Source: Cellvibrio sp. KY-YJ-3 | Lineage (GTDB): Bacteria; Pseudomonadota; Gammaproteobacteria; Pseudomonadales; Cellvibrionaceae | Direction of reading: 5' to 3' | DNA: 64,000 bases | Assembly: GCF_008806955.1 (NCBI RefSeq) | Contig: NZ_CP031727.1 | Coordinates: forward strand, 4,044,001-4,108,000 | Part shown: in pieces, positions 1 to 64,000 of the stretch | How positions within the stretch are numbered: the stretch's first letter is position 1 | Layout: the number at the start of each line of letters is the position of its first letter | Notes under the pieces: generated by a model | The model's database searches: none | The model's input: the letters and a program-made list of their open reading frames with translations, nothing else | Told to the model about the DNA's origin: nothing | Position numbers and translations under genes: made by a program

Positions 1-987
1 AACCAGGTTAACGTCAAAGCCTTTCGCGATATTGCCATCCCCCTGTGCTACTTCTGGCTGGGATGTAACATCGGGCGGCTGGAGCTGGCTGATCGCGCGC
101 TTAAAGTGGCGATTTGCATGGTCTTGGCGATGGGCATGTTTGAGTTGCTGCTACTTGATAGCTACACCCGCTGGTTTGATATTTTCAGCTACTACGTCAG
201 CATCGGCTCTATTGATCCTGCGATGGACTTTGTCCGGGAAGACCGCCTGCAAGCCAATGGTATGCGCCCCGAAGGTATAGGCCGTACCCTGCTCCCTGGC
301 CTGCTTGGCCCGCATCGGGTCTCCTCGGTTTTCCTCGAACCGGTATCGCTCGGCAACTTTGCCAGCCTTTGCGCCGCTTGGGGGCTTGCCCGCACACACT
401 GGCGCGATGGGATATTTTTTGTAGTGGCCGCGGTGATAATGATGGTGCTGTGCGATTCGCGATTCGCGCTGATGACCGTGAGTAGCTTTGTCGTGCTGCG
501 CCTGCTGGTGCACGGCAGCCTGCTTAATTTTTGTATCTTCGCCCCTATCGCCGCCATCCTCCTGCTCTTGGTAATTGGCTACACAACCCCCAACGAAACC
601 GGGCGGATTCTCAATGACGACTTGCAAGGGCGCCTCGCCTACAGCGGTTGGTCGCTACTGCAATTTGACGCCCTCAAACTACTCGGTATAGGTCACACCA
701 AGGTTTATTACGATGAGGGCTACGCCCATACCCTGGCCACGTTTGGGCTACCAATGGCGCTGGTGTTTTGGTGCAGCTTCTGGCTATTACCCATCAGCTC
801 CGCTACCAGCCAGCGTTTTCGGGCGATGGTATCGCTCTACATCGCGCTGATTCTCTGTATCAGTGGCTTTTCATTTTTTGCACTCAAAAGCGCCGGCTTA
901 CTCTGGTTTTTAGTGGGTTGCAGCCTGCAAAAGCCTGCACCTACTCCCGGGCAACCCAGCTATACCGGAGGAAAAGATGCCAGTTAG
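1..987 (+). CDS. O-antigen ligase/polymerase-like membrane protein, 5' truncated by the window edge
   Basis: The reading frame is open from base 1, so the start lies outside the window. The visible 328 residues are almost entirely hydrophobic helices, in the pattern of Wzy/ligase-type polysaccharide polymerases. It overlaps the next gene (gumH) by 11 bases, so the two are very probably co-transcribed and translationally coupled. In xanthan clusters the polymerase GumE sits in this position, so I infer that it polymerises lipid-linked repeat units at the periplasmic face of the inner membrane. I did not recognise GumE-specific residues; the assignment rests on topology and context. An O-antigen ligase of another type is the main alternative. 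Confidence 0.7.
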   Translation, partial: NQVNVKAFRDIAIPLCYFWLGCNIGRLELADRALKVAICMVLAMGMFELLLLDSYTRWFDIFSYYVSIGSIDPAMDFVREDRLQANGMRPEGIGRTLLPGLLGPHRVSSVFLEPVSLGNFASLCAAWGLARTHWRDGIFFVVAAVIMMVLCDSRFALMTVSSFVVLRLLVHGSLLNFCIFAPIAAILLLLVIGYTTPNETGRILNDDLQGRLAYSGWSLLQFDALKLLGIGHTKVYYDEGYAHTLATFGLPMALVFWCSFWLLPISSATSQRFRAMVSLYIALILCISGFSFFALKSAGLLWFLVGCSLQKPAPTPGQPSYTGGKDAS

Positions 988-2119
988 CTCCCCCATTAAA
1001 GTCACCCACATAGTGCGCCAATACCTGCCGTCCATTGGCGGGATGGAAGAAGTGGTGCGCAATATTGCTCGCCACCAGTTACATCAAGGCCAAGGCGCCA
1101 CGCGGATCATTACCCTCAATCGCCTGTTTCGCAACTCCAGTGAGTTGTTGCCCCAGCAAGAGACGATTGAGGGAATTGAAGTCATCCGCCTGCCCTACAT
1201 GGGTTCCAGCCGCTACCCCTTGTGCCCCGGCGTTTTTAAATACCTGAAGGATGCCGATGTAATACATGTGCATGGCGTGGACTTTTTTTACGACTTCCTC
1301 GCTGCCACCAAATGGCTACATCGTCGCCCGCTGGTGCTATCCACCCATGGAGGGTTCTTCCATACCCGCTTTGCCTCGCGCGCCAAACAGGCGTATTTCC
1401 ACAGTGTTACGCGCCTCTCCGCCAATGCTTACAACCGGGTGGTTGCCACCAGTGCCAATGACGGCGACTTGTTTGGACAAATCATGGATCAGCACAAACT
1501 GCAGGTCATTGAGAATGGGGTGGATGTGGAAAAGTATGCAGGTAGCGCCGCACCACAACTCACACCAACGCTGATGTATTTTGGCCGCTGGTCATCCAAT
1601 AAAGGGCTTATTCCTGCATTGGAATTGTTCGCTGAACTGCTGCGGCAGCGCCCCGAATGGCGCTTGATTATCGCCGGGCGCGAATACGATCACAGCCTCG
1701 CCGAGCTGCAAGCAGCCACGCAATCCTTGGGTATTAGCCATGCAGTGACCTTGGCCGCTAACCCCAGCGACGAGGAAATCAAACACCTGCTCAACCAAGC
1801 CAGCTATTTCATCTGCCTGTCGGATCACGAAGGTTTTGGTATAGCGCCGATAGAAGCAATGAGTGCCGGGCTCACACCCATTCTCAGTGCGATTCCACCC
1901 TTTCGGCGGCTGCATGGGGAATCTGGCTTGGGGTTCTGTTTTGAGCCGGCAACGCAACAGCACGCGGCAATCGCCCAGCTGCTGGAACTTCACGATCAAG
2001 GCGAGCACGCTTACCAGCAGCGCATGAAAGCCGCGCAGGCGTTTGCGATTCGCTATGCCTGGCCGCAAGTGGCTGATCGCTACCTCGCGCTTTACGATCA
2101 ATTGCGGAAGGCATCATGA
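977..2119 (+). CDS. gumH: GumH-type alpha-mannosyltransferase (GT4)
   Basis: A 380-residue GT-B glycosyltransferase that closely follows xanthan GumH, which adds alpha-mannose from GDP-mannose to the lipid-linked cellobiose on the cytoplasmic face. Visible signatures are VRQYLPSIGGMEEVV near the N terminus, HGVDFFYD, STHGGFFHT, VIENGVDVEKYAG, YFGRWSSNKGL and the C-terminal EGFGIAPIEAMSAG segment, which contains the GT4 E-x7-E motif near residue 285. The ATG has a GGAGG sequence a few bases upstream and lies inside the end of the polymerase gene. The 3' end overlaps the GH5 gene by ATGA. Length is normal for the family. The mannose specificity is inferred from similarity, not shown. Confidence 0.88.
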   Translation: MPVSSPIKVTHIVRQYLPSIGGMEEVVRNIARHQLHQGQGATRIITLNRLFRNSSELLPQQETIEGIEVIRLPYMGSSRYPLCPGVFKYLKDADVIHVHGVDFFYDFLAATKWLHRRPLVLSTHGGFFHTRFASRAKQAYFHSVTRLSANAYNRVVATSANDGDLFGQIMDQHKLQVIENGVDVEKYAGSAAPQLTPTLMYFGRWSSNKGLIPALELFAELLRQRPEWRLIIAGREYDHSLAELQAATQSLGISHAVTLAANPSDEEIKHLLNQASYFICLSDHEGFGIAPIEAMSAGLTPILSAIPPFRRLHGESGLGFCFEPATQQHAAIAQLLELHDQGEHAYQQRMKAAQAFAIRYAWPQVADRYLALYDQLRKAS

Positions 2120-3243
2120 ATATTCTCCGGTGTCCTCGCCCCCTGAAGCGCGCCCTGGGCTTATTGAGCCTGATGTTGGCGATGGTTGGCTCACCTTCAC
2201 AGGCGGGTTGTTTGGATCAAGCGCGGCTGACCGGCGTCAATCTCGCCGGGGCGGAGTTCAATACCAAAGCCTTGCCGGGCATCGTCTATAAAAATTACAC
2301 CTATCCCAGCACCGCGGAATTGAATTACATCGCCGCCCAGGGCGCCAATATGATTCGCCTGCCCTTTCGCTGGGAGCGCCTGCAACAAACAGTTAATGGC
2401 CCACTCGACCCGGCCGAGCTGGGGCGTTTGCACACTACAGTCAATAACGCCAGCGCCGCTGGGTTATGTGTACTGCTGGACGTACACAACTATGCCAAAT
2501 ACTACCAATACAAACTGGGCGACCCACTGCCTACACCTTCGCCCGAAGGCACCACCTTAACCACTATGTTTATCGCCTTTTGGCTGGCGCTGGCCGCCGA
2601 ATTTCCGGACGCCAATAAAGTCGCCTTCGGGTTGATGAACGAACCGGCCAATATTCCGTTGAACAGCTGGGCAGTTATCGCCAAACAAACCCTCGCCGAA
2701 CTGCGCGCGGCAGATGCGACCAATCTGGTCTTTGTCAGCGGTGGCCGCTGGAGTGGCCTGCACGATTGGTTTTCCGGCCTGGAATACAGCAACGCCAGCG
2801 AATTTAGTGACCTGCATGACCCGCTCAACCGCGCCATTATCGAAGTCCACCAGTACACCGACAGTGACTACTCAGGCACCCACACCACCAGCACCGGCAA
2901 GGGGTGCCGGCCCGCTGATCAATTTAATGCGAAATTCGAGCGCATTACCGAGTGGGCCAAAACCCATCAGCAAACGCTGTTTTTAGGGGAGTTTGGTGTG
3001 CCGCGCAGCAGCGAATGCCTGCTCACGCTCACTCGCTTTCTGGAGTTGATGGACAACAACACTTGGCGCGGATGGAGTTACTGGGCAGCTGGTAGTTGGT
3101 GGGGTAGCTACCCACTTGCCCTAAGCGGTGCTAACCAGGCACCTGCACCGCAATGGGAACCGTTGAAAGCCTTTTTCTTTCGCGACGGGGAAGATGAAAC
3201 CAGTCCACCGCAACCACCCGTTCCTCACCCAGCGAATCCCTAA
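2116..3243 (+). CDS. Secreted GH5 glycoside hydrolase (endoglucanase-like) in the exopolysaccharide operon
   Basis: 375 residues with an N-terminal signal peptide (arginine-rich start, hydrophobic core, SQA cleavage near residue 30). GH5 hallmarks are RLPFRWERLQ, LDVHNYAKYY, the acid/base glutamate in LMNEP (E176), HQY near residue 246 and the nucleophile in LGEFG (E292). The C terminus is a short Pro-rich tail. It starts within the stop of gumH (ATGA overlap), so it belongs to the polysaccharide operon. By analogy with cellulases placed in cellulose and other EPS operons, it may trim or release a beta-1,4-glucan-backboned polymer in the periplasm or outside the cell. Substrate is inferred; a general secreted cellulase or a mannanase of the same clan is possible. 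Confidence 0.87.
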   Translation: MNILRCPRPLKRALGLLSLMLAMVGSPSQAGCLDQARLTGVNLAGAEFNTKALPGIVYKNYTYPSTAELNYIAAQGANMIRLPFRWERLQQTVNGPLDPAELGRLHTTVNNASAAGLCVLLDVHNYAKYYQYKLGDPLPTPSPEGTTLTTMFIAFWLALAAEFPDANKVAFGLMNEPANIPLNSWAVIAKQTLAELRAADATNLVFVSGGRWSGLHDWFSGLEYSNASEFSDLHDPLNRAIIEVHQYTDSDYSGTHTTSTGKGCRPADQFNAKFERITEWAKTHQQTLFLGEFGVPRSSECLLTLTRFLELMDNNTWRGWSYWAAGSWWGSYPLALSGANQAPAPQWEPLKAFFFRDGEDETSPPQPPVPHPANP

Positions 3244-3287
3244 TGCTGTGAATGAAGGCCTTAATGCAGTAACCGAAGGAGAGCATC

Positions 3288-4454
3288 GTGACCGCACCAG
3301 AAATACTTACCCACACAGATGAATCATCCCTGACCAGCGCTACCCCGGCGCCGCAACAGAAATACCTGCTGCTCTCCGCGCACGACTATCGCTCGCCGCG
3401 CAAAGCGGGCATTCACTTTGTGGCGAGTGAATTAGCCAAAATGGGGCCGACACGCTTCTTCTCGCTGCGTTACAGCTTTTTATCGCGCTATAAACACGAC
3501 CCGCGTCTGTCGCTGGACGATCAGGCAAACAAAATAGTGAACCATCAGGGTGTTGATTGTTATTTGTGGAAAACCTTGATCCACCCTATTCGCATTCGCC
3601 CGTTTGAATCACTGATGTATCACCTTTACAGCTTCGGCTTTAACGCGGTGTTACGCCGTTGGATAAAAGAATCGGATGTGATTATTTTGGAGAGCGGTGT
3701 TGCACCGATTTTTTTCGATTTAATTAAAAAATTAAATGCGCGCGCAAAAATACTTTACCGCGCCTCCGATGCACTGGACACGATTGACGCCGCAGACTAT
3801 ATCCGCAACACCTTTGCCCGCATCGCCAAAGAGATAGACACCATAGTCATGCCCTCCAAAGCGCTGGCCGACTCCATGCCGTCAACGCATAATCTCGCAT
3901 TTGTACCGCAGGGAATTGATTATTCTGTTAATGAAAAGGCCAACCCATCGCCCTATGGCGAAGGCATACATGCGGTATCGGTTGGCTCCATGTTGTTTGA
4001 TCCACAATTTTTTATTCTTGCGGGCAAGCGCTTTCCACATATTCATTTTCATATTATTGGTTCCTGCCAACCGCGCCACCCGGAGTACGGTGAAAATATC
4101 AGCGTGTACGGTGAAATGCCGTTTGATAAAACCCTGCCCTACATCAAACACGCCACACTCGGTATTGCACCTTACGCCAGCGTGAACCTGCCCGCTTATT
4201 TACGCGATACCTCACTTAAACTCACGCAATATGAATTTTTTGGTTTACCCGCGATTTGCCCACATTTTATCGCCGCCGATTACCCCACCCGTTTTGGTTA
4301 TGACATTGGCGATGAAAATTCCATTGCTCAAGCGATTTCACGTGCACTAAACCCAGCGCAACCGCTCACCAAACGCACAGTACTGGATTGGGCGCAAGTG
4401 ACCGAACGCATGCTCGCGCCCAAAAAATTCAGCGACACAGAGATATTTGCATAA
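3288..4454 (+). CDS. gumK: GumK-type beta-glucuronosyltransferase (GT70)
   Basis: 388 residues, very similar in pattern to Xanthomonas GumK, the membrane-associated GT-B enzyme that adds glucuronic acid from UDP-GlcA to the mannose of the lipid-linked trisaccharide. Conserved stretches include LSAHDYRSPRKAGIHF, TRFFSLRYSFLSR, GVDCYLWKT, YRASDALDTI, the AVSVGSMLFDPQFF block, YIKHATLGIAPYAS and YEFFGLPAICP. The start is GTG, preceded by GAAGGAGA with good spacing; no nearer ATG exists. The stop overlaps the next ATG (TAATG). The 44-base gap after the GH5 gene is short, so it is probably in the same operon. Confidence 0.92.
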   Translation: MTAPEILTHTDESSLTSATPAPQQKYLLLSAHDYRSPRKAGIHFVASELAKMGPTRFFSLRYSFLSRYKHDPRLSLDDQANKIVNHQGVDCYLWKTLIHPIRIRPFESLMYHLYSFGFNAVLRRWIKESDVIILESGVAPIFFDLIKKLNARAKILYRASDALDTIDAADYIRNTFARIAKEIDTIVMPSKALADSMPSTHNLAFVPQGIDYSVNEKANPSPYGEGIHAVSVGSMLFDPQFFILAGKRFPHIHFHIIGSCQPRHPEYGENISVYGEMPFDKTLPYIKHATLGIAPYASVNLPAYLRDTSLKLTQYEFFGLPAICPHFIAADYPTRFGYDIGDENSIAQAISRALNPAQPLTKRTVLDWAQVTERMLAPKKFSDTEIFA

Positions 4455-5233
4455 TGACTACAGACACAATTAATGCAATTTCACCGGATGACATTATCCC
4501 CCTTGGCGGATTCCCTATAATGCGCACCACCAGCGCCGCATTAATTCCACTTTTGCAAGAAAAAATGCAGCAGCAACAAATCGCTTTATTATTTGCCAAC
4601 ACTAATTTTATTGTGAAATGCCAAGCCGAAAAGACCGCTCTGGCAGGCAGTGACACAATTATTGTCAACGACGGTATTGGGCTGGACATTGCCACGTGGC
4701 TCGTGCATCGCCGTCGCTTTATTGAAAATTTAAATGGTACTGATTTCACCCCGCAGTTTTTACAACAACTGGGCGCAAGTGCACGAGTTTTTTTGCTCGG
4801 CGCCAAACCCGGTATTGCACAGCGCGCCGCGCAAACACTGACAACTCAATATCAGGTTAAGGTAGTCGGTGTACGCAACGGTTACGACGAAGCGCGCAAC
4901 AGCGAAGAACTTATTGCCGCGATTAATGCCAGCAATGCGAATGTAGTGTTGGTCGCCATGGGCAACCCTTATCAAGAACAATGGATTTTAAAACATCGCC
5001 GCCAATTAAATGCGCCAGTGTTGATGGGGGTTGGCGCGCTACTGGATTTTCTGGCAGGCGACAAAACCCGCGCGCCCGCGTTGGTGCAACGTTTGCGATT
5101 GGAATGGTTTTATCGCTTATGCCTTGAACCTTCGCGTTTATTGCGGCGCTACACAGTGGATATCGTACAGTTCCTCTTACTCTGCTTGCGCAGCGGTAAT
5201 CGCATAGATCACCTGCGTCACTCGGAAGGATAA
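4454..5233 (+). CDS. gumM: GumM-type WecG/TagA/CpsF glycosyltransferase
   Basis: 259 residues from the ATG that overlaps the gumK stop by one base; an upstream in-frame extension into gumK is unlikely to be used. The WecG/TagA/CpsF fold is shown by FANTNFIVKC, NDGIGLDIA, LNGTDFTPQF, VFLLGAKPG, VLVAMGNPYQEQW and the C-terminal RLRLEWFYRLCLEPSRLLRRY. In xanthan synthesis GumM adds the second, beta-1,4-linked glucose to glucose-PP-polyprenol, and its membrane association depends on the C-terminal region. Together with gumD it would build the cellobiose backbone unit. Substrate is inferred from the cluster context. Confidence 0.87.
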   Translation: MTTDTINAISPDDIIPLGGFPIMRTTSAALIPLLQEKMQQQQIALLFANTNFIVKCQAEKTALAGSDTIIVNDGIGLDIATWLVHRRRFIENLNGTDFTPQFLQQLGASARVFLLGAKPGIAQRAAQTLTTQYQVKVVGVRNGYDEARNSEELIAAINASNANVVLVAMGNPYQEQWILKHRRQLNAPVLMGVGALLDFLAGDKTRAPALVQRLRLEWFYRLCLEPSRLLRRYTVDIVQFLLLCLRSGNRIDHLRHSEG

Positions 5234-5237
5234 GACT

Positions 5238-6320
5238 ATGAAAATTTTTGCGGCACCCGCCTTTAGCAATGAAAAGGTTAACCCCTACAACGCATTGCTC
5301 TATCGCGAAGTACAACAACTCAATGCAAACGTTGAAGAATATCGCCACAGCAAAGCCCTGCGCACGCACTCTGACATAGTGCATTTTCATTGGCCGGACG
5401 GTGATATTAATCGCCCCAGCCTTGGCAAAAGCATACAGCGCATGCTGCTCCTGGCAGTCACTGTGTGTGCATTAAAATTAAAAGGTACCAAAATCGTATG
5501 GACAGTGCACAACACAGCACCTCACGATGCGCGCCGCCCGCGGTTATCAAACGCATTTATGCAGTGGTTTGCACGGCGCTGCGACGGTTTTATTTTTATG
5601 AGCGAAGCTAATCGCGCAGCGTTTTATCAGTTGTACAAAACCTCACCCACCAGCCAATACACGATCATTCCCCACGGTCACTATCGCGGCTGTTATCCCC
5701 CGGCGATTGATCAACAGGTTGCAAAAACCCAATTGGGATTAGATCCAGCCAAAAAAGTATTATTGTTTGTCGGGATGATAAAACCCTACAAAAATATCGA
5801 CGGCTTAATGCAAGCATTTAATCAAGCTGAACTTGCGGATTATCAATTGGTTGTAGCAGGCACTGCAGACACGGCACCTACCGAGTTGCGTAGCAGCATG
5901 GAAACGCTAAAAAATGCCAACACCCATTTATTCCTGCGTTTTATTCCCGACAGTGAATTGGCACTGTTTATGAGCGCAGCCGATGTAGTGATTTTGCCCT
6001 ACAAAGCGATTCTCAATTCCGGGGCATTATTATTGGCGCTCTCTTACAACCGCCCGGTGATTGCACCGCATATGGGTGCCGTTGCCGAACTGCAAAAAAA
6101 ACTGGGGTTGCATTGGATTTACGGTTACGCCAGTGACTTGACACCGGCAAGCCTGCAACATGCTTTACTTGCCCTCGAGCACAGCAGCCGCCCGCAAGTA
6201 TGCCCGCTAGATAATTACAACTGGGATAAACTCGCGGCACAAACTCTGGATTTTTATGGTCAACTAGGCACATCGGCACACACAGCGGCCGCCTTGTCTG
6301 ATTCCAAAAAAATACCCTGA
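5238..6320 (+). CDS. gumI: GumI-like beta-mannosyltransferase (GT94-like GT-B)
   Basis: 360 residues; an AAGGA sequence precedes the ATG, five bases after the gumM stop. It resembles xanthan GumI, which adds the terminal beta-mannose: NPYNALLYREVQ near the N terminus, VHFHWPDG, WTVHNTAPHD, IPHGHYRG, a GMIKPYKNI block and a VILPYKAILNSGALLLALS block near residues 245-265. No signal peptide or membrane span is seen, fitting a peripheral cytoplasmic enzyme. Length is normal. The assignment to GumI rather than a generic GT4 is moderately confident and rests on the HGHYR and NSG(A/T)LLLALS motifs plus position in a gum-type operon. Confidence 0.75.
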   Translation: MKIFAAPAFSNEKVNPYNALLYREVQQLNANVEEYRHSKALRTHSDIVHFHWPDGDINRPSLGKSIQRMLLLAVTVCALKLKGTKIVWTVHNTAPHDARRPRLSNAFMQWFARRCDGFIFMSEANRAAFYQLYKTSPTSQYTIIPHGHYRGCYPPAIDQQVAKTQLGLDPAKKVLLFVGMIKPYKNIDGLMQAFNQAELADYQLVVAGTADTAPTELRSSMETLKNANTHLFLRFIPDSELALFMSAADVVILPYKAILNSGALLLALSYNRPVIAPHMGAVAELQKKLGLHWIYGYASDLTPASLQHALLALEHSSRPQVCPLDNYNWDKLAAQTLDFYGQLGTSAHTAAALSDSKKIP

Positions 6321-6353
6321 CTCCAATAGTGTTTGTATGAGCATTCAAAACCT

Positions 6354-7571
6354 ATGAAAAATCTCGCGCGTCATATTTACCGCCGCATTCGTGCGCAGCT
6401 ATTGCAGCGTATGATTCCCAAAAGCGACGCGCCGCTCCCCCTTAACATCGCCGAGTTGCGCATAGAAGTGATTGGGTTTTTCCACAGTATTTCCGGCATT
6501 GGCGAATCTGCCCGCTTGTGTGCGCAACAATTAGCGGCAGACGGTTATCAGGTGCAATGCACCAGTGTAGAAAAGTTTTTTCACAAACCCGAAGAACTAG
6601 CATGGGACTGGCCGGCACAAAAGCCTAATCCCAGCGGGCCAACTGCTATTAATTGTCGAATCTATCACTTGAACCCACCCATGTTGCCGCCGGTGATTTT
6701 CCAAATGGGAATCGCCAATTTTAAAAAAACCTACAACATCGGTTATTGGGCATGGGAGTTGGAGGCCATACCCAACGAATGGGTTAATGCTATTCGCTAT
6801 ATGAATGCGATTATCACACCCTCGCGTTTTACGACTGATGTTATCCAGCGCTACACAGATTACCCGGTACTGACGGCGACCCACCCGGTTACGCGCGGTG
6901 AAGCTACCCAAGGTATGCGTGGCAAATTAAACATCCCCGAGCAGGCATTTTTGGTATCCAGCATTTTTAGTTTTGGCAGCGCGATGGAACGCAAGAATCC
7001 CCTCGCATTAGTCGCTGCGTTTAAACAAGCATTTGCTCATACGCCCGATGCTTATTTAGTGCTAAAAGCGAATACCGGTGGCGATTCACCTGAAAAGCAG
7101 CAACTGCTTGATGCTATCGCCGGGCACCCCAATATCTGTTTAATCGATCAACATTGGAGTCGCGCCGATGTGCTCGGTTTAATTCAGAGTTCCGATCTCT
7201 ATGCGTCACTGCACCGCTCGGAAGGTTTTGGTTTAACCCTTGCCGAAGCGATGTTGTTAGACACCCCCGTACTCGCAACCGCTTGGTCAGGGAATATGGA
7301 TTTTTGTACGGCAGAAAATAGTTTTTTAGTGCCCTGCACACCCATTGCGGTTAACTCCAAGCACCCGGAGTTTCAGGAAGTTGATAACATCACTTGGGCC
7401 GATGCCGACAGTCAAGCAGCAACACAAATGCTGGGCGACATTTATCGCGATCGCACATTACTCGCCAAGAGAAAATCCTGCTGTGCACAGCAAATGCAAA
7501 ACTGTATCGATAGCAACAAATATGAACATGCCTTGCAGCAGTTAGTTAACGCACGAATCAATCCTCTATGA
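6354..7571 (+). CDS. Additional GT4-family glycosyltransferase of the exopolysaccharide cluster
   Basis: 405 residues from the ATG at 6354; a TTG at 6333 would add seven residues, and no strong ribosome site separates the two. The protein is a GT-B transferase: FFHSISGIGESARL glycine-rich N-terminal loop, NIGYWAWELEAIPNEW, SIFSFGSAMERKNPLAL and the donor-site segment SEGFGLTLAEAMLLDTPVLAT with the E-x7-E motif. It has no counterpart among the five xanthan transferases already found here, so I infer that it adds a sixth sugar or an alternative side-chain residue. It overlaps the flippase gene by ATGA. Donor and acceptor are unknown. Confidence 0.82.
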   Translation: MKNLARHIYRRIRAQLLQRMIPKSDAPLPLNIAELRIEVIGFFHSISGIGESARLCAQQLAADGYQVQCTSVEKFFHKPEELAWDWPAQKPNPSGPTAINCRIYHLNPPMLPPVIFQMGIANFKKTYNIGYWAWELEAIPNEWVNAIRYMNAIITPSRFTTDVIQRYTDYPVLTATHPVTRGEATQGMRGKLNIPEQAFLVSSIFSFGSAMERKNPLALVAAFKQAFAHTPDAYLVLKANTGGDSPEKQQLLDAIAGHPNICLIDQHWSRADVLGLIQSSDLYASLHRSEGFGLTLAEAMLLDTPVLATAWSGNMDFCTAENSFLVPCTPIAVNSKHPEFQEVDNITWADADSQAATQMLGDIYRDRTLLAKRKSCCAQQMQNCIDSNKYEHALQQLVNARINPL

Positions 7572-9058
7572 GCCTGAAAAAGAATTTTGGTAAAAGCAGT
7601 GTGTGGATGAGTACCGCTGCGAGCGGTAATAGCCTCATCAGCCTGGTGATTTTTATTATTCTTTCCCGCTTGTTGGCGCCGGAAGAAATTGGCTTGGTCG
7701 CCTTTGCATTAATTGTGGTTGAGTTGGGTAGAGTCATTGTCAATGCCGGCTTCTCACAAGCCATCGTGCGCCACCCCGAATGGGATGAACACTACGCAGC
7801 CACTGGTTTTTATCTCAACCTGTTATTGGCATTGGTGGTTACTGCGGTTGCATTTTGGGTAGTAGCGCCACTGGTCGCTTTTTACTACGACCCACGCGCC
7901 GAATTGTTAGTGCAGGTACTTTCCGTGATCTTTTTTTTGGAGGGCGCCAAAGCAGTACATGAAGGCAAACTCAAACGAGAGTTTAATTTTCGTGCGATTG
8001 CGCTGCGCACTGTCATTGCAAGCTTGGTATCCGGCATCGCGGGGGTAGCACTGGCCTTTTTGGGCTACGGTGTTTGGGCGTTGGTATGGCAACAATTAAT
8101 TAACCAGATATTCATGACCCTGCTCACCTGGAAAAGCGCACACTGGTTTCCCAGTTTGCATTTTTCTTTCCTACACACACGATCACTATTAGGTTTTTCT
8201 GCGCCGCTGACACTTGCACAACTGGTGAGTAATCTCGCGAGTAAAATATACGAATTATTGATAGGCCTCTTAATTGGCCCCGCTGCATTAGGGTTTTTCC
8301 GCGTGGGTGGGCGCGTGCTATTTATCATGCAAGAAATTGTAATAAAGCCTTTCGAGCAGGCGCTGCTACCGGCATTATCGCGATTGAACGAGCGAGACGC
8401 ACGCGCGCAGGCCACAATGCGCGTAATGCGCATCAGTGCTTATTTTACTTTCCCGATTTTTTTTGGCGCTGCGGCGCTAGGGCCTGAGTTTATTGAACTC
8501 GCCTTTACCGATAAATGGGCACAAAGCGGCCAGGTAATGACCATGTTGGCACTGGGGATTGCCCCCATGGTAATTAGTGCACAAGTGAATTCCGCACTGA
8601 CCGCGAGCGGCCATACGAACTACGTTATGCTACTGGCAGTTATCACATTTGTACTGAATTGCCTGCTCGGTTTTCTGCTAGTACCTTTCGGTATCGTAGT
8701 GGCTGCGGCGGGTTATGCATTGCGCGCGTATCTGAGCATTATTTTCAATATGTTATTTTTCAAAAACATATTTAAGGTGGGCGTACTGCAACAGTTGCGC
8801 ATTATCGCGCCCACGTTCACCGCAGCCTTAATCATGTTTACGCTAGTACAACTAACAAAATTTGTGTTGCCTGCTGACTGGGCGCTTGGTGTACGTTTAC
8901 TGCTGCTCGCCGGTTTTGGTGGGCTGATTTATATTTTTATCATGTCGTGCATTTTTCGCGAGGAAACGAAACACTTTTTAGGCGAGAGTGCGGCCATGGC
9001 GCCCGCCAAAGCAAAACCTGCTATAGAGTTTTTGCAGCGGTTGTTACGCCTGGCCTAA
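7568..9058 (+). CDS. gumJ: GumJ-like polysaccharide flippase (MOP/PST family)
   Basis: 496 residues with about 12-14 hydrophobic helices and the typical N terminus of lipopolysaccharide/EPS translocases (LISLVIFIILSRLLAPEEIG, then a GFSQAIVRHPEWDE loop). In xanthan synthesis GumJ is proposed to flip the completed polyprenyl-PP-oligosaccharide across the inner membrane. The gene overlaps the preceding glycosyltransferase (ATGA) and is the last + strand gene of the locus; the opposing gumL stop lies 17 bases away, leaving no room for a separate terminator. Family assignment is strong, and the GumJ label is by context. Confidence 0.85.
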   Translation: MSLKKNFGKSSVWMSTAASGNSLISLVIFIILSRLLAPEEIGLVAFALIVVELGRVIVNAGFSQAIVRHPEWDEHYAATGFYLNLLLALVVTAVAFWVVAPLVAFYYDPRAELLVQVLSVIFFLEGAKAVHEGKLKREFNFRAIALRTVIASLVSGIAGVALAFLGYGVWALVWQQLINQIFMTLLTWKSAHWFPSLHFSFLHTRSLLGFSAPLTLAQLVSNLASKIYELLIGLLIGPAALGFFRVGGRVLFIMQEIVIKPFEQALLPALSRLNERDARAQATMRVMRISAYFTFPIFFGAAALGPEFIELAFTDKWAQSGQVMTMLALGIAPMVISAQVNSALTASGHTNYVMLLAVITFVLNCLLGFLLVPFGIVVAAAGYALRAYLSIIFNMLFFKNIFKVGVLQQLRIIAPTFTAALIMFTLVQLTKFVLPADWALGVRLLLLAGFGGLIYIFIMSCIFREETKHFLGESAAMAPAKAKPAIEFLQRLLRLA

Positions 9059-9075
9059 ATCGATAGCTAAAAAAT

Positions 9076-9906
9076 TTAATTCCATAAGTGGAGCGGAAAC
9101 GCATCCAACAGCGATTGATGATCAAAACGCAACCCCGGCATGCCGCCCATTTCTTGACCTTCAGCAATTGAATTGGCAAATTGAAATTCAGATTCCAACC
9201 GCCCTGAGCCAAAATAATAGTCTTTGTATTTAAACAAGTCTTCGGTTTGCGATAAGCGCACATAGCGCGCTGGAATACCATATGCCTCCGCAATGACCAA
9301 CCCGTGGAGTGAACTCGCCAGTACCAATTTAGCTTCCAGAATTTGTTCAATCACGCGGTTCCACCCTTGCAAAGGTGAAATAACATTCGGTGTCTTGGGT
9401 GGCAATATAGATAGATCGTGTAGATTGGGTACAAATACATAATCGCGGCAGGGATTGGGCGTAAAACGTCCTTTAAATAAATGCGGCATCAGCAGTGCAG
9501 GATCACCATAAACTTTCGGTACGGTAAAACCACGGCTGCGCAAAAACTCACGGGTCAATGGGCCACGCACTGCATGCAGGTTCAAGCGTTTGGATTTGAA
9601 CATGATCTCGGGTACTTTGCCATTCCAACCTGTACCCCAGATATGGTCATCGTTTGCACTGTATTGCAAGATTGAACCAATGGCTAACAAGCGCGCACTT
9701 TTTGAAACTTCCTGATCCAGACTTAATCCCTGTAGTGCCAACAATTGGCGTGTAACAATTTCTGAAAGATGGTCACCAAAATTTACCCGCCCGTCACCTG
9801 GCGCCCAGTTATATAAATCCACATAAGGAAAAGGTAAACGCGGTTTCAGTTCAGTAGGGGTTTCCCAATAAGCAGCCAGACGTTTAAACATGAATATTCC
9901 ACTCAT
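9076..9906 (-). CDS. gumL: GumL-type ketal pyruvate transferase
   Basis: 276 residues of the polysaccharide pyruvyl transferase family (PF04230). Matches to GumL include the NFGDHLSEIV motif, LLAIGSILQYS, IWGTGWNGK, HAVRGPLTREFLRSRGF, KVYGDPALLMPH, LVLASSLHGLVIAEAYGIPA, KYKDYYFGSGR and a C-terminal AFPLHLWN. The reaction is transfer of pyruvate from PEP to the terminal mannose of the repeat unit, giving an acidic 4,6-ketal. It is transcribed opposite to the glycosyltransferases, in a - strand group with the EpsL-like barrel and gumD. The first ATG (9906) is used; a second one five codons in has a slightly better upstream GAGTGGA. Confidence 0.87.
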   Translation of the reverse strand: MSGIFMFKRLAAYWETPTELKPRLPFPYVDLYNWAPGDGRVNFGDHLSEIVTRQLLALQGLSLDQEVSKSARLLAIGSILQYSANDDHIWGTGWNGKVPEIMFKSKRLNLHAVRGPLTREFLRSRGFTVPKVYGDPALLMPHLFKGRFTPNPCRDYVFVPNLHDLSILPPKTPNVISPLQGWNRVIEQILEAKLVLASSLHGLVIAEAYGIPARYVRLSQTEDLFKYKDYYFGSGRLESEFQFANSIAEGQEMGGMPGLRFDHQSLLDAFPLHLWN

Positions 9907-9932
9907 ATAAGTTAAGCGTTAAAAAATTATTT

Positions 9933-11081
9933 TTAAAATACCAGCGCGACGCCAAGGCTTGCCTGAGCATAATCATAATCGCGATACTCTAATGGCGATT
10001 CGCGATCCACCCACTGGCTACTGAGGCGAAACTTGAGCATTTCAGAGAATTGATAAGTAAGTGCGATAGGGCTGAGTGTCGTGATGTGTTCGTCGCGGGC
10101 GGGTTCGGTTAACCGCTGCACATAAGCCTGAGTGCTGTAACCCGCCGCCATGGAGAGCGACCATTTAGCCGACGGCTCCCACCCCAGGCTAATTCTGCTG
10201 GCGCGAACATCAGCCGGCGAGTCAGAGGTTTCACCCACCGCGGGTTCGCTTTGGCTGTAACTCAAGGACAGTGTGAGTTTTTCACTCACGGCCCAATCCA
10301 AATCCACTACGGCTTGGGTACCTGTACCGGCATTAATCTCCCCTTCGCGCTTGAAGCGCCCCAGGGTAAATCCCAGTTGCGTTTTGCGGGTCAACGCCCA
10401 GGAACTTTCCACTTCCAGTTGGCGATAATCAAAATCCAATGAGGTAAGCGCATCAAGCAAAGGGTTTTCATAAACTCGCTCACCTTCACGCAAACGCAAA
10501 CTCAAAAACGATTTATTTGCCGTAGTGTAAGTACTGGCAACAAACCATTCATCATCATCAAAATCCAGACTTTCGCGCAGCTCATTGGAATGCGTTTGTG
10601 CTATTTGCCGCGCGCCAATAGTAAATCCAAGGCGCTGCCCTACCCCCATAGTCAATTGGCCCGCAAAGTTATCGCGCGCAACAACATCTTTATCGGCAAA
10701 TTCCAAGCGATCCACCGCATAGGCATCACGCACCCAGGTAAAATCTGTTTTTACCCGTGTGCTCCAGTCACTGCGCCAACGTGCATTGCCTTCATAAAAA
10801 CTTACGTCCAAATCATCACGCTCAGCATAAGCATAATGGTTGCCACTTACACCCAATGAAAAATCCTGCTTACTCAGGCGCTCATTAAGTGCAACTGAAA
10901 TAACCGAGTGAGTGTAATGCTCGGAATCCACATATGCACTGCGCGCAAAATTGCTGTCCCAGTGTTCATTCGCGCCCAACGACAAAGTAAAGCGATCCAT
11001 CGCATAAGCAGTTGAGTTGGTCAGCCCAGCGAACAGAATTAACGCCATACCCCACTTAACGCTGACAGGTATGGTGTTCAT
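9933..11081 (-). CDS. EpsL-like outer-membrane beta-barrel of exopolysaccharide biosynthesis
   Basis: 382 residues from the ATG at 11081, chosen because it gives a clean signal peptide (MNTIPVSVKW, hydrophobic core, STAYA cleavage); an upstream in-frame ATG at 11123 would bury it. The mature protein is made of alternating, aromatic-rich strands ending in a terminal phenylalanine (GVALVF), as in outer-membrane barrels. The order and composition resemble EpsL-type proteins of exosortase-linked EPS loci. Inferred role: passage or anchoring of the polymer at the outer membrane, a task done in Xanthomonas by GumB with other factors. I see no close link to GumB itself. Confidence 0.72.
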   Translation of the reverse strand: MNTIPVSVKWGMALILFAGLTNSTAYAMDRFTLSLGANEHWDSNFARSAYVDSEHYTHSVISVALNERLSKQDFSLGVSGNHYAYAERDDLDVSFYEGNARWRSDWSTRVKTDFTWVRDAYAVDRLEFADKDVVARDNFAGQLTMGVGQRLGFTIGARQIAQTHSNELRESLDFDDDEWFVASTYTTANKSFLSLRLREGERVYENPLLDALTSLDFDYRQLEVESSWALTRKTQLGFTLGRFKREGEINAGTGTQAVVDLDWAVSEKLTLSLSYSQSEPAVGETSDSPADVRASRISLGWEPSAKWSLSMAAGYSTQAYVQRLTEPARDEHITTLSPIALTYQFSEMLKFRLSSQWVDRESPLEYRDYDYAQASLGVALVF

Positions 11082-11112
11082 TTTTTTCGCGCAGCATTTA
11101 ATTTCATCTGGA

Positions 11113-12570
11113 TTAATAAACATTCTCGCCAACAAAACCTTTAAAGATTGTTTTCCATAAAATTTTTATGTCCAACAAAATTGACCAGTTACGAATATAT
11201 TCCAAGTCATACGCGATGCGTCCGGACATCTTATCCAGCGTTTCCGTTTCACCACGAAAACCATTCACCTGCGCCAATCCAGTAATGCCTGGTTTTACTT
11301 TATGGCGCAACATGTAGCCTTTGATTTGCCCGCGATAAAATTCATTGTGCGCAACGGCGTGGGGGCGCGGGCCTACCAGCGACATACTGCCGGACAATAC
11401 ATTGAATAGCTGGGGCAATTCATCAAGCGACGTGCGGCGTAAAAAATTGCCAAACGGCGTGATGCGTGGATCGGCGCGTTTGGCTTGGGCAACACTATTG
11501 CCATCCTCACACACGGTCATGGAGCGAAATTTCCACACTTTTATTTTTTCACCCCCCATGCCATAACGCGTTTGTTTAAAAAACACGGGACCAGGCGATG
11601 TCACTTTCACACCAATCGCCACGGCTAACATAGGGATTGCCAATAAAAGTAAAATTCCAGCACCCAACACCACATCTTCCAAACGCTTCACCCAACCGTT
11701 ATCAACCAGTGGCGAATCGTAAATACTCAGTGCGGGAATGCCTTGTAAACACGTGAGGCGCGAATGCAACAAATCAAAACTAAATACATCGGGTATAACA
11801 TAGGGCGATACTGTAGTATCCGCCAAGCGATCAATCACAGTACGCATGCGCATTTCAGCGCGCATTGGTAAACCGACAAAAACCATATCCAATTTGCCAT
11901 CATGGGCATCTTGATAAAGCTGCTCAAGCCCACCTTTTACTTCAATATTGTCGCCAATCAAACGCCGCCCCACTTCATGGGAGGGTGAGCGATCGTCGTA
12001 AAAGCCAATCACTTTGTAGCCCAACCATGGCATTACTTTCATGGAATTGATTAACCGTAAACCCAATTCATTGGCACCGACAATCGCTACACGGCGCGGC
12101 TCGGTTGGATGAGAGCGCAATTTGGCAAGCAACAAACGCCGCCCAATATGCATACCCGTCATTAATACCGGCGTTGCAACCAACCAGCAGACAAACGCCA
12201 ATAATTCCATGGATTTAAATGGATAAATCACTAGCGCCGCAAGAATGATAAAAATAGCCGTTACCAGCCAGGCAAATAATATTCGACCAGCCAAATCCAG
12301 CATGGAATGACCGCGCCATAAATAATAAACTTCATTGCCCTCGGCAAAAAAACCAAAAACAATAACGGCGGTAATTGCAAAGGTAGTGTAAAGATTTGTC
12401 CACTCAAGCCCTAGCATGTTAAGCCCGAGCCAAAGTATGGATACGATCAGCGCGCTATCAATCGCACGAAATAGCGCGAGGATTTTTGAATGGTGAAGCC
12501 GTATAACCGGCGGTTCATTTGATAAGGTTACAGGGCTAACAAGCGCCCGATTGACCGATAGATTGCTCAT
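11113..12570 (-). CDS. gumD: GumD-type undecaprenyl-phosphate glucose phosphotransferase
   Basis: 485 residues from an ATG with GGAGG just upstream; an in-frame TTG five codons earlier lies inside that ribosome site. The N-terminal half has hydrophobic spans and a CoA-binding-like segment (RVAIVGANELGLRLI). The C-terminal bacterial sugar transferase domain shows VKVTSPGPVFFKQTRYG, KVWKFRSM, RRTSLDELPQLFNVL, MSLVGPRPHAVAHN and KPGITGLAQVNGFRGET. It starts the repeat unit by moving glucose-1-phosphate onto undecaprenyl phosphate at the inner membrane. It is the first gene of the - strand group and overlaps the long form of the EpsL-like ORF. Confidence 0.92.
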   Translation of the reverse strand: MSNLSVNRALVSPVTLSNEPPVIRLHHSKILALFRAIDSALIVSILWLGLNMLGLEWTNLYTTFAITAVIVFGFFAEGNEVYYLWRGHSMLDLAGRILFAWLVTAIFIILAALVIYPFKSMELLAFVCWLVATPVLMTGMHIGRRLLLAKLRSHPTEPRRVAIVGANELGLRLINSMKVMPWLGYKVIGFYDDRSPSHEVGRRLIGDNIEVKGGLEQLYQDAHDGKLDMVFVGLPMRAEMRMRTVIDRLADTTVSPYVIPDVFSFDLLHSRLTCLQGIPALSIYDSPLVDNGWVKRLEDVVLGAGILLLLAIPMLAVAIGVKVTSPGPVFFKQTRYGMGGEKIKVWKFRSMTVCEDGNSVAQAKRADPRITPFGNFLRRTSLDELPQLFNVLSGSMSLVGPRPHAVAHNEFYRGQIKGYMLRHKVKPGITGLAQVNGFRGETETLDKMSGRIAYDLEYIRNWSILLDIKILWKTIFKGFVGENVY

Positions 12571-12894
12571 ACTCCCTCCACGCAATGTACTTCATCATGC
12601 CATCAGCATTTGTTTACTAGCAGGATATAGAAGGCATTAATCAGGCCATAAAGAATGCAACATCACGATTACGTGACGAAGTTTTAAAAAAATCGATATT
12701 TGTCGCCAAATCAACTAAAATTGACGCCAAAAGCAGCAATCATCAATCCGCTTTTGATAAAAATATTTGTAATTTTTATAATTTTTCTGCACCAGCAAAA
12801 CGCACTGTTTTTTTAAAAGCACTGAACCAACGCAAAAACATTTTTCTTTATGAACACTAACTGAATAATCAATCTAAAAATTAATTAAGACGCC
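12571..12894. promoter_or_regulatory. AT-rich divergent intergenic region between gumD and ygjP
   Basis: About 320 bases without a gene, strongly AT-rich, with several T runs on the + strand. It must hold the promoters of the leftward gumD group and the rightward ygjP gene. I see no convincing long palindrome or known operator, and no tRNA-like fold. Confidence 0.5.
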
Positions 12895-13401
12895 ATGACA
12901 GCACTGAAATATTTAACCGGCTACTCCGCCGATACACTGCAAAAAGTGAAAACGCTTATTGAAGAGAAAAAGCTGGCTGAGGTATTACTAAAACGCTACC
13001 CAAATGTTCATCAAGTGCGCACTGATGGTGCGCTATATCAATATACGCAACAAATTAAAGCGGATTTTATGGGCAAGACCCAACCTTTGAACCGGGTCAG
13101 TTATGACAGCAAAATAAAAGTGATCCAACATGCACTGGGGCAACACCACTACATTAGCCGTATTCACGGTGGGAAACTTAAAACCGTGAACGAGATCAAA
13201 ATTGCCAGTGTATTCAGAACCGCACCAGAAGCATTTTTAAAAATGATTGTCGTACATGAGCTGGCACATTTTAAAGAGAAGGAGCACAACAAAGCGTTTT
13301 ATCAACTCTGCTGCCATATGGAACCACAGTATCACCAATATGAATTTGATCTGCGTCTGTACTTAACCCAACTGGATTTATTTGGGGATATATATACCTA
13401 A
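12895..13401 (+). CDS. ygjP: YgjP-like metallopeptidase-fold protein
   Basis: 168 residues, essentially the length of E. coli YgjP and matching it throughout: RYPNVHQVRTDGALYQYTQ, the KASVFR-type strand, then the zinc-binding helix VVHELAHFKEKEHNKAFY (HExxH with a further conserved His) and CCHMEPQYHQYEFD. It lacks a signal peptide and membrane spans, so it is cytoplasmic. The family (YgjP/WLM-like, formerly DUF45) has a zincin fold; a nucleotide pyrophosphatase activity has been reported for the E. coli protein, so the true substrate should be treated as open. The gap of 46 bases to the MscS-type gene suggests possible co-transcription. Confidence 0.88.
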   Translation: MTALKYLTGYSADTLQKVKTLIEEKKLAEVLLKRYPNVHQVRTDGALYQYTQQIKADFMGKTQPLNRVSYDSKIKVIQHALGQHHYISRIHGGKLKTVNEIKIASVFRTAPEAFLKMIVVHELAHFKEKEHNKAFYQLCCHMEPQYHQYEFDLRLYLTQLDLFGDIYT

Positions 13402-13447
13402 ATTATTACCGCCCTATTACCTTGCTTAACATGAGCCAGAAAAAAAC

Positions 13448-14704
13448 ATGAAAGACCTAATGCACACCGCCTTGAATTATCTTGGTATTCCAAACAACGA
13501 ATATGCTTATCTCGCGGCCGTTATTCTTGTCATCTTATTTACGTCACTTGTTATTCATTGGCTCTTGCATAAAGTGGTGATGGGTTTATTGCGTGCCAAT
13601 GCCAAAAGCGCAGAACAGTTGTGGAAACGTTCATTTTATAAAAATAGATTGCTTACCCGCGTCGCCCTTACCTTGCAAGGTTTGATTATTTTTATGCAAG
13701 CACGCCTCTGGCTGGATGCGGATGATAGCGCCCTGCCAGTCATCGCCGTTATTACCAGTTTATGGGTACTACTCTACGGGCTGCTGTCAGTTTATTCGCT
13801 GCTGGATACGCTGGAAGATATTTCAAACACTAACCCTGCAGGACGTCGCCTGCCGCTACGTGGAATTTTCCAAAGCATCAAATTAATTGGCGCAACAGTG
13901 GCAATTATTTTTGCGCTGGCGTTATTGATTGGTAAATCGCCCGTGATTTTATTTAGCGGTCTTGGCGCCATGACTGCAATTTTATTATTGGTATTTAAGG
14001 ATCCTATTCTCGGCTTGGTAGCAGGCATTCAACTTTCCGCCAATAAAATGTTGGCGGTGGGCGATTGGCTGGAAATGCCAAAATACGGAGCGGATGGTGA
14101 AGTGACGGACATTAACCTCACCACAGTCAAAGTCCGCAACTGGGATAAAACCATTACAACGATTCCCACTTATGCACTGATTGCTGACTCATTTAAAAAT
14201 TGGCGAGGCATGGCGGAAGCGGGTGGTCGCCGTATAAAACGCGCCATCAATATCGATGCAACCAGCGTTCACTTTCTTAGCGAGGAGGATGTAATGCGTT
14301 TGCGTAAAGCAAAATTACTGACTGACTATATTGAACAAAAAGCCAAGGAAATCACCGACTACAATACACAACATCAAGTTGATACCAGCTGCCCGGTCAA
14401 TGGTCGTCGCTTGACGAATTTAGGAACCTTTCGCGCTTATTTGACCGCTTACATCAAAGCCAATCCTCATATTCATTTGGGTATGACGCATATGGTGCGA
14501 CAACTTAGCCCCGGCGCTGAAGGCATTCCCATTGAGGTGTACGCGTTTACCAATAACACGGAATGGTTGGCTTACGAAAATATTCAGTCAGATATTTTTG
14601 ATCATATTTTTGCAGTGCTGGCAGAATTTGATTTGCGGATTTATCAAGCACCCAGCGGCTATGACATGCGCCAAATCATCACTGGCAGCACTCAAAGCCA
14701 CTGA
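13448..14704 (+). CDS. ybdG: YbdG-type MscS-family mechanosensitive channel
   Basis: 418 residues, the usual YbdG length. About five N-terminal hydrophobic helices are followed by the pore-lining helix and beta domain of MscS proteins: FSGLGAMTAILLLVFKDPIL, GLVAGIQLSANKML, GDWLEMPKYGADGEV, TTVKVRNWDKTITTIPT and SFKNWRGM. These are near-diagnostic of the YbdG subfamily, an inner-membrane channel giving modest protection against osmotic downshock. The soluble C terminus (about residues 255-418) is the cytoplasmic vestibule. The gene converges with the cytochrome gene only seven bases away, with no hairpin between them. Confidence 0.9.
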   Translation: MKDLMHTALNYLGIPNNEYAYLAAVILVILFTSLVIHWLLHKVVMGLLRANAKSAEQLWKRSFYKNRLLTRVALTLQGLIIFMQARLWLDADDSALPVIAVITSLWVLLYGLLSVYSLLDTLEDISNTNPAGRRLPLRGIFQSIKLIGATVAIIFALALLIGKSPVILFSGLGAMTAILLLVFKDPILGLVAGIQLSANKMLAVGDWLEMPKYGADGEVTDINLTTVKVRNWDKTITTIPTYALIADSFKNWRGMAEAGGRRIKRAINIDATSVHFLSEEDVMRLRKAKLLTDYIEQKAKEITDYNTQHQVDTSCPVNGRRLTNLGTFRAYLTAYIKANPHIHLGMTHMVRQLSPGAEGIPIEVYAFTNNTEWLAYENIQSDIFDHIFAVLAEFDLRIYQAPSGYDMRQIITGSTQSH

Positions 14705-14710
14705 GCATCC

Positions 14711-16408
14711 TCACAAACTTTTAATATATTCCACTAATGCCCAACGCTCTTCATCACTCAATGCCGTGCCATATTCATGGCCGGCATTGGAATTGCCCGG
14801 CAGACCTGTATCAAAAAAGCTGGTATCGGGAGCCGCACTGGAAACATGGCCAACTTTGATTACATCCAATTCAATATTACCCACATAAAATTGCGACGGG
14901 CGCTGTGCCGCGGGCAACAGTAAATCGTAAATCGTTGGCACCGAGCCATTGTGCAAATAAGGTGCAGAGGCCCATATGCCATTGATTGGGCGTGCCTTAT
15001 AGCTATCGACACTGGGGGTATCGGCAGAAAGATTGGAATGATACTCACGCACAATAGTTTTGAGGGTTTGCCAGGGTTTGTTTAATAAAGTCCCCATAGC
15101 CGCATGAGTGACCAGATCAAGTGAACTGGCTTCTGCAGTAAACTTTTTCCCAACCAACACCATGCTGCGCTCGCCTTCCAGCACCCCGGTTTTTACTTTG
15201 CGCTGACTGAAATTATGCGCCATCAATGGATCCGTCCCCACCTCCGCAACCGGCGTTAGTACCGCCCGCAGTTTGCGTTTTTTATCTGCTGCATCGACAT
15301 GTGTATGGCACTCCACACAGTGCTGTTGATAAAGTTTTTCACCGGCAACTAATTTGGTTTCATCCAACTTCCCAGCAAATTCTTGCGGCCATCGCGGTGC
15401 AGTTAATTGATAAAAGGCTTTTTGAAGATCGGCAAGGTGATTAATACGAATCGAGGATGAATAGGTTAAGTGTTCTTTTTTAATTTCAATCGTGCCATAA
15501 ACCGCTAGTGCAGTGATTGCATTTTGAAACAACGGGCCAGGTTCTTTATTGGGTGCTGAGGCATTCCATTGCACCAAATCCAGATGGGATGCATCCCACA
15601 TCACCGGATAACTGGTGGGTGCATTAGGTGAATGAATATTTTCTGGCATATTTAACGCTTCAACTGCAATCGCATTAAAAATTTGCCCAAAGGCGTCCAA
15701 GCGACCATGACCATAAGGCACATCGGTTTTGTTATTTTCCAATCGCTGTTGCAACTGCTGCAATCGCCCATGCATTTGGACTTGTAGAGCTTGGGTAGTA
15801 AGTGAGGCTGAAGCGATGGCGCTGACCGACGGCGCTGTGCGCACATTGGAATAAAAGCGCGCAAATTTTTCGGTATCCTCCAGCGTAGCCTGCAATGCAG
15901 CTACCAGTGCTGTTTCAAACCCGGTGAAATCGATCAGCGCTTGGCCGCCATCAATTCGAATACGCTGGCCGTTAATCATTACTTGACCGGTATGACAAGC
16001 CGCGCAAGTCAGGCCAACATAATCACCATGTTTTTTATCCTTATCGCGTACCACACCAATGGGTAAGCCATCCGGATTATATTTATCGGCGGCAGCAACG
16101 ATAAAACCCAGCGCCGACATATGCGCCGGATCGCGAAATAGCGCTGGATTATTCGCTTGCTCCAACACGATAAACCAGTCATAGGGAATAAGCCGCGAAC
16201 CAAAAGAGGTAAATGACAGTTGCTGGCGAGTTTCATGCTCCCAGCCCTGCGCAAGGTAATGGGTATCCTGCATGCTGGATACAGTGGTCGAGGCAGGTGC
16301 TGCAGTGCTACACAAGGCAAGCCACGCAAACCCGATATAACACTGGAAATGACTAACGCGAGCCAGTACTGAACCGATTTTTTTACTGTGTTTTTTGTTG
16401 TTTTTCAT
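14711..16408 (-). CDS. Exported di-heme c-type cytochrome, RoxA/MauG/CcpA-like
   Basis: 565 residues with a basic N terminus and a signal-peptide core (about residues 21-40), so it is periplasmic or secreted. Two CxxCH heme sites are present: CAACH at 135-139 and CVECH at 364-368, followed by a C-terminal APYLHNGSVPTIYDLLLP segment typical of di-heme peroxidase-like proteins. A GHGRLDAFG segment near residue 234-241 recalls RoxA-type rubber oxygenases and related large di-heme proteins. It is much longer than ordinary CcpA (about 330 residues). Reaction and substrate are unknown; candidates are peroxidase, oxidase, or electron transfer to oxidative polysaccharide-degrading enzymes. It stands alone on its strand. 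Confidence 0.8.
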   Translation of the reverse strand: MKNNKKHSKKIGSVLARVSHFQCYIGFAWLALCSTAAPASTTVSSMQDTHYLAQGWEHETRQQLSFTSFGSRLIPYDWFIVLEQANNPALFRDPAHMSALGFIVAAADKYNPDGLPIGVVRDKDKKHGDYVGLTCAACHTGQVMINGQRIRIDGGQALIDFTGFETALVAALQATLEDTEKFARFYSNVRTAPSVSAIASASLTTQALQVQMHGRLQQLQQRLENNKTDVPYGHGRLDAFGQIFNAIAVEALNMPENIHSPNAPTSYPVMWDASHLDLVQWNASAPNKEPGPLFQNAITALAVYGTIEIKKEHLTYSSSIRINHLADLQKAFYQLTAPRWPQEFAGKLDETKLVAGEKLYQQHCVECHTHVDAADKKRKLRAVLTPVAEVGTDPLMAHNFSQRKVKTGVLEGERSMVLVGKKFTAEASSLDLVTHAAMGTLLNKPWQTLKTIVREYHSNLSADTPSVDSYKARPINGIWASAPYLHNGSVPTIYDLLLPAAQRPSQFYVGNIELDVIKVGHVSSAAPDTSFFDTGLPGNSNAGHEYGTALSDEERWALVEYIKSL

Positions 16409-16562
16409 GCTGCATCCTCAACATTTTTATACTGCCCCTATCCGGGGCAGAAGCACACATTAAAAAATGACTCCTTTCACTATAAGCCTCTTATTAGTCT
16501 CCTTCTATTACACTAGGTAACAAACTACCCCCAACCAATACCGACAAAACACCACGCGTAAT

Positions 16563-18125
16563 TTAACGTCGCCCTCCCAACAGAGAACCAAGAATCCCGC
16601 GTACAATTTGACGGCCCAAATTACTACCAATTGCACGCGCCGCACTTTTTGCCAGCGCTTCAGTGGCCGATTCACGTCGGCTCTCAGCACGCTGTGCTTG
16701 CTGCTGGGCTTTTAGCTGTTCTTTTTGCCAGCGCTCTTGCTGTTTTTGCTGCTCTTTAGCGATGCGTTCTTGTTCGGCGCGCTGCTGTGCATTTAATTTT
16801 TCTTGCTCTGCCTGAAGCTGCTCCTGCTGCACAATCTGTGCCTGCTGGTTAACGCGCTGTTTTAAAATTTCATACGCCGACTCGCGATCCACCAGTTGCG
16901 AGTAAATGGCTTTATAAGGGGAGCGCGCCATCACTTCTGCACGCTCCTCTGCTGTTAACGGCCCAATACGTGATGCTGGCGGAGCAACCATCACCCGCTC
17001 AACCGGTGTGGGCGAGCCTTTTTCATCCAACACCGATACCAGCGCTTCTCCAATACCCAATTCAGTAATTACCACCTCGGTAGAAAATGCCGGATTGGGG
17101 CGAAAAGTTTGCGCAGCAATTTTTACCGCCTGCTGATCTTTAGGAGTGTAGGCGCGCAATGCATGTTGAATACGATTGCCCAATTGCCCTAATACGGTAT
17201 CAGGAATATCCGCAGGGCTTTGTGAGATAAAATAAATCCCTACACCTTTGGAGCGAATCAAGCGCACCACTTGTTCGATTTTATCCACCAATAATTTGGG
17301 TGCGCCATCGAACAACAAATGTGCTTCATCAAAAAAGAATACCAGTTTGGGTTTATCGGCATCGCCCTGTTCAGGCAAATTCTCAAATAATTCGGAAATT
17401 AACCAAAGTAAAAAAATTGCATAAAGTTTTGGCTGATTAACCAAGGTGGTGGCATCGAGAATATTAATCACACCCGTGCCTTCCAAAGTGACTTGCATCA
17501 GGTGATTAAGGTCCAGCGCTGGCTCACCAAAAAATTCATCCGCCCCCTCCTGTTCCAACATCATCAAGCGGCGCTGAATAGCGGCAATGCTTGCCTCACT
17601 TAAACCGCCGTATTCGTCTTCCAGATTTTTGCGCTCATCCTTCATCCAATTGAGCATGGCTTGTAAATCTTTTAAATCCAGCAACAACATGCCTTGGTCA
17701 TCGGCAATTTTAAACGCGGCATAGAGCACGCCGGTTTGGGTTTCATTCAAATCAAAAAAGTTGGCGAGCAATAGCGGGCCAAAATCAGAAATAGTGGCGC
17801 GCACCGGATGGCCTTGTTTGGCATACAAATCCCAGAATACACAGGGAAATAACCGCTGCTGGTAATCGCTGATATTCATCAGCTGCACTCGCTCATCCAC
17901 TTTAGGGTGAGGTTTGCCCGCTTTGGCAAGGCCAGAGAGGTCGCCCTTGATATCCGCCATAAATACCGGCACGCCGGCCTTGGCAAAACCTTCGGCGAGC
18001 ACCTGTAAACTCACCGTTTTGCCCGTGCCCGTGGCACCGGCAATCAAACCGTGGCGATTTGCCATACGCAGATTTAAATGCACCGACTGGGTGCCGTTGC
18101 CGCCAATAAGATAATGTTGGGTCAT
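16563..18125 (-). CDS. HerA/YjgR-like ATPase (DUF853)
   Basis: 520 residues from an ATG with GGAG at good spacing; an upstream in-frame start at 18146 is poorer. P-loop GATGTGKTVSLQ near residue 30, ADIKGDLSGLAK, Walker B FFFDEAHLLFDGAP, the sensor-like YFISQSPADIPDTVLGQLGNRIQHALRAYTP stretch and a C-terminal Gln/Glu/Lys-rich coiled coil (about residues 410-490) ending in a Gly-rich hydrophobic tail identify the YjgR/DUF853 family of HerA-like ATPases. Members are annotated as putative helicases or translocases, but their role is not established. It lies 33 bases downstream of an exonuclease gene; archaeal HerA also pairs with a nuclease (NurA), though this is only suggestive. Confidence 0.85.
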   Translation of the reverse strand: MTQHYLIGGNGTQSVHLNLRMANRHGLIAGATGTGKTVSLQVLAEGFAKAGVPVFMADIKGDLSGLAKAGKPHPKVDERVQLMNISDYQQRLFPCVFWDLYAKQGHPVRATISDFGPLLLANFFDLNETQTGVLYAAFKIADDQGMLLLDLKDLQAMLNWMKDERKNLEDEYGGLSEASIAAIQRRLMMLEQEGADEFFGEPALDLNHLMQVTLEGTGVINILDATTLVNQPKLYAIFLLWLISELFENLPEQGDADKPKLVFFFDEAHLLFDGAPKLLVDKIEQVVRLIRSKGVGIYFISQSPADIPDTVLGQLGNRIQHALRAYTPKDQQAVKIAAQTFRPNPAFSTEVVITELGIGEALVSVLDEKGSPTPVERVMVAPPASRIGPLTAEERAEVMARSPYKAIYSQLVDRESAYEILKQRVNQQAQIVQQEQLQAEQEKLNAQQRAEQERIAKEQQKQQERWQKEQLKAQQQAQRAESRRESATEALAKSAARAIGSNLGRQIVRGILGSLLGGRR

Positions 18126-18158
18126 AAATTCTCCGTCACTCTGCACGAAATCAATTTA

Positions 18159-18791
18159 TTAGTGTTGCGCGTAAAGTTTACGCAATTGATGTTTGGGCGT
18201 TTTTGTTAGTTGGTGCATAAAACCAAAGGATAGATCATTGAGCCCCTGCTGCGCACGCAGCTCCTCCAATAAACTCAACCACAAATGCGCGGTGACCTCT
18301 GCATCAGCCAAAGCGCGGTGATAGACACCCTCGGTCGGTAAGTTTTTATAGGCAGCCAAAGTAGCTAATTGATGATTGGGCGCCTGTTGAAATATTCGGC
18401 GCGCCGCCAATAAACTGCAGGCAATACCTGACGAAAAGTATTTTTTGATCCGCTTGAATTCGGCGCGTAGAAACCGCTCGTCAAAACTGGCGTTGTGCGC
18501 AACCAGATTGTGACCGGCGATAAAATCGTAAAAATCGCTCATTACCTCGGCATTATTGCGCGCCTCTTTTACCATCGCATTGGTGATACCGGTGAGATTT
18601 TCAATAAACAGTGGAATACGCACACCAGGATTCATCACCTGCTGGAAGCGATCAGTGATACGCCCATGCTCAATTAATACTGCACCAATTTCTATCGTGC
18701 GATCGCCCATATCAGGCGACAAGCCGGTAGTTTCAAAGTCGAAAACTATTACACTGGCAGCGGAACGCCGTTGAAAATCCAATGTTGTCAT
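18159..18791 (-). CDS. DnaQ-like DEDDh 3'-5' exonuclease
   Basis: 210 residues with all parts of the DEDDh exonuclease fold: VFDFETTGLSP (Exo I), VAHNASFDERFL (Exo II) and YHRALADAEVTAHLW (Exo III, His plus Asp). It resembles the stand-alone Pol III epsilon-like exonucleases rather than DnaQ proper, which is longer and carries a polymerase-binding tail. It probably acts on single-stranded or mismatched DNA ends, or RNA, in the cytoplasm. It reads in the same direction as the HerA-like gene, 33 bases upstream, so an operon is likely. Its promoter lies between it and the minE terminator hairpin. Confidence 0.86.
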   Translation of the reverse strand: MTTLDFQRRSAASVIVFDFETTGLSPDMGDRTIEIGAVLIEHGRITDRFQQVMNPGVRIPLFIENLTGITNAMVKEARNNAEVMSDFYDFIAGHNLVAHNASFDERFLRAEFKRIKKYFSSGIACSLLAARRIFQQAPNHQLATLAAYKNLPTEGVYHRALADAEVTAHLWLSLLEELRAQQGLNDLSFGFMHQLTKTPKHQLRKLYAQH

Positions 18792-18833
18792 TTAATAACC
18801 CAGCAATTACCCGATAATTTTTACTTTATAAAC

Positions 18834-18870
18834 AAAAAAGGGACGCGCTTACACAGCGCGTCCCTTTTTT
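18834..18870. terminator. Bidirectional intrinsic terminator after minE
   Basis: A perfect 10-bp stem (gggacgcgct / agcgcgtccc, 18840-18849 with 18855-18864) with a five-base loop, flanked by A6 on the left and T6 on the right. On the - strand it follows minE and would end the minCDE transcript. Confidence 0.9.
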
Positions 18871-18899
18871 ATTGGCTGCAGAATCACACTGCACACGGT

Positions 18900-19157
18900 T
18901 TAATCCGGCAGTGTGATGTTCAATTCCAACACCGAACAGTTGTCAGAATTGTCGAGGTTCACAGTCACCTGATCGGATTCGATGTGAATGTATTTGCGAA
19001 TTACCGCAATAATTTCCTGCTGCATTTGCGGCAGGAAATCCGGCTGGTGCAAGTTGCGTTTAGTACGCTCATGCGCCACGATAATTTGCAAACGTTCCTT
19101 TGCTACAGATGCCGATGACGGCGCGCGCTTCTTGCGCAAGTAATCAAAAATGCTCAC
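18900..19157 (-). CDS. minE: Cell division topological specificity factor MinE
   Basis: 85 residues, the usual MinE size. The N-terminal amphipathic membrane-targeting helix (MSIFDYLR), the MinD-contact region ([15 protein letters not shown]) and the C-terminal dimerisation strands ([19 protein letters not shown]) are all present. MinE stimulates MinD ATPase and drives pole-to-pole oscillation so that the Z-ring forms at mid-cell. It follows minD by three bases in a minC-minD-minE operon and is the last gene before a strong terminator. Confidence 0.96.
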
Positions 19158-19160
19158 GGC

Positions 19161-19970
19161 TTATACCCCCAGCAAACGCTTAAGGAAACTTTTCTTTTCC
19201 GCTTCCAGGAAACGGTGAGGAATATCTTTACCCAGCAGGCGATCCACTGCGTCGTTGTAGGCCTGACCTGCAGCAGTTGCGTCGTCGAGAATCACCGGAG
19301 TACCCTGATTCGACGCTTTTAATACCGCTTCTGATTCGGGAATTACACCCAGCAGCGGAATGGCAAGAATTTCTTCTACATCGCTAACACTTAACATTTC
19401 ACCCGCCTCTACGCGCACCGGGTTGTAGCGAGTGAGTAGCAAATGCTCTTTGATTGGCTCCAGATTTTGCTCAGCGCGACGCGACTTGCTTTGCAGAATA
19501 CCGAGAATACGATCCGAGTCACGCACGGAAGATACTTCCGGGTTGGTGACTACAATCGCGATATCGGCGAAATACAATGCCATCAAAGCGCCCTGTTCAA
19601 TACCGGCAGGGGAATCACACACTATGTATTCAAAATCTTTAGACAATTCATTAATAACAGTTTCCACACCCTCGCGGGTGAGTGCGTCTTTATCGCGAGT
19701 TTGCGAGGCAGGCAGAACGTACAAACCTTCTGTGCGTTTATCTTTGATTAACGCTTGATTCAATGTCGATTCGCCTTTCACAACATTTACGAAGTCGTAA
19801 ACAACGCGGCGTTCACAACCCATAATCAGATCGAGGTTACGCAAACCCACGTCAAAATCGATAACCACGGTTTTATGGCCGCGCATCGCCAAGCCGGTGC
19901 TGATTGCTGCGCTGGAGGTGGTTTTGCCCACTCCGCCTTTACCTGATGTAACAACGATAATCTTGGCCAA
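19161..19970 (-). CDS. minD: Septum site-determining ATPase MinD
   Basis: 269 residues when started at TTG 19970, which has AAAGGAG at good spacing and gives the canonical N terminus LAKIIVVTSGKGGVGKTT; the longer ORF upstream is not conserved. Deviant Walker A KGGVGKT, DFDVGLRNLDLIMGCERRVVYDF, DSPAGIE, and the C-terminal amphipathic membrane-targeting helix (FLKRLLG) are all intact. MinD binds membrane in its ATP form, recruits MinC to block FtsZ and is released by MinE. The rare start codon may lower its translation relative to its partners. Confidence 0.96.
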   Translation of the reverse strand: MAKIIVVTSGKGGVGKTTSSAAISTGLAMRGHKTVVIDFDVGLRNLDLIMGCERRVVYDFVNVVKGESTLNQALIKDKRTEGLYVLPASQTRDKDALTREGVETVINELSKDFEYIVCDSPAGIEQGALMALYFADIAIVVTNPEVSSVRDSDRILGILQSKSRRAEQNLEPIKEHLLLTRYNPVRVEAGEMLSVSDVEEILAIPLLGVIPESEAVLKASNQGTPVILDDATAAGQAYNDAVDRLLGKDIPHRFLEAEKKSFLKRLLGV

Positions 19971-20076
19971 GGGAGGCTCCTTTAAATAACAAAACTGGCT
20001 AAATAAAAAATAATGGATAGATAACAAATCATGGATAGTTAAACAAAATCCGGAAATATCAAATGGGCATGCACAT

Positions 20077-20835
20077 CTAGCTATTTACCAATGCGTCCAC
20101 AACCACTTTTTCGCCCTGCAGTGATACCTGCACAGGCTTTTTGAATAATTCTTTTGGCAGGGAATCCTGCAATACAAAATTACCTGCCACCGAAACTAAT
20201 TCCGCCTCCATTTGCTGGCAGAAAATGCGCGCCGTTTCATCGCCTTTTACACCGGCAAGTGCACGGCCGCGCAGGGTGCCGTAAATATGGATATGGCCAT
20301 CAGCCAAGACTTCCGCACCTTCACTGACTTGCGCCAGAACAATCAAATCCGCGCCTTCCGCGTAAATCTGTTGGCCTGAGCGCACCGGGCGAGTAATGAC
20401 TTTGCTCTGGCGCTGCACCAGTCGCTCTTCAATCACAGTTTCAACAACGGTTTCCACAACACGCTCAACCACCGTTTCTACCGCAGCAGGTGTATCTTGT
20501 TTGGGGAGTTTAAGCGCGCGCTCACTGGGGGTTGGCAATATGGCCAGACCGGTCTTGTTGACTGGCGCTAACAATACCTCAGGTACGCCGCTAAAACCTA
20601 GTGGTTGTAAATCCAGTTCGCGGCAAATAGTCAGTAAATCCGCTATTTTTTTCAGGCTTTCCGGATTTTCAAGACGATCCAGATTAATCAATACCGGGGA
20701 GTTCACAAAGAACTGCGGCGCTTGGGTAATTTTCTCTTTCAGTTCGTCTATCAAACTCTTGGGTTCGTAGCGAATAATCGCTAATACCACTACGGTAATA
20801 GCACTACCTTTTAATTGAAAATTCACATCAATCAT
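20077..20835 (-). CDS. minC: Septum site-determining protein MinC with a Val/Glu-repeat linker
   Basis: 252 residues from ATG 20835 (MIDVNFQLKGSAITV); an upstream in-frame ATG at 20913 adds a basic, unconserved leader. The N-terminal FtsZ-inhibiting domain (about 1-105) and the C-terminal beta-helix (about 155-252: VRSGQQIYAEGADLIVL, GAEVLADGHIHIYGTLRGRALAGVKG) are clear. Between them is a repetitive linker built from ETVVE/ERVVE units. MinC blocks Z-ring assembly at the poles when bound to MinD. First gene of the operon; about 100 bases separate it from minD. Confidence 0.94.
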   Translation of the reverse strand: MIDVNFQLKGSAITVVVLAIIRYEPKSLIDELKEKITQAPQFFVNSPVLINLDRLENPESLKKIADLLTICRELDLQPLGFSGVPEVLLAPVNKTGLAILPTPSERALKLPKQDTPAAVETVVERVVETVVETVIEERLVQRQSKVITRPVRSGQQIYAEGADLIVLAQVSEGAEVLADGHIHIYGTLRGRALAGVKGDETARIFCQQMEAELVSVAGNFVLQDSLPKELFKKPVQVSLQGEKVVVDALVNS

Positions 20836-21120
20836 GCGCGGCTCTCGGCGTTCGGCTCTGGGTTTTCGGGTATGAGGGGCAATACTGCAGTTTGTATTAC
20901 AGCGGTGCGCCATTATCGGGGCGCTTGTTGATTAGTCAAGCAACAGCGTAAGCAGTACAGATAAGTAGTGAAGACCGAGGGAGCTATAACCGGGAGCAAA
21001 GCGGTGATAAACAGTTCAGCCAGCATTAAGCCCCGTGCGCCTATAAATGAACCATGAGCGCCAATCCGCCCTCTAATGGGTGCTTGGGTTGATAAATGCG
21101 TGATAACAGTGAGAAGCATC
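20836..21120. promoter_or_regulatory. Divergent region between minC and the DUF3300 gene
   Basis: About 285 bases expected to hold the leftward min operon promoter and the rightward promoter of the DUF3300 lipoprotein gene. No clear palindrome or RNA gene was seen. Confidence 0.4.
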
Positions 21121-22650
21121 ATGACTAGCCAGCTACTGCAACGCCCCGGAAAACTAGCGTTAACACTCAGCCTGCTGTTGCCGTTACTGGTGGGTTGTAC
21201 CACCACTAACGCCGTGGAGCCTCCAGCCTATCGCGGTGCCGCGACGCAAGCGAGCTTTAGTGAAGCGCAGTTGGATTCACTGCTCGCCCCTGTCGCCCTC
21301 TACCCCGACACGGTTTTATCCCATGTGCTGATCGCATCCACCTACCCGCTTGAAGTGGTGGAGGCAGACCGCTGGGCGCGCAATAACCCGCGCTATAAAG
21401 GGGAAGATGCCGTTAATGCAGTAGACAATCAGGATTGGGACCCCAGCGTAAAAGCCTTGGTCGCCTTCCCTGAAATTTTAAAGCGCATGAGCGATGACTT
21501 GGATTGGACCCAGCAGTTGGGTGACGCCTTTCTCGCCAATGAAGAGCGGGTGATGGACAGTATCCAGAACCTGCGTAACCGCGCGTATGATTCGGGTAAT
21601 TTGGACAAAGTTGAACATGTGCGAGTGATTCGCGAAGAGCGAACCATTGTAATTGAACCCTCGGTTGAGCGAGTGGTGTATGTACCCGCTTACGATACCC
21701 GCGTGGTGTATGGCAGCTGGTGGTGGCCGGACTACCCACCGGTGTATTGGCACTACCCCAGCAGCTATGTCTTTGTATCCGGTTTCTACTGGGGCCCCCG
21801 CGTTTACCTCGGCCCCCGCTTTTATTTCAGCGCGGTACATTGGCATCACCGCCGTGTGGTAGTGGTAGATCACCACCACCATCACCGCTTTTACAACAGC
21901 CGGAGTATTGTGCGTCACAGCAATGCCCGTCATTGGCACCACAACCCCGTGCATAGACGCGGCGTGGCCTATTACGACAATCACACCCGCGAACGCTTCA
22001 ATAGCCCACGCGAAAGCTATCGGGATACCCGCGAGTACCGTAGCAATCTGCGCGACAACAACATCGCACCTAACCGCGCACGGGATCAACGCCAGGGGCG
22101 CGACGAGCAATTCCAGCAACGTCTGGAGCGCCGCCAGGCTGGCCCTATTGGCGGTAACGATGCGCGTGCAAGGATCTACGGTGGCGATGAACAGCGCAAT
22201 CCCGCCCGTGCCGAGCAACTGCGCGAGCGTATGAATAATCGTGCCGAACACAATCGCCCGGAGCAACAGTCACCGCGTATTCGTCAGGGCGAGGAACAGC
22301 CGCGGGTGCGCAATTTCCAAACAGAGCGGGAAAACAACCAGGTAGAGCGTCAGAGTCGGCAACTGGAACGTCGCGATAATGCTGTGCAACAGCCTGCAGC
22401 CAGAACCCAACAACCGGAATATCGGGTACAGCCCAGTCCAAACACAAACCAGGAACGGCAGCGCATTTATCGCACCGAGCAACCCAGCAGGCAGATAGAA
22501 CCGAGCCGCATGGAGCGGATCCAAACCCAGCGCCCGCAGCCAGTGGAGCGCGCCCAATCCCGTTTCCAGACTAACGAGCGCCGCGAAACGCCCCGTGTAG
22601 ATCGCGGCAGTGACAACCGCGCCGGTATGCGCGGTGAACGCGAACGCTAA
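21121..22650 (+). CDS. DUF3300 lipoprotein with long Arg/Gln/Asn-rich tail
   Basis: 509 residues from ATG 21121, which gives a lipoprotein signal peptide ending in LLVGC (Cys about residue 27). Residues about 50-250 are the DUF3300 domain: LLAPVALYPDTVLSHVLIASTYPLEVVEADRW, DPSVKALVAFPEIL, VYVPAYDTRVVYGSWWWPDYPPVYW. This is followed by a Trp/Tyr/His-rich stretch with a run of His (about 265-275) and then about 230 residues of low-complexity Arg, Gln, Asn, Glu and Pro. Function of the family is unknown; envelope location is inferred from the lipobox. A hairpin follows the stop. The tail might bind polyanions or metals, but that is speculation. Confidence 0.85.
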   Translation: MTSQLLQRPGKLALTLSLLLPLLVGCTTTNAVEPPAYRGAATQASFSEAQLDSLLAPVALYPDTVLSHVLIASTYPLEVVEADRWARNNPRYKGEDAVNAVDNQDWDPSVKALVAFPEILKRMSDDLDWTQQLGDAFLANEERVMDSIQNLRNRAYDSGNLDKVEHVRVIREERTIVIEPSVERVVYVPAYDTRVVYGSWWWPDYPPVYWHYPSSYVFVSGFYWGPRVYLGPRFYFSAVHWHHRRVVVVDHHHHHRFYNSRSIVRHSNARHWHHNPVHRRGVAYYDNHTRERFNSPRESYRDTREYRSNLRDNNIAPNRARDQRQGRDEQFQQRLERRQAGPIGGNDARARIYGGDEQRNPARAEQLRERMNNRAEHNRPEQQSPRIRQGEEQPRVRNFQTERENNQVERQSRQLERRDNAVQQPAARTQQPEYRVQPSPNTNQERQRIYRTEQPSRQIEPSRMERIQTQRPQPVERAQSRFQTNERRETPRVDRGSDNRAGMRGERER

Positions 22651-22657
22651 GATCATT

Positions 22658-22680
22658 GGCCCCGCAGCTCATGCGGGGCC
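22658..22680 (+). terminator. GC-rich hairpin after the DUF3300 gene
   Basis: Perfect 9-bp stem (ggccccgca / tgcggggcc) with a five-base loop, seven bases after the stop codon. The following bases (ctcactttcc) form only a weak U tract, so termination may be partial. Confidence 0.6.
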
Positions 22681-22802
22681 CTCACTTTCCGCCTCCTGAA
22701 AAAGCACAGCGCTGTGCAATCAATCAACTAACTTTTATACTACTGCAACATTGGTGGATCACACTCGCTTCACCCTCTAGCACAACAGAGCATTTCTTTC
22801 CC

Positions 22803-23357
22803 ATGCAGAAAATCGCACAACTTTTTCGTTTACTGATACTGATTGCATTCACTTCAACATTACTGGCCTGTAGCACCCATCGCTCTGCGCAAGACACCTG
22901 GCCAGACGCCATGCCTTCCCGCGCGTATTTTGTAAAAGTGTATGAGGCAGACAAAATCAATAAGCAAATCCAGACAAGAGATGAATACCTCACCTGGATT
23001 CTGCGTTTTTATAATGGCTGGGAGTTGTATCGCCGCGGCTGGATCAAAATGACCGATGAGCTGGTTGCCCAGGTACAAGATCCGCAACAAGTCACTGAAA
23101 TCCGCTACAAAATCGACCGCATAGGGCGTTTGGTATCGGGCGAATGGGCTAAAAAGTCGGATACGCGCACTATTTATCTGCGCCATGTATCCATCTGGGG
23201 TAACGCGTTGTTGGAATCACTTGATCGCGACCAAGCCCTGCCCTTGATCAATCAAGTAAATCAGGATGTGGATGACCTGCTGGCACACAGAATCAAACCC
23301 GAGGTGATTACCGCCGACCGCTATTTCCCTGCCGATGAAGATGATCCTTTTTTGTAA
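22803..23357 (+). CDS. Hypothetical lipoprotein
   Basis: 184 residues from the ATG at 22803, giving a textbook lipoprotein signal (MQKIAQLFRLL, hydrophobic core, STLLAC). The in-frame extension upstream to 22656 has no signal and crosses a hairpin, so it is rejected. The mature part is charged and alpha-helical with several Trp and Tyr residues (YLTWILRFYNGWELYRRGW). I do not recognise the family. It is followed by a strong terminator, and the DUF3300 hairpin precedes it, so it is probably a single-gene transcript. Confidence 0.72.
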   Translation: MQKIAQLFRLLILIAFTSTLLACSTHRSAQDTWPDAMPSRAYFVKVYEADKINKQIQTRDEYLTWILRFYNGWELYRRGWIKMTDELVAQVQDPQQVTEIRYKIDRIGRLVSGEWAKKSDTRTIYLRHVSIWGNALLESLDRDQALPLINQVNQDVDDLLAHRIKPEVITADRYFPADEDDPFL

Positions 23358-23386
23358 GTAGTTCAGATCTCACCGCCCCAAAAACA

Positions 23387-23410
23387 AAAAATCCCCAACT
23401 GGGGATTTTT
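23387..23410. terminator. Bidirectional intrinsic terminator
   Basis: Perfect 10-bp stem (aaaaatcccc / ggggattttt) with loop aact, between two convergent genes (the + strand lipoprotein and the - strand S2P-type protease); it can serve both. Confidence 0.88.
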
Positions 23411-23439
23411 GCGTTAAGCGAACCAGATTAAACAACAAC

Positions 23440-24552
23440 CTAAGAAGCCAGTACCTTAATTGCAATCTCGGAACCCGGCAGTTCATCGGCGGCGATCAAT
23501 AAAATCATACCGATAAACATCGCCACTACGGCTAAATACCACAGTACTGAAAACCAGATGCCGTAGCGTGTTAAAGGGGGAATATCCTCCGCTAAACCTA
23601 CGCGCCAACCAGCAAGAATATCAATTACTCCCAGCACAATAAAAAAGGTGATGAAATACAAACCCAACTTCCACGCCAATACAAAACACAGCGCGGAAAT
23701 AATGAGCAAAGCCACCAATGCCAGATAATTGCGCCCGGAAAACACCAGCGATTTAACCACGCGCCCACCATCCAGCGGATGTACAGGAATCAGGTTAAAC
23801 AAGTTCAACAGCGCACTGGTGGATGCCACCAAACCGGCAAAATGGCTTCCGGTAATCAGATACACGATATAAAAGGCTACCGTCAGGATCAGGCCAAATA
23901 CCGGCCCCATCATGGAAATATACACATCCTGCCAGCGGGTTTTAGGCATATCACCCACCGCCAAACCACCCACAAACGGAATCAAATACATACCCTTGGT
24001 GGGCAGACCACATTTTTTCATCGCCCGTAAATGACCATATTCGTGAAATACCAATACGCCAATTAACGCCAGCGCAAATTCCAGGGTAAACATCACGCTG
24101 TACACGGCAACCGACGCGGCCATCAAGGCGACCTTTACCACTTGTGCGGCTTTTAAAAACTTGAAGGCGATTAACCCAATCGATAACCAGGAGTTACTCT
24201 TACCGGGAGCAGGCGCCGCACCTGGATTTACCCCATCGGCCAAGGTTTGCTGTTGCGCTGCAAACGCCTGGGCGGCAACCTGCTGCTCGGTAGAAACCGG
24301 CGCACGGCCTTCAATGACGCACTGCGTGTTGAGCCACAATTCGTAGTTCACGTCCCCTGCACGCAAGTTGAGTACATAAACCAATTTCATCGCCCCCAGT
24401 GCCGGCACGACAAACTCGTGGGTGCTAGTGATCCCAAAATTGCGGCTGCTGGACATCAACTGCCCATCAACCACGACTTGTTCTTCTCCCGTTGCCGGTG
24501 TCGCTGCGACCATAAATTCGTGGCCGGCATAGTCAAACGAAAATAACTGCAT
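23440..24552 (-). CDS. Site-2-protease-type M50 membrane metallopeptidase
   Basis: 370 residues. A soluble N-terminal part (about 1-120, ending in a Pro/Ala/Gly-rich linker) precedes several membrane helices. The intramembrane zinc site is complete: HEYGH at 170-174 and NLIPVHPLDGGR with the third ligand D261. A conserved GGLA strand near 195 is also typical of S2P proteins. The family cuts substrates within the membrane, often to release regulators; the substrate here is unknown. There is no PDZ domain, so it is not RseP. It lies alone, sharing a terminator with the convergent lipoprotein gene. Confidence 0.87.
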   Translation of the reverse strand: MQLFSFDYAGHEFMVAATPATGEEQVVVDGQLMSSSRNFGITSTHEFVVPALGAMKLVYVLNLRAGDVNYELWLNTQCVIEGRAPVSTEQQVAAQAFAAQQQTLADGVNPGAAPAPGKSNSWLSIGLIAFKFLKAAQVVKVALMAASVAVYSVMFTLEFALALIGVLVFHEYGHLRAMKKCGLPTKGMYLIPFVGGLAVGDMPKTRWQDVYISMMGPVFGLILTVAFYIVYLITGSHFAGLVASTSALLNLFNLIPVHPLDGGRVVKSLVFSGRNYLALVALLIISALCFVLAWKLGLYFITFFIVLGVIDILAGWRVGLAEDIPPLTRYGIWFSVLWYLAVVAMFIGMILLIAADELPGSEIAIKVLAS

Positions 24553-24709
24553 AAATTACAACTCAACATTCATCAATAAAATTTCACAACCCAAACACAC
24601 CAAACATACACCCCGCCGGAGTTTTGCTGGCCTTAACCCCACCTTGCTAATAAACTGTGCGCTATTCGCGCACAGCGCTCAATCTGCAACGTCTTTCACT
24701 GAGTCAAGT

Positions 24710-25540
24710 ATGTTACGTATAGGTCAGCAAAACCGCTTAAAAATCATCAAACACACCGATTTCGGCATTTTTCTTGATGGTGGCAAGTTTGGCAACATCT
24801 TATTACCCAAACGCTACGTGGCAGCTGATATGAAAATCGGCGAAGAGTTGGATGTATTTATTTATCTGGACTCAGACGACTGCATCATCGCCACCACCCT
24901 TACCCCTAAAGCCATGGTGGGTGAATGTGCGTTTTTGGAAGTGAAAGAAGTGAACAACGTGGGGGCATTTTTGGATTGGGGTCTACCCAAAGATTTACTG
25001 GTGCCTTACAGCGAGCAGCACAAACCCATGGAAGTGGGCCGCTCTTATGTGGTGTGTATTTATCAAGATGAATACACCGGCCGCATTACCGCGTCCTCGC
25101 GGTTAAACCGCCATTTGGAAGAGCGCGCCAGTGGTTTGCGCGCGCAGCAAGCCGTAGATTTAATTATTTGCGGCCGCAGCGATATGGGTTACAAAGCCGT
25201 TGTAAATCACACTCACCTGGGGCTTATTTTCCGCGACGATGCATTCCGTACCCTGCTCTACGGCGAAAAAGTAAAAGGTTATATCAAAGCAATTCGCGCT
25301 GATCGAAAAATTGATTTGAGTTTGCAAAAACACGCACGCGACACCAAAGAAGATTTAGCCGAAAAAATTCTCAGCGATCTGGAACAAAAAGGCGGCGTCT
25401 CCTACTTGACCGACAAAAGCGACCCGGATGCTATTCATAAAGCGTTTAACGTAAGCAAAGGCAATTACAAAAATGCCCTGAGCTTGCTTTATAAACAACG
25501 CAAAATTTTGATCGAAAAAGATAAAATTACTCTCGTATAA
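24710..25540 (+). CDS. cvfB: CvfB-like S1-domain RNA-binding protein
   Basis: 276 residues from the ATG at 24710 (MLRIGQQNRLKII); the ORF can be extended by 22 residues, but that part is not conserved. It is composed of S1-like OB-fold units (LEVKEVNNVGAFLDWGLPKDLLVPY; VKGYIKAIRADRKIDLSLQ) and a C-terminal winged helix (ILSDLEQKGGVSYLTDKSDPDAIHKAFNVSKGNYKNALSLLYKQ), the CvfB/YitL arrangement. Family members bind RNA and in Staphylococcus affect virulence-factor expression. Here a cytoplasmic RNA-binding role is inferred. It lies 24 bases before the oxidoreductase gene. Confidence 0.86.
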   Translation: MLRIGQQNRLKIIKHTDFGIFLDGGKFGNILLPKRYVAADMKIGEELDVFIYLDSDDCIIATTLTPKAMVGECAFLEVKEVNNVGAFLDWGLPKDLLVPYSEQHKPMEVGRSYVVCIYQDEYTGRITASSRLNRHLEERASGLRAQQAVDLIICGRSDMGYKAVVNHTHLGLIFRDDAFRTLLYGEKVKGYIKAIRADRKIDLSLQKHARDTKEDLAEKILSDLEQKGGVSYLTDKSDPDAIHKAFNVSKGNYKNALSLLYKQRKILIEKDKITLV

Positions 25541-25564
25541 AAATTCACACTGGCACCACACAAT

Positions 25565-26545
25565 ATGAACAAGAACAAAACAATCCGCTGGGGCATTATT
25601 GGTGTTGGCAGTGTGTGCGAAGTAAAAAGTGGCCCGGGGTTTTACAAAAACCCCAACTCGCAATTGCTTGCGGTGATGCGTCGTGATCTTGAAAAAGCCA
25701 AAGACTATGCGCTACGCCATGAAGTCCCACGCTGGTATGACAATGCCGAAGCGCTGTTCAGCAATCCAGATATAGATGCCATTTATATCGCAACTCCACC
25801 CGCGCAACACAAAAACTACGCACTGGCAGCACTGGCCGCAGGCAAAGATGTCTATATCGAAAAACCCGTCACTCTCAATGCAGACGAATGCAAACAACTG
25901 ATTGCTGCCGCCGAACAAAGTAGCAACAAAGTGTGTGTCGCGCACTACCGCCGCGCAATGCCCTGCTTTGTAAAAATTAAAGAGCTGTTGCGCACCGGTG
26001 CCATAGGCACACCACTACTGGCACAGATTGATATGTTGCGCCCCGCGCCTACAACACCGCCAAACGAAAATAATTGGCGACTTGACCCCGCCATTTCCGG
26101 CGGCGGTTTGTTTCACGATTTAGCACCGCATCAATTGGATTTAATGCTGCACTGGTTTGGCGGCGTAAACGCAGCCAAGGGGTTTTCACTTAACCAACGT
26201 CAATTGAGTGCAGCAGATGATCTGGTACAAGGTTGGGCGCAATTGGAATCCGGTGTTGTACTGCAAGGCCGTTGGCACTTTACCCTGGCGCCAATGTATA
26301 AGCGCGATCACTGTGAAATTATCGGGACACAAGGCAGTATCAGTTTCAGCTTTTTTGATGACACCGAGTTTCACGTCATTAATGGCGATGGTAAACACAG
26401 CATCAAGATGAATTATCCGCCGCATGTGCAACAGCCATTAATTGCACAGGTAAACGACTATTTCCGCGGCGAAGGTGACAACCCTTGCAGCTTGCAGGAT
26501 GCATTGGCCGTGATGGAATTAATGGATTGTTTTAGCGCCATTTGA
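25565..26545 (+). CDS. Gfo/Idh/MocA-family NAD(P)-dependent oxidoreductase
   Basis: 326 residues. N-terminal Rossmann fold (WGIIGVGSVCEVKSGPGFY), the IYIATPPAQHKNYALAALAAGKDVYIEKPVT segment with the catalytic EKP lysine near residue 100, and the SGGGLFHDLAPHQLDLMLHWFG C-terminal motif with the family's conserved His. The family oxidises or reduces sugars and sugar derivatives. No neighbouring gene fixes the substrate; cvfB lies just upstream, and about 345 non-coding bases follow. It is probably cytoplasmic, without a signal peptide, so it is not a glucose-fructose oxidoreductase of the exported type. Confidence 0.85.
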   Translation: MNKNKTIRWGIIGVGSVCEVKSGPGFYKNPNSQLLAVMRRDLEKAKDYALRHEVPRWYDNAEALFSNPDIDAIYIATPPAQHKNYALAALAAGKDVYIEKPVTLNADECKQLIAAAEQSSNKVCVAHYRRAMPCFVKIKELLRTGAIGTPLLAQIDMLRPAPTTPPNENNWRLDPAISGGGLFHDLAPHQLDLMLHWFGGVNAAKGFSLNQRQLSAADDLVQGWAQLESGVVLQGRWHFTLAPMYKRDHCEIIGTQGSISFSFFDDTEFHVINGDGKHSIKMNYPPHVQQPLIAQVNDYFRGEGDNPCSLQDALAVMELMDCFSAI

Positions 26546-26890
26546 ATAAATGTTTTATTACACGCCAATAAAATTAAAAAAATAAAATTAAAAAACCGCA
26601 CCAAATTATTGCCTGACCATTTTGATTGCACCGCACCAACACATCACCTTGTCGTCTAAAATTTTATTAATTATTTTTTCACTCTGAATTGCGCATTAGT
26701 TGTGCGCAACATCACACACTTTTACCCGTTTTTGCGCGGCAAGCTTTTTGCTTATTACTAGAATGTAAAAAGTTATACATCCACCAAACAATTCAGACTG
26801 CATGGGCGTGCACATTCGCGTGCAATAGACCAACAACTCTGAATGCACTCTTCGTAATTCAATCTAACCCGAAAAACGCAAGGAGTTGTG
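26546..26890. promoter_or_regulatory. AT-rich leader upstream of the TonB-dependent receptor
   Basis: About 345 bases without a gene. The first part repeats the unit aataaaattaaaaa in tandem (around 26565-26595). The final ten bases hold AGGAG (26881-26885), the ribosome site of the receptor gene. No tRNA or riboswitch was recognised. Confidence 0.5.
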
Positions 26891-29800
26891 ATGTTTACTA
26901 AAAATGCTTTGCACTTGGCCATAACCACTACCAAAGTCTCGCTAACCAAATATCTGTTGCCGCTTGGCAGCACATTATTATTGTTAAGCCCCTCTGCATT
27001 AAGCCAAACCGGCAATCCAAATACCGCCAGTGAAATTGAAGAGTTGGTGGTAGTGGGTTCGCGCATTCGCCAAACCAATTTAAAAACAATATCACCAACC
27101 CAAATGATTACCCGCGAAAGTGCTGCCACCGCAGGGTTAAATTCCACGGTTGATTTATTGCAATCCAATGCCCTCACCGGTGGTGCATCACAAATCAATA
27201 ATGCCTACGGTGGTTATGTCACCAATGGCGGCCCGGGTGCCAATACCATTTCCCTGCGCGGCTTGGGTGCAAGCCGCACACTGGTACTGATTAACGGCAG
27301 GCGTGTCGCTCCCTCCGGCACCCAAGGTGCAGTCGGCACGGCGGACTTAAATGTTTTACCCACCGCCATGATCGAACGTGTCGAAGTATTGCGCGATGGT
27401 GCCTCATCTATTTACGGTTCAGATGCAGTAAGCGGGGTTATTAACGTCATCACCAGAGAAGAGGTGGAAGGCTGGGCCATTGAAGGAGATTTTAATTACC
27501 CCACCGAAGGGGACGGTGAACAAATTCGTTTATCACTTTCCGGTGGCATGAACGAGGAACGTTTTTCACTTTCCGGTTCTTTTGATTATTACGAACGTAA
27601 ACCACTCACCCTGGGTGACAGAAAGTGGACGCGCTGCAATCAGGATAAGCTGCGCGATCCGCAAACCGGAGAATCGGCAGATTTTATTGACCCTAATACG
27701 GGCAAATCAAAATGCTACCCCATCACCACTACGGGTTCGAATGGTGTAACCATTAATACCATTGGCACCCAGGGCGTCACAGCAGATAACTGGGATACTC
27801 TTGGCTTGAATGGCCCGGTCGTGGGCGGGCCCGGTTCATCCGGAACTACCTTTACCCGCTTTCGCCCTAACGCTTCAGTGACAACCGGCGTGATTGGCTA
27901 CGAGGGAGTCGGCGGTGGCACTAATGACTTGAATGTGCGCGACACATTTGAACAACGCATGCTGAATGAAGATTTAATTTCCCCGGCAAAAACCTATACC
28001 GGTTTTTTACAAAGTAAATACGATTTGCAAACACTGGGGGACGCGCAATTATATGCCGAGCTGCTAGCGTCGCGGCGCGAGTCCAACCAAACCAGTTATC
28101 GTCAACTGTCCATGGATTACCGGCGCGGCAGCCCATTAATTCCCACTGAACTTGCCTACGGCGATTTTGCGGCCGACCAGGGAACCAGCGATGGAGAGCG
28201 GGTTGGTGTGCGCGCGTTTGTGGGTTTCGGCAACGACAGCAGCGTACAGGATATCGATTTTTACAAACCCACAATTGGTATACGCGGCGACCTGACATTT
28301 TTACCTGACTGGCGCTACGACATTTATGCCAGCTATGCCAAGTCGGATGCCAGCTATGAAAGGGATTCTTTCCTGATTGATAAACTCACCTACGCCAGCG
28401 ACGCGATTAGTGCGCCCGCCGGTGTAGATCCAACACTGATTCGCGACGGTCTCACCTGTGAAATTAATATCACCAATCCCGATGAAAAATGCATTCCCTA
28501 CCCGCATCTAACCGCTGCTGTGGTCGGGGGCGAATTACCACAAGACTTTAAAGATTATATTTTTCGCAATACCCAAGGCTCTACCGAATATGAAGAGTCC
28601 ATTTTCAGCGCAATTATCGATGGCCCGCTATTTAATGTTCCCGCAGGTTCAGTGCAAGGCGTGTTTGGTATTGAACATCGCCGCATGGAAATTAATGATC
28701 AACCCGATGCAAACAGCATCGCTGGAAACCTTTTTAATTTGAGTAGTGCAACCCCCACAATTGGCGATGACAATGTCAACGAAATCTATACCGAAATTCA
28801 AATTCCGATTTTACTCGGGGCGAGATTTGCAGAAGAATTAACCCTTAACGGATCAATTCGTTATACCGATTATGATTCCTACGGCTCAGACGACACTTAC
28901 AAAGTTGGTTTTATTTATTCACCCACGGATTGGATTTCACTGCGTGCATCGCGCGGTACTTCATTTCGCGCACCGGCGCTATTTGAACAATTTCAAGGCC
29001 CAACCAGCGGCTTTCGCTCTGCATCGCTTGACCCTTGTAACGAATACGGAGCAGACGGAATCAACCCAAATCGCGCGGCAAACTGCGCACTGGAATTGCC
29101 AGGGCAACCTGAGTTTCTGGCCACCAATGGCGTTGAAGTGTTTAGTTTGGGCGGCGCTGACGCAGGTTTATTTGCAGAGACATCCGACAACACCACCTAC
29201 GGTATTATTTTCACCCCCACCCTTGGCGACAGCACGGATTTGAGCATCAGCATCGATTATTTTGATATTCAAATTAATAACGGCGTACAAAAAGCCGGGG
29301 AAGATGAAATTTTGGATCGCTGCTACGATTCCGCAGATTTTGCAGCCGACAAAGGTCTGTGCCGATTAGTGCGCCGCGACCCAATCACCAAACAATTAAC
29401 AGTGAATGATACTTACACGAATCTCGCTACAGAAATTGTGCGTGGGTTGGACATCAATACCACACTTTCACAGGAGCTGGGGGCGGGCACAGTGTCGCTC
29501 AATTTAAGTTTGACACGATATTACGAACAGTCGTCCAAACTTTTCAGCGACGACCCGCTGGAAGAATTTAACGGCAGTTTGGAAAGCCCGGAGTTTGGCG
29601 GTTCAGGTGAAATAGGTTACGCAATCGACAGCTGGAAATTTACCTATGGCGTGGATTGGATTAGCAGCATGGATGGTTACGCGGAAGCTGATGAAGACCC
29701 CGCCGAAAGTTTTTCTGACTACAGGGTGCCAAGCTATCTTGAACACCGACTTTCCGCTCGCTACCAGGCAGACAATTGGAAAACCACAGTGGGTGTGCGC

Positions 29801-29929
29801 AACCTGACTAACGAAACACCACCAGAAATTTCTGCAGGCTACTACAACCGCGTTGGCAACTCACCGCTGTATAGTGGCTATGACTATGTTGGCAGAGAAG
29901 TATTTATCAGCTTTCAGGTTCAGTACTAA
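26891..29929 (+). CDS. TonB-dependent outer-membrane receptor
   Basis: 1012 residues from the ATG, with AGGAG five bases upstream. A signal peptide (about 1-40, ending in SALSQ) is followed by a TonB-box/plug region (EELVVVGSRIRQ; SLRGLGASRTLVLINGRRV; RDGASSIYGSDAVSGVINVITR), then a beta-barrel that ends in an aromatic residue (VFISFQVQY). TASR/SFRAPALFEQF-like receptor motifs lie near residue 695. The size and the VGSRI...TISPTQMI start resemble the large receptors used by Cellvibrio, Xanthomonas and Caulobacter relatives for carbohydrates or peptides. Substrate is unknown; no carbohydrate-active gene is adjacent. Confidence 0.92.
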   Translation: MFTKNALHLAITTTKVSLTKYLLPLGSTLLLLSPSALSQTGNPNTASEIEELVVVGSRIRQTNLKTISPTQMITRESAATAGLNSTVDLLQSNALTGGASQINNAYGGYVTNGGPGANTISLRGLGASRTLVLINGRRVAPSGTQGAVGTADLNVLPTAMIERVEVLRDGASSIYGSDAVSGVINVITREEVEGWAIEGDFNYPTEGDGEQIRLSLSGGMNEERFSLSGSFDYYERKPLTLGDRKWTRCNQDKLRDPQTGESADFIDPNTGKSKCYPITTTGSNGVTINTIGTQGVTADNWDTLGLNGPVVGGPGSSGTTFTRFRPNASVTTGVIGYEGVGGGTNDLNVRDTFEQRMLNEDLISPAKTYTGFLQSKYDLQTLGDAQLYAELLASRRESNQTSYRQLSMDYRRGSPLIPTELAYGDFAADQGTSDGERVGVRAFVGFGNDSSVQDIDFYKPTIGIRGDLTFLPDWRYDIYASYAKSDASYERDSFLIDKLTYASDAISAPAGVDPTLIRDGLTCEINITNPDEKCIPYPHLTAAVVGGELPQDFKDYIFRNTQGSTEYEESIFSAIIDGPLFNVPAGSVQGVFGIEHRRMEINDQPDANSIAGNLFNLSSATPTIGDDNVNEIYTEIQIPILLGARFAEELTLNGSIRYTDYDSYGSDDTYKVGFIYSPTDWISLRASRGTSFRAPALFEQFQGPTSGFRSASLDPCNEYGADGINPNRAANCALELPGQPEFLATNGVEVFSLGGADAGLFAETSDNTTYGIIFTPTLGDSTDLSISIDYFDIQINNGVQKAGEDEILDRCYDSADFAADKGLCRLVRRDPITKQLTVNDTYTNLATEIVRGLDINTTLSQELGAGTVSLNLSLTRYYEQSSKLFSDDPLEEFNGSLESPEFGGSGEIGYAIDSWKFTYGVDWISSMDGYAEADEDPAESFSDYRVPSYLEHRLSARYQADNWKTTVGVRNLTNETPPEISAGYYNRVGNSPLYSGYDYVGREVFISFQVQY

Positions 29930-29985
29930 TTAACAATATCTGGCGCTAGCAAAGGAATGCACTGCCAGGCTAAACACTCTTGCAA

Positions 29986-30543
29986 TCAGATTCCGCGAAA
30001 GAGATACGGAAACAACTCCTGCTTTTCTTCCGCTGTTAATTTTTCCACCCGCGCTTTATTTATTTCTGGCACCGCTTCCACATCAGGAAAAAACTGCAGC
30101 GCCTTTTCCAAACTGGCTTCACGAATAATATGCAGGATTGGATAGGGCGCGCGATTGGTTAGGTTCTCGGCGTCGTCCGGTTCAGCGCCAGCAAAACAAT
30201 AATCCGGGTGAAAGGTGGCCAACTGATAAACACCTGTCCAGCGATTGCGTTTAAGCAGCTGATCGGCCCAATTTAAAAATTGGTTGTAATCAAAAAAGTC
30301 CTGCAAGTGTTGCGGAATAATTAGCAGTGTTGTTTCTATTTCACTGGCAGGGGTTGCATCGAGCAATTCCAGTTCGCGCTGTAAATCCTGCAATAGCAGT
30401 TCATCGTCAGTGGCATTACTCACCACCATCCGCACGCGGTTTTCTCCTGTGGGTTTTGCGGCGAAGGGGCAAAGGTTTAAACCAATCACCACTGCATTTA
30501 GCCAGCGTGCCACAGCCACACGGGCAGCGGTATTTTGCTCCAT
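29986..30543 (-). CDS. DUF1415 family protein
   Basis: 185 residues matching the DUF1415 family: RWLNAVVIGLNLCPFA near the N terminus with its conserved Cys-Pro, ETTLLIIPQ, GVYQLATFHPDYCFAG and NRAPYPILHIIREAS. The protein is soluble and cytoplasmic with no known reaction. It is immediately downstream of the YehS homologue (three bases), so the two form an operon. Conserved Cys and His residues could bind metal, but this is a guess from the sequence only. Confidence 0.85.
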   Translation of the reverse strand: MEQNTAARVAVARWLNAVVIGLNLCPFAAKPTGENRVRMVVSNATDDELLLQDLQRELELLDATPASEIETTLLIIPQHLQDFFDYNQFLNWADQLLKRNRWTGVYQLATFHPDYCFAGAEPDDAENLTNRAPYPILHIIREASLEKALQFFPDVEAVPEINKARVEKLTAEEKQELFPYLFRGI

Positions 30544-30546
30544 AAC

Positions 30547-31029
30547 TTAGGCCCCTGCCTGGCGCTGTTGCAGCAACAATCCCAACCCTTCAATAAAATC
30601 CAGCACCAACTCATCGTCGCAGGCTTTGAAATGCACATGACCTGGTTTGCGGAATAAGGCCGCAAGATCCGATTTAGTCAACTCAATGGTTGCCAACTTT
30701 AGTGCATCGCGCACTTGCTGTTCATGCAAGTTGTAGGCGATACGCAATTTTTTTAGCACATCGTTGTTAGAGATTTTGGCGTGTTTCTCAATCACCTCTT
30801 GTTCAGCGTCGTTTTTTTTGCCGCGTTGTTGTTCAATCAGGTTATTGAGGAAAATCAGCAACACATAATCCGGCATGGGTTCAAAGCCGGGCTGATAATC
30901 GGTTTTCAATAGGTTGGCGATTTCTTTATCGTTCAGGTCGATCGCAGACAGCGCAAATAACTGTTGGATTTGTAAGTTGCCCAGCGTAAGTGACTGGGTA
31001 ATTTTGCGAAAAATATCGTTGGTTCTCAT
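30547..31029 (-). CDS. yehS: YehS-like DUF1456 protein
   Basis: 160 residues from ATG 31029 (MRTNDIFRKITQSL); an extension of 11 codons upstream is not conserved. DUF1456 proteins have two similar helical repeats, visible here as NDIFRKITQSLTLGNLQIQQLF with IANLLKT in the first half and NNDVLKKLRIAYNLHEQQVRDAL with LAALFRK in the second. Function is unknown. Operon with the DUF1415 gene; divergent from the acetyltransferase gene 73 bases away. Confidence 0.87.
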   Translation of the reverse strand: MRTNDIFRKITQSLTLGNLQIQQLFALSAIDLNDKEIANLLKTDYQPGFEPMPDYVLLIFLNNLIEQQRGKKNDAEQEVIEKHAKISNNDVLKKLRIAYNLHEQQVRDALKLATIELTKSDLAALFRKPGHVHFKACDDELVLDFIEGLGLLLQQRQAGA

Positions 31030-31102
31030 GGGGCTTGCTCTATGATTACAGCTGGATTTCACGCCATTCTACCGCAAATACCCCTTACCAGAGAGTCAAA
31101 CT

Positions 31103-31648
31103 ATGAACCCGTTTGTTGAGGTCGACCCCTTCGCACCAGAATTGGTAGCCGCGCGCAAACGCGCCAAACAACTCTGTCAGCAATTGAACGCCCTGCGCGC
31201 CGACCAAACCAAAGCGCGCAAACCGCTGTATCAAGAATTGTTCGGTCAGGTGTCGCGCGCCTATATTGAGCCCAGTTTTTTTTGCGATTATGGCAGCAAC
31301 ATTTTTTTGGGTGACGGCTTTTATGCCAACCATAACTGCGTGATTTTGGATGTAGCCGAAGTGCGCATTGGCAACAATGTAATGTTCGGCCCCAATGTAC
31401 AAATCTACGCCACAACTCACCCACTCGACCCGCAGGAGCGTGCGACTGGAAAAGAGTTTTGCGCAGCCGTCACCATCGGCGATGACTGTTGGATTGGCGG
31501 TGGGGCGATTATTTTGGCAGGTGTGACTATTGGCAAAGGTTCGGTAATCGGTGCTGGCAGCCTGGTGAATAAAGATATTCCCGAAGGTGTAGTAACCGCA
31601 GGCAACCCTTGCAAGGTGATTAAAACGGTAACTGCCAATCAGCCCTAG
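31103..31648 (+). CDS. Maltose/galactoside O-acetyltransferase-like left-handed beta-helix enzyme
   Basis: 181 residues, typical of the Maa/LacA group. The N-terminal helical cap (PELVAARKRAKQLCQQLN) precedes hexapeptide repeats forming a left-handed beta-helix (FLGDGFYANHNCVILDVAEVRIGNNVMFGPNVQIYATTHPLD, then GDDCWIGGGAIILAGVTIGKGSVIGAGSLV). The catalytic histidine is in the ATTHPLD loop. The reaction is transfer of acetyl from acetyl-CoA to a sugar hydroxyl. The gene's end overlaps the end of the convergent, broken diguanylate cyclase gene by four bases. Confidence 0.87.
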   Translation: MNPFVEVDPFAPELVAARKRAKQLCQQLNALRADQTKARKPLYQELFGQVSRAYIEPSFFCDYGSNIFLGDGFYANHNCVILDVAEVRIGNNVMFGPNVQIYATTHPLDPQERATGKEFCAAVTIGDDCWIGGGAIILAGVTIGKGSVIGAGSLVNKDIPEGVVTAGNPCKVIKTVTANQP

Positions 31649-32981
31649 CTGGAGTGGGGCGATTGTTGTCGGTAATGTTGTTTTTTAGCGGAATACATAC
31701 GTTCATCAGCCAGCATCAACAAATTTTTAAGTGAATCTTTGTCGGTACTGGCAAACCCCATACTGAAGCTGATGGGAAGTGTTTCGCCTGCAATGTTCAT
31801 GTGCAAATCACCACACTGTGCCTTCAGTCGCTCGGCAAAACCTTCACATACAGATTCAGTTGCCTGCTCCAGCAGCAAATAAAATTCGTCGCCGCCCACC
31901 CGCGCCACTGTGTCGTTTGCTCGCGCTGCTTTTTTAAGGGCGCGCGCTACTTCAACCAGCATTTGATCACCGTATTGGTGACCATAATGATCATTTACAT
32001 ATTTCAGCCCATTCACATCCACCACAAACACGCCGAAGTGGGCGGATTGATCTGTGGTCGGAAAGGCGGCAATTTTGTCGTTGTAACGGGCATTAAACAG
32101 ATGACGATTAGGCAGCCCAGTAACTGAATCCAAATGGGCCAGTTGATGCAGCTGGGCATTGAGGCGGTGCTGGCGCAGCGCCGAGGAGAGCATGCTACAC
32201 AACACCATAAGCGCCTCCTCTGCCAGTTTGCTGCGGTCACTGCGTGCGGTGATTAAAAACCCCTGATAATCCACCCCCTCACCACCAATCGCAAACAGGT
32301 GCGGCTAACAATCACCTCGTCACCGGCTAGCAGGCGCAATAAGGCTGGCTGACGCTGGTGAGGGTCCACACCCGCCTGCACCAACTTTTCCGCATTAACT
32401 ACAACCAGCAGCAGGCCATCCACTTGAAACGGTTGGGACAGGGAACTACTGGCCGTGAGTATCGGCCGGATAAAAATCAGCGTTCGCGGCTTCTCCGGCA
32501 AACTGGGCGAAATAAACAATCGCGGGCGTGGATCACTGATGGATTCAGGCGATGAAACGACCTGCGCCATGTAGGGCTCGTAGGCCGAAATATCCTCTGT
32601 GAGCGCCCAGGTGGGGATAACCTGTATAGGGAAAAACTCTTTATCGATCAGCATTACCGTTTCAGCTGCCGGATTAGTGCCAAGATAAGCTTCGATTTTT
32701 TGCACGGAAATGGGCGACAAAATGGGCATGGAGAGCGAGCGAATAACCGAGCCATCGCTGGCGATGCGATCCAGATCCCCCATTAACTGCAGCATGGCCT
32801 GCGTCAACTGAAACGAAAAACGCTCGGTTTCATGCACCAACTCGCGCTGGTAGCTGGCAACTTGCCGCTCATAGTCGGCGAGCAATTGATAAATACACAA
32901 AATTATTAGCGGCACTGCAATGACAGCCCACACCAGCAGTAAGACTGTGCGACGAAAACTCGGAACGGCCTGCTGGGTCAA
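31645..32981 (-). pseudogene. Diguanylate cyclase with periplasmic sensor, broken by a -1 frameshift
   Basis: Two - strand frames make up one protein. The 5' frame (32981-32253) has a membrane helix (about residues 10-32) and an extracytoplasmic sensor region up to DEVIVS. The 3' frame carries the GGDEF domain with the intact RVGGDEFYLLLE site and the LDSVTGLPNRHLFN start. They join at about 32303-32306: reading one extra C there changes AGC CGC ACC to AGC CCG CAC and gives a smooth IVSPHLFAIGGEGVDYQGFL. So one base appears to be lost. It would make cyclic di-GMP from GTP. A second membrane helix before GGDEF is not obvious. It lies 10 bases after the solute-binding pseudogene. Confidence 0.8.
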
Positions 32982-32991
32982 GATCGGCTCC

Positions 32992-33725
32992 TCAGGGGTT
33001 AGCAGTAGCTGGCGTCACCATGCGCTGGGCATTGCGAATATGACGCTCGGCCAACTGCTGCATATATTTTGCGGCGGCCTGTCCATCCAGTGCGCCTTCG
33101 CGGTGACGTAAAAAGCCTTTGCCCATCGCATCCCAAATGAAGGTCATCTCTTTATCTGCCGGCAGGGGTTTGGTTTCCGCCATGAGTTCAATGGTTTTTT
33201 TAAGGTAGCCACGTGCATTTTTCTGCGCGTGCTCAAATGCCGCCTGTTCAACGGGAATTGCGCCCATCGCCAGCCAGAAATGCTTTTGCACTGCGGTGCT
33301 TTGCAGGTAATTGGCGAGTTTAAGCAACTGCGCGCGTTTACTGCCCGTCAGGCTTTGGTTGGGGAAGGACAATACATGGGAGCTGAAGGTGGGTACCATT
33401 TTGCGCCCATCGGCGGTAGGAATAGCACTGACGCCCAGATCTTCCCCCAGAGCGGCATGAAACTCCTTGCCAATCCAGTCACCATTGATGGTGTAAGCCA
33501 CTGCCCCGCTTTTAAACAGATCGACCGCACACTGGTAACTGCACCCTGGATAGGACAATTCACGTTGGCGTAGCGTTTTATAAAAATCGAGAACTCTTCC
33601 AGAATTGCGCCGAAAGAATCTTTGGCATAGGTGTAGATAATCGATAGGCCATCATTGGCCCGTGAAGGTTGCACACAGCAGAGCAGCGCTATAGCCACGA
33701 AAGCGCGAATTTTTATCGGTATCAA
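32992..33725 (-). pseudogene. Remnant of a MalE-type solute-binding protein gene with internal deletion
   Basis: The 5' end encodes a signal peptide (possible TTG start at 33725; hydrophobic core; PSRA cleavage) and the first mature residues, GLSIIYTYAKDSFGAILEEF. Coherent protein then resumes in another frame with VLDFYKTLRQRELSYPGC and LFKSGAVAYTINGDWIGKEF, which in MalE-like proteins comes well after residue 150, and continues to the normal C terminus (stop near 32992). The join is near 33590-33605. I infer a deletion of a few hundred bases plus a frame change. Together with the adjacent sensor cyclase it may once have formed a ligand-sensing pair. No permease or ATPase genes are beside it. 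Confidence 0.75.
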
Positions 33726-34041
33726 CCGCCATTCCCCGTTTTTAAATTGCCGATGACAGCAAGAATAGACCAACCTTGCAGGATTTGATGGGCGCACGAT
33801 CCATCCCAATAACCAGCCATTCGCAGCCAAGTGTATGTTTTTGCTTGCCCAATGGCGCCAATTTTTTTAAGGTGTCCCACCCCGGGCTTACCTGAACCAG
33901 CGTATACCCTCTTTGATCGACAGCGCTACACCCTGAAAGCATCACCATAATAAACGCGCGATTTTCCTGGCGATCCCGCAAATCCCTACGCCAATAACGG
34001 CATGCTTCATCGCCGATAAGTACCACGAGGAGTCTGTTTTT
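33726..34041. other. Region between the solute-binding pseudogene and oadG; no confident gene
   Basis: About 316 bases. On the - strand a frame ending near 33742 contains MVMLSGCSAVDQRGYTLVQV, which looks like a short lipoprotein start followed by about 55 residues, but it has no clear start codon or ribosome site and no family I recognise. It could be a further decayed piece of the neighbouring locus. At the right end an AGGAG (34028-34032) serves oadG. Confidence 0.35.
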
Positions 34042-34296
34042 ATGCAAATGACACTGTTTGAGCAAGCGCTCGACTTACTGATTTTTGGCATGGGCACGGT
34101 CTTTGTGTTCCTCGCCCTATTGGTTGTCGCGGTCAATATGATGTCGCGTTTTATCGATACCTACTTCCCGGAGGCGGTGGTAGAAGAAGCGCCGGCACCT
34201 AAACGCAAAACGACTTCCGACGCGATTGACCCCACTACCCTCGCCGTTATTCAGGCAGCCATTCGTCAACATCGCGACAAACAATCGCGCGGCTGA
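34042..34296 (+). CDS. oadG: Oxaloacetate decarboxylase gamma chain, OadG
   Basis: 84 residues, the normal size. One membrane helix (about residues 9-32: [22 protein letters not shown]) is followed by MMSRFI and a Pro/Lys-rich cytoplasmic tail with [19 protein letters not shown]. OadG holds the alpha and beta chains together and aids metal-dependent carboxyl transfer. The ATG has AGGAG nine bases upstream; a second ATG two codons on is possible. It is the first gene of oadGAB, and its stop is 16 bases before oadA. Confidence 0.92.
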
Positions 34297-34312
34297 TTCA
34301 GGAGTTTTTACC

Positions 34313-36106
34313 ATGATGAACAACAATAACCCTCTGGGAATTACCGATGTAGTGCTGCGCGACGCGCACCAGTCATTGTTTGCCACCCGCCTGCGTTTGG
34401 ATGACATGCTGCCGATTGCCGAAAAGCTGGACAGGGTAGGCTTTTGGTCGCTCGAATCCTGGGGCGGCGCCACCTTTGATGCCTGCATTCGTTATTTGGG
34501 TGAAGACCCTTGGGATCGCATTCGCGAACTCAAAAAAGCCATGCCCAAAACCCCGCAGCAAATGTTGCTGCGCGGCCAGAACCTGCTGGGCTATCGCCAC
34601 TATGCCGACGATGTTGTTGAGAGTTTTGTGGAGCGCGCAGCGGTCAGCGGTGTCGATGTATTCCGCGTATTTGATGCGATGAACGATATGCGCAATATCG
34701 AAATTGCCATGAAAGCGGTAAAACGCCACGGCAAACATGCGCAGGGCACACTCTCTTACACCCTGAGCCCGGTACACAATCTGGATGGCTGGGTTGCCCA
34801 AGCCAAACAAATCGAAGACATGGGCGCCGACTCGATTTGTATCAAAGACATGGCCGGCCTGCTCAAACCCTACGACGGTTTTAAACTGGTCAAACGCCTC
34901 AAAGCCGAGTGCGACATTCCCATTCATATGCAGTGCCATGCCACCACCGGCTTGGCGCACGCGACTATTTTGAAGTGCGTGGAAGCGGGCATCGACAATG
35001 TGGATACCGCTATTTCCTCCATGTCCATGACCTACGGCCACAGCCCAACTGAAACTCTGGTCGCCACCCTTGAGGGCACCAATCGCGACACCGGATTGGA
35101 TTTGGTACTGCTGGAAGAAATCGCCACCTACTTCCGTGAAATTCGCAAAAAATACGCGAAGTTTGAAGGCTCATTAAAAGGTGTGGATGCGCGCATCCTC
35201 ATCGCCCAGGTTCCCGGTGGCATGTTGACCAATATGGAAAGCCAACTGCGCGAGCAAGGCGCCATCGACCGTTTTGATGAAGTGCTGGGCGAGATCCCGC
35301 GCGTGCGTGAAGATTTGGGCTTTATCCCGCTTGTAACCCCCACCTCGCAAATCGTTGGCACCCAAGCGGTGTTGAATGTGCTGAGCGGCGAACGCTATAA
35401 AAATATCTCCAAAGAAACTGCCGGTGTATTGCGCGGTGAATATGGCGCAACGCCCGCACCCATGAACGCCGAACTGCAGGCAAAAGTATTGCAAGACGGC
35501 GAACTGCCCATTACCTGCCGCCCGGCGGATAACCTCGCACCGGAACTGGCGCAACTGACATCGGCGCTGGAAAAAGAAGCGGCACTGCGCAATATCACCC
35601 TGAGAACCGGTGAAAACGCACTGGATGATGTACTCACCTACGCGCTCTTTCCACAGATCGGCCTGCGCTTTTTGGAGCATCGCAACAACCCAACCGCATT
35701 TGAGCCGGCACCTACTGGTAAAGAGTCATCGCTAGTGACCAATGACGCGGGTGAAGAAATTTATACCGTGGAAGTGGAAGGCAAAAAATATACGGTAAGC
35801 GTCAATAACGGGGGCGACCTGACCGGTATCAAGCCCCTGCACACGGGAACCAGTACCTCGGCCAGCAAACCGGCCGCCGATGTACAAGCGCGCCCAGTCA
35901 ATGCACCTCTGGCAGGCAATATCATCAAAATTGCGGTTAATGTTGGCGATGAAGTGCAGGAAGGCGATCTATTACTGCTGCTGGAAGCCATGAAAATGGA
36001 AACCCAGATCAGTGCGCCCTGCAGCGGTACTGTCACCAGTATCGATGTCAAAACCGGCGATTCTGTCGTGGTTGGCAAAACCCTGCTTGCGATTGCGGGG
36101 GAATAA
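34313..36106 (+). CDS. oadA: Oxaloacetate decarboxylase alpha chain, OadA (biotin protein)
   Basis: 597 residues from ATG 34313, with AGGAG eight bases upstream (a second ATG follows directly). The carboxyltransferase domain occupies about residues 1-290 ([17 protein letters not shown], metal and substrate sites in [12 protein letters not shown] and [12 protein letters not shown]), followed by the conserved PYC/OAD helical domain, a linker rich in Thr, Ser, Ala and Pro, and a biotinyl domain ending the protein with the biotinylated lysine in LLEAMKMET. It moves CO2 from oxaloacetate to biotin, making pyruvate; OadB then decarboxylates the biotin and exports Na+. Cytoplasmic, membrane-bound via OadG. 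Confidence 0.95.
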
Positions 36107-36109
36107 TTG

Positions 36110-37423
36110 ATGGATACCCTGTTACGACTCTGGCAATCCACCGGCATTTACCACATGCAGTCCGGTCAGATGATCATGATCGGCATTTGCCTGCTACTGC
36201 TGTTCCTCGCCATCCGCAAAGGTTTTGAGCCAATGCTGTTGGTGCCTATTGGTTTTGGCGGCCTGCTGGCCAACCTGCCTGCGGCGGGCCTCGCGTTTTC
36301 GGCGGTGGAACACGCACTGCACAACGGGACGCCCGAAATAGGTATCGTCCTGGCCCAACTTGCAGGCCTGAGCGCTGACACGGCGGATGCCGTAATCTAT
36401 AAAGCGCTCAGTAACGGCAGCCCGGAACTCTACCAAACAGCACTGCACACCGCGCAGGCAGCTGGCTATAACGACGGTATGCTCTACACCTTTTACAAGG
36501 TGGCGATTGCCAGCGGTATCGCGCCACTGGTAATTTTTATCGGTGTCGGCGCCATGACCGACTTTGGCCCCCTGCTCGCCAACCCCAAAACCCTGCTACT
36601 TGGAGCTGCCGCACAGTTTGGTATTTTTGCGACAGTATTGGGGGCAATTGGATTAAGTTATTTCGGCCTGGACTTCTCTATCGCCGACGCCGCAGCCATT
36701 GGCATTATTGGTGGCGCCGATGGCCCAACGGCGATCTATGTCGCCAGCAAGTTGGCCCCTGACTTACTGGGCGCCATCGCGGTCGCGGCCTACAGTTACA
36801 TGGCACTGGTACCGCTGATCCAACCTCCCATCATGCGCCTGCTCACCACCCAGGCTGAACGCGGCATTGTGATGCAGCAGCTGCGCACCGTGAGCAAACG
36901 CGAAAAAATCATTTTCCCGATTGTGATGCTGGCATTGGTCGGCCTGATTCTGCCGGATGCCACTCCGCTGCTCGGCGCTTTCTGTTTGGGCAACCTGATG
37001 CGTGAATCGGGCGTGGTGGATCGCCTGTCTGATACCGCGCAAAACGCGCTAATCAATATCACCACCATCTTCCTCGGCTTGGCAGTGGGTTCAAAACTGG
37101 CGGCGGATAAATTCCTCGATCCCAAAACCCTGGGCATTCTGGCACTGGGTATTGTGGCCTTTGGTATTGGCACTGCCGCCGGCGTGCTAATGGCCAAAGC
37201 CATGAACCTGTTCTGCAAACACAAAATCAATCCACTGATTGGCTCTGCCGGTGTCTCGGCAGTACCTATGGCAGCGCGTGTGTCCAACAAACTTGGCCTA
37301 CAAGCCAACCCACAGAACTACTTGTTGATGCATGCGATGGGGCCAAATGTAGCCGGGGTTATAGGCTCAGCCATTGCAGCGGGCGTGATGATTACCATTG
37401 TGTCCAACTTGCCAGCGGGTTAA
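36110..37423 (+). CDS. oadB: Oxaloacetate decarboxylase beta chain, OadB (Na+ pump)
   Basis: 437 residues of strongly hydrophobic sequence, typical of OadB/GcdB/MmdB. ATG 36110 follows the oadA stop after three bases; a TTG one codon earlier is less likely. Recognisable parts are [53 protein letters not shown] (the conserved DGPT segment that holds an essential Asp) and [21 protein letters not shown]. It decarboxylates carboxybiotin and couples this to sodium export through the inner membrane. A strong terminator follows. Confidence 0.95.
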
Positions 37424-37454
37424 TCACACAATCGCAAAACAACTGCAAAAAAAC

Positions 37455-37493
37455 AAAAAGGGGCTGCAAACAAACGTTTGCAGCCCCTTTTTT
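37455..37493 (+). terminator. Intrinsic terminator after oadGAB
   Basis: Perfect 12-bp stem (ggggctgcaaac / gtttgcagcccc, 37460-37471 with 37476-37487), loop aaac, followed by T6 and preceded by A5. It also suits the convergent - strand gene. Confidence 0.92.
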
Positions 37494-37523
37494 ATTGCCG
37501 TCATTGAGCCCTTTGCTAACCAC

Positions 37524-38696
37524 TCAATCCAAAATAATATGCGGTAAAAAACGCGATGTATCTTTGGTGATCAAGGTTGCATCCTCGCGGATGCAAATTC
37601 CCGCAGCGCTGTCGCCCACTACCCAACTACCAAGCATGGCGTAGGTGTCGGCGTTGCGATATTCGTCGCGGAATTTTGGCAGTGCATGTAAGGCTTGGCG
37701 CACGTAGCGGCCGTCGGCATAGGGGCCTGCGGCGGAAATTTTTTCACCACTGCTGGTGATTAAATCCACGTTGGCACCTTCACGCGACAACAGCGGTTTA
37801 CGCACCCATCCCGCACCCAGTGGCTCGCTGCTTGCCGTTTCAAAAAACGCGGGCAACAAATTGGGGTGATTGGGGTAGCGAGTCCACAGCAGCGGCAAAA
37901 TACCTTTATTGGATAACAACATTTTCCACGCTGGTTCGAGCATTTGGGTGTTGGCGGCCATGATGGTTTTGGCAAAATCTTCCTGCACCATAAATTCCCA
38001 AGGGTACAACTTGAACAGGCCTTTTATCGGTTGATTATCCAAATCGACAAATTGCTCTTGCAGCTCGCCAATATCCTCCAGCGGGATATAGCGCACATCC
38101 ACACCCGCTTGCGCCGCCATGTCCATTAGATAATTTACGGTGCCCAAGTCCTCCAAATTATCGCGCACGCTGGCGAAATAAAAGGGCTGGGGTAAATTAA
38201 GCTGCGCAAAAGCGGCTTCGATTTTGTCGTGTAGGGAATTGAATTGGTCGGCACTTTCCGGCAACACACCATTTTTGATTTGATCTTCCAACCAGACCCA
38301 TTGGAAAAATCCGGTTTCAAATAATGATGTTGGTGTGTCGTAATTTAATTCCAACAATTTGGCGGGGCCAAAACCGTTGTAAACCAAATCCATCCGCCCA
38401 TACAAATGGGGTTCGCCTTTGTTCCAGGAATTCCAGATATAACTCCAGAAATCGCGCGGGATATTCAGCAGCGTGAGCATTTCTTCGCTGCGAGTAATAT
38501 CGCCCACCATATCCATCACCATCTGGTGCAACTCTTCGGTGGGCGCTTCCAAATCCTCTTCAATTTGGCGCAAGTTGAATTGGTAATACGCGGTTTCATC
38601 CCAATAGGGTTCGCCGTCAAACGTGTGAAAATTAAATCCAACTTCTTCGGCGTAAGCGCGCCAATTCGCGCGCTCGGCAACACTGATGCGTTTCAT
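37524..38696 (-). CDS. yjfC: Glutathionylspermidine synthase-like ATP-grasp protein (YjfC/YgiC type)
   Basis: 390 residues, similar to the C-terminal synthetase half of E. coli Gsp: WDETAYYQFNLRQIEEDLEAPT, DFWSYIWNSWNKGEPHLYGRMDLVYNG, ELNYDTPTSLFETGFFQW, LFKLYPWEFMVQEDF, KPLLSREGANVDLI and GSWVVGDSAAGICIRED. The family has an ATP-grasp fold and forms an amide bond, but stand-alone YjfC/YgiC proteins lack the amidase half and their substrate is unknown. It is the last gene of a DUF350-DUF1190-synthetase group that matches E. coli yjfL-yjfM-yjfC, with a gap of only three bases after the DUF1190 gene. Confidence 0.87.
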   Translation of the reverse strand: MKRISVAERANWRAYAEEVGFNFHTFDGEPYWDETAYYQFNLRQIEEDLEAPTEELHQMVMDMVGDITRSEEMLTLLNIPRDFWSYIWNSWNKGEPHLYGRMDLVYNGFGPAKLLELNYDTPTSLFETGFFQWVWLEDQIKNGVLPESADQFNSLHDKIEAAFAQLNLPQPFYFASVRDNLEDLGTVNYLMDMAAQAGVDVRYIPLEDIGELQEQFVDLDNQPIKGLFKLYPWEFMVQEDFAKTIMAANTQMLEPAWKMLLSNKGILPLLWTRYPNHPNLLPAFFETASSEPLGAGWVRKPLLSREGANVDLITSSGEKISAAGPYADGRYVRQALHALPKFRDEYRNADTYAMLGSWVVGDSAAGICIREDATLITKDTSRFLPHIILD

Positions 38697-38699
38697 GCA

Positions 38700-39299
38700 T
38701 TAACCACCAAAACTATTGCGTGCAGCCGCTTGCTGGCCAAAACCACCGCGACGAACTACCTGGCCGACTTGCGGTTTTACTTGCGAAGGTTTGAGGGTGA
38801 TAGGGCCAATGCCTTTGGCAACCGGCGTATTGGTCGCGGTGCGGAAAGTGCCGCGGTCATCGCGCGATTTGTACAGCGGTTGTGTCGGAACTTTTGAGCC
38901 AGCACCCGCCGCTGCGGGCTGTTGCAAATTACTGCCGCCGCGATTCATCATCTGCCCCGCGAGAAAACCCATCATCATCGGCATAAATACACTGCCACCC
39001 TGTGCAGTTTGCTGCGGCGCGGTTTCACATTGGCCAGCACCAAAGTCGGTTTCACATTCTTCTTTGTTCAAATACTTGGGCGCCACTTGCGGGTGCAAGG
39101 CTTGGGCAGCAGCGTAATCCGCATTGCATTGTGTTGTGTCATTCAACCCGGCTGCACTGCACTCGCTCGGGTCGCTGAATACCATCGCCTGCTCGCTCTC
39201 CTCACCACACCCGGCGAGCAACAGGGTTGCCACAGGAACCATCAATACCAATGCGGCTTTTTTACTGCGTTTCATTACTGCTCGTTTAGTCTGTTTCAT
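38700..39299 (-). CDS. yjfM: DUF1190 lipoprotein (YgiB/YjfM type)
   Basis: 199 residues. Basic N terminus and a lipoprotein signal ending in LLLAGC (Cys about residue 31), then the DUF1190 pattern: VFSDPSECSAAGLNDTTQCNADYAAAQ, APKYLNKEECETDFGAGQCE with paired cysteines, and a Met/Gly-rich SVFMPMMMGFLAGQMM stretch, then a Ser/Arg/Gly tail. A shorter start at the ninth codon (MKRSKKAALV) is equally good. Envelope location is inferred. It lies between the DUF350 and synthetase genes; a role in modifying a membrane or cell-wall component is possible but unproven. Confidence 0.84.
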   Translation of the reverse strand: MKQTKRAVMKRSKKAALVLMVPVATLLLAGCGEESEQAMVFSDPSECSAAGLNDTTQCNADYAAAQALHPQVAPKYLNKEECETDFGAGQCETAPQQTAQGGSVFMPMMMGFLAGQMMNRGGSNLQQPAAAGAGSKVPTQPLYKSRDDRGTFRTATNTPVAKGIGPITLKPSQVKPQVGQVVRRGGFGQQAAARNSFGG

Positions 39300-39320
39300 A
39301 ATTTAATGGCCTGCAAAAGA

Positions 39321-39734
39321 TTAATAAGTCATACACGCGGCGTTGATCAAACCTACAGCAATGGCACTCGCTGCCACAAAACTGCCGGTTGCTACTTCGC
39401 CTTGGTTAATGCGTTCCGGCAATTGTTTGATGGCCACACGCAGCACCACAAAGGTTAATACCTGCACCACTAGGGCGACGGCACCCCATACTGCACAATC
39501 CAGCAGCGACATAGAGTTGGTAATGGCGCTAGCCAGTGGCAGCGCAAAGCCAATTAGCGCGCCGCCAAATGCCAATGCGGCAGCGACATTATTAGCGCGG
39601 ATTAACGCCAGCTCATCCTGTGGCGTCACCCAGGTATAGATACGAATAAATAACAGCAATAGCACAATTGCCATCGCAAAATACGCCAGAAAAGCGGGCA
39701 AGCCGTTAAGTGATGACAAGGTAGTTTCAAGCAT
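39321..39734 (-). CDS. yjfL: DUF350 inner-membrane protein (YjfL type)
   Basis: 137 residues with four hydrophobic helices: FLAYFAMAIVLLLLFIRIYTW, ANNVAAALAFGGALIGFALPLASA, LLDCAVWGAVALVVQVLTFVVLRV and ASAIAVGLINAACM. The internal NNVAAALAFGGALIGFALPL segment is the DUF350 signature. First gene of the yjfL-yjfM-yjfC-like operon, 21 bases before the DUF1190 gene. No reaction is known for the family. Confidence 0.87.
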   Translation of the reverse strand: MLETTLSSLNGLPAFLAYFAMAIVLLLLFIRIYTWVTPQDELALIRANNVAAALAFGGALIGFALPLASAITNSMSLLDCAVWGAVALVVQVLTFVVLRVAIKQLPERINQGEVATGSFVAASAIAVGLINAACMTY

Positions 39735-39948
39735 GAATAGTTCCTTTGTTGGCAGGGTGATAAATGGAAAACTGGCGGGATTCTGACATAAAAGTCCACA
39801 TGGCTCTATCGGCAGATTCTATCCTTCAATATAAGCGCACAAGGCGCGGGAGTTTTGCCCATGATTACACGCTATTTCTGGCACACTCAGTGAATTCTAT
39901 TGCCAAGTATTTTTCGGTACTTCGATGAACATCAGGAACAGCCGCCTT

Positions 39949-40935
39949 ATGAACAAGCGCCTTATCAACAAAAGCATCAGGAAAATGTTGATGCCAAGCC
40001 TACTGCTCGCACTCGCTGCACAACTCACGGCCTGCAGCGACCACAACGCCAATCTCGCACTCGGCACCCTGGAGCGCGACCGCATAGTGCTCAAAGCCAC
40101 CGCTGCCGAAATTATCACCCAACTGCCTATTGCCGAGGGCAGCGATGTCAAAGCGGGCGATTTATTGCTGCAACTGGATGATCGCCGCCAGCAGGCACTG
40201 GTTGCCAAAGCCGATGCCAATCTCGCCAGCGCGCAAGCCAATCTCACCAAATTACAAAACGGCGCGCGGACGGAAGATATAGCCGCTGCGCGCTCGCAAG
40301 TAAAAGGCGCAGAAGCGCAGTTAGTTGAAGCGCAAAAAACCTTTGCCCGCGCTGAAACATTGGTGAGCAAAAAACTAGCCGGTGCCGCCGAGTTGGACAG
40401 TGCGCGCGCCAAACGCGATTCAGCGCAAGCCAACCTCGATAAATCCCACGAGAATCTGTTGTTACTTACCAACGGCACCCGCGAAGAAGATTTGCAGCAA
40501 GCCGAAGCGCAAGTCGCACTCGCCAAGGCTGCGTTGGAGTTGGAGCAGTACAATTTGGGCGAGCTAAGTATTCGCGCCACCAGTGATGCGCGGTTGGATC
40601 ATTTGCCCAAACATCTGGGCGAGCGCACCAGCATCGGCGAAGCAGTGGCGACTTTGCTTGATAAAAATGCGCCCTACGCGCGGATTTATGTTCCCGAAAC
40701 ACATCGCCTGAACGTCAACGCAGGACAAGAATTGGTGATCCATATTGATGGCCTAGAGCAGCCCCAAACCGGCAAGCTGCGCTGGGTTTCACAAGACCCG
40801 GCCTTTACGCCCTACTTCGCACTTAACTCCACCGATCGCGCGCGCCTTGTGTATTTAGCCGAAGTGCAATTGCCCGCGTCCGCCGCCAATTTACCGAGCG
40901 GTTTGCCGGTACAGGTTGAGCTGCCCCATGATTGA
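39949..40935 (+). CDS. HlyD/YbhG-family membrane fusion lipoprotein
   Basis: 328 residues from ATG 39949, which gives a basic start and a lipoprotein signal ending in LTAC; a start at 39925 is also open. Biotinyl-lipoyl-like strand (IAEGSDVKAGDLLLQLDDRR), a long alpha-helical hairpin with repeated QANLTKLQNG / AQANLDKSHENLLLLTNG and GARTEDI / GTREEDL motifs (about residues 60-190), and a beta-barrel domain identify a periplasmic adaptor. It joins an ABC exporter to an outer-membrane channel. It overlaps the ATPase gene by eight bases, forming a YbhGFS-like three-gene operon. Confidence 0.87.
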   Translation: MNKRLINKSIRKMLMPSLLLALAAQLTACSDHNANLALGTLERDRIVLKATAAEIITQLPIAEGSDVKAGDLLLQLDDRRQQALVAKADANLASAQANLTKLQNGARTEDIAAARSQVKGAEAQLVEAQKTFARAETLVSKKLAGAAELDSARAKRDSAQANLDKSHENLLLLTNGTREEDLQQAEAQVALAKAALELEQYNLGELSIRATSDARLDHLPKHLGERTSIGEAVATLLDKNAPYARIYVPETHRLNVNAGQELVIHIDGLEQPQTGKLRWVSQDPAFTPYFALNSTDRARLVYLAEVQLPASAANLPSGLPVQVELPHD

Positions 40936-41902
40936 TTTAAAAGAGCCGAGCACTCAAGACTGGGCGATAGAAACCATCGGCATGACCCGTCGCTTTGGCG
41001 ATTTTGTCGCCGTAGACCAGCTGGATCTACGTATCCCCCACAAAACCATTTACGGTTTCCTCGGTCCGAATGGCTGCGGCAAATCCACCAGCATGCGTTT
41101 GATCACTGGCCTGCTCACGCCGAGTGCAGGCAGCGTGCGTGTGCTGGGCATGGATATTCCGGAGCAAGCGGAATTGCTGCGCCGTCGCCTCGGTTATATG
41201 ACGCAAAAGTTTTCGCTCTACGACGATTTAACCGTGCAGGAAAACCTGCGGTTTATGGCGCAGATCTACAACCTGGAAAGCCGCAGCGTAAAACAACTGA
41301 TCGACAGCCAGCTCAGCCGCTATCAGCTGGATGAACGCAAAACCCGTCTTGCCGGTGCACTCAGCGGCGGGCAACGCCAGAGGCTGGCACTTGCGGCAGC
41401 TACCTTACATCAACCGGAATTGCTGATTCTGGACGAACCCACCTCCGCCGTAGATCCGGAAAACCGGCGCGATTTTTGGGAAAAATTGTTCGACCTCTGC
41501 GATAGCGGCACTACCATTCTGGTCTCTACCCACTACATGGACGAAGCTGAGCGCTGCCACGGCTTGGCAATTATGGAAAGCGGCGTGAAACGCGCCGATG
41601 GTGCACCTGCGCAACTAATGCGCGAGCTGGGCGCCCGGGTGGTTGAAATCGATGGCGAGAATTTGCGTCTGCTCAAACAACAACTGGGCGAGCTGCCGGA
41701 AGTCGTCTCGATTGCACAACAGGGCACACATTTGCGCGTGCTTATCAAAGAATCCATTGATGAGCCGGAAAGCTGGCTGCGCACCACACATCCCGCATTG
41801 GTCGCCAATCGCCAGATACATGCGGTACGCCCGAGTCTGGAAGACGTGTTTGTCCATTGCACTGGCAGTAATGCAGCTGACGGACAAGGAGCACGGCAAT
41901 GA
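40928..41902 (+). CDS. ABC-2 exporter ATP-binding protein
   Basis: 324 residues. Walker A GPNGCGKST, Q-loop MTQKFSLYDDLTV, signature LSGGQRQRLALAAA, Walker B LLILDEPTSAVDP and H-loop VSTHYMDEAERC are all intact, followed by the C-terminal domain usual in ABC-2 exporters of the YbhF/CcmA type. Only one ATPase domain is present, whereas E. coli YbhF has two. It overlaps both the adaptor gene (eight bases) and the permease gene (ATGA). It drives export of an unknown compound, drug or lipid. Confidence 0.92.
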   Translation: MIDLKEPSTQDWAIETIGMTRRFGDFVAVDQLDLRIPHKTIYGFLGPNGCGKSTSMRLITGLLTPSAGSVRVLGMDIPEQAELLRRRLGYMTQKFSLYDDLTVQENLRFMAQIYNLESRSVKQLIDSQLSRYQLDERKTRLAGALSGGQRQRLALAAATLHQPELLILDEPTSAVDPENRRDFWEKLFDLCDSGTTILVSTHYMDEAERCHGLAIMESGVKRADGAPAQLMRELGARVVEIDGENLRLLKQQLGELPEVVSIAQQGTHLRVLIKESIDEPESWLRTTHPALVANRQIHAVRPSLEDVFVHCTGSNAADGQGARQ

Positions 41903-43008
41903 ACGCCTTCAGCCAGAGTTTGCAACGTATAGGCGCAATTGTGTTTAAAGAGCTACGCCAGTTGACGCGCGACCGCCCCACCTTCGGCATGATTGTGATG
42001 GTGCCTTTGATCCAACTGTTGTTATTTGGTTTTGCGATCAACACCAATGTGCGCGATTTACCCGTGGGCGTGGTGGACTTGAGCCATACCCAAACCGCGC
42101 GCGCGTTAATTAGCGACCTTACCGCCACCCAAGTCGTGAGTTTTACCGAAACCTATCAAACCCCCAAGCAAGCGGAAGACGCAATTCGCCGTGGCCATGT
42201 GCACGCAGTGTTGGTGATCCCCGAGGATTTTGGCCAACGGCTGCAAGACCAACGCCCGATCGCCCAATGGCTGATCGACGGTTCCGATACCATGGTCGGA
42301 AATGCCCTGCTCGCATTACAACAAATGCCTTTCGCCAGTGGTTTTGAGGCACAGCCCATCGCGCGCAAAAACACATTTGAAGTCGCACTCTTTTTTAATC
42401 CCGAGCGGCGCTCAGCCATTAATATCGTGCCCGGGCTGGTGGCGATTGTGCTTACCATGACCATGGTGATGTTCACCTCGGCAGCACTAGTACGCGAGCG
42501 CGAGCGCGGTAACCTGGAATTGCTGATCACTACGCCGGTGCGCTCCAGCGAAATTATGATCGGTAAAATCGTGCCCTATATTTTTGTCGGCCTGATTCAG
42601 GTGTCGATTATTCTCGGCCTCGGGCATTTGATTTTTGATGTGCCAATCAACGGCCGGTTGGATCAGTTGGTGCTCGGCGTCTTCGCCTTTATCAGCGCTA
42701 GCCTGACGCTTGGCCTGCTGGTATCCACCATCGCCAAAACCCAATTACAGGCGATGCAGCTCACGGTGTTTCTGCTAATTCCATCGATATTACTTTCCGG
42801 CTTTATGTTCCCCTACGAGGGAATGCCAGAAGCGGCGCAGTGGATTGCCGAGGCGCTGCCTGCGACTCACTTTATCCGCATGGTGCGCGCCATAGTCTTA
42901 CGCGGCGCAACGCTGGAAGATTTGCAGCCGGATTTATGGTGGCTGATCGGGTTTACCGTGCTTGGGGTGATAGCGGCGGCAAGTCGCTTTAAGAAACGCC
43001 TGGACTAG
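41899..43008 (+). CDS. ABC-2 exporter permease (YbhS/YbhR-like)
   Basis: 369 residues. One N-terminal helix (GMIVMVPLIQLLLFGFAIN), a long periplasmic loop (VGVVDLSHTQTARALI to about residue 165) and five C-terminal helices with the family's ALVRERERGNLELLITTPVRSSEIMIGK and LSGFMFPYEGMPEAAQWI segments. This is the ABC2_membrane_3 arrangement. There is only one permease gene, so the transporter is probably a homodimer. It starts inside the ATPase gene stop (ATGA). Confidence 0.9.
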   Translation: MNAFSQSLQRIGAIVFKELRQLTRDRPTFGMIVMVPLIQLLLFGFAINTNVRDLPVGVVDLSHTQTARALISDLTATQVVSFTETYQTPKQAEDAIRRGHVHAVLVIPEDFGQRLQDQRPIAQWLIDGSDTMVGNALLALQQMPFASGFEAQPIARKNTFEVALFFNPERRSAINIVPGLVAIVLTMTMVMFTSAALVRERERGNLELLITTPVRSSEIMIGKIVPYIFVGLIQVSIILGLGHLIFDVPINGRLDQLVLGVFAFISASLTLGLLVSTIAKTQLQAMQLTVFLLIPSILLSGFMFPYEGMPEAAQWIAEALPATHFIRMVRAIVLRGATLEDLQPDLWWLIGFTVLGVIAAASRFKKRLD

Positions 43009-43050
43009 GCGTAGAATCAATGCTGGCTTATTTACTCACGAGGGAACCTT

Positions 43051-43962
43051 ATGAAATTCGATAATATTCTGCAGACTATTGGCAATACTCCACACGTTCG
43101 CATCAACCATTTATTTCGCAGCGACATCGAAGTCTGGATGAAGGTCGAACGTTTCAACCCTGGCAGTAGCATCAAGGATCGTATCGCCTTATCGATGATT
43201 GAAGATGCTGAAGCAACAGGCATAATCAACAAAAATACCGTCATCATCGAACCCACCTCAGGCAATACCGGTATTGGTTTGGCGCTGGTGTGCGCGGTAA
43301 AAGGTTACAAATTAATTCTCACCATGCCGGAATCCATGTCGGTCGAGCGCCGCAAATATATGAAGGCACTGGGGGCAGAATTAGTACTCACGCCCAAAGA
43401 ACTGGGCATGGGCGGCTGCATTGCCAAAGCAAATGAAATACTCGCGGAAACACCCAACAGCTGGATGCCACAACAATTCAATAACCCGGCAAATGTGGAG
43501 ATTCACCGCACCACCACCGCTCGCGAAATTCTTGCCGACTTTCCCGATGGCCTCGACTACATGATTACCGGTGTCGGCACCGGCGGACACATTACCGGCT
43601 GCAGTGAAATACTCAAACAAGCTTACCCGCACTTCCAAACCTTCGCGGTAGAGCCGGAAAAATCCCCGGTGATTAGCGGTGGTCAAAAAGGTTTGCACCG
43701 TCTGCAAGGTATTGGCGCCGGTTTTATTCCCCAAGTATTAAACAAAGAAACACTCGACGGCACCATTCTGGTGAGTGAAGAAGCAGCGTTTGATATGACT
43801 CGCCAGTGCGCATTAAAAGAGGGGATTTTTGTTGGCATTTCCTCCGGCGCCACCCTCGCCGCCGTTGCCCAAAAACAAGCAGAGATGAAAGCCGGCAGCC
43901 GCGTACTTATTTTTAGTTACGATACCGGCGAGCGTTATTTATCAATTGAGGATTTGTTTTAA
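43051..43962 (+). CDS. cysK: Cysteine synthase A
   Basis: 303 residues. PLP-enzyme features: [11 protein letters not shown], the PLP lysine in [15 protein letters not shown], the substrate loop [12 protein letters not shown], the phosphate-binding [10 protein letters not shown] and the [13 protein letters not shown] and QGIGAGFIP segments that mark CysK rather than cystathionine synthase. It makes cysteine from O-acetylserine and sulfide in the cytoplasm. It ends with a clear terminator, and I see nothing in the upstream 42 bases beyond a GAGG ribosome site. Confidence 0.94.
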
Positions 43963-43996
43963 TTTATTGTGCATAACACCGCGACAAATTCGATCA

Positions 43997-44021
43997 GGGC
44001 GCAATTGATTGCGCCCTTTTT
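43997..44021 (+). terminator. Intrinsic terminator after cysK
   Basis: Perfect 9-bp stem gggcgcaat / attgcgccc (43997-44005 with 44008-44016) with a minimal loop, followed by T5. Confidence 0.88.
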
Positions 44022-44125
44022 GTGCGCGACCAAAATGTCAACGCCGCTGTGTTAAAGTCCCGTCATTACCCTATTTCTACCGCACCAACACATCATCATT
44101 ACGGCCCTCTCACAAGGAAACAACA

Positions 44126-44812
44126 ATGAGCAATATCCATTTTATCGGCGGCGAAAAAGGCGGCGTGGGCAAGTCCATGACGTCGCGTTTGCTAGCACAA
44201 TATTTCATCGATGCCGATGCGCCATTCATAGGGCTGGATTCAGACCAATCGCACGGCACGTTTTCACGCTTTTATCGCGAATTTGCTTCGCCATTGATTG
44301 TCGATGACTACGACAGTCTGGATCAGTTAGTGTTGCTCGCGCAGGAAAACCCGGACAGCGATTTAATTGTCGACTTGGCCGCACAGACATCTACCCGCTT
44401 AGGCAAATGGATTGATGAGAGCGATGCATTAGCCTTACTGCAAGAATTAGGCTGCCAACCTTATCTGTGGCATGTGATGGATGACGGCGCCGACTCGGTG
44501 AACTTACTCAACAACTTACTTGATCGCTACCCGCAAGATTTTATTAAATTTGTGGTGGTGAATAATTTAGGTCGCGGCGAATGTTTTGAACATTTTGAAC
44601 AATCACCAACCTACCAAAAAGCCAAAGCGCGCGGCGCGATTTTTATCACTCTGGAAAAACTTCAACCGCAGCTCGCCGCGCGCATCGACTTCAGCAACAG
44701 CAGTTTCTGGGCAGCCGCTAACAATACCGAAGTAATGAATATTATCGAGCGCGCACGGGTGCGGGTGTGGCTGAAAAACAATTACCTTCAGTTTGCCAAG
44801 TTAAGCACCTAA
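44126..44812 (+). CDS. Orphan ParA/MinD-like P-loop ATPase
   Basis: 228 residues from ATG 44126 with AAGGA upstream; the in-frame extension to 44009 crosses the cysK terminator and is rejected. The deviant Walker A motif IGGEKGGVGKSMTS starts at residue 5, followed by GLDSDQSHGTFSRFY and DLIVDLAAQTSTRLGKWI (switch regions). There is no N-terminal DNA-binding domain, no ParB partner and no parS-like repeat nearby, so it is not a chromosome-partition locus. ParA-like ATPases position cell-surface, metabolic or conjugation machinery. Cargo is unknown. Single gene with its own terminator. Confidence 0.8.
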   Translation: MSNIHFIGGEKGGVGKSMTSRLLAQYFIDADAPFIGLDSDQSHGTFSRFYREFASPLIVDDYDSLDQLVLLAQENPDSDLIVDLAAQTSTRLGKWIDESDALALLQELGCQPYLWHVMDDGADSVNLLNNLLDRYPQDFIKFVVVNNLGRGECFEHFEQSPTYQKAKARGAIFITLEKLQPQLAARIDFSNSSFWAAANNTEVMNIIERARVRVWLKNNYLQFAKLST

Positions 44813-44849
44813 TCATTTTTTATCGAAAAGTAAAAACTGGCGCAATAAA

Positions 44850-44880
44850 AAAAGGGGCGCAATGACTGCGCCCCTTTTTT
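44850..44880. terminator. Bidirectional intrinsic terminator
   Basis: Stem ggggcgca / tgcgcccc (44854-44861 with 44867-44874), loop atgac, with A7 before and T6 after. It serves both the convergent ParA-like gene and abf51A. Confidence 0.9.
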
Positions 44881-44903
44881 ACATACGGTTTTAATATTAA
44901 AAA

Positions 44904-46457
44904 TTATTCCACCGCCACCACAATAACCGCTTTGGCAGGAACTTCTATCGCCAACTTGCCATTGGTCGCTTGCGCAGCAAAAGGTGCTGGCTTGATGTTC
45001 TCTGGTGCCGCAAAAGTATTGTGGGTATCCATTGCCGCTGCAGTCAGAATTTCACCCTTAACAGCATTCAAATTAATACCTGCAAGATTAATATCAACAG
45101 TCTCTGCCTGATTAGGATTGGCGTTGACCAGGGCGATATAAATTTTGCCATCTTTAGCGCGCGCGGCTGTTGCACTCACCGCCGGGATTGAGGATTTACC
45201 CAGCTTGTAGCGCGCTACGTTTTTCAGCTCAATTGGCAGTGAAGTTGCATCCTGAAATGGTTTGTACATTTTGAACACGTGATATGTCGGAGTGAGGATC
45301 ATTTTTTCCTTGTCCGTCAAAATCATCGCCTGCAATACGTTAACCATTTGCGCAATGATACTCATGTGCACACGGTCAGCATGTTTGTGGAAAATATTGA
45401 AGTTGAGCGCAGCTACAATCGCATCGCGCAGGCTGTTTTGTTGGTAGAGGAAACCTGGGTCATCATCGCCAGTTACGTCGTACCATGTGCCCCACTCATC
45501 CACATAAAAACCAACTTTTTTCTCCGGGTCGTTTTTGTCCATCACTTTTTTGTTGTTGATAATGAATTGATCCATCTTCAGGGTGTTCACCATAGTGGAC
45601 ATCCATTCACTTTCGGGGAAACCCGTCGCAGCACCTTTTTTCACCCAATCGCCAGTCGGCAAGGTGTAGTAGTGGAAACTCACAGCATCCATACGCAATG
45701 CCCAATTGGGTTTCACGTTGGCAGTCAGGTGATCCGCCCAGCTGGTGTCTTCAGTGTGGCCGCCGCTCGCAATTAAAACAGGCGTATTGTCTTTTGGTGT
45801 TTTGAGGAAGCTGGCGTATTGCTTGTAAAGGTGGGTATAGAACTCGGGGGTCATATTGCCGCCACAACCCCATGCCTCGTTACCAATCGCAAAATAATGC
45901 ACACGGAAGGGTTTATCGCGGCCGTTTTTGCGGCGCAGCTCGGCCAGTGTGGATTTACTGTCCGAGGTCATGTACTCCAGCCACTCTGCCATTTCCTGTG
46001 GGGTGCCGGTTCCCAGGTTGCCGTTTACGTAAGCTTCCGCGCCAAGCATTTCAACCAGATCAAAGAACTCATGGGTACCTACAGCGTTATCTTCTATTAC
46101 GCCGCCCCAGTTGGTATTCACACGTGCCGGACGCTGCTCGCGCGGGCCGATTCCCTCGCGCCAGTGATATTCATCGGCAAAACACCCGCCAGGCCAGCGG
46201 ATCAGCGGCACCTGCAATTCTTTCAGGGCGCCAACCACGTCATTGCGCCAACCCTTGGTGTTGGGAATGGTAGATTCGGGACCAACCCACAGGCCTTCAT
46301 AAATCCCCCGGCCCAAATGCTCGGCGAATTGACTGTAGATGTTTTTATTGATGACCGGACCGGTTTTGGTGGTATCGATTTTGACTTGGGTGTCGGCCAG
46401 AGCAGCAATGCTCATGCCCAACCCGAGGGCCATTACCAATGGTTTTATCATTCTCAT
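44904..46457 (-). CDS. abf51A: Secreted GH51 alpha-L-arabinofuranosidase
   Basis: 517 residues with a signal peptide (MRMIKPLVMALGLG, cleavage after ALA near residue 21). GH51 features: RWPGGCFADEYHWREGIGP, the acid/base glutamate in IGNEAWGCGG (E194) and the nucleophile in YVDEWGTW (E321). These positions equal those known for Cellvibrio japonicus Abf51A, which is the main ground for the symbol. It removes L-arabinofuranose side chains from arabinoxylan and arabinan outside the cytoplasm. The catalytic barrel is followed by a beta-sandwich (residues about 390-517). The start has GGAGA at good spacing. A single-gene transcript, sharing a terminator with the ParA-like gene. Confidence 0.95.
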   Translation of the reverse strand: MRMIKPLVMALGLGMSIAALADTQVKIDTTKTGPVINKNIYSQFAEHLGRGIYEGLWVGPESTIPNTKGWRNDVVGALKELQVPLIRWPGGCFADEYHWREGIGPREQRPARVNTNWGGVIEDNAVGTHEFFDLVEMLGAEAYVNGNLGTGTPQEMAEWLEYMTSDSKSTLAELRRKNGRDKPFRVHYFAIGNEAWGCGGNMTPEFYTHLYKQYASFLKTPKDNTPVLIASGGHTEDTSWADHLTANVKPNWALRMDAVSFHYYTLPTGDWVKKGAATGFPESEWMSTMVNTLKMDQFIINNKKVMDKNDPEKKVGFYVDEWGTWYDVTGDDDPGFLYQQNSLRDAIVAALNFNIFHKHADRVHMSIIAQMVNVLQAMILTDKEKMILTPTYHVFKMYKPFQDATSLPIELKNVARYKLGKSSIPAVSATAARAKDGKIYIALVNANPNQAETVDINLAGINLNAVKGEILTAAAMDTHNTFAAPENIKPAPFAAQATNGKLAIEVPAKAVIVVAVE

Positions 46458-46627
46458 AGATGTCTCCTATTTGTTGTTATCTATCTAACGCCGCCGTCTG
46501 TTGAACATCGGTTAGTAGCGAGCATAAAGGCAAAAAGGTCTTATTGTCATACAAGTTAACCTAAATTTACGACATCGCATTTCAATGAAAATAGATTCAT
46601 AAGTGAAAATAGATGACAGGCACCAAA

Positions 46628-46647
46628 TACTGTATTTAAATACAGCC
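46628..46647 (+). promoter_or_regulatory. LexA (SOS) box of dinB
   Basis: tactgtatttaaatacagcc contains CTG-N10-CAG (46630-46645) with a fully palindromic AT-rich centre, almost identical to the E. coli LexA consensus. It lies 40 bases before the dinB start, so LexA would cover the promoter. Confidence 0.93.
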
Positions 46648-46684
46648 ATCTTATTAACTATGCCTCTACTGCTGCCTTTTCACC

Positions 46685-47752
46685 ATGCGCAAAATCATTC
46701 ACTGCGATGCCGATTGTTTTTTTGCCGCGATAGAAATGCGCGATGACCCAAGCTTGGCCCGTCGCCCGATTGCCGTGGGTGGTAGCAGCGATCGGCGCGG
46801 GGTTATCTCCACCTGCAATTACGAGGCGCGCCGCTTTGGTGTGCACTCCGCCATGCCCTCCAGTACCGCGATGCGCCTCTGCCCGGATTTATTGATCCTG
46901 CCGCACCGTATGGATGCTTATCGCGAAGCTTCGCAGCAAATGCGCAACATTTTTTACGACTACACCGATTTAATCGAGCCACTCTCGCTGGACGAAGCAT
47001 TTCTGGATGTCAGCGACTGCAAGCACCACCAGGGTAGTGCAACCCGTATCGCCCAGGAAATTCGCGCGCGCATTCAACGGGAAATTGGCATCACGGTTTC
47101 GGCGGGCATAGCGCCCAATAAGTTTCTCGCCAAAATCGCCAGCGATTGGAACAAACCCAATGGCCAGTTTGTGATTACTCCTGCACAAGTAGATAGCTTT
47201 GTGGCGCAACTGCCAGTGAAAAAGATTTTTGGCGTGGGCAAAGCCATGGCAAGTAAATTAGCAGAACTCAGTATTTTTACCTGCGCCGACTTACAAAAAC
47301 TGTCGGTGTTTGAATTGTCGCAGCGCTTTGGTCAAATGGGTTCCCGCCTTTACAAATTAAGCCGCGGGATAGATGAGCGGGAATTAACGGTAGACCGACG
47401 CCGCAAATCACTCAGCGTAGAAAATACTTTCGCAAAAGATTTACAAAACCTACCGCAGTGCTTGCATGAACTACCAGCACTCAGCCAACAACTGGCAATA
47501 CGTTTACGTCGGGTGGATGATGATTACAAAATCATAAAACTGTTCGTAAAAATAAAATTCTCTGATTTCAGCACCACCACCATTGAACGCAGCGCAACCG
47601 GCATTCAACCAGATGAATTTATCGCATTGTGCAGCGAAGCCTATCACCGTAAAGAACAACCGGTACGCTTGCTGGGCGTGGGAGTGAGGTTTATTGATTT
47701 ACGCGAGCACAATCATTTTGTGCAATTGGAGCTGTTTAATCGGTCGGCATAA
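46685..47752 (+). CDS. dinB: DNA polymerase IV, DinB
   Basis: 355 residues of Y-family polymerase: catalytic acidic residues in IIHCDADCFFAAIE (metal site) and PLSLDEAFLDVS, the fingers segment STCNYEARRFGVHSAMPS, the HhH region KIFGVGKAMASKLAELSI and the little-finger domain beginning with KSLSVENTFAKDL. It ends without an obvious extended beta-clamp tail beyond FVQLELFN, which fits the short clamp-binding motif (QxxLF type). It copies damaged DNA. The LexA box just upstream shows SOS control. Confidence 0.95.
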   Translation: MRKIIHCDADCFFAAIEMRDDPSLARRPIAVGGSSDRRGVISTCNYEARRFGVHSAMPSSTAMRLCPDLLILPHRMDAYREASQQMRNIFYDYTDLIEPLSLDEAFLDVSDCKHHQGSATRIAQEIRARIQREIGITVSAGIAPNKFLAKIASDWNKPNGQFVITPAQVDSFVAQLPVKKIFGVGKAMASKLAELSIFTCADLQKLSVFELSQRFGQMGSRLYKLSRGIDERELTVDRRRKSLSVENTFAKDLQNLPQCLHELPALSQQLAIRLRRVDDDYKIIKLFVKIKFSDFSTTTIERSATGIQPDEFIALCSEAYHRKEQPVRLLGVGVRFIDLREHNHFVQLELFNRSA

Positions 47753-47754
47753 CA

Positions 47755-47775
47755 GCGGCCTCATTGCGAGGCCGC
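47755..47775. terminator. GC-rich hairpin between dinB and the GH26 gene
   Basis: Perfect 8-bp stem gcggcctc / gaggccgc with loop attgc, placed between two convergent genes. No long U tract on either side, so its strength as a terminator is uncertain. Confidence 0.6.
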
Positions 47776-47785
47776 CAAGAACCAG

Positions 47786-49348
<1,563 letters not shown>

Positions 49349-49699
49349 CTAGCGAGCGTTGTAACGCACGCGTATACCTATATCGTAAGAGAGCCGCAAT
49401 TCTTCGGCGCTAATTTCGCGCGGAAAAAACGCGCCGGAAAAATGTGCCTGACAAAAACTCGCGCCCTCTAATTGGGTATTGCGAAAATCTACCCCGCGGA
49501 CATCCGCTCCCCGGAAATAAGCATCGCGCAAGTCCAGGCCATCTGCGTCCAGCTCACGTAAATCCAAACCGCGAAAATCGCCGCCGCGCAACATGCCCTC
49601 TTTTACTTCGCCGCGTGCTTTGCGTTGATTAAATTCCGCAACCCGCTCCGTTTTTAATAATTGATAGAGAGGGTTCTGATGAATAATGGGTTTACTCAT
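49349..49699 (-). CDS. Pentapeptide-repeat protein
   Basis: 116 residues. An N-terminal charged part (PLYQLLKTERVAEFNQRKARGEV) is followed by about ten pentapeptide units A(D/N)LxX: GDFRG, LDLRE, LDADG, LDLRD, AYFRG, ADVRG, VDFRN, TQLEG, ASFCQ, AHFSG, AFF. These form a right-handed quadrilateral beta-helix. Known members include the gyrase-protecting Qnr/MfpA proteins, but this one is too short and lacks their loops, so function is unknown. Cytoplasmic by lack of a signal. Confidence 0.86.
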   Translation of the reverse strand: MSKPIIHQNPLYQLLKTERVAEFNQRKARGEVKEGMLRGGDFRGLDLRELDADGLDLRDAYFRGADVRGVDFRNTQLEGASFCQAHFSGAFFPREISAEELRLSYDIGIRVRYNAR

Positions 49700-50189
49700 A
49701 ATGGGCTCCGTGAACTACGCTGTTTTTTGAAAACGCAACGATAACATTGCTGCTCTCACCGCACTTTGACTATAGCCCAAGATGCCAATCCTGCTTAACC
49801 GATTACCAGCTTCGCAGCATTATAATGTAAACGATTACACCCGTGTTTAAGAAGTGTAATGCCAGCATTAAACTCTTATGCTGCAGGTTGGTATTTTAAA
49901 CGGCAAGCGTTACACTTATCGGCAAGCTGCAACATAGCGGCGCAACCCAACCAATAACAAATCCATGTTGGGTATTCATCTAGCCTTTTGGCAGGCAATC
50001 CTCGGTCAAACTTATCCCCTCGGGCGCAACCCGATGGAATAAAAATCTTCAACCAGTCTCCCTACACACAGGTTGGCCGCTCAGTGTTTGAGCAGGGCCA
50101 TCAGAGGCGTTGAGCGTAAAAATTATCTTGCCATCGCACAGCCTCACGCAGGATTGCTGTCGCTTCGGCATTATTGAGGAATTGTGAGA
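49700..50189. promoter_or_regulatory. Palindrome-rich control region upstream of uxaC
   Basis: About 490 non-coding bases. Close together are CATTATAATG, the LacI-operator-like TGTAAACGATTACA (49826-49839, symmetric around a central CG except one pair) and the perfect TAATGC-CA-GCATTA (49857-49870). The distal part (49990-50175) has no evident site. A TGAGGA sequence at 50175-50180 is the uxaC ribosome site. I infer sugar-acid-responsive control of uxaC; the binding protein is not identified. Confidence 0.55.
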
Positions 50190-51605
50190 ATGAGCTTTAT
50201 CCACGACGACTTTTTGCTCGACACCGAGCAGGCCAAAGTACTCTTTCATGAGTACGCCAAAAACATGCCGATCATTGATTACCACTGCCACCTTCCCCCC
50301 GAGCAAGTAGGTCAAAATAAGCAATTCAAAAACCTTACTGAAGTCTGGCTGGCAGGCGACCATTACAAATGGCGCGCGATGCGCTCCAACGGTGTGAATG
50401 AACGATTCTGTACTGGCGATGCTAGCGATTGGGAAAAGTTTGAGCAGTGGTGTGCAACCGTGCCTTACACCTTGCGCAACCCGCTTTACCATTGGACGCA
50501 TTTGGAGTTGCGTAAACCCTTTGGCATTACCGATCGCCTGCTCGATAGCAGCACCGCCAAACGCACTTGGGATGAATGTAACGAACTGCTCGCCACCCCG
50601 GAATTCAGCGCACGCGGTTTGATGACGCAAGCTAATGTGAAATTGGTATGCACCACCGACGATCCAATCCACGATCTGGCACACCACAAAAGTGTTGCCG
50701 CCGACAGCTCGTTTAAATCGGCGATGTTGCCCACCTGGCGCCCCGATCGCGCGATGATGGTGGAAGACACCGAAGCCTATAACAAATATCTGGATCGCCT
50801 GGCGATTGCTGCCGATGTCAACATCAATACCTTTGACGATTTGATCAACGCGCTGGATATTCGCCACGATTACTTCCACGCGAACGGCTGCCGTTTGTCG
50901 GATCACGGTTTGGAAACTGTCTATGCTGCGGACTACACCGAAGCAGAAATCAAAACTATTTTCCTGAAAATTCGCAGCCATAAAAATCTCGATGCAGTGG
51001 AAATTGAAAAGTTCCAATCAGCGATGATGGTGGAATTTGCGTTGCAGGATCATAAAAAAGGTTGGGTGCAACAATTCCACATTGGTGCGATTCGCAACAA
51101 CAACCCACGCTTGTTCCGCACCTTGGGGGCAGATACCGGTTTTGATTCTATTGGCGATCACAATTACGCTAAACCACTGGCGAAATTTTTAGGCCGGTTG
51201 GACGATCAAAACAAACTCGCCAAAACCATTATTTACAATTTGAACCCGCGCGATAACGAAATGATCGGCACCATGATTGGCAACTTCCAGGACGGCTCTG
51301 CCGCTGGCAAGATCCAATTCGGCAGCGGTTGGTGGTTCCTGGATCAAATGGATGGCATGACCCGCCAGATTGAAGCCCTGAGCCAATTAGGTTTGCTGAG
51401 CCGTTTTGTGGGCATGCTGACCGACAGCCGCAGCTTCCTCAGCTATTCACGCCACGAGTATTTCCGCCGTATTCTGTGTGGCATGTTGGGCCGCGATATG
51501 GCCAAAGGTCTGGTGCCTAACGACACCAAGATGGTTGGCAAAATGATTCAGGACATCAGCTTTAATAACGCGAAAAATTATTTCCCGTTTGTAGTACCTG
51601 AATAA
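50190..51605 (+). CDS. uxaC: Uronate isomerase
   Basis: 471 residues, the normal UxaC size. Amidohydrolase-fold features: IIDYHCHLPPEQV (metal-binding HxH), LTEVWLAGDHYKWRAMRSNGV, TTDDPIHDL, GWVQQFHIGAIRNNN, RFVGMLTDSRSFLSYSRHEYFRRI. It converts glucuronate to fructuronate and galacturonate to tagaturonate, the first cytoplasmic step in using pectin and glucuronoxylan sugars. The ATG at 50190 has TGAGGA nine bases upstream; a GTG two codons earlier is possible. The rest of the pathway (uxaA/B, uxuA/B) is not in the window. Confidence 0.95.
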   Translation: MSFIHDDFLLDTEQAKVLFHEYAKNMPIIDYHCHLPPEQVGQNKQFKNLTEVWLAGDHYKWRAMRSNGVNERFCTGDASDWEKFEQWCATVPYTLRNPLYHWTHLELRKPFGITDRLLDSSTAKRTWDECNELLATPEFSARGLMTQANVKLVCTTDDPIHDLAHHKSVAADSSFKSAMLPTWRPDRAMMVEDTEAYNKYLDRLAIAADVNINTFDDLINALDIRHDYFHANGCRLSDHGLETVYAADYTEAEIKTIFLKIRSHKNLDAVEIEKFQSAMMVEFALQDHKKGWVQQFHIGAIRNNNPRLFRTLGADTGFDSIGDHNYAKPLAKFLGRLDDQNKLAKTIIYNLNPRDNEMIGTMIGNFQDGSAAGKIQFGSGWWFLDQMDGMTRQIEALSQLGLLSRFVGMLTDSRSFLSYSRHEYFRRILCGMLGRDMAKGLVPNDTKMVGKMIQDISFNNAKNYFPFVVPE

Positions 51606-51649
51606 GCACCGGAATAAACTGTTACTGAGTAAAGCACTCTGCAAAACCG

Positions 51650-51830
51650 TTTGTCGTTGTCATCTTTGTTTCGAAAACGCATAAATACCCGCAAGCGGGA
51701 CCTGCCAGCAATAAATTGCTGGCGTTCCGCGCGCGCAAAACATGTTTTGCTTTAATGCGCGCTACACCCCTGTAGCTCCGTCAAGTCGTCCCTGACTTGA
51801 CGGTTTCGAAACAAAGATGACAACAACAAA
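51650..51830. repeat. 181-bp palindromic multi-hairpin element (MITE-like)
   Basis: Terminal inverted repeats of 30 bases, 51650-51679 and 51801-51830, pair at 28 of 30 positions (core gttgtcatctttgtttcgaa). Inside lie five further perfect hairpins: 51688-51699 (cccgc/gcggg), 51704-51723 (gccagcaat/attgctggc), 51735-51750 (gcaaaacatgttttgc), 51761-51776 (gctaca/tgtagc) and 51778-51803 (ccgtcaagtc/gacttgacgg). It encodes no protein. Such nested structure suggests a miniature mobile element or a structured RNA/repetitive palindromic element after uxaC. Only one copy is in the window. Confidence 0.8.
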
Positions 51831-51890
51831 CTCACATCATCTAAAATCCCCGAGACTTGTCTGTTTATCTTCTCGAATCGGGAAATTACA

Positions 51891-52847
51891 TTGCTCACTA
51901 ACGCCCTCACAACATTTTCCTTTGCCTTCGGCATCACCGCGCCCATTTTTGTGGTGCTGTTTCTCGGTGTGCTGCTAAAAAAACGCGGCATGATTGACGA
52001 TGCCTTTATCAAAAGTGCGTCCGGCCTCGTTTATAACATCGGCCTGCCGGTCATGTTGTTCACCACCAGCGCCAGCGCCGACTTTAACCATATGGCCGAT
52101 GCAGGTGTATTAATTGCATTTGGGGTGATGACCTTGCTGGTATTTGCGAGCAGCTTGCTTACCGCCCATTGGTTTACTCAGGAACCACGCGACCATGGTG
52201 TGATTATCCAGGGTGCGTTTCGCGGCAATTTGGTGATTTTGGGGCTAGCCTTTTGCGCCAATGCTTACGGTGAACGTGGTTTGGCTACAGCCGCTTTGCC
52301 AGTCGCAATGACCGTGGTGCTTTACAACGTCCTGTCCATTTATGTGTTGAATCGCAGCTTGCAGCGCAGCAGTAACTCCTTCAAAGCCACACTCAAAGAC
52401 ATTGTTAAAAACCCGCTTATGCTGGCGATAGTCGCTGGGCTTTTGTTCAACGCCAGCGGATTAAAAATGCCTGTTATTTTGCTCGACAGCGGCAAATACC
52501 TAAGCCAAATGGTGTTACCACTGGCACTGATTTGTATTGGCGGTGCGTTGGATTTATCGCAACTAAAACGCGTGGACGCAGCAACTCTTAGTGCGACACT
52601 ATGGAAACTAGTGATATCGCCACTGCTGGCTTGCGGCATAGCGATTGGCTTGGGTGTGCGCGGTGAAAACCTCGCCATTTTGTTTGTACTGGCCGCGTCC
52701 CCCAGCGCCACCGTCAGTTTTGTGATGGTGCAGGCGATGAAAGGCAACGCTGTGCTCGCAGCGAATATTGTGGTGCAGACAACGCTCTGGTCGCTGTTCA
52801 GCGTGACCCTGGGTTTGTGGTTATTGGAGATATTGAATTTTATTTAA
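51891..52847 (+). CDS. AEC-family (auxin efflux carrier-like) transporter
   Basis: 318 residues from TTG 51891, the only start that keeps the first membrane helix; GGGA lies about 8 bases upstream. Ten or so hydrophobic helices, with AEC features FGITAPIFVVLFLGVLLKKRGMI, SGLVYNIGLPVMLFTTSA, GAFRGNLVILGLAF, ICIGGALDL and FVLAASPSATVSFVMVQAM. The family moves organic acids such as malate; in sugar-acid loci it may move uronates or their products. Substrate is unknown. It lies next to uxaC but behind the hairpin element, so co-transcription is uncertain. Confidence 0.86.
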   Translation: MLTNALTTFSFAFGITAPIFVVLFLGVLLKKRGMIDDAFIKSASGLVYNIGLPVMLFTTSASADFNHMADAGVLIAFGVMTLLVFASSLLTAHWFTQEPRDHGVIIQGAFRGNLVILGLAFCANAYGERGLATAALPVAMTVVLYNVLSIYVLNRSLQRSSNSFKATLKDIVKNPLMLAIVAGLLFNASGLKMPVILLDSGKYLSQMVLPLALICIGGALDLSQLKRVDAATLSATLWKLVISPLLACGIAIGLGVRGENLAILFVLAASPSATVSFVMVQAMKGNAVLAANIVVQTTLWSLFSVTLGLWLLEILNFI

Positions 52848-52855
52848 CGCGAGAA

Positions 52856-53737
52856 TCAACCAAACCAATTTTCTGTTAAACCGGTAAAGGGTGTAGCAAA
52901 AATAAATAAATTGCCCGCTTGTGGTTGCTGTTTCAAAGCTTCATCACTCAAGCCGACGCGCGCACTGGTTACGGCCAATACATTTAATTGCTCACCACCA
53001 AATGCCACACAGGTTGGTTGCGCAACGGGTAAATCCAATACCAGATTTTTACTACCGTCCGGCGCATAGCGCACCACTTGGCTGCCGCCCCATTGCGCGT
53101 TCCACACATAGCCTTCTGCATCGACACAGGCACCATCCGGCTCTACCCCCAGTGCAGTGTGGGCAAAAATTTCCGGGTTAGATAATTCGCCCGTCTGCGC
53201 ATCAAAATCATAAACCCGCAATGAGTGTGTGGGCGAATCGGCGTGATAAAGCTTACGCGAATCCGGGCTCCAGCAGAGCGCATTGGAAATCATCAAACCG
53301 CTGAAATGCTGCGTGACGGAAAAATCCGTATCCAAACAATAAAGGCCCGCACTTTGTTCTTCACTGGTGCGATTCTCCACTATCGAACCCATCCAGAAGC
53401 GCCCTTGCCGATCACAGCGGCCATCGTTGGAACGATTGCCGTTAATATTTGCTTCTGGTTTCGCAATCCATTCGACTGCACTGGTTGTAATATCAAACCA
53501 GGCAAATCCTGATTCAAATGCAGCGAGCAGACGCGCATCGTTTTTCGCAAAGGCAAAACAACATAAGCGTTCAGGCAAATCAAAATGCGTCAGTTTTTTA
53601 GTGGCTAACGCATAGCGATAGAGTTTTTTACTGTGAATATCCGTCCAATAAAAGCAGCCATCCTGATGATTCCATTGCACGCCCTCACCTAACTGATTAG
53701 CACAGGGAACGGTATCGATAAGTGTCAGTGATGTCAT
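52856..53737 (-). CDS. SMP-30/gluconolactonase/LRE-family sugar lactonase
   Basis: 293 residues from ATG 53737 (MTSLTLIDTVPCANQLGEGVQW); an upstream extension crosses a terminator and is rejected. Six-bladed propeller with metal-binding pattern: LGEGVQWN (Glu), INGNRSNDGRCDRQGRFWMGS (Asn, Asp) and LCWSPDSRKLYHADS (Asp). Known members hydrolyse aldonolactones such as gluconolactone, arabinono- and galactonolactone. With the SDR dehydrogenase and the DgoR-like regulator nearby it fits an oxidative sugar pathway. The terminator at 53787-53812 separates it from the SSS gene, so it has its own transcription. Confidence 0.88.
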   Translation of the reverse strand: MTSLTLIDTVPCANQLGEGVQWNHQDGCFYWTDIHSKKLYRYALATKKLTHFDLPERLCCFAFAKNDARLLAAFESGFAWFDITTSAVEWIAKPEANINGNRSNDGRCDRQGRFWMGSIVENRTSEEQSAGLYCLDTDFSVTQHFSGLMISNALCWSPDSRKLYHADSPTHSLRVYDFDAQTGELSNPEIFAHTALGVEPDGACVDAEGYVWNAQWGGSQVVRYAPDGSKNLVLDLPVAQPTCVAFGGEQLNVLAVTSARVGLSDEALKQQPQAGNLFIFATPFTGLTENWFG

Positions 53738-53786
53738 GGTCAGCTCTTGGTAATCCAGTGAGGGCAAAAAAATAATAAGCCGTAAA

Positions 53787-53812
53787 AAAAACGCCCCAAG
53801 CGGGGCGTTTTT
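53787..53812 (-). terminator. Intrinsic terminator after the SSS symporter gene
   Basis: Perfect stem aaaaacgcccc / ggggcgttttt (53787-53797 with 53802-53812), loop aagc. On the - strand the T run follows directly; it is 25 bases past the symporter stop. Confidence 0.9.
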
Positions 53813-53836
53813 CAGGTTGCGCAAGTGATACGCAGC

Positions 53837-55402
53837 TTACCACCAGGTAGCGTAGATCGCGATCAGGATTAGGATGACTCCCATCGCTGCAACATTAAAC
53901 CCGCCAGTGGTTTTGAAGCTAACATCGTGCAAATCAATCGCATTGGCCTGCTCTTTAGTGCCGCTGAGCAAAGTGATAGCCGCTGCAACAATACAGCAAA
54001 GTATAAACACTACGCCCACACGATCCATAAACGGAAATTCAGGTAGGAATTTGTAGAACAGCGCAGAGAAAACCACTGAACCAATTGCCGCTGCCAGCGC
54101 AGAGTTAGCGCTGGCTTTTTTCCAGAAGAAACCAAACAGGAAAATCACCACAATACCTGGCGTAAAGAAGCCCGTAAATTCCTGAATAAATTGGAATGCC
54201 TGCTGAGATTGCCCAACTAATGGCTTGGCCAGCAAAATCGCAACAACCATGGCGATCAATGCCGTCATACGCCCTACAAATACCAGTTTGTGTTCGCTCG
54301 CTGCCGGATTCACCAACTTCTTGTAAACATCCATGGTGAAAATAGTAGAGATACTATTGCTCATAGAACTGAGTGAAGAAGCAATCGCGGCGACCAGTGC
54401 AGCAAACGCAATTCCCAACAAACCATGTGGCAATAATTTCATCATTTCCGGATAGGCTTGGTCAGCTTTAGCCAGATCCGGGGCCAGCACTACGGCGCAT
54501 ATGCCAGGCAATACCACAATAATTGGCACAAATAATTTTACGTAGGCAGCAAACGCCATACCTTTTTGCGCTTCCTGCAAACTTTTTGCCGCCAGTGCAC
54601 GCTGGATAATGTATTGGTTAAAGCCCCAGTAGCTGATGTTCATAATCCACAGACCACCAATCAATACTGAAATACCGGGCAAGCTGATGTAGTTGGGGTT
54701 ATCTTTCGACAAAATCATGTCGAATTTTTCCGGGGCTTTTTCCATCAGGGTGGTAAAGCCTTGAATAACACCGTTGTCGCCCGAGATTTGGTTCAGCGCC
54801 AAATAGCTTACGAATAAACCGCCCAACACCAACATAATCACCTGCACTATGTCTGTCATGGCAACCGCTTTAAGACCGCCATAAACCGAGTAAGCCATAG
54901 AGAAAAGCACCAGGAAGATCATTCCGTAAATCATGTCTACGCCGATAAATTGTGAGATTGCCAAAGACCCCAAATAGAGCACAGAGGTCAGATTCACAAA
55001 GGTATAGAGCGCCAGCCAGAAAATCGCCATGATGGTGCGCACGCGGCCATCGTAACGGTTCTCCAAAAATTGCGGCATGGTGTAAATGCCCTTGGCGAGG
55101 AAAATCGGCAGGAAATATTTTGCGATCACAATCAAGGTTATTGCTGCCATCAGTTCGTAAGCGGCGATCCCCATACCAATCACAAACCCCGAACCAGACA
55201 TACCGATGATTTGTTCAGCGGAGATGTTGGCGGCGATTAAGGATGCACCGATCGCCCACCAAGGCAGGGATTTGCTGGCAAGAAAATAATCGTTAGCGTT
55301 TTTTTCGTGGCCTTTTTCGTCACGCGACACCCAATAGGCAACAAAGAGCAGAATCAGGGTGTAGGCAACCAATACCCCGATATCGAGTCCGTTTAAAATC
55401 AT
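53837..55402 (-). CDS. SSS-family sodium/sugar symporter (SGLT-like)
   Basis: 521 residues with about 14 membrane helices. SGLT features: ASKSLPWWAIGASLIAANISAEQIIGMSGSG near the N terminus, TMPQFLENRYDGRVRTIMA, YSVYGGLKAVAMTDIVQ, WIMNISYWGFNQYIIQRALAAKSLQEA and ALVAAIASSLSSMSNSISTIFTMDVYKKL. The pattern resembles Vibrio SglT, which takes up galactose or glucose with Na+. In this neighbourhood galactose, arabinose or xylose are likely. The gene is followed by a strong terminator and preceded by a 176-base gap from the SDR gene. Confidence 0.91.
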   Translation of the reverse strand: MILNGLDIGVLVAYTLILLFVAYWVSRDEKGHEKNANDYFLASKSLPWWAIGASLIAANISAEQIIGMSGSGFVIGMGIAAYELMAAITLIVIAKYFLPIFLAKGIYTMPQFLENRYDGRVRTIMAIFWLALYTFVNLTSVLYLGSLAISQFIGVDMIYGMIFLVLFSMAYSVYGGLKAVAMTDIVQVIMLVLGGLFVSYLALNQISGDNGVIQGFTTLMEKAPEKFDMILSKDNPNYISLPGISVLIGGLWIMNISYWGFNQYIIQRALAAKSLQEAQKGMAFAAYVKLFVPIIVVLPGICAVVLAPDLAKADQAYPEMMKLLPHGLLGIAFAALVAAIASSLSSMSNSISTIFTMDVYKKLVNPAASEHKLVFVGRMTALIAMVVAILLAKPLVGQSQQAFQFIQEFTGFFTPGIVVIFLFGFFWKKASANSALAAAIGSVVFSALFYKFLPEFPFMDRVGVVFILCCIVAAAITLLSGTKEQANAIDLHDVSFKTTGGFNVAAMGVILILIAIYATWW

Positions 55403-55511
55403 ATTGACCTCTGTGTAGTGATGCTGTGGTTGGAGAGCATCTTGTTATTAAAAAATTTTGTTTTTATTGGCGCTTATCAACCCGATAAAAATTGAACAGC
55501 CCCTTAAACAA

Positions 55512-55544
55512 GAAGCATTCATCAGGATCACTAATGAATGCTTC
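55512..55544 (-). terminator. Hairpin downstream of the SDR gene
   Basis: Perfect 11-bp inverted repeat gaagcattcat / atgaatgcttc around an 11-base loop, 35 bases past the SDR stop on the - strand. The sequence after it has no strong T run, so termination is only possible. Confidence 0.5.
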
Positions 55545-55578
55545 CAGGTTGTCTTGCTGCACCACTTAACCGCAGTGC

Positions 55579-56364
55579 TTAAATCCGGCCACCGTCCACA
55601 ATAAATTCTTGAGAGGTGATCATGGCGGAGTCATCCGCCGCGAGAAAGAGTGCCAGGTTCGCCACGTCGTGCGCGCCCAAACGTTTCTTGAGACACACGC
55701 GTTTCATTAATTCTTCTTCCTCTTCCGGCGATAACCATTTTTCCAACTGCTTGGGTGTTGCCACCCAGCCGGGCAAAATGGAGTTCACACGAATATTGTC
55801 TTGACCATAGTCCGTGGCCAGCGCTTTGGAGATTCCTAAAATTCCGGCTTTCGCCGTGATGTAACTAGCCAAATTTGGCGGACCAAATTGCACGTTGATG
55901 GAGCTGATATTGATAATCGAACCGCCACCTTGTAACGCCATCATCGGCTGTACCGCCTGCGCCGCAAAAAACGCCGGATGCAGGTTAATCGCCAAACTGC
56001 GATGCCAACGCTCTTCGGTCATCGCGCGGGTGTCATAACGCTGATCGTTAGCGGCGTTGTTAATCAGCACACTAATATCACCATTCACGACGCATGCATC
56101 CGCGATACTTTGCTGTAACGCCTTGATGTCACTCACATCGCAAATTTCAAACCAGGGGCGGGCATAACCCTGCCGCTCGATTGCATCACACAGTTCAATG
56201 GCGCCCTCGGCATCTATATCGACAAAGGCAACCCGTGCGCCCTGCGCCGCAAAGGCTTCAACCAACGCGGCACCGATACCGGTTGAACCGCCGGTAATAA
56301 ATACACTGCGCCCCTGCAGGCTGGCGTAGCGGGTATACCCTGTATGGGCTGAGTAGCTATACAT
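55579..56364 (-). CDS. SDR-family sugar dehydrogenase (aldose 1-dehydrogenase-like)
   Basis: 261 residues of a classical short-chain dehydrogenase: cofactor loop GGSTGIGAA, FVDID after the second strand (Asp, favouring NAD), NNAAND, catalytic Ser in INISSINVQFGPPNLASYITAKAG with Tyr and Lys, and C-terminal LFLAADDSAMITSQEFIVDGG. It resembles Caulobacter xylose dehydrogenase and galactose/arabinose 1-dehydrogenases, notably in the NNAANDQR segment. It would oxidise an aldose to its lactone, which the nearby SMP-30 protein would open. An acid-forming alcohol dehydrogenase of another type cannot be excluded. Confidence 0.85.
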   Translation of the reverse strand: MYSYSAHTGYTRYASLQGRSVFITGGSTGIGAALVEAFAAQGARVAFVDIDAEGAIELCDAIERQGYARPWFEICDVSDIKALQQSIADACVVNGDISVLINNAANDQRYDTRAMTEERWHRSLAINLHPAFFAAQAVQPMMALQGGGSIINISSINVQFGPPNLASYITAKAGILGISKALATDYGQDNIRVNSILPGWVATPKQLEKWLSPEEEEELMKRVCLKKRLGAHDVANLALFLAADDSAMITSQEFIVDGGRI

Positions 56365-56454
56365 GTTGATCTCTCTCCGGATTCACGCGGCGTTAGGCTG
56401 TTATGAGCTTAGGCAGAATCAATCAACCTGAACAGGTATTTTTGATCACTGCAC

Positions 56455-57165
56455 TCATGCAGGTTTAACCAGAGATAAATTAATCAATTGCATTACTTCT
56501 TGCAGCAACACTTTTACTGCCCTGCTCGCCTCCTCCTGATCACCCGCACAAATGGCGTCATAAATGCGTTTGTGATCATCGTAGTCAGCGGTCAGTACAC
56601 CTTTAAGCTGGTTGGTACTGGCGATACTCACACGCAGCGCAACCTGGATGAAATCGCGCAATTGAAAAAAGAAGCGGTTGTTGCCTGCCGCGAGAATGGC
56701 GCAGTGAAACTCAATATCGGCCGTGAGCGGATCATCTAATCCTTCATCGGCACGCTTCATACGCGCCAGCGCATCGCCAATCGCTTTGATACGCGCGGTG
56801 TCCTTGTTGTTTTCAGCAGCCAATACCGCTGCTTCCGGTTCAATCGCCATACGCAGTTGGGTAAATTCACGCAGCAGCTCCAGCGAGGGGCGCGCATTGA
56901 GTGTCCAACCCAGCACATCGGCATCAAACATATTCCAGTGGCTGCTCGGCATGACCCGAATGCCCTGGCGTGGCCGCGAGGCAATCAAACCTTTAGCCGT
57001 CAGCATTTTTACCGCTTCGCGCGTGACGCTGCGGCTGATATTAAATTGTTGCGATAACTCCGCTTCCGTCGGGAAGGATTTATCAATCGCATATTGACCT
57101 TGAACAATTGCCGCACCCAATTGATGGGTTAACTGGTGTGTAAGATTACGCCCTGTGTCCAGCAT
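56455..57165 (-). CDS. FadR-subfamily (FCD) GntR regulator, DgoR-like
   Basis: 236 residues. N-terminal winged helix (LPTEAELSQQFNISRSVTREAVKMLTAKGLIASRPRQGIRV) and C-terminal FCD domain with metal-binding residues (TADIEFHCAILAAGNNRFF; DDHKRIYDAI). The SSHWNMFDADVLGW linker recalls DgoR, the galactonate-responsive repressor. It probably controls the SDR, symporter and lactonase genes in response to a sugar acid and, by the palindrome at 57194-57211 just before its start, itself. It is the first gene of the leftward group; 90 bases separate it from the SDR gene. Confidence 0.88.
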   Translation of the reverse strand: MLDTGRNLTHQLTHQLGAAIVQGQYAIDKSFPTEAELSQQFNISRSVTREAVKMLTAKGLIASRPRQGIRVMPSSHWNMFDADVLGWTLNARPSLELLREFTQLRMAIEPEAAVLAAENNKDTARIKAIGDALARMKRADEGLDDPLTADIEFHCAILAAGNNRFFFQLRDFIQVALRVSIASTNQLKGVLTADYDDHKRIYDAICAGDQEEASRAVKVLLQEVMQLINLSLVKPA

Positions 57166-57193
57166 AGTTAATTAGCCTATTTATATTATATAT

Positions 57194-57211
57194 TTGTTGG
57201 GTATCCGACAA
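57194..57211. promoter_or_regulatory. Candidate operator of the GntR/DgoR-like regulator
   Basis: ttgttgggtatccgacaa is an 18-base inverted repeat (TTGT-GG-TA-CC-ACAA, 14 of 18 positions symmetric) located 29 bases before the regulator start, in the place expected for autoregulation. FCD regulators bind short palindromes with TTGT/ACAA ends. I did not find a second copy before the symporter or lactonase genes. Confidence 0.6.
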
Positions 57212-57280
57212 GCATTTCCTGGTGGTTGAAACGCCAAAAAATGCATTTTTAATATCAGAAGCCACTTTTATGTTGACCCT

Positions 57281-57316
57281 AAAAACAAAAACCCGCGCCT
57301 TAACGCAGACGCGGGT
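57281..57316 (-). terminator. Intrinsic terminator after phoU
   Basis: Stem acccgcg / cgcgggt (57291-57297 with 57310-57316), whose - strand continuation is TTTTTGTTTTT. It ends the pst-phoU transcript. Confidence 0.8.
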
Positions 57317-57378
57317 TATTTAACAAGAGGCAGTGGCTTTAGTCACGCAAAAAATGCGGCGCGCGCCAAATGACGGGC

Positions 57379-58107
57379 TTATTCGTCTTTGGCGTTCACA
57401 TTTTCGGTGATCTGCTCCAGATTGGCGTGGCGAACGTCCTCACCATTAACCAAATAGATGACGTATTGCGCCAGGTTGCGTGCGTGATCGCCAATGCGCT
57501 CCAACGCCCGCAGTGACCACATGATGTTGAGTACCCGCGTAATACTGCGCGGATCTTCAATCATAAAAGTGACCAGCTCGCGCATCGCCGTGCTGTATTC
57601 CATATCTACCTGTTTATCGGTTTGCACTACCGTGAGCGCCAACTGCATATCCAGACGGGCAAATGCGTCCAACGCATCTTGCAACATGTGCGACACATGA
57701 CCACCAATATGGCGCACCTCAATATAACCGCGTGGCGCCAAACCATCTTTATTCATGGCGATAGCTTGACGGGCGATTTTAGTCGCTTCATCGCCGATAC
57801 GCTCAAGGTCGGTAATCGCTTTGGTAACGGCGATAACCAAACGCAAATCGCTCGCGGCCGGTTGACGACGGGCGAGAATACGCACGCACTCTTCGTCGAT
57901 TGTCACTTCCATGGAGTTGACTTTGGTATCCGAGCGCACCACTTGCTCGGCGCGCTCCACATCGGCATCAATCAGCGCTTGAATGGCATCGTTCACCTGA
58001 CGCTGAGCCATACCGCCCATTTCCGACAGATGAGTACGAATCGCCTCCAGTTCTATGTTGTACTGTTGGGAGATGTGGTGAGTGTGACTTGTAATATCCA
58101 TAACCAT
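57379..58107 (-). CDS. phoU: Phosphate transport regulator PhoU
   Basis: 242 residues from ATG 58107, with GGAGG seven bases upstream. Two three-helix PhoU repeats with metal-binding E/DxxxD patterns: LERIGDEATKIARQAIA (about residues 95-110) and LERIGDHARNLAQYVIYLVNGEDV (about 205-225). PhoU links the Pst transporter with the PhoR/PhoB system and keeps the Pho regulon off when phosphate is plentiful. Its start region lies just after pstB stop (14 bases), and it is the last gene before a terminator. Confidence 0.95.
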   Translation of the reverse strand: MVMDITSHTHHISQQYNIELEAIRTHLSEMGGMAQRQVNDAIQALIDADVERAEQVVRSDTKVNSMEVTIDEECVRILARRQPAASDLRLVIAVTKAITDLERIGDEATKIARQAIAMNKDGLAPRGYIEVRHIGGHVSHMLQDALDAFARLDMQLALTVVQTDKQVDMEYSTAMRELVTFMIEDPRSITRVLNIMWSLRALERIGDHARNLAQYVIYLVNGEDVRHANLEQITENVNAKDE

Positions 58108-58121
58108 GATGCGCCTCCGCA

Positions 58122-58898
58122 TTAACCGTAACGGCCAGTGATGTAATCTTCGGTTTGTTTTTTACTCGGGTTGGTAAAGAGCGTATCTGTCAGATCGTGC
58201 TCAATCAAATCCCCCATATACATAAATGCCGTATAGTCAGACACCCGCGCCGCCTGCTGCATATTGTGCGTCACAATAACAATGGTGTACTGATGTTTTA
58301 ATTCGTTAATCAGCTCTTCAATCTTCAAGGTTGAAATTGGATCAAGCGCCGAGGCGGGCTCATCCAACAAAATCACTTCCGGCTCAATTGCAATCGCACG
58401 CGCGATCACCAAACGCTGTTGCTGCCCGCCTGATAAACCAAATGCATTGTCGTGCAGTCGATCCTTTACTTCATCCCACAGCGCAGCACCTTTAAGTGAT
58501 TTCTCTACCACTTCATCGAGCACACGCTTGGATTTAACACCCTGCAAACGCAAACCATAGGCCACATTTTCATAAATCGATTTAGGAAAGGGGTTGGGCT
58601 TTTGAAACACCATACCCACTTGACGGCGCAACTCAGCAACATCGACACTTTTTTCGTAAATGTTATCGCCGTCGAGCAAAATCTCGCCTTCAACACGACA
58701 GGAGTCAACCAAATCGTTCATGCGATTAAAACAACGCAATAGAGTTGATTTACCACAACCAGACGGACCGATAAACGCGGTTACCTTTTTCTCTGGAATT
58801 TTCATGCTAACGCTATTCAGCGCGCGCTTCTGACCATAAAACAAGTCCAGATTTTTTACTTCCAGCTTGGTGGGCTCTGCTAATAAAGTCGGGCTCAT
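58122..58898 (-). CDS. pstB: Phosphate ABC transporter ATP-binding protein PstB
   Basis: 258 residues from ATG 58898 ([14 protein letters not shown]). Walker [21 protein letters not shown]-loop [21 protein letters not shown], signature [16 protein letters not shown], Walker [18 protein letters not shown] and H-loop [25 protein letters not shown], with the PstB-specific CFNRMNDL and C-terminal ITGRYG. It powers high-affinity phosphate uptake as a dimer on the inner face of the membrane. Lies between pstA and phoU. Confidence 0.97.
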
Positions 58899-58968
58899 AA
58901 AAATTGCCTGTATAAAATTCAAATAAATCGATGTGTGTACTATTTATCAACTCACAAGCGCAGTGCGA

Positions 58969-60657
58969 TTAATCCGACGCACTGCGGTATTTCTCACGCA
59001 AATCATTGCGAATTTTTATCGCAGTAATATTCAAGGCGATGATCAACAAAATCAGCGTCAGGGAAGTTGCATAAACCAATGGCCGCGCAGCTTCCACATT
59101 CGGGCTTTGGAAGCCGACATCGTAAATATGAAAGCCCAAGTGCATAATTTTTTGATCCAGGTGCAAATAGGGATAATTGCCATCAATTGGCAGTGCAGGT
59201 GCCAATTTCACCACCCCCACCAACATCAGTGGCGCCACCTCACCTGCCGCACGGGCAATCGCCAAAATTAATCCAGTCATCATTGCCGGTGTTGCCAGAG
59301 GTACAACTACCTTCCACAGTGTTTCTGCTTTAGTTGCTCCCAGAGCCAAACTGCCTTGACGAATAGTACTGGGGATGCGCGATAAACCTTCTTCGGTAGA
59401 AACGATAACAATTGGCAAGGTCAAGAGTGCAAGCGTGAGCGATGCCCAGAATAAACCTGGTGTACCAAAGGTTGGGGCCGGCAGTGATTCCGGATAAAAC
59501 AACTGATCGATATTGCCACCGAGAATATATACAAAAAATCCCAAACCAAATACGCCGTACACAATCGATGGCACGCCCGCAAGGTTGTATACCGAAATGC
59601 GGATAATTTTTAGCAGCGTGCCTTGCTTTGCATATTCACGCAGATAAATAGCGGCGAGAATACCCAGCGGCGTAACCATAATTGACATGACAATCACCAT
59701 AGTAATGGTGCCAAAAATAGCCGGGAAAATACCCCCTTCGGTATTCGCCTCGCGCGGCTCATCGCTCAAAAATTCCCACACACGTTCGGCGTACTGACCC
59801 AGTTTTTGTACCGGGTTCATTACATTGGGGCGAGTGACACGTACTATATGATCAAAAGCGATAACGGTTTCTTTGCCATCAGCAGTGCGCACCAATAATT
59901 TATCGCGGGTCGCTTGTGCCAATATGTCATCACGCGTTTTTTTAATAATCGCATACTCAGCTTCAAGCGCGGCGCGGCGCTCGGAAAAATTCACATCGGC
60001 AGTGGCCAACGCTGTGCCGGTTACACCATCCAATTCCAAACCGCGACGCTCAAGGCGCAAATCATCCATGCGCTTGTTGATACGACCTATATCGACTTTT
60101 TCAATGCGATGAATTTGCGCATGTAAATCCAATGCGCGCGCCAAGCGCTGATCCAATTGCTCCCAAAAATCCTTGCTGCCCAACTCACTGACCAGTGTGT
60201 TGCCCTCTTTAATCGCAACCGGATAACCGTAAAAATTACCCCACTCGCGCCGTTCAATGGAGACTGCATTTTCCGGGTACTCCCATGGTTTCATGCCAAT
60301 ATCCAGATACCACACAAAATCGCGCCCACTAATATCGCGATTACCCATTTTAAAAAGGTGGCGAGTAATTAATTCAACGTCTGATTCAATTTGATAACCA
60401 CCATCGCGCGCAACGGCAGCGGGAATCACTTCATCGCGTACAGCTTCGCCCATAATGATGTGTGTTTGGCCACTGCGATCAACAATACTGGTTTGCAAAA
60501 TATCAGCCGGCCAAAAATGACCAAATCCGCGCACTGCAATCAAACCAAGCAGCCCAACAACCATGATCATACACAGAGCAACAGCACCGCCGTTGAGCCA
60601 TATCCAGGGCGATCCACTGCTAAACCAGGAACTATTTTTACGCGTTAATTTTTTCAT
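58969..60657 (-). CDS. pstA: Phosphate ABC transporter permease PstA, long form
   Basis: 562 residues from ATG 60657 (a GGTGA precedes it; ATG 60669 is also possible). E. coli PstA has about 296 residues. Here an N-terminal extension of about 270 residues follows the first membrane helix: a periplasmic region with RRGLELDG and a coiled-coil-like RRAALEAEYAIIKKTRDD stretch (DUF3333-type). The C-terminal permease has MVIVMSIMVTPLGILAAIYLREYA, VYGVFGLGFFVYILG and the EAA loop IPSTIRQGSLALGATKAETLWKVVVPLATPAM. Long PstA forms also occur in pseudomonads. Operon with pstC and pstB. Confidence 0.94.
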   Translation of the reverse strand: MKKLTRKNSSWFSSGSPWIWLNGGAVALCMIMVVGLLGLIAVRGFGHFWPADILQTSIVDRSGQTHIIMGEAVRDEVIPAAVARDGGYQIESDVELITRHLFKMGNRDISGRDFVWYLDIGMKPWEYPENAVSIERREWGNFYGYPVAIKEGNTLVSELGSKDFWEQLDQRLARALDLHAQIHRIEKVDIGRINKRMDDLRLERRGLELDGVTGTALATADVNFSERRAALEAEYAIIKKTRDDILAQATRDKLLVRTADGKETVIAFDHIVRVTRPNVMNPVQKLGQYAERVWEFLSDEPREANTEGGIFPAIFGTITMVIVMSIMVTPLGILAAIYLREYAKQGTLLKIIRISVYNLAGVPSIVYGVFGLGFFVYILGGNIDQLFYPESLPAPTFGTPGLFWASLTLALLTLPIVIVSTEEGLSRIPSTIRQGSLALGATKAETLWKVVVPLATPAMMTGLILAIARAAGEVAPLMLVGVVKLAPALPIDGNYPYLHLDQKIMHLGFHIYDVGFQSPNVEAARPLVYATSLTLILLIIALNITAIKIRNDLREKYRSASD

Positions 60658-60672
60658 CGGATTCACCATCAA

Positions 60673-62964
60673 TTACAGATTGCTATAGCGTTGACGCAGT
60701 CGCTGACGAATAACTTCAGCAAGCGTGTTCACCACAAAGGTCAATGCCAATAGCACCAAAGCTGCAAGAAATAAAACGCGGAAATGGGTGCTGGCAACCG
60801 CCGTCTCCGGCAACTCCACCGCGATGTTGGCCGAGAGTGTGCGCATGCCTTCAAAGATGTTGAAATTCACCACAGGACTATTGCCAGTAGCCATAAGCAC
60901 AATCATGGTTTCACCAACAGCGCGACCAAACCCCATCATCACCGCGGAAAAAATTCCAGGACTGGCCGTAGGCAACACCACACCAACAACTGTCTGCCAG
61001 CGTGTTGCGCCAAGCGCCAATGAGCCCTGTGTTAAATGGCGGGGCACACTGAACACCGCATCTTCAGCAATGGAAAAAATTGTTGGGATAACAGCAAAGC
61101 CCATTACTATGCCGACCACCAAAGCATTGCGCTGGCTGTAGCTAATACCGTTTTCAGTAAACCACTGACGCATACTGCCATCAAAAAACCAGATCTCCGC
61201 TAAAGGGCTGGCGGCGATACAAGCCCACACGGTGAGAATAATCGGCAGCACTAGAATGACAGCTTCCCAACCCTCAGGTACGCGGTTGCGCAGCGAATCC
61301 GGACACCGGCTCCAGAGATAGCCCGTAATTAGCATAATAATCGGCAATAAAATCAAAATACTGAATATTGCTGGCAAATGATTTTCGATAAACGGTGCGA
61401 GCCACAAACCTGCGAGGAAACCTAAAATAACAGTGGGCAATGCAGCCATAATTTCGATAGTGGGTTTAACAATGCCGCGCAATTTGGGCGTCATAAAATA
61501 GGCGGTATAAATTGCCCCCATCACCCCCAAAGGTACCGCAAACAGAATCGCGAAAAATGCAGCTTTCAACGTGCCGATAGAAAGCGGAACAAAACTCATT
61601 TTAGGTTCAAAATTATCGCTGCCCGATGATGCCTGCCAAATGTATTCCGGTGCATCGCGCCCTTCGTACCACACTTTTTTCCAGAGCGAGCTGAAAGAAA
61701 CCTCGGGGTGTTTGTTCCAGACATCGGCCACACTCAGGTTATTAGCGTCATCCAACCACAAGCTGCGATTGTGAATGGGAGAAATAGCAAGCTGCTGAAT
61801 AGGTTTATCACTCACCGACTCAATTAATAAGGTGCGCTGGGAGGTAGCGTAGTAAATACCGATATTGCCTTTGTCGTCGCCAGCCCAGAAACCGCGACGC
61901 GCATGCTCAGGTGTGATACGGGTGATGGCGCCATCCAACGCCTCAAAACCACGTACATATTTCAATTCATAAATGTTGTCGGGGTTGCGAACCAGAAACC
62001 ATTGGCTGAGGGCTCCCTTGTCGGTGCCAATAATGAGCGAGGCAGTTCCCACCAAAAACTCCATACGGGTCACTTTGCCATCAGCAATAGCCACTGGTGC
62101 CTGAACTTTTATAGCGCTAGGGTTGATGATGCTGTAGAGCAATAATTGCGACTGATCTGTAGCAATCACTAAATGCTGGGCACCGCTATCAATCTGCATA
62201 GATACGGGCTTACTGCCATTTGGAAGCGAGGGAAGCGCTATCACTTCCTGACTGATACTGACTTCCCCGGTAATCATATTTTGACTGCTGCTAAAAATAG
62301 CGAGCAGTAGACGCTCATCTGCCGTCATGGCCGCTAATAAAATACCGCTGGAAGTCTCTTGTACGGCTAGCTGGGTAAGCGCTGCGCCTTGGTCATCCAG
62401 GGTTAAGGGAGAATCACCCAAGGGATACACCAAACTCGGTGTGATTTGGCGTTTATCGTTTGGATAACTGAGCGCGTAATTGGCTTTGGTTATTGATACC
62501 TGGCCATTGCTGTAACCATAAGCAACCAGACCGTAATCAGGCGTACTGGTCGCCATACTGGTAAAACTCACATCAGCGGCGCGCGATATCTGGGCATTAA
62601 GCACTTGGCTGCCATCGCTGACATTAAAAAAATGCACTGCGCCGCTACGCTTGAAACTGGCGCCAATTTCTTCGTAGCGTTCCAGCGTGAGGTATTCAGT
62701 CGGGTCGGAGGCCTGCTGTTGCAACTGGGCGGGCGTGTAGCTGTGCAAGGGTTCAACCGAGGCACCACGAAACAAGGGAGCAATTTCGGAGAATAGATAA
62801 AAGAAAATTAAACCGAGTGAAAATACTACCGCGAGTCCGGCAGACATCACCCCGTAGCGCGATAGCTGGTCTTTAAATTTGCGAATGTTGCGCAACTTGC
62901 TGCGCTGCTCGCGATTGGGCATCAGGCTCTGGATTGGCTTTGCCGCTGTAATGGGTTCGGACAT
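60673..62964 (-). CDS. pstC: Phosphate ABC transporter permease PstC, long form
   Basis: 763 residues, against about 320 in E. coli. After a cytoplasmic basic N terminus (REQRSKLRNIRKFKDQ) and the first membrane helix there is a periplasmic insert of about 400 residues with propeller-like repeats (LVAYGYSNGQVSITK; LVIATDQSQLLLYSI; GFWAGDDKGNIGIYY). The C-terminal permease contains FAIPLGVMGAIYTAYFMTPKLRG, the EAA loop SVPRHLTQGSLALGATRWQTVVGVVLPTASPGI and GFGRAVGETMIVLMATGNSP. The insert may contact PstS or PstA extensions. It follows a terminator after pstS, so a part of transcription probably starts just upstream. Confidence 0.94.
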   Translation of the reverse strand: MSEPITAAKPIQSLMPNREQRSKLRNIRKFKDQLSRYGVMSAGLAVVFSLGLIFFYLFSEIAPLFRGASVEPLHSYTPAQLQQQASDPTEYLTLERYEEIGASFKRSGAVHFFNVSDGSQVLNAQISRAADVSFTSMATSTPDYGLVAYGYSNGQVSITKANYALSYPNDKRQITPSLVYPLGDSPLTLDDQGAALTQLAVQETSSGILLAAMTADERLLLAIFSSSQNMITGEVSISQEVIALPSLPNGSKPVSMQIDSGAQHLVIATDQSQLLLYSIINPSAIKVQAPVAIADGKVTRMEFLVGTASLIIGTDKGALSQWFLVRNPDNIYELKYVRGFEALDGAITRITPEHARRGFWAGDDKGNIGIYYATSQRTLLIESVSDKPIQQLAISPIHNRSLWLDDANNLSVADVWNKHPEVSFSSLWKKVWYEGRDAPEYIWQASSGSDNFEPKMSFVPLSIGTLKAAFFAILFAVPLGVMGAIYTAYFMTPKLRGIVKPTIEIMAALPTVILGFLAGLWLAPFIENHLPAIFSILILLPIIMLITGYLWSRCPDSLRNRVPEGWEAVILVLPIILTVWACIAASPLAEIWFFDGSMRQWFTENGISYSQRNALVVGIVMGFAVIPTIFSIAEDAVFSVPRHLTQGSLALGATRWQTVVGVVLPTASPGIFSAVMMGFGRAVGETMIVLMATGNSPVVNFNIFEGMRTLSANIAVELPETAVASTHFRVLFLAALVLLALTFVVNTLAEVIRQRLRQRYSNL

Positions 62965-63014
62965 GGTCTACTCACCTGTTTTATCGTCTGGCGCAAGAAT
63001 CCTAACAATCAAAG

Positions 63015-63060
63015 ATGACACTTTTGTTACAAAAACCCGAAACTGTCATCTGACTGTCAT
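63015..63060. promoter_or_regulatory. Pho-box-like repeats before pstC
   Basis: On the + strand CTGTCAT occurs twice with an exact 11-base period (63043-63049 and 63054-63060), the form of a PhoB box. This orientation is opposite to the pst genes. A weaker repeat in the pst direction lies nearer pstC on the - strand (GTGTCAT at 63015-63021 and TTGTAAC at 63026-63032, also 11 apart). Both lie between the pstS terminator and the pstC start. Confidence 0.7.
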
Positions 63061-63083
63061 ATTTACCCTGGCTCTGTCTATAA

Positions 63084-63110
63084 AAAAACGCCGAACAAGT
63101 CGGCGTTTTT
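63084..63110 (-). terminator. Intrinsic terminator/attenuator between pstS and pstC
   Basis: Perfect 11-bp stem aaaaacgccga / tcggcgttttt (63084-63094 with 63100-63110), loop acaag. It lies 35 bases past the pstS stop and would make pstS mRNA more abundant than pstCAB mRNA. Confidence 0.9.
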
Positions 63111-63144
63111 ATGGGTAACACAAGAAAATCCAGGCGCGCGCTGA

Positions 63145-64000
63145 TTACTTCTGCAATTCAGCCAGTGCTTTGTTGGCCATTGACGCAGGCAGTGGGATAT
63201 AACCATCGCGCACTACGGTTTCCTGGCCTTGCTTGGAAAGAATCAACTTCACAAACTCTAACTGAATCGCATCCAGCGGGCGGTTCGGATGCTTGTTGAT
63301 ATACATGAACAACACACGTGACAGCGGATAGGTTCCATCCAGCGCGTGAGTTGCATCGGCAGTAACGTAAGGCTGCCCATCTTTCTTGGACAGAGGCACG
63401 GCGCGCACACCTGAAGTGATGTAGCCAATACCTGAGTAACCAATACCGTTGATCGATTCAGACACACCCTGGACTACAGATGCAGAACCTGGTTGCTCGA
63501 GAATGTTGGATTTAAAATCACCTTTACACAGGGCTTCATCTTTGAAGTAACCATAAGTACCAGAAACGGCATTGCGGCTGTACATGGTGAAATCACGATT
63601 TGCCCATGCACCGGTCAACCCCACATCACCCCAACGAGTCAGGTCTTTGGCACCACCACATTTGCGGGTTGCCGAGAAAATGGCATCAACTTGAGGAATA
63701 CTTAAACCTTCGATCGGGTTGTCTTTGTTTACGTAAACTGCAAGTACGTCAATCGCTACCGGTACAGCGGTGGGTTTGTAGCCATGCTTGGCTTCAAACG
63801 CCTGGATTTCCTCGGTTTTCATCGCGCGGCTCATAGGCCCGAAGTTAGCAGTACCTTCGGTTAAGGCCGGTGGTGCAGTTGAAGAACCAGCACCTTGAAT
63901 CTGGATATTGACGTTGGGATACCACTTTTTGAAATCTTCAGCCCAAAGGGTCATCAGGTTGTTGAGTGTGTCAGAACCGATTGAGTTGACGTTACCTGAT
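63145..64000 (-). CDS. pstS: Periplasmic phosphate-binding protein PstS, 5' part outside the window
   Basis: The frame runs without a stop off the right edge; 284 C-terminal residues are visible, starting near the mature N terminus ([18 protein letters not shown]). Phosphate-site pattern: [27 protein letters not shown] and [14 protein letters not shown]; the C terminus has [30 protein letters not shown]. The periplasmic protein delivers phosphate to PstCA. First gene of pstSCAB-phoU in this direction; its promoter and probably its own Pho box lie beyond the window. Confidence 0.95.

Follow-up and report, generated by a model that had tools for sequence, protein, structure and literature searches.

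Xanthan, an industrial polymer and food thickener, comes from the plant-pathogen genus Xanthomonas. What kind of system, then, do homologues of its transferases serve in Cellvibrio, a soil genus: a rearranged Xanthomonas gum locus, or a xanthan-type pathway built into other machinery? The window analysed here is a 64,000-nucleotide stretch of the Cellvibrio sp. KY-YJ-3 genome, in which an earlier note had placed a gum locus at positions 1–12570. The locus is indeed there, and the note was right to call the genome Cellvibrio-like, but its true start lies at genome position 4040444, 3.6 kb to the left of the window, and its end at window position 12585. The left flank (L003, genome 4034001–4044000, with window position 1 directly after L003 position 10000), where the note advised looking for gumB and gumC, holds both: family-model matches identify a gumB/EpsE-like gene (L003:6444–7361), a gumC/EpsF-like co-polymerase gene (L003:7389–8732) and a gene for a kinase-like MshEN protein (L003:8772–9662), followed by the 5′ part of the wzy polymerase gene, which starts at L003:9662.

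Comparisons were made to L096, a Xanthomonas-type reference gum locus with a GumK sharing 94% identity with that of X. campestris (2HY7); its genes lie in the established gumB-to-gumM order and were named by position. At E up to 0.01, each Gum protein from the window and L003 matches only its positional counterpart. On the forward strand the 3′ part of wzy (1–987; 26% identical to GumE) is followed by orthologues of gumH (977–2119; GT4 alpha-mannosyltransferase, 52%), gumK (3288–4454; GT70 glucuronosyltransferase, 51%, PF22059 at 5e-59 and the solved GumK structure 2HY7 at 1.7e-124), gumM (4454–5233; WecG-type transferase, 45%, PF03808 at 1e-55 in a longer reading frame from 4388) and gumI (5238–6320; GT94-type beta-mannosyltransferase, 28% over 332 residues), then by an extra GT4-type transferase, here GTx (6333–7571; PF00534 at 5e-11), and a GumJ-like wzx flippase of the MOP family (7568–9058; PF13440 at 9e-74, 28%). 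The reverse strand carries a gumL-type ketal pyruvyltransferase (9076–9906; PF04230 at 2e-12, 40%), a beta-barrel gene and the gumD orthologue, an undecaprenyl-phosphate glucose phosphotransferase (11113–12585; TIGR03023 at 516 bits, cut-off 411; 37%). GumB and GumC are 27% and 26% identical to their counterparts. Several genes abut closely: the gumH stop is overlapped by the start codon of a GH5 gene (ATGA), and the gumK stop by the ATG of gumM (TAATG).

Family, PDB and positional matches thus bear out what had been read from the letters: the five transferases GumD, GumM, GumH, GumK and GumI, together with a flippase, a pyruvyl transferase and a polymerase. Gene order and strands, as read from the window and L003, differ from gumBCDEFGHIJKLM, and no acetylase genes of the GumF/GumG type were seen in the cluster, all eight PF01757 matches lying elsewhere in the genome, again as the note had held. 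Where compared, both GumK and GumI cluster with the corresponding Xanthomonas proteins. The window and all 15 readable Cellvibrio loci retain the six binding or catalytic residues of GumH and the equivalent of GumK Asp157. A GMP-PMI and two sugar-nucleotide dehydrogenases are encoded outside the cluster. That the locus would encode a xanthan-type repeat-unit pathway is well supported by these matches. The identities of GumI, the flippase and the polymerase to their L096 counterparts, at 26–28%, speak against a xanthan reading. No Rfam match exceeded its gathering score in L003 or the window, promoter and terminator scans yielded no more than in shuffled sequence, and a search for the exosortase XrtB gave no match, a result that carries no weight because its control likewise matched nothing.

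The gumC-like co-polymerase is without a kinase domain, and the neighboring kinase-like protein looks like its partner, a tyrosine pseudokinase fused to an MshEN domain of the c-di-GMP-binding type. MshEN model NF053729 scores 44.5 bits (cut-off 38), with a profile that also matches MshE (5htl) and PilF, and the region retains two 24-residue motifs with a 5-residue spacer. The predicted model has a tyrosine-kinase fold by Foldseek, in which the 50 matches listed are kinases only and include no MshE-type structure. As in a BY pseudokinase, this fold comes without a Walker A motif (no GK(S/T) in an alignment of 17 chosen rows, 17/17) and without a Tyr-rich tail (0–1 Tyr in the last 25 residues of the same rows); the Walker A′ Asp remains (17/17). 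We prefer the reading that polymerisation would be gated by binding of c-di-GMP to this protein rather than by tyrosine phosphorylation. The strongest alternative, credible although in our judgement the less probable, is that the protein works as a tyrosine kinase or ATPase and that its N-terminal domain has lost c-di-GMP binding and plays a structural adaptor role. It gains from the persistence of the Walker A′ Asp, from a Walker B-like Asp in some betaproteobacterial rows, and from deviations from the published consensus in both 24-residue repeats (in the Cellvibrio protein, Lys at position 11 of motif 1 and Ala at position 6 of motif 2), where the first Arg of motif 1 (4 of 17 rows) is often replaced. 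A Hydrogenophilales relative (L065) scores 33.4, under the MshEN cut-off. The missing GK(S/T), the Tyr-poor tail and the retained 24-5-24 spacing count against this alternative, as does PilF GSPII-B, which according to the accessible part of PMC11731258 binds c-di-GMP tightly despite Lys and Leu at first motif positions.

The gated pseudokinase that we favor would act beside the export proteins. The OPX protein has a Poly_export and two SLBB domains, matches the EpsE model to its end and, judged from its sequence, has no C-terminal membrane helix; its relatives end in ESLF or similar. Its reading frame measures 305 residues from the first start and less from any later one; among the other Cellvibrio loci, the 13 whose gumB is complete give 265–278 residues in 12 cases and 320 in one, against an upper size of 280 for the OPX of a composite OPX/barrel translocon. 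The barrel gene (9933–11081, reverse strand) is present in 16 of 16 fetched Cellvibrio loci and does not adjoin gumB. Its AlphaFold model (pLDDT 88) has 18 strands, and its Foldseek matches include OprD-type porins, AlgE and TonB receptors; TM-scores to AlgE are modest (0.55–0.58), with similar or better E-values for the porins and receptors, and TIGR03014 (EpsL) reaches 101 bits, below its cut-off of 275. Its start codon is uncertain, the open reading frame extending to 11135. We regard it as EpsL/BBP2-like and a probable export porin, with which the short periplasmic OPX may be paired. Myxococcus offers a parallel, in the accessible parts of PMC9601211, PMC9603273 and PMC12004946: EpsY and EpsX are a short OPX without membrane helix and an 18-strand barrel, and EcpK is a separate pseudokinase serving a co-polymerase. 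The Cellvibrio OPX differs in carrying two SLBB domains, and the kinase-like protein in its fused MshEN domain and in keeping the Walker A′ Asp, whereas EcpK is without all Walker motifs.

The end of the pathway is less uniform than its core. Genes after gumM vary among Cellvibrio loci and include GumI, GTx, GT25, a DUF707-like protein and two kinds of pyruvyl transferase. GTx itself has weak PDB relatives only and occurs in 4 of 16 other Cellvibrio loci; given this extra transferase, the repeat need not be a plain pentasaccharide. It is possible to go further and propose an acetan-like polymer, in which GTx and related genes would give the Glc-Glc-Man-GlcA core a different tail from the lone pyruvylated mannose, GumI perhaps using another donor or acceptor. 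The variable block, the mere 28% identity of GumI to L096 GumI, and the endoglucanase of Kozakia and acetan clusters and barrel porin of the acetan cluster (both known already, from partial descriptions of those clusters) are in keeping with this proposal. We nevertheless think it unlikely. The equivalents of GumI Trp68, Asn108 and His112 are kept in the window and in 10 of 10 readable Cellvibrio loci with gumI; these positions are discussed for Xanthomonas GumI, the Asn being tied to an acidic acceptor by a recent preprint. GumI also groups with L096 GumI (support 99/98) in a tree whose outgroup was GumH and GTx only, which sets it apart from those two rather than from GT94 relatives at large.

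Pyruvylation also counts against this proposal. A pyruvyl transferase accompanies gumI in 10 of 11 loci of the genus and is found in none of the six without gumI, a count sought at the loci, with the 400-residue pyruvyl transferases of L024, L031 and L039 added by hand. The association gives a Fisher p of 0.0006 over 17 loci, but corresponds to 4 changes on the tree and a sign test on independent pairs of 0.25; for this reason a dependence of GumL on GumI within Cellvibrio is suggestive only. A whole-genome search of the six genomes lacking gumI at the locus (two of them drafts, 94 and 97% complete) found no real gumI elsewhere, with weak transferase matches in two. Outside the genus the rule fails: in Oxalicibacterium, gumL (52–54%) stands beside a transferase merely 23–26% like GumI, and the row tested (L062) forms a very long branch in the GumI tree.

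The earlier note had recognized the extra transferase and the barrel as additions to the gum set, and had overlooked a third, the GH5 cellulase gene between gumH and gumK (2116–3243, forward strand; PF00150 at 2e-43, PDB cellulase 5hos at 1.6e-69). Its start is signal-peptide-like by eye. Neither catalytic Glu is lost in the window or in any of the 15 readable Cellvibrio loci, where the gene invariably lies directly between gumH and gumK, as it does in loci from Marinobacter (L049, L050), Ectothiorhodospiraceae (L077) and Hydrogenophilales (L065). It is 40–61% identical to 15 GH5 proteins from other GumK loci; one of three Glaciimonas loci (L056) lacks it, and several distant GumK loci (L069–L073, L076) showed no such gene. 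A plant-cell-wall cellulase caught by chance in an exopolysaccharide operon of a cellulolytic genus is very improbable, for although the genome has 14 PF00150 matches (12 above cut-off) and cellulases head the PDB matches, the 10 other GH5 proteins of the genome that were compared are not close (best match 23% over 195 residues or 30% over 56, by pairwise comparison without a tree), and in Marinobacter, Oxalicibacterium, Aromatoleum, Glaciimonas (2 of 3 loci) and Hydrogenophilales, none of which is known to degrade cellulose, a relative is placed between these gum genes or close to them; an ordinary genome cellulase was accordingly rejected as the main reading.

Conservation extends beyond the GH5 gene. 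GumK was found in 17 of 21 genomes of the genus, our own included, and the order gumB-gumC-pseudokinase-wzy-gumH-GH5-gumK-gumM in all 14 of the 16 fetched Cellvibrio loci that were long enough to show it; two Marinobacter loci have the same order. Neither GH5 nor the pseudokinase occurs in the 11 Xanthomonadaceae-family gum loci compared, and L096 has no match (E up to 0.01) to the GH5, MshEN pseudokinase, barrel or GTx proteins. These loci came from a contig scan with two peptide patterns, a sample rather than a census, with no locus titled Xanthomonas among the returns. In a GumH+GumK+GumM tree of the window and 31 chosen loci, Cellvibrio (7 rows, 100/100) is separate from the Xanthomonadaceae type (11 rows, 100/99), with branches between larger groups open and two long rows meeting. 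Recent transfer from Xanthomonas is not favored by these separate clades.

What then carries the pathway? The best NCBIfam models for the OPX, co-polymerase, kinase-like protein and barrel are EpsE, EpsF, EpsG and EpsL of methanolan synthesis, all scoring below their equivalog cut-offs (224/263, 415/423, 250/314 and 101/275 bits); the transferases, by contrast, are xanthan-type. EpsE and EpsF are also the best models for Xanthomonas-type GumB and GumC (93 and 199 bits), so these two alone do not mark a different chassis. The Cellvibrio OPX is the longer one, L096 GumB matching only positions 1–162 of 239 of the EpsE model. An MshEN domain has been noted in Methylobacillus exopolysaccharide synthesis (PMC5013675, accessible part), in a protein that is probably EpsG. 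As partially described, acetan and Kozakia clusters of acetic acid bacteria share the GumD/M/H/K core and the endoglucanase, and the acetan cluster the barrel porin and OPX; it differs in its AceP/Q/R tail transferases and in holding ugd and mannose-phosphate genes, where the Cellvibrio cluster has GumI and GumL and precursor genes elsewhere in the genome. Since xanthan transferases are combined with a conserved GH5/pseudokinase block absent from Xanthomonadaceae loci, we read the locus as a known kind of system in variant form, in which a methanolan/acetan-like export chassis serves a xanthan-type repeat-unit pathway. The xanthan-type repeat claimed by the note stands; the locus as a rearranged Xanthomonas gum locus is less supported, because of its own clade, its EpsG-like and EpsL-like proteins and a GH5 lacking in the Xanthomonas-type locus.

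We found no paper joining xanthan, Cellvibrio and gumK, or GT70 with Cellvibrio, in a search that most subscription papers lay outside. No title on this locus appeared among the matches listed for MshEN, tyrosine kinase, c-di-GMP and exopolysaccharide, and PMC7232360 contains no xanthan or gum word. The accessible part of PMC8941931 reports scv loci in 28 genera including Cellvibrionales and mentions neither gumK nor xanthan.

From gene identities, kept residues, conservation and the predicted folds of the barrel and kinase-like domain we infer sugars, linkages, a sixth sugar, c-di-GMP control, OPX–barrel pairing and a role for GH5, which together make up what we consider the probable mechanism. 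GumD would transfer glucose-1-phosphate onto undecaprenyl phosphate; GumM would add glucose, GumH mannose and GumK glucuronate; GumI would add a terminal mannose, to be pyruvylated by GumL, and GTx probably a sixth sugar. Wzx would flip the repeat unit and Wzy polymerise it under the co-polymerase and its MshEN gate, the polymer leaving through OPX and barrel. GH5, in or passing through the periplasm, would cut chains that are faulty, unsubstituted or stalled, at their beta-1,4-glucan backbone.

More tentatively, and just on the doubtful side, the locus may represent a second, old xanthan-type lineage outside the Xanthomonadaceae, with MshEN-pseudokinase gating and GH5 glucan editing, in which Cellvibrio reshuffles tail transferases to yield xanthan variants. 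If so, Cellvibrio strains without gumI should stop at GlcA or add another sugar. The genus would offer xanthan core transferases with naturally varied tails, and with them enzymes and polymers to test. The locus also lends itself cleanly to two questions: can c-di-GMP act as the switch of a pseudokinase, and what maintains in Wzx/Wzy loci an endoglucanase that could cut the very backbone they produce?

The xanthan-type locus spans positions 4040444 to 4056585 of a single 4.49 Mb contig from the genus Cellvibrio, of which the window covers 4044001-4108000. On the + strand it comprises, in order, genes for a gumB-like outer-membrane export protein (OPX), a gumC-like co-polymerase and a kinase-like protein, followed by wzy, gumH, GH5, gumK, gumM, gumI, an extra GT4-type transferase (GTx, window 6333..7571) and wzx; gumD, a beta-barrel gene and gumL are convergent on the - strand. 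The earlier note had placed a xanthan-type exopolysaccharide locus at window positions 1-12570. The xanthan-type set stands, but GH5 had gone unmentioned, and the left part lay beyond that reader's view: the gumB-like, gumC-like and kinase-like genes are all in the adjoining segment (L003, genome 4034001-4044000). About 1.7 kb to the left of gumB, a small ORF (L003:4342-4698, + strand) begins like a lipoprotein and continues into Gly-X-X repeats of collagen type.

That the xanthan-type repeat-unit pathway is real is well supported. A Xanthomonas-type reference locus (L096) was located through its GumK, which is 94% identical to the sequence of the solved X. campestris GumK structure, and its genes took their names from the established gumB-to-gumM order. 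Every Gum protein encoded in the window or L003 matches only the reference gene at the corresponding place. GumK of the window matches both PF22059 and the solved X. campestris enzyme, and the catalytic Asp157 (PMC12768416) is kept in 15/15 readable Cellvibrio rows. A preprint (PMC13104830) names six residues of GumH (His118, Asn174, Arg198, Lys203, Glu279 and Glu287) and three of GumI (Trp68, Asn108 and His112). Its authors suggest that Asn108 (Asp elsewhere in GT94) accompanies an acidic acceptor. The window and every Cellvibrio row examined retain all nine residues (GumH 15/15, GumI 10/10). A tree was built from 32 selected rows of GumI, GumH and GTx, the last two being the only outgroup; its 20 GumI-labelled rows fall on one side (support 99/98), and one Oxalicibacterium row, with a branch length of 4.07, is probably not GumI. 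Genes for precursors are grouped near 0.67-0.68 Mb: GMP-PMI, two sugar-nucleotide dehydrogenases and an ORF that by eye resembles phosphomannomutase; the GMP-PMI ORF is intact at 487 residues, the TGA within the match being the gene's own terminal stop.

Elsewhere, one of three GumK copies compared from Glaciimonas immobilis (contig 5, L067, 9935-11116) has His at the position where the others carry the catalytic Asp157, and is possibly a changed paralogue. In [Pseudomonas] boreopolis (L059) two tandem gumL-like genes (11199-12062 and 12200-13027) lie between gumK and gumM.

GumK occurs in 17 of 21 Cellvibrio genomes, this one included; two of the four genomes without it are rated 100% complete. 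PF22059 was found in 4 of 293 genomes sampled from the order (two weakly, at 34-35 bits) and in 2 of 369 sampled from the class; the 12 listed genomes that belong to the family but to another genus had no match. Conservation was assessed over 16 other Cellvibrio loci. The order gumB-gumC-kinase-like-wzy-gumH-GH5-gumK-gumM is kept in 14/14 Cellvibrio loci that are long enough, counting L032, where the contig begins inside gumB; two shorter loci, L027 and L039, start inside the gumB-to-gumM series. Marinobacter BGYM27 and a Marinobacter MAG have the identical gumB-to-gumM order. A Sinorhizobium sp. RAC02 megaplasmid also carries a GumK homologue (L041, 11974-13152), with no further protein resembling those of the window's cluster in the surrounding 25 kb.

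The block after gumM varies: of the 16 loci, 10 have gumI, 9 a pyruvyl transferase of one kind or the other, 5 GT25 and 4 GTx, and a single one encodes a DUF707-like protein that scores slightly under the Pfam cut-off. In L031 the stretch 3965-6895, between the barrel gene and wzx, holds a 400-residue-type pyruvyl transferase, a DUF707-like protein and GT25. With the window counted, 10 of the 11 loci that have gumI also have a pyruvyl transferase, against none of the six without gumI, and a search of those six genomes revealed no real gumI elsewhere. This co-occurrence fits pyruvylation of the GumI-added mannose; the pairing involves just four changes on the tree, and a paired test falls short of significance.

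For all four export and control proteins the best NCBIfam matches are methanolan-type models, each below its cut-off. EpsE and EpsF are the best models for GumB and GumC of L096 too (93 and 199 bits, versus 224 and 415 here), which limits the claim of a distinct chassis; what the Xanthomonas-type locus lacks are the EpsG-like and EpsL-like proteins. The gumB-like protein has a Poly_export and two SLBB domains, and its relatives, judged from the alignment, end without a membrane helix. From its first start the ORF has 305 residues, against the limit of 280 used in PMC9601211, while 12 of 13 complete relatives in the genus have 265-278. The predicted barrel model has 18 strands (pLDDT 88); among the 50 matches listed AlgE gave the highest TM-scores (0.55-0.58), and OprD-type porins and TonB receptors also appear. 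An OPX together with a barrel corresponds to the composite translocon described in PMC9601211 and PMC9603273, although here the two genes share a locus without being neighbours.

A domain search assigned Wzz and GNVR domains, and no kinase domain, to the co-polymerase. Its kinase-like partner begins with an MshEN domain (matching PDB 5htl and PilF), a putative c-di-GMP binder whose motifs deviate. A tyrosine-kinase fold is predicted from a relative of the same genus (L043), modelled because the gene itself lies outside the window; the Foldseek matches listed for that model are kinases only. None of the 17 chosen aligned rows has GK(S/T) at Walker A and all 17 have 0-1 Tyr in the tail, while the Walker A' Asp is kept. 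A pseudokinase has been proposed as scaffold for a kinase-less co-polymerase in Myxococcus (PMC12004946), and MshEN noted in the Methylobacillus EPS system (PMC5013675). Each piece is thus already known; a xanthan-type locus whose pseudokinase carries a fused domain of c-di-GMP type was not found in the literature searched.

The GH5 protein matches solved cellulases and keeps both catalytic Glu (15/15 Cellvibrio rows, 12/12 other rows). Given the overlaps gumH/GH5 (ATGA) and gumK/gumM (TAATG), its co-transcription with the neighbouring gum genes is very likely. In L080, another GumK locus, GH5 is on the opposite strand, away from gumK. On a GumH+GumK+GumM tree of 32 chosen rows (L097 omitted as from the same genome as L060), GH5 is found in 19: Cellvibrio, Marinobacter, Ectothiorhodospiraceae, Rhodocyclaceae, Oxalobacteraceae, Hydrogenophilales and Caulobacterales. 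The kinase-like gene is found in 17, and neither gene was found in any of the 11 Xanthomonadaceae-type rows (Lysobacteraceae in NCBI naming); the fewest changes are three for GH5 and two for the kinase-like gene. GH5 was not found in tree rows L056 and L075; the same holds for L069-L073 and L076, which are distant GumK loci. As contig ends cut some of the loci, none of the absences on either gene is firm.

The locus is no copy of the Xanthomonas operon. Acetan-type clusters (PMC5050591 and PMC6528568) offer precedents for the endoglucanase and for the barrel, and a Sphingomonas EPS cluster, where deleting a signal-sequence GH16 gave rugose colonies (PMC11340318), provides a useful parallel to GH5. 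The 15 GH5 proteins compared from other loci with GumK show identities of 40-61%; the own genome has 13 further PF00150 matches, of which the 10 GH5 compared match only weakly. Together these comparisons make it likely that GH5 is dedicated to the EPS pathway. In xanthan the GumD and GumM products form a beta-1,4-glucan backbone, and with the same backbone expected here, GH5 may cut the polymer backbone.
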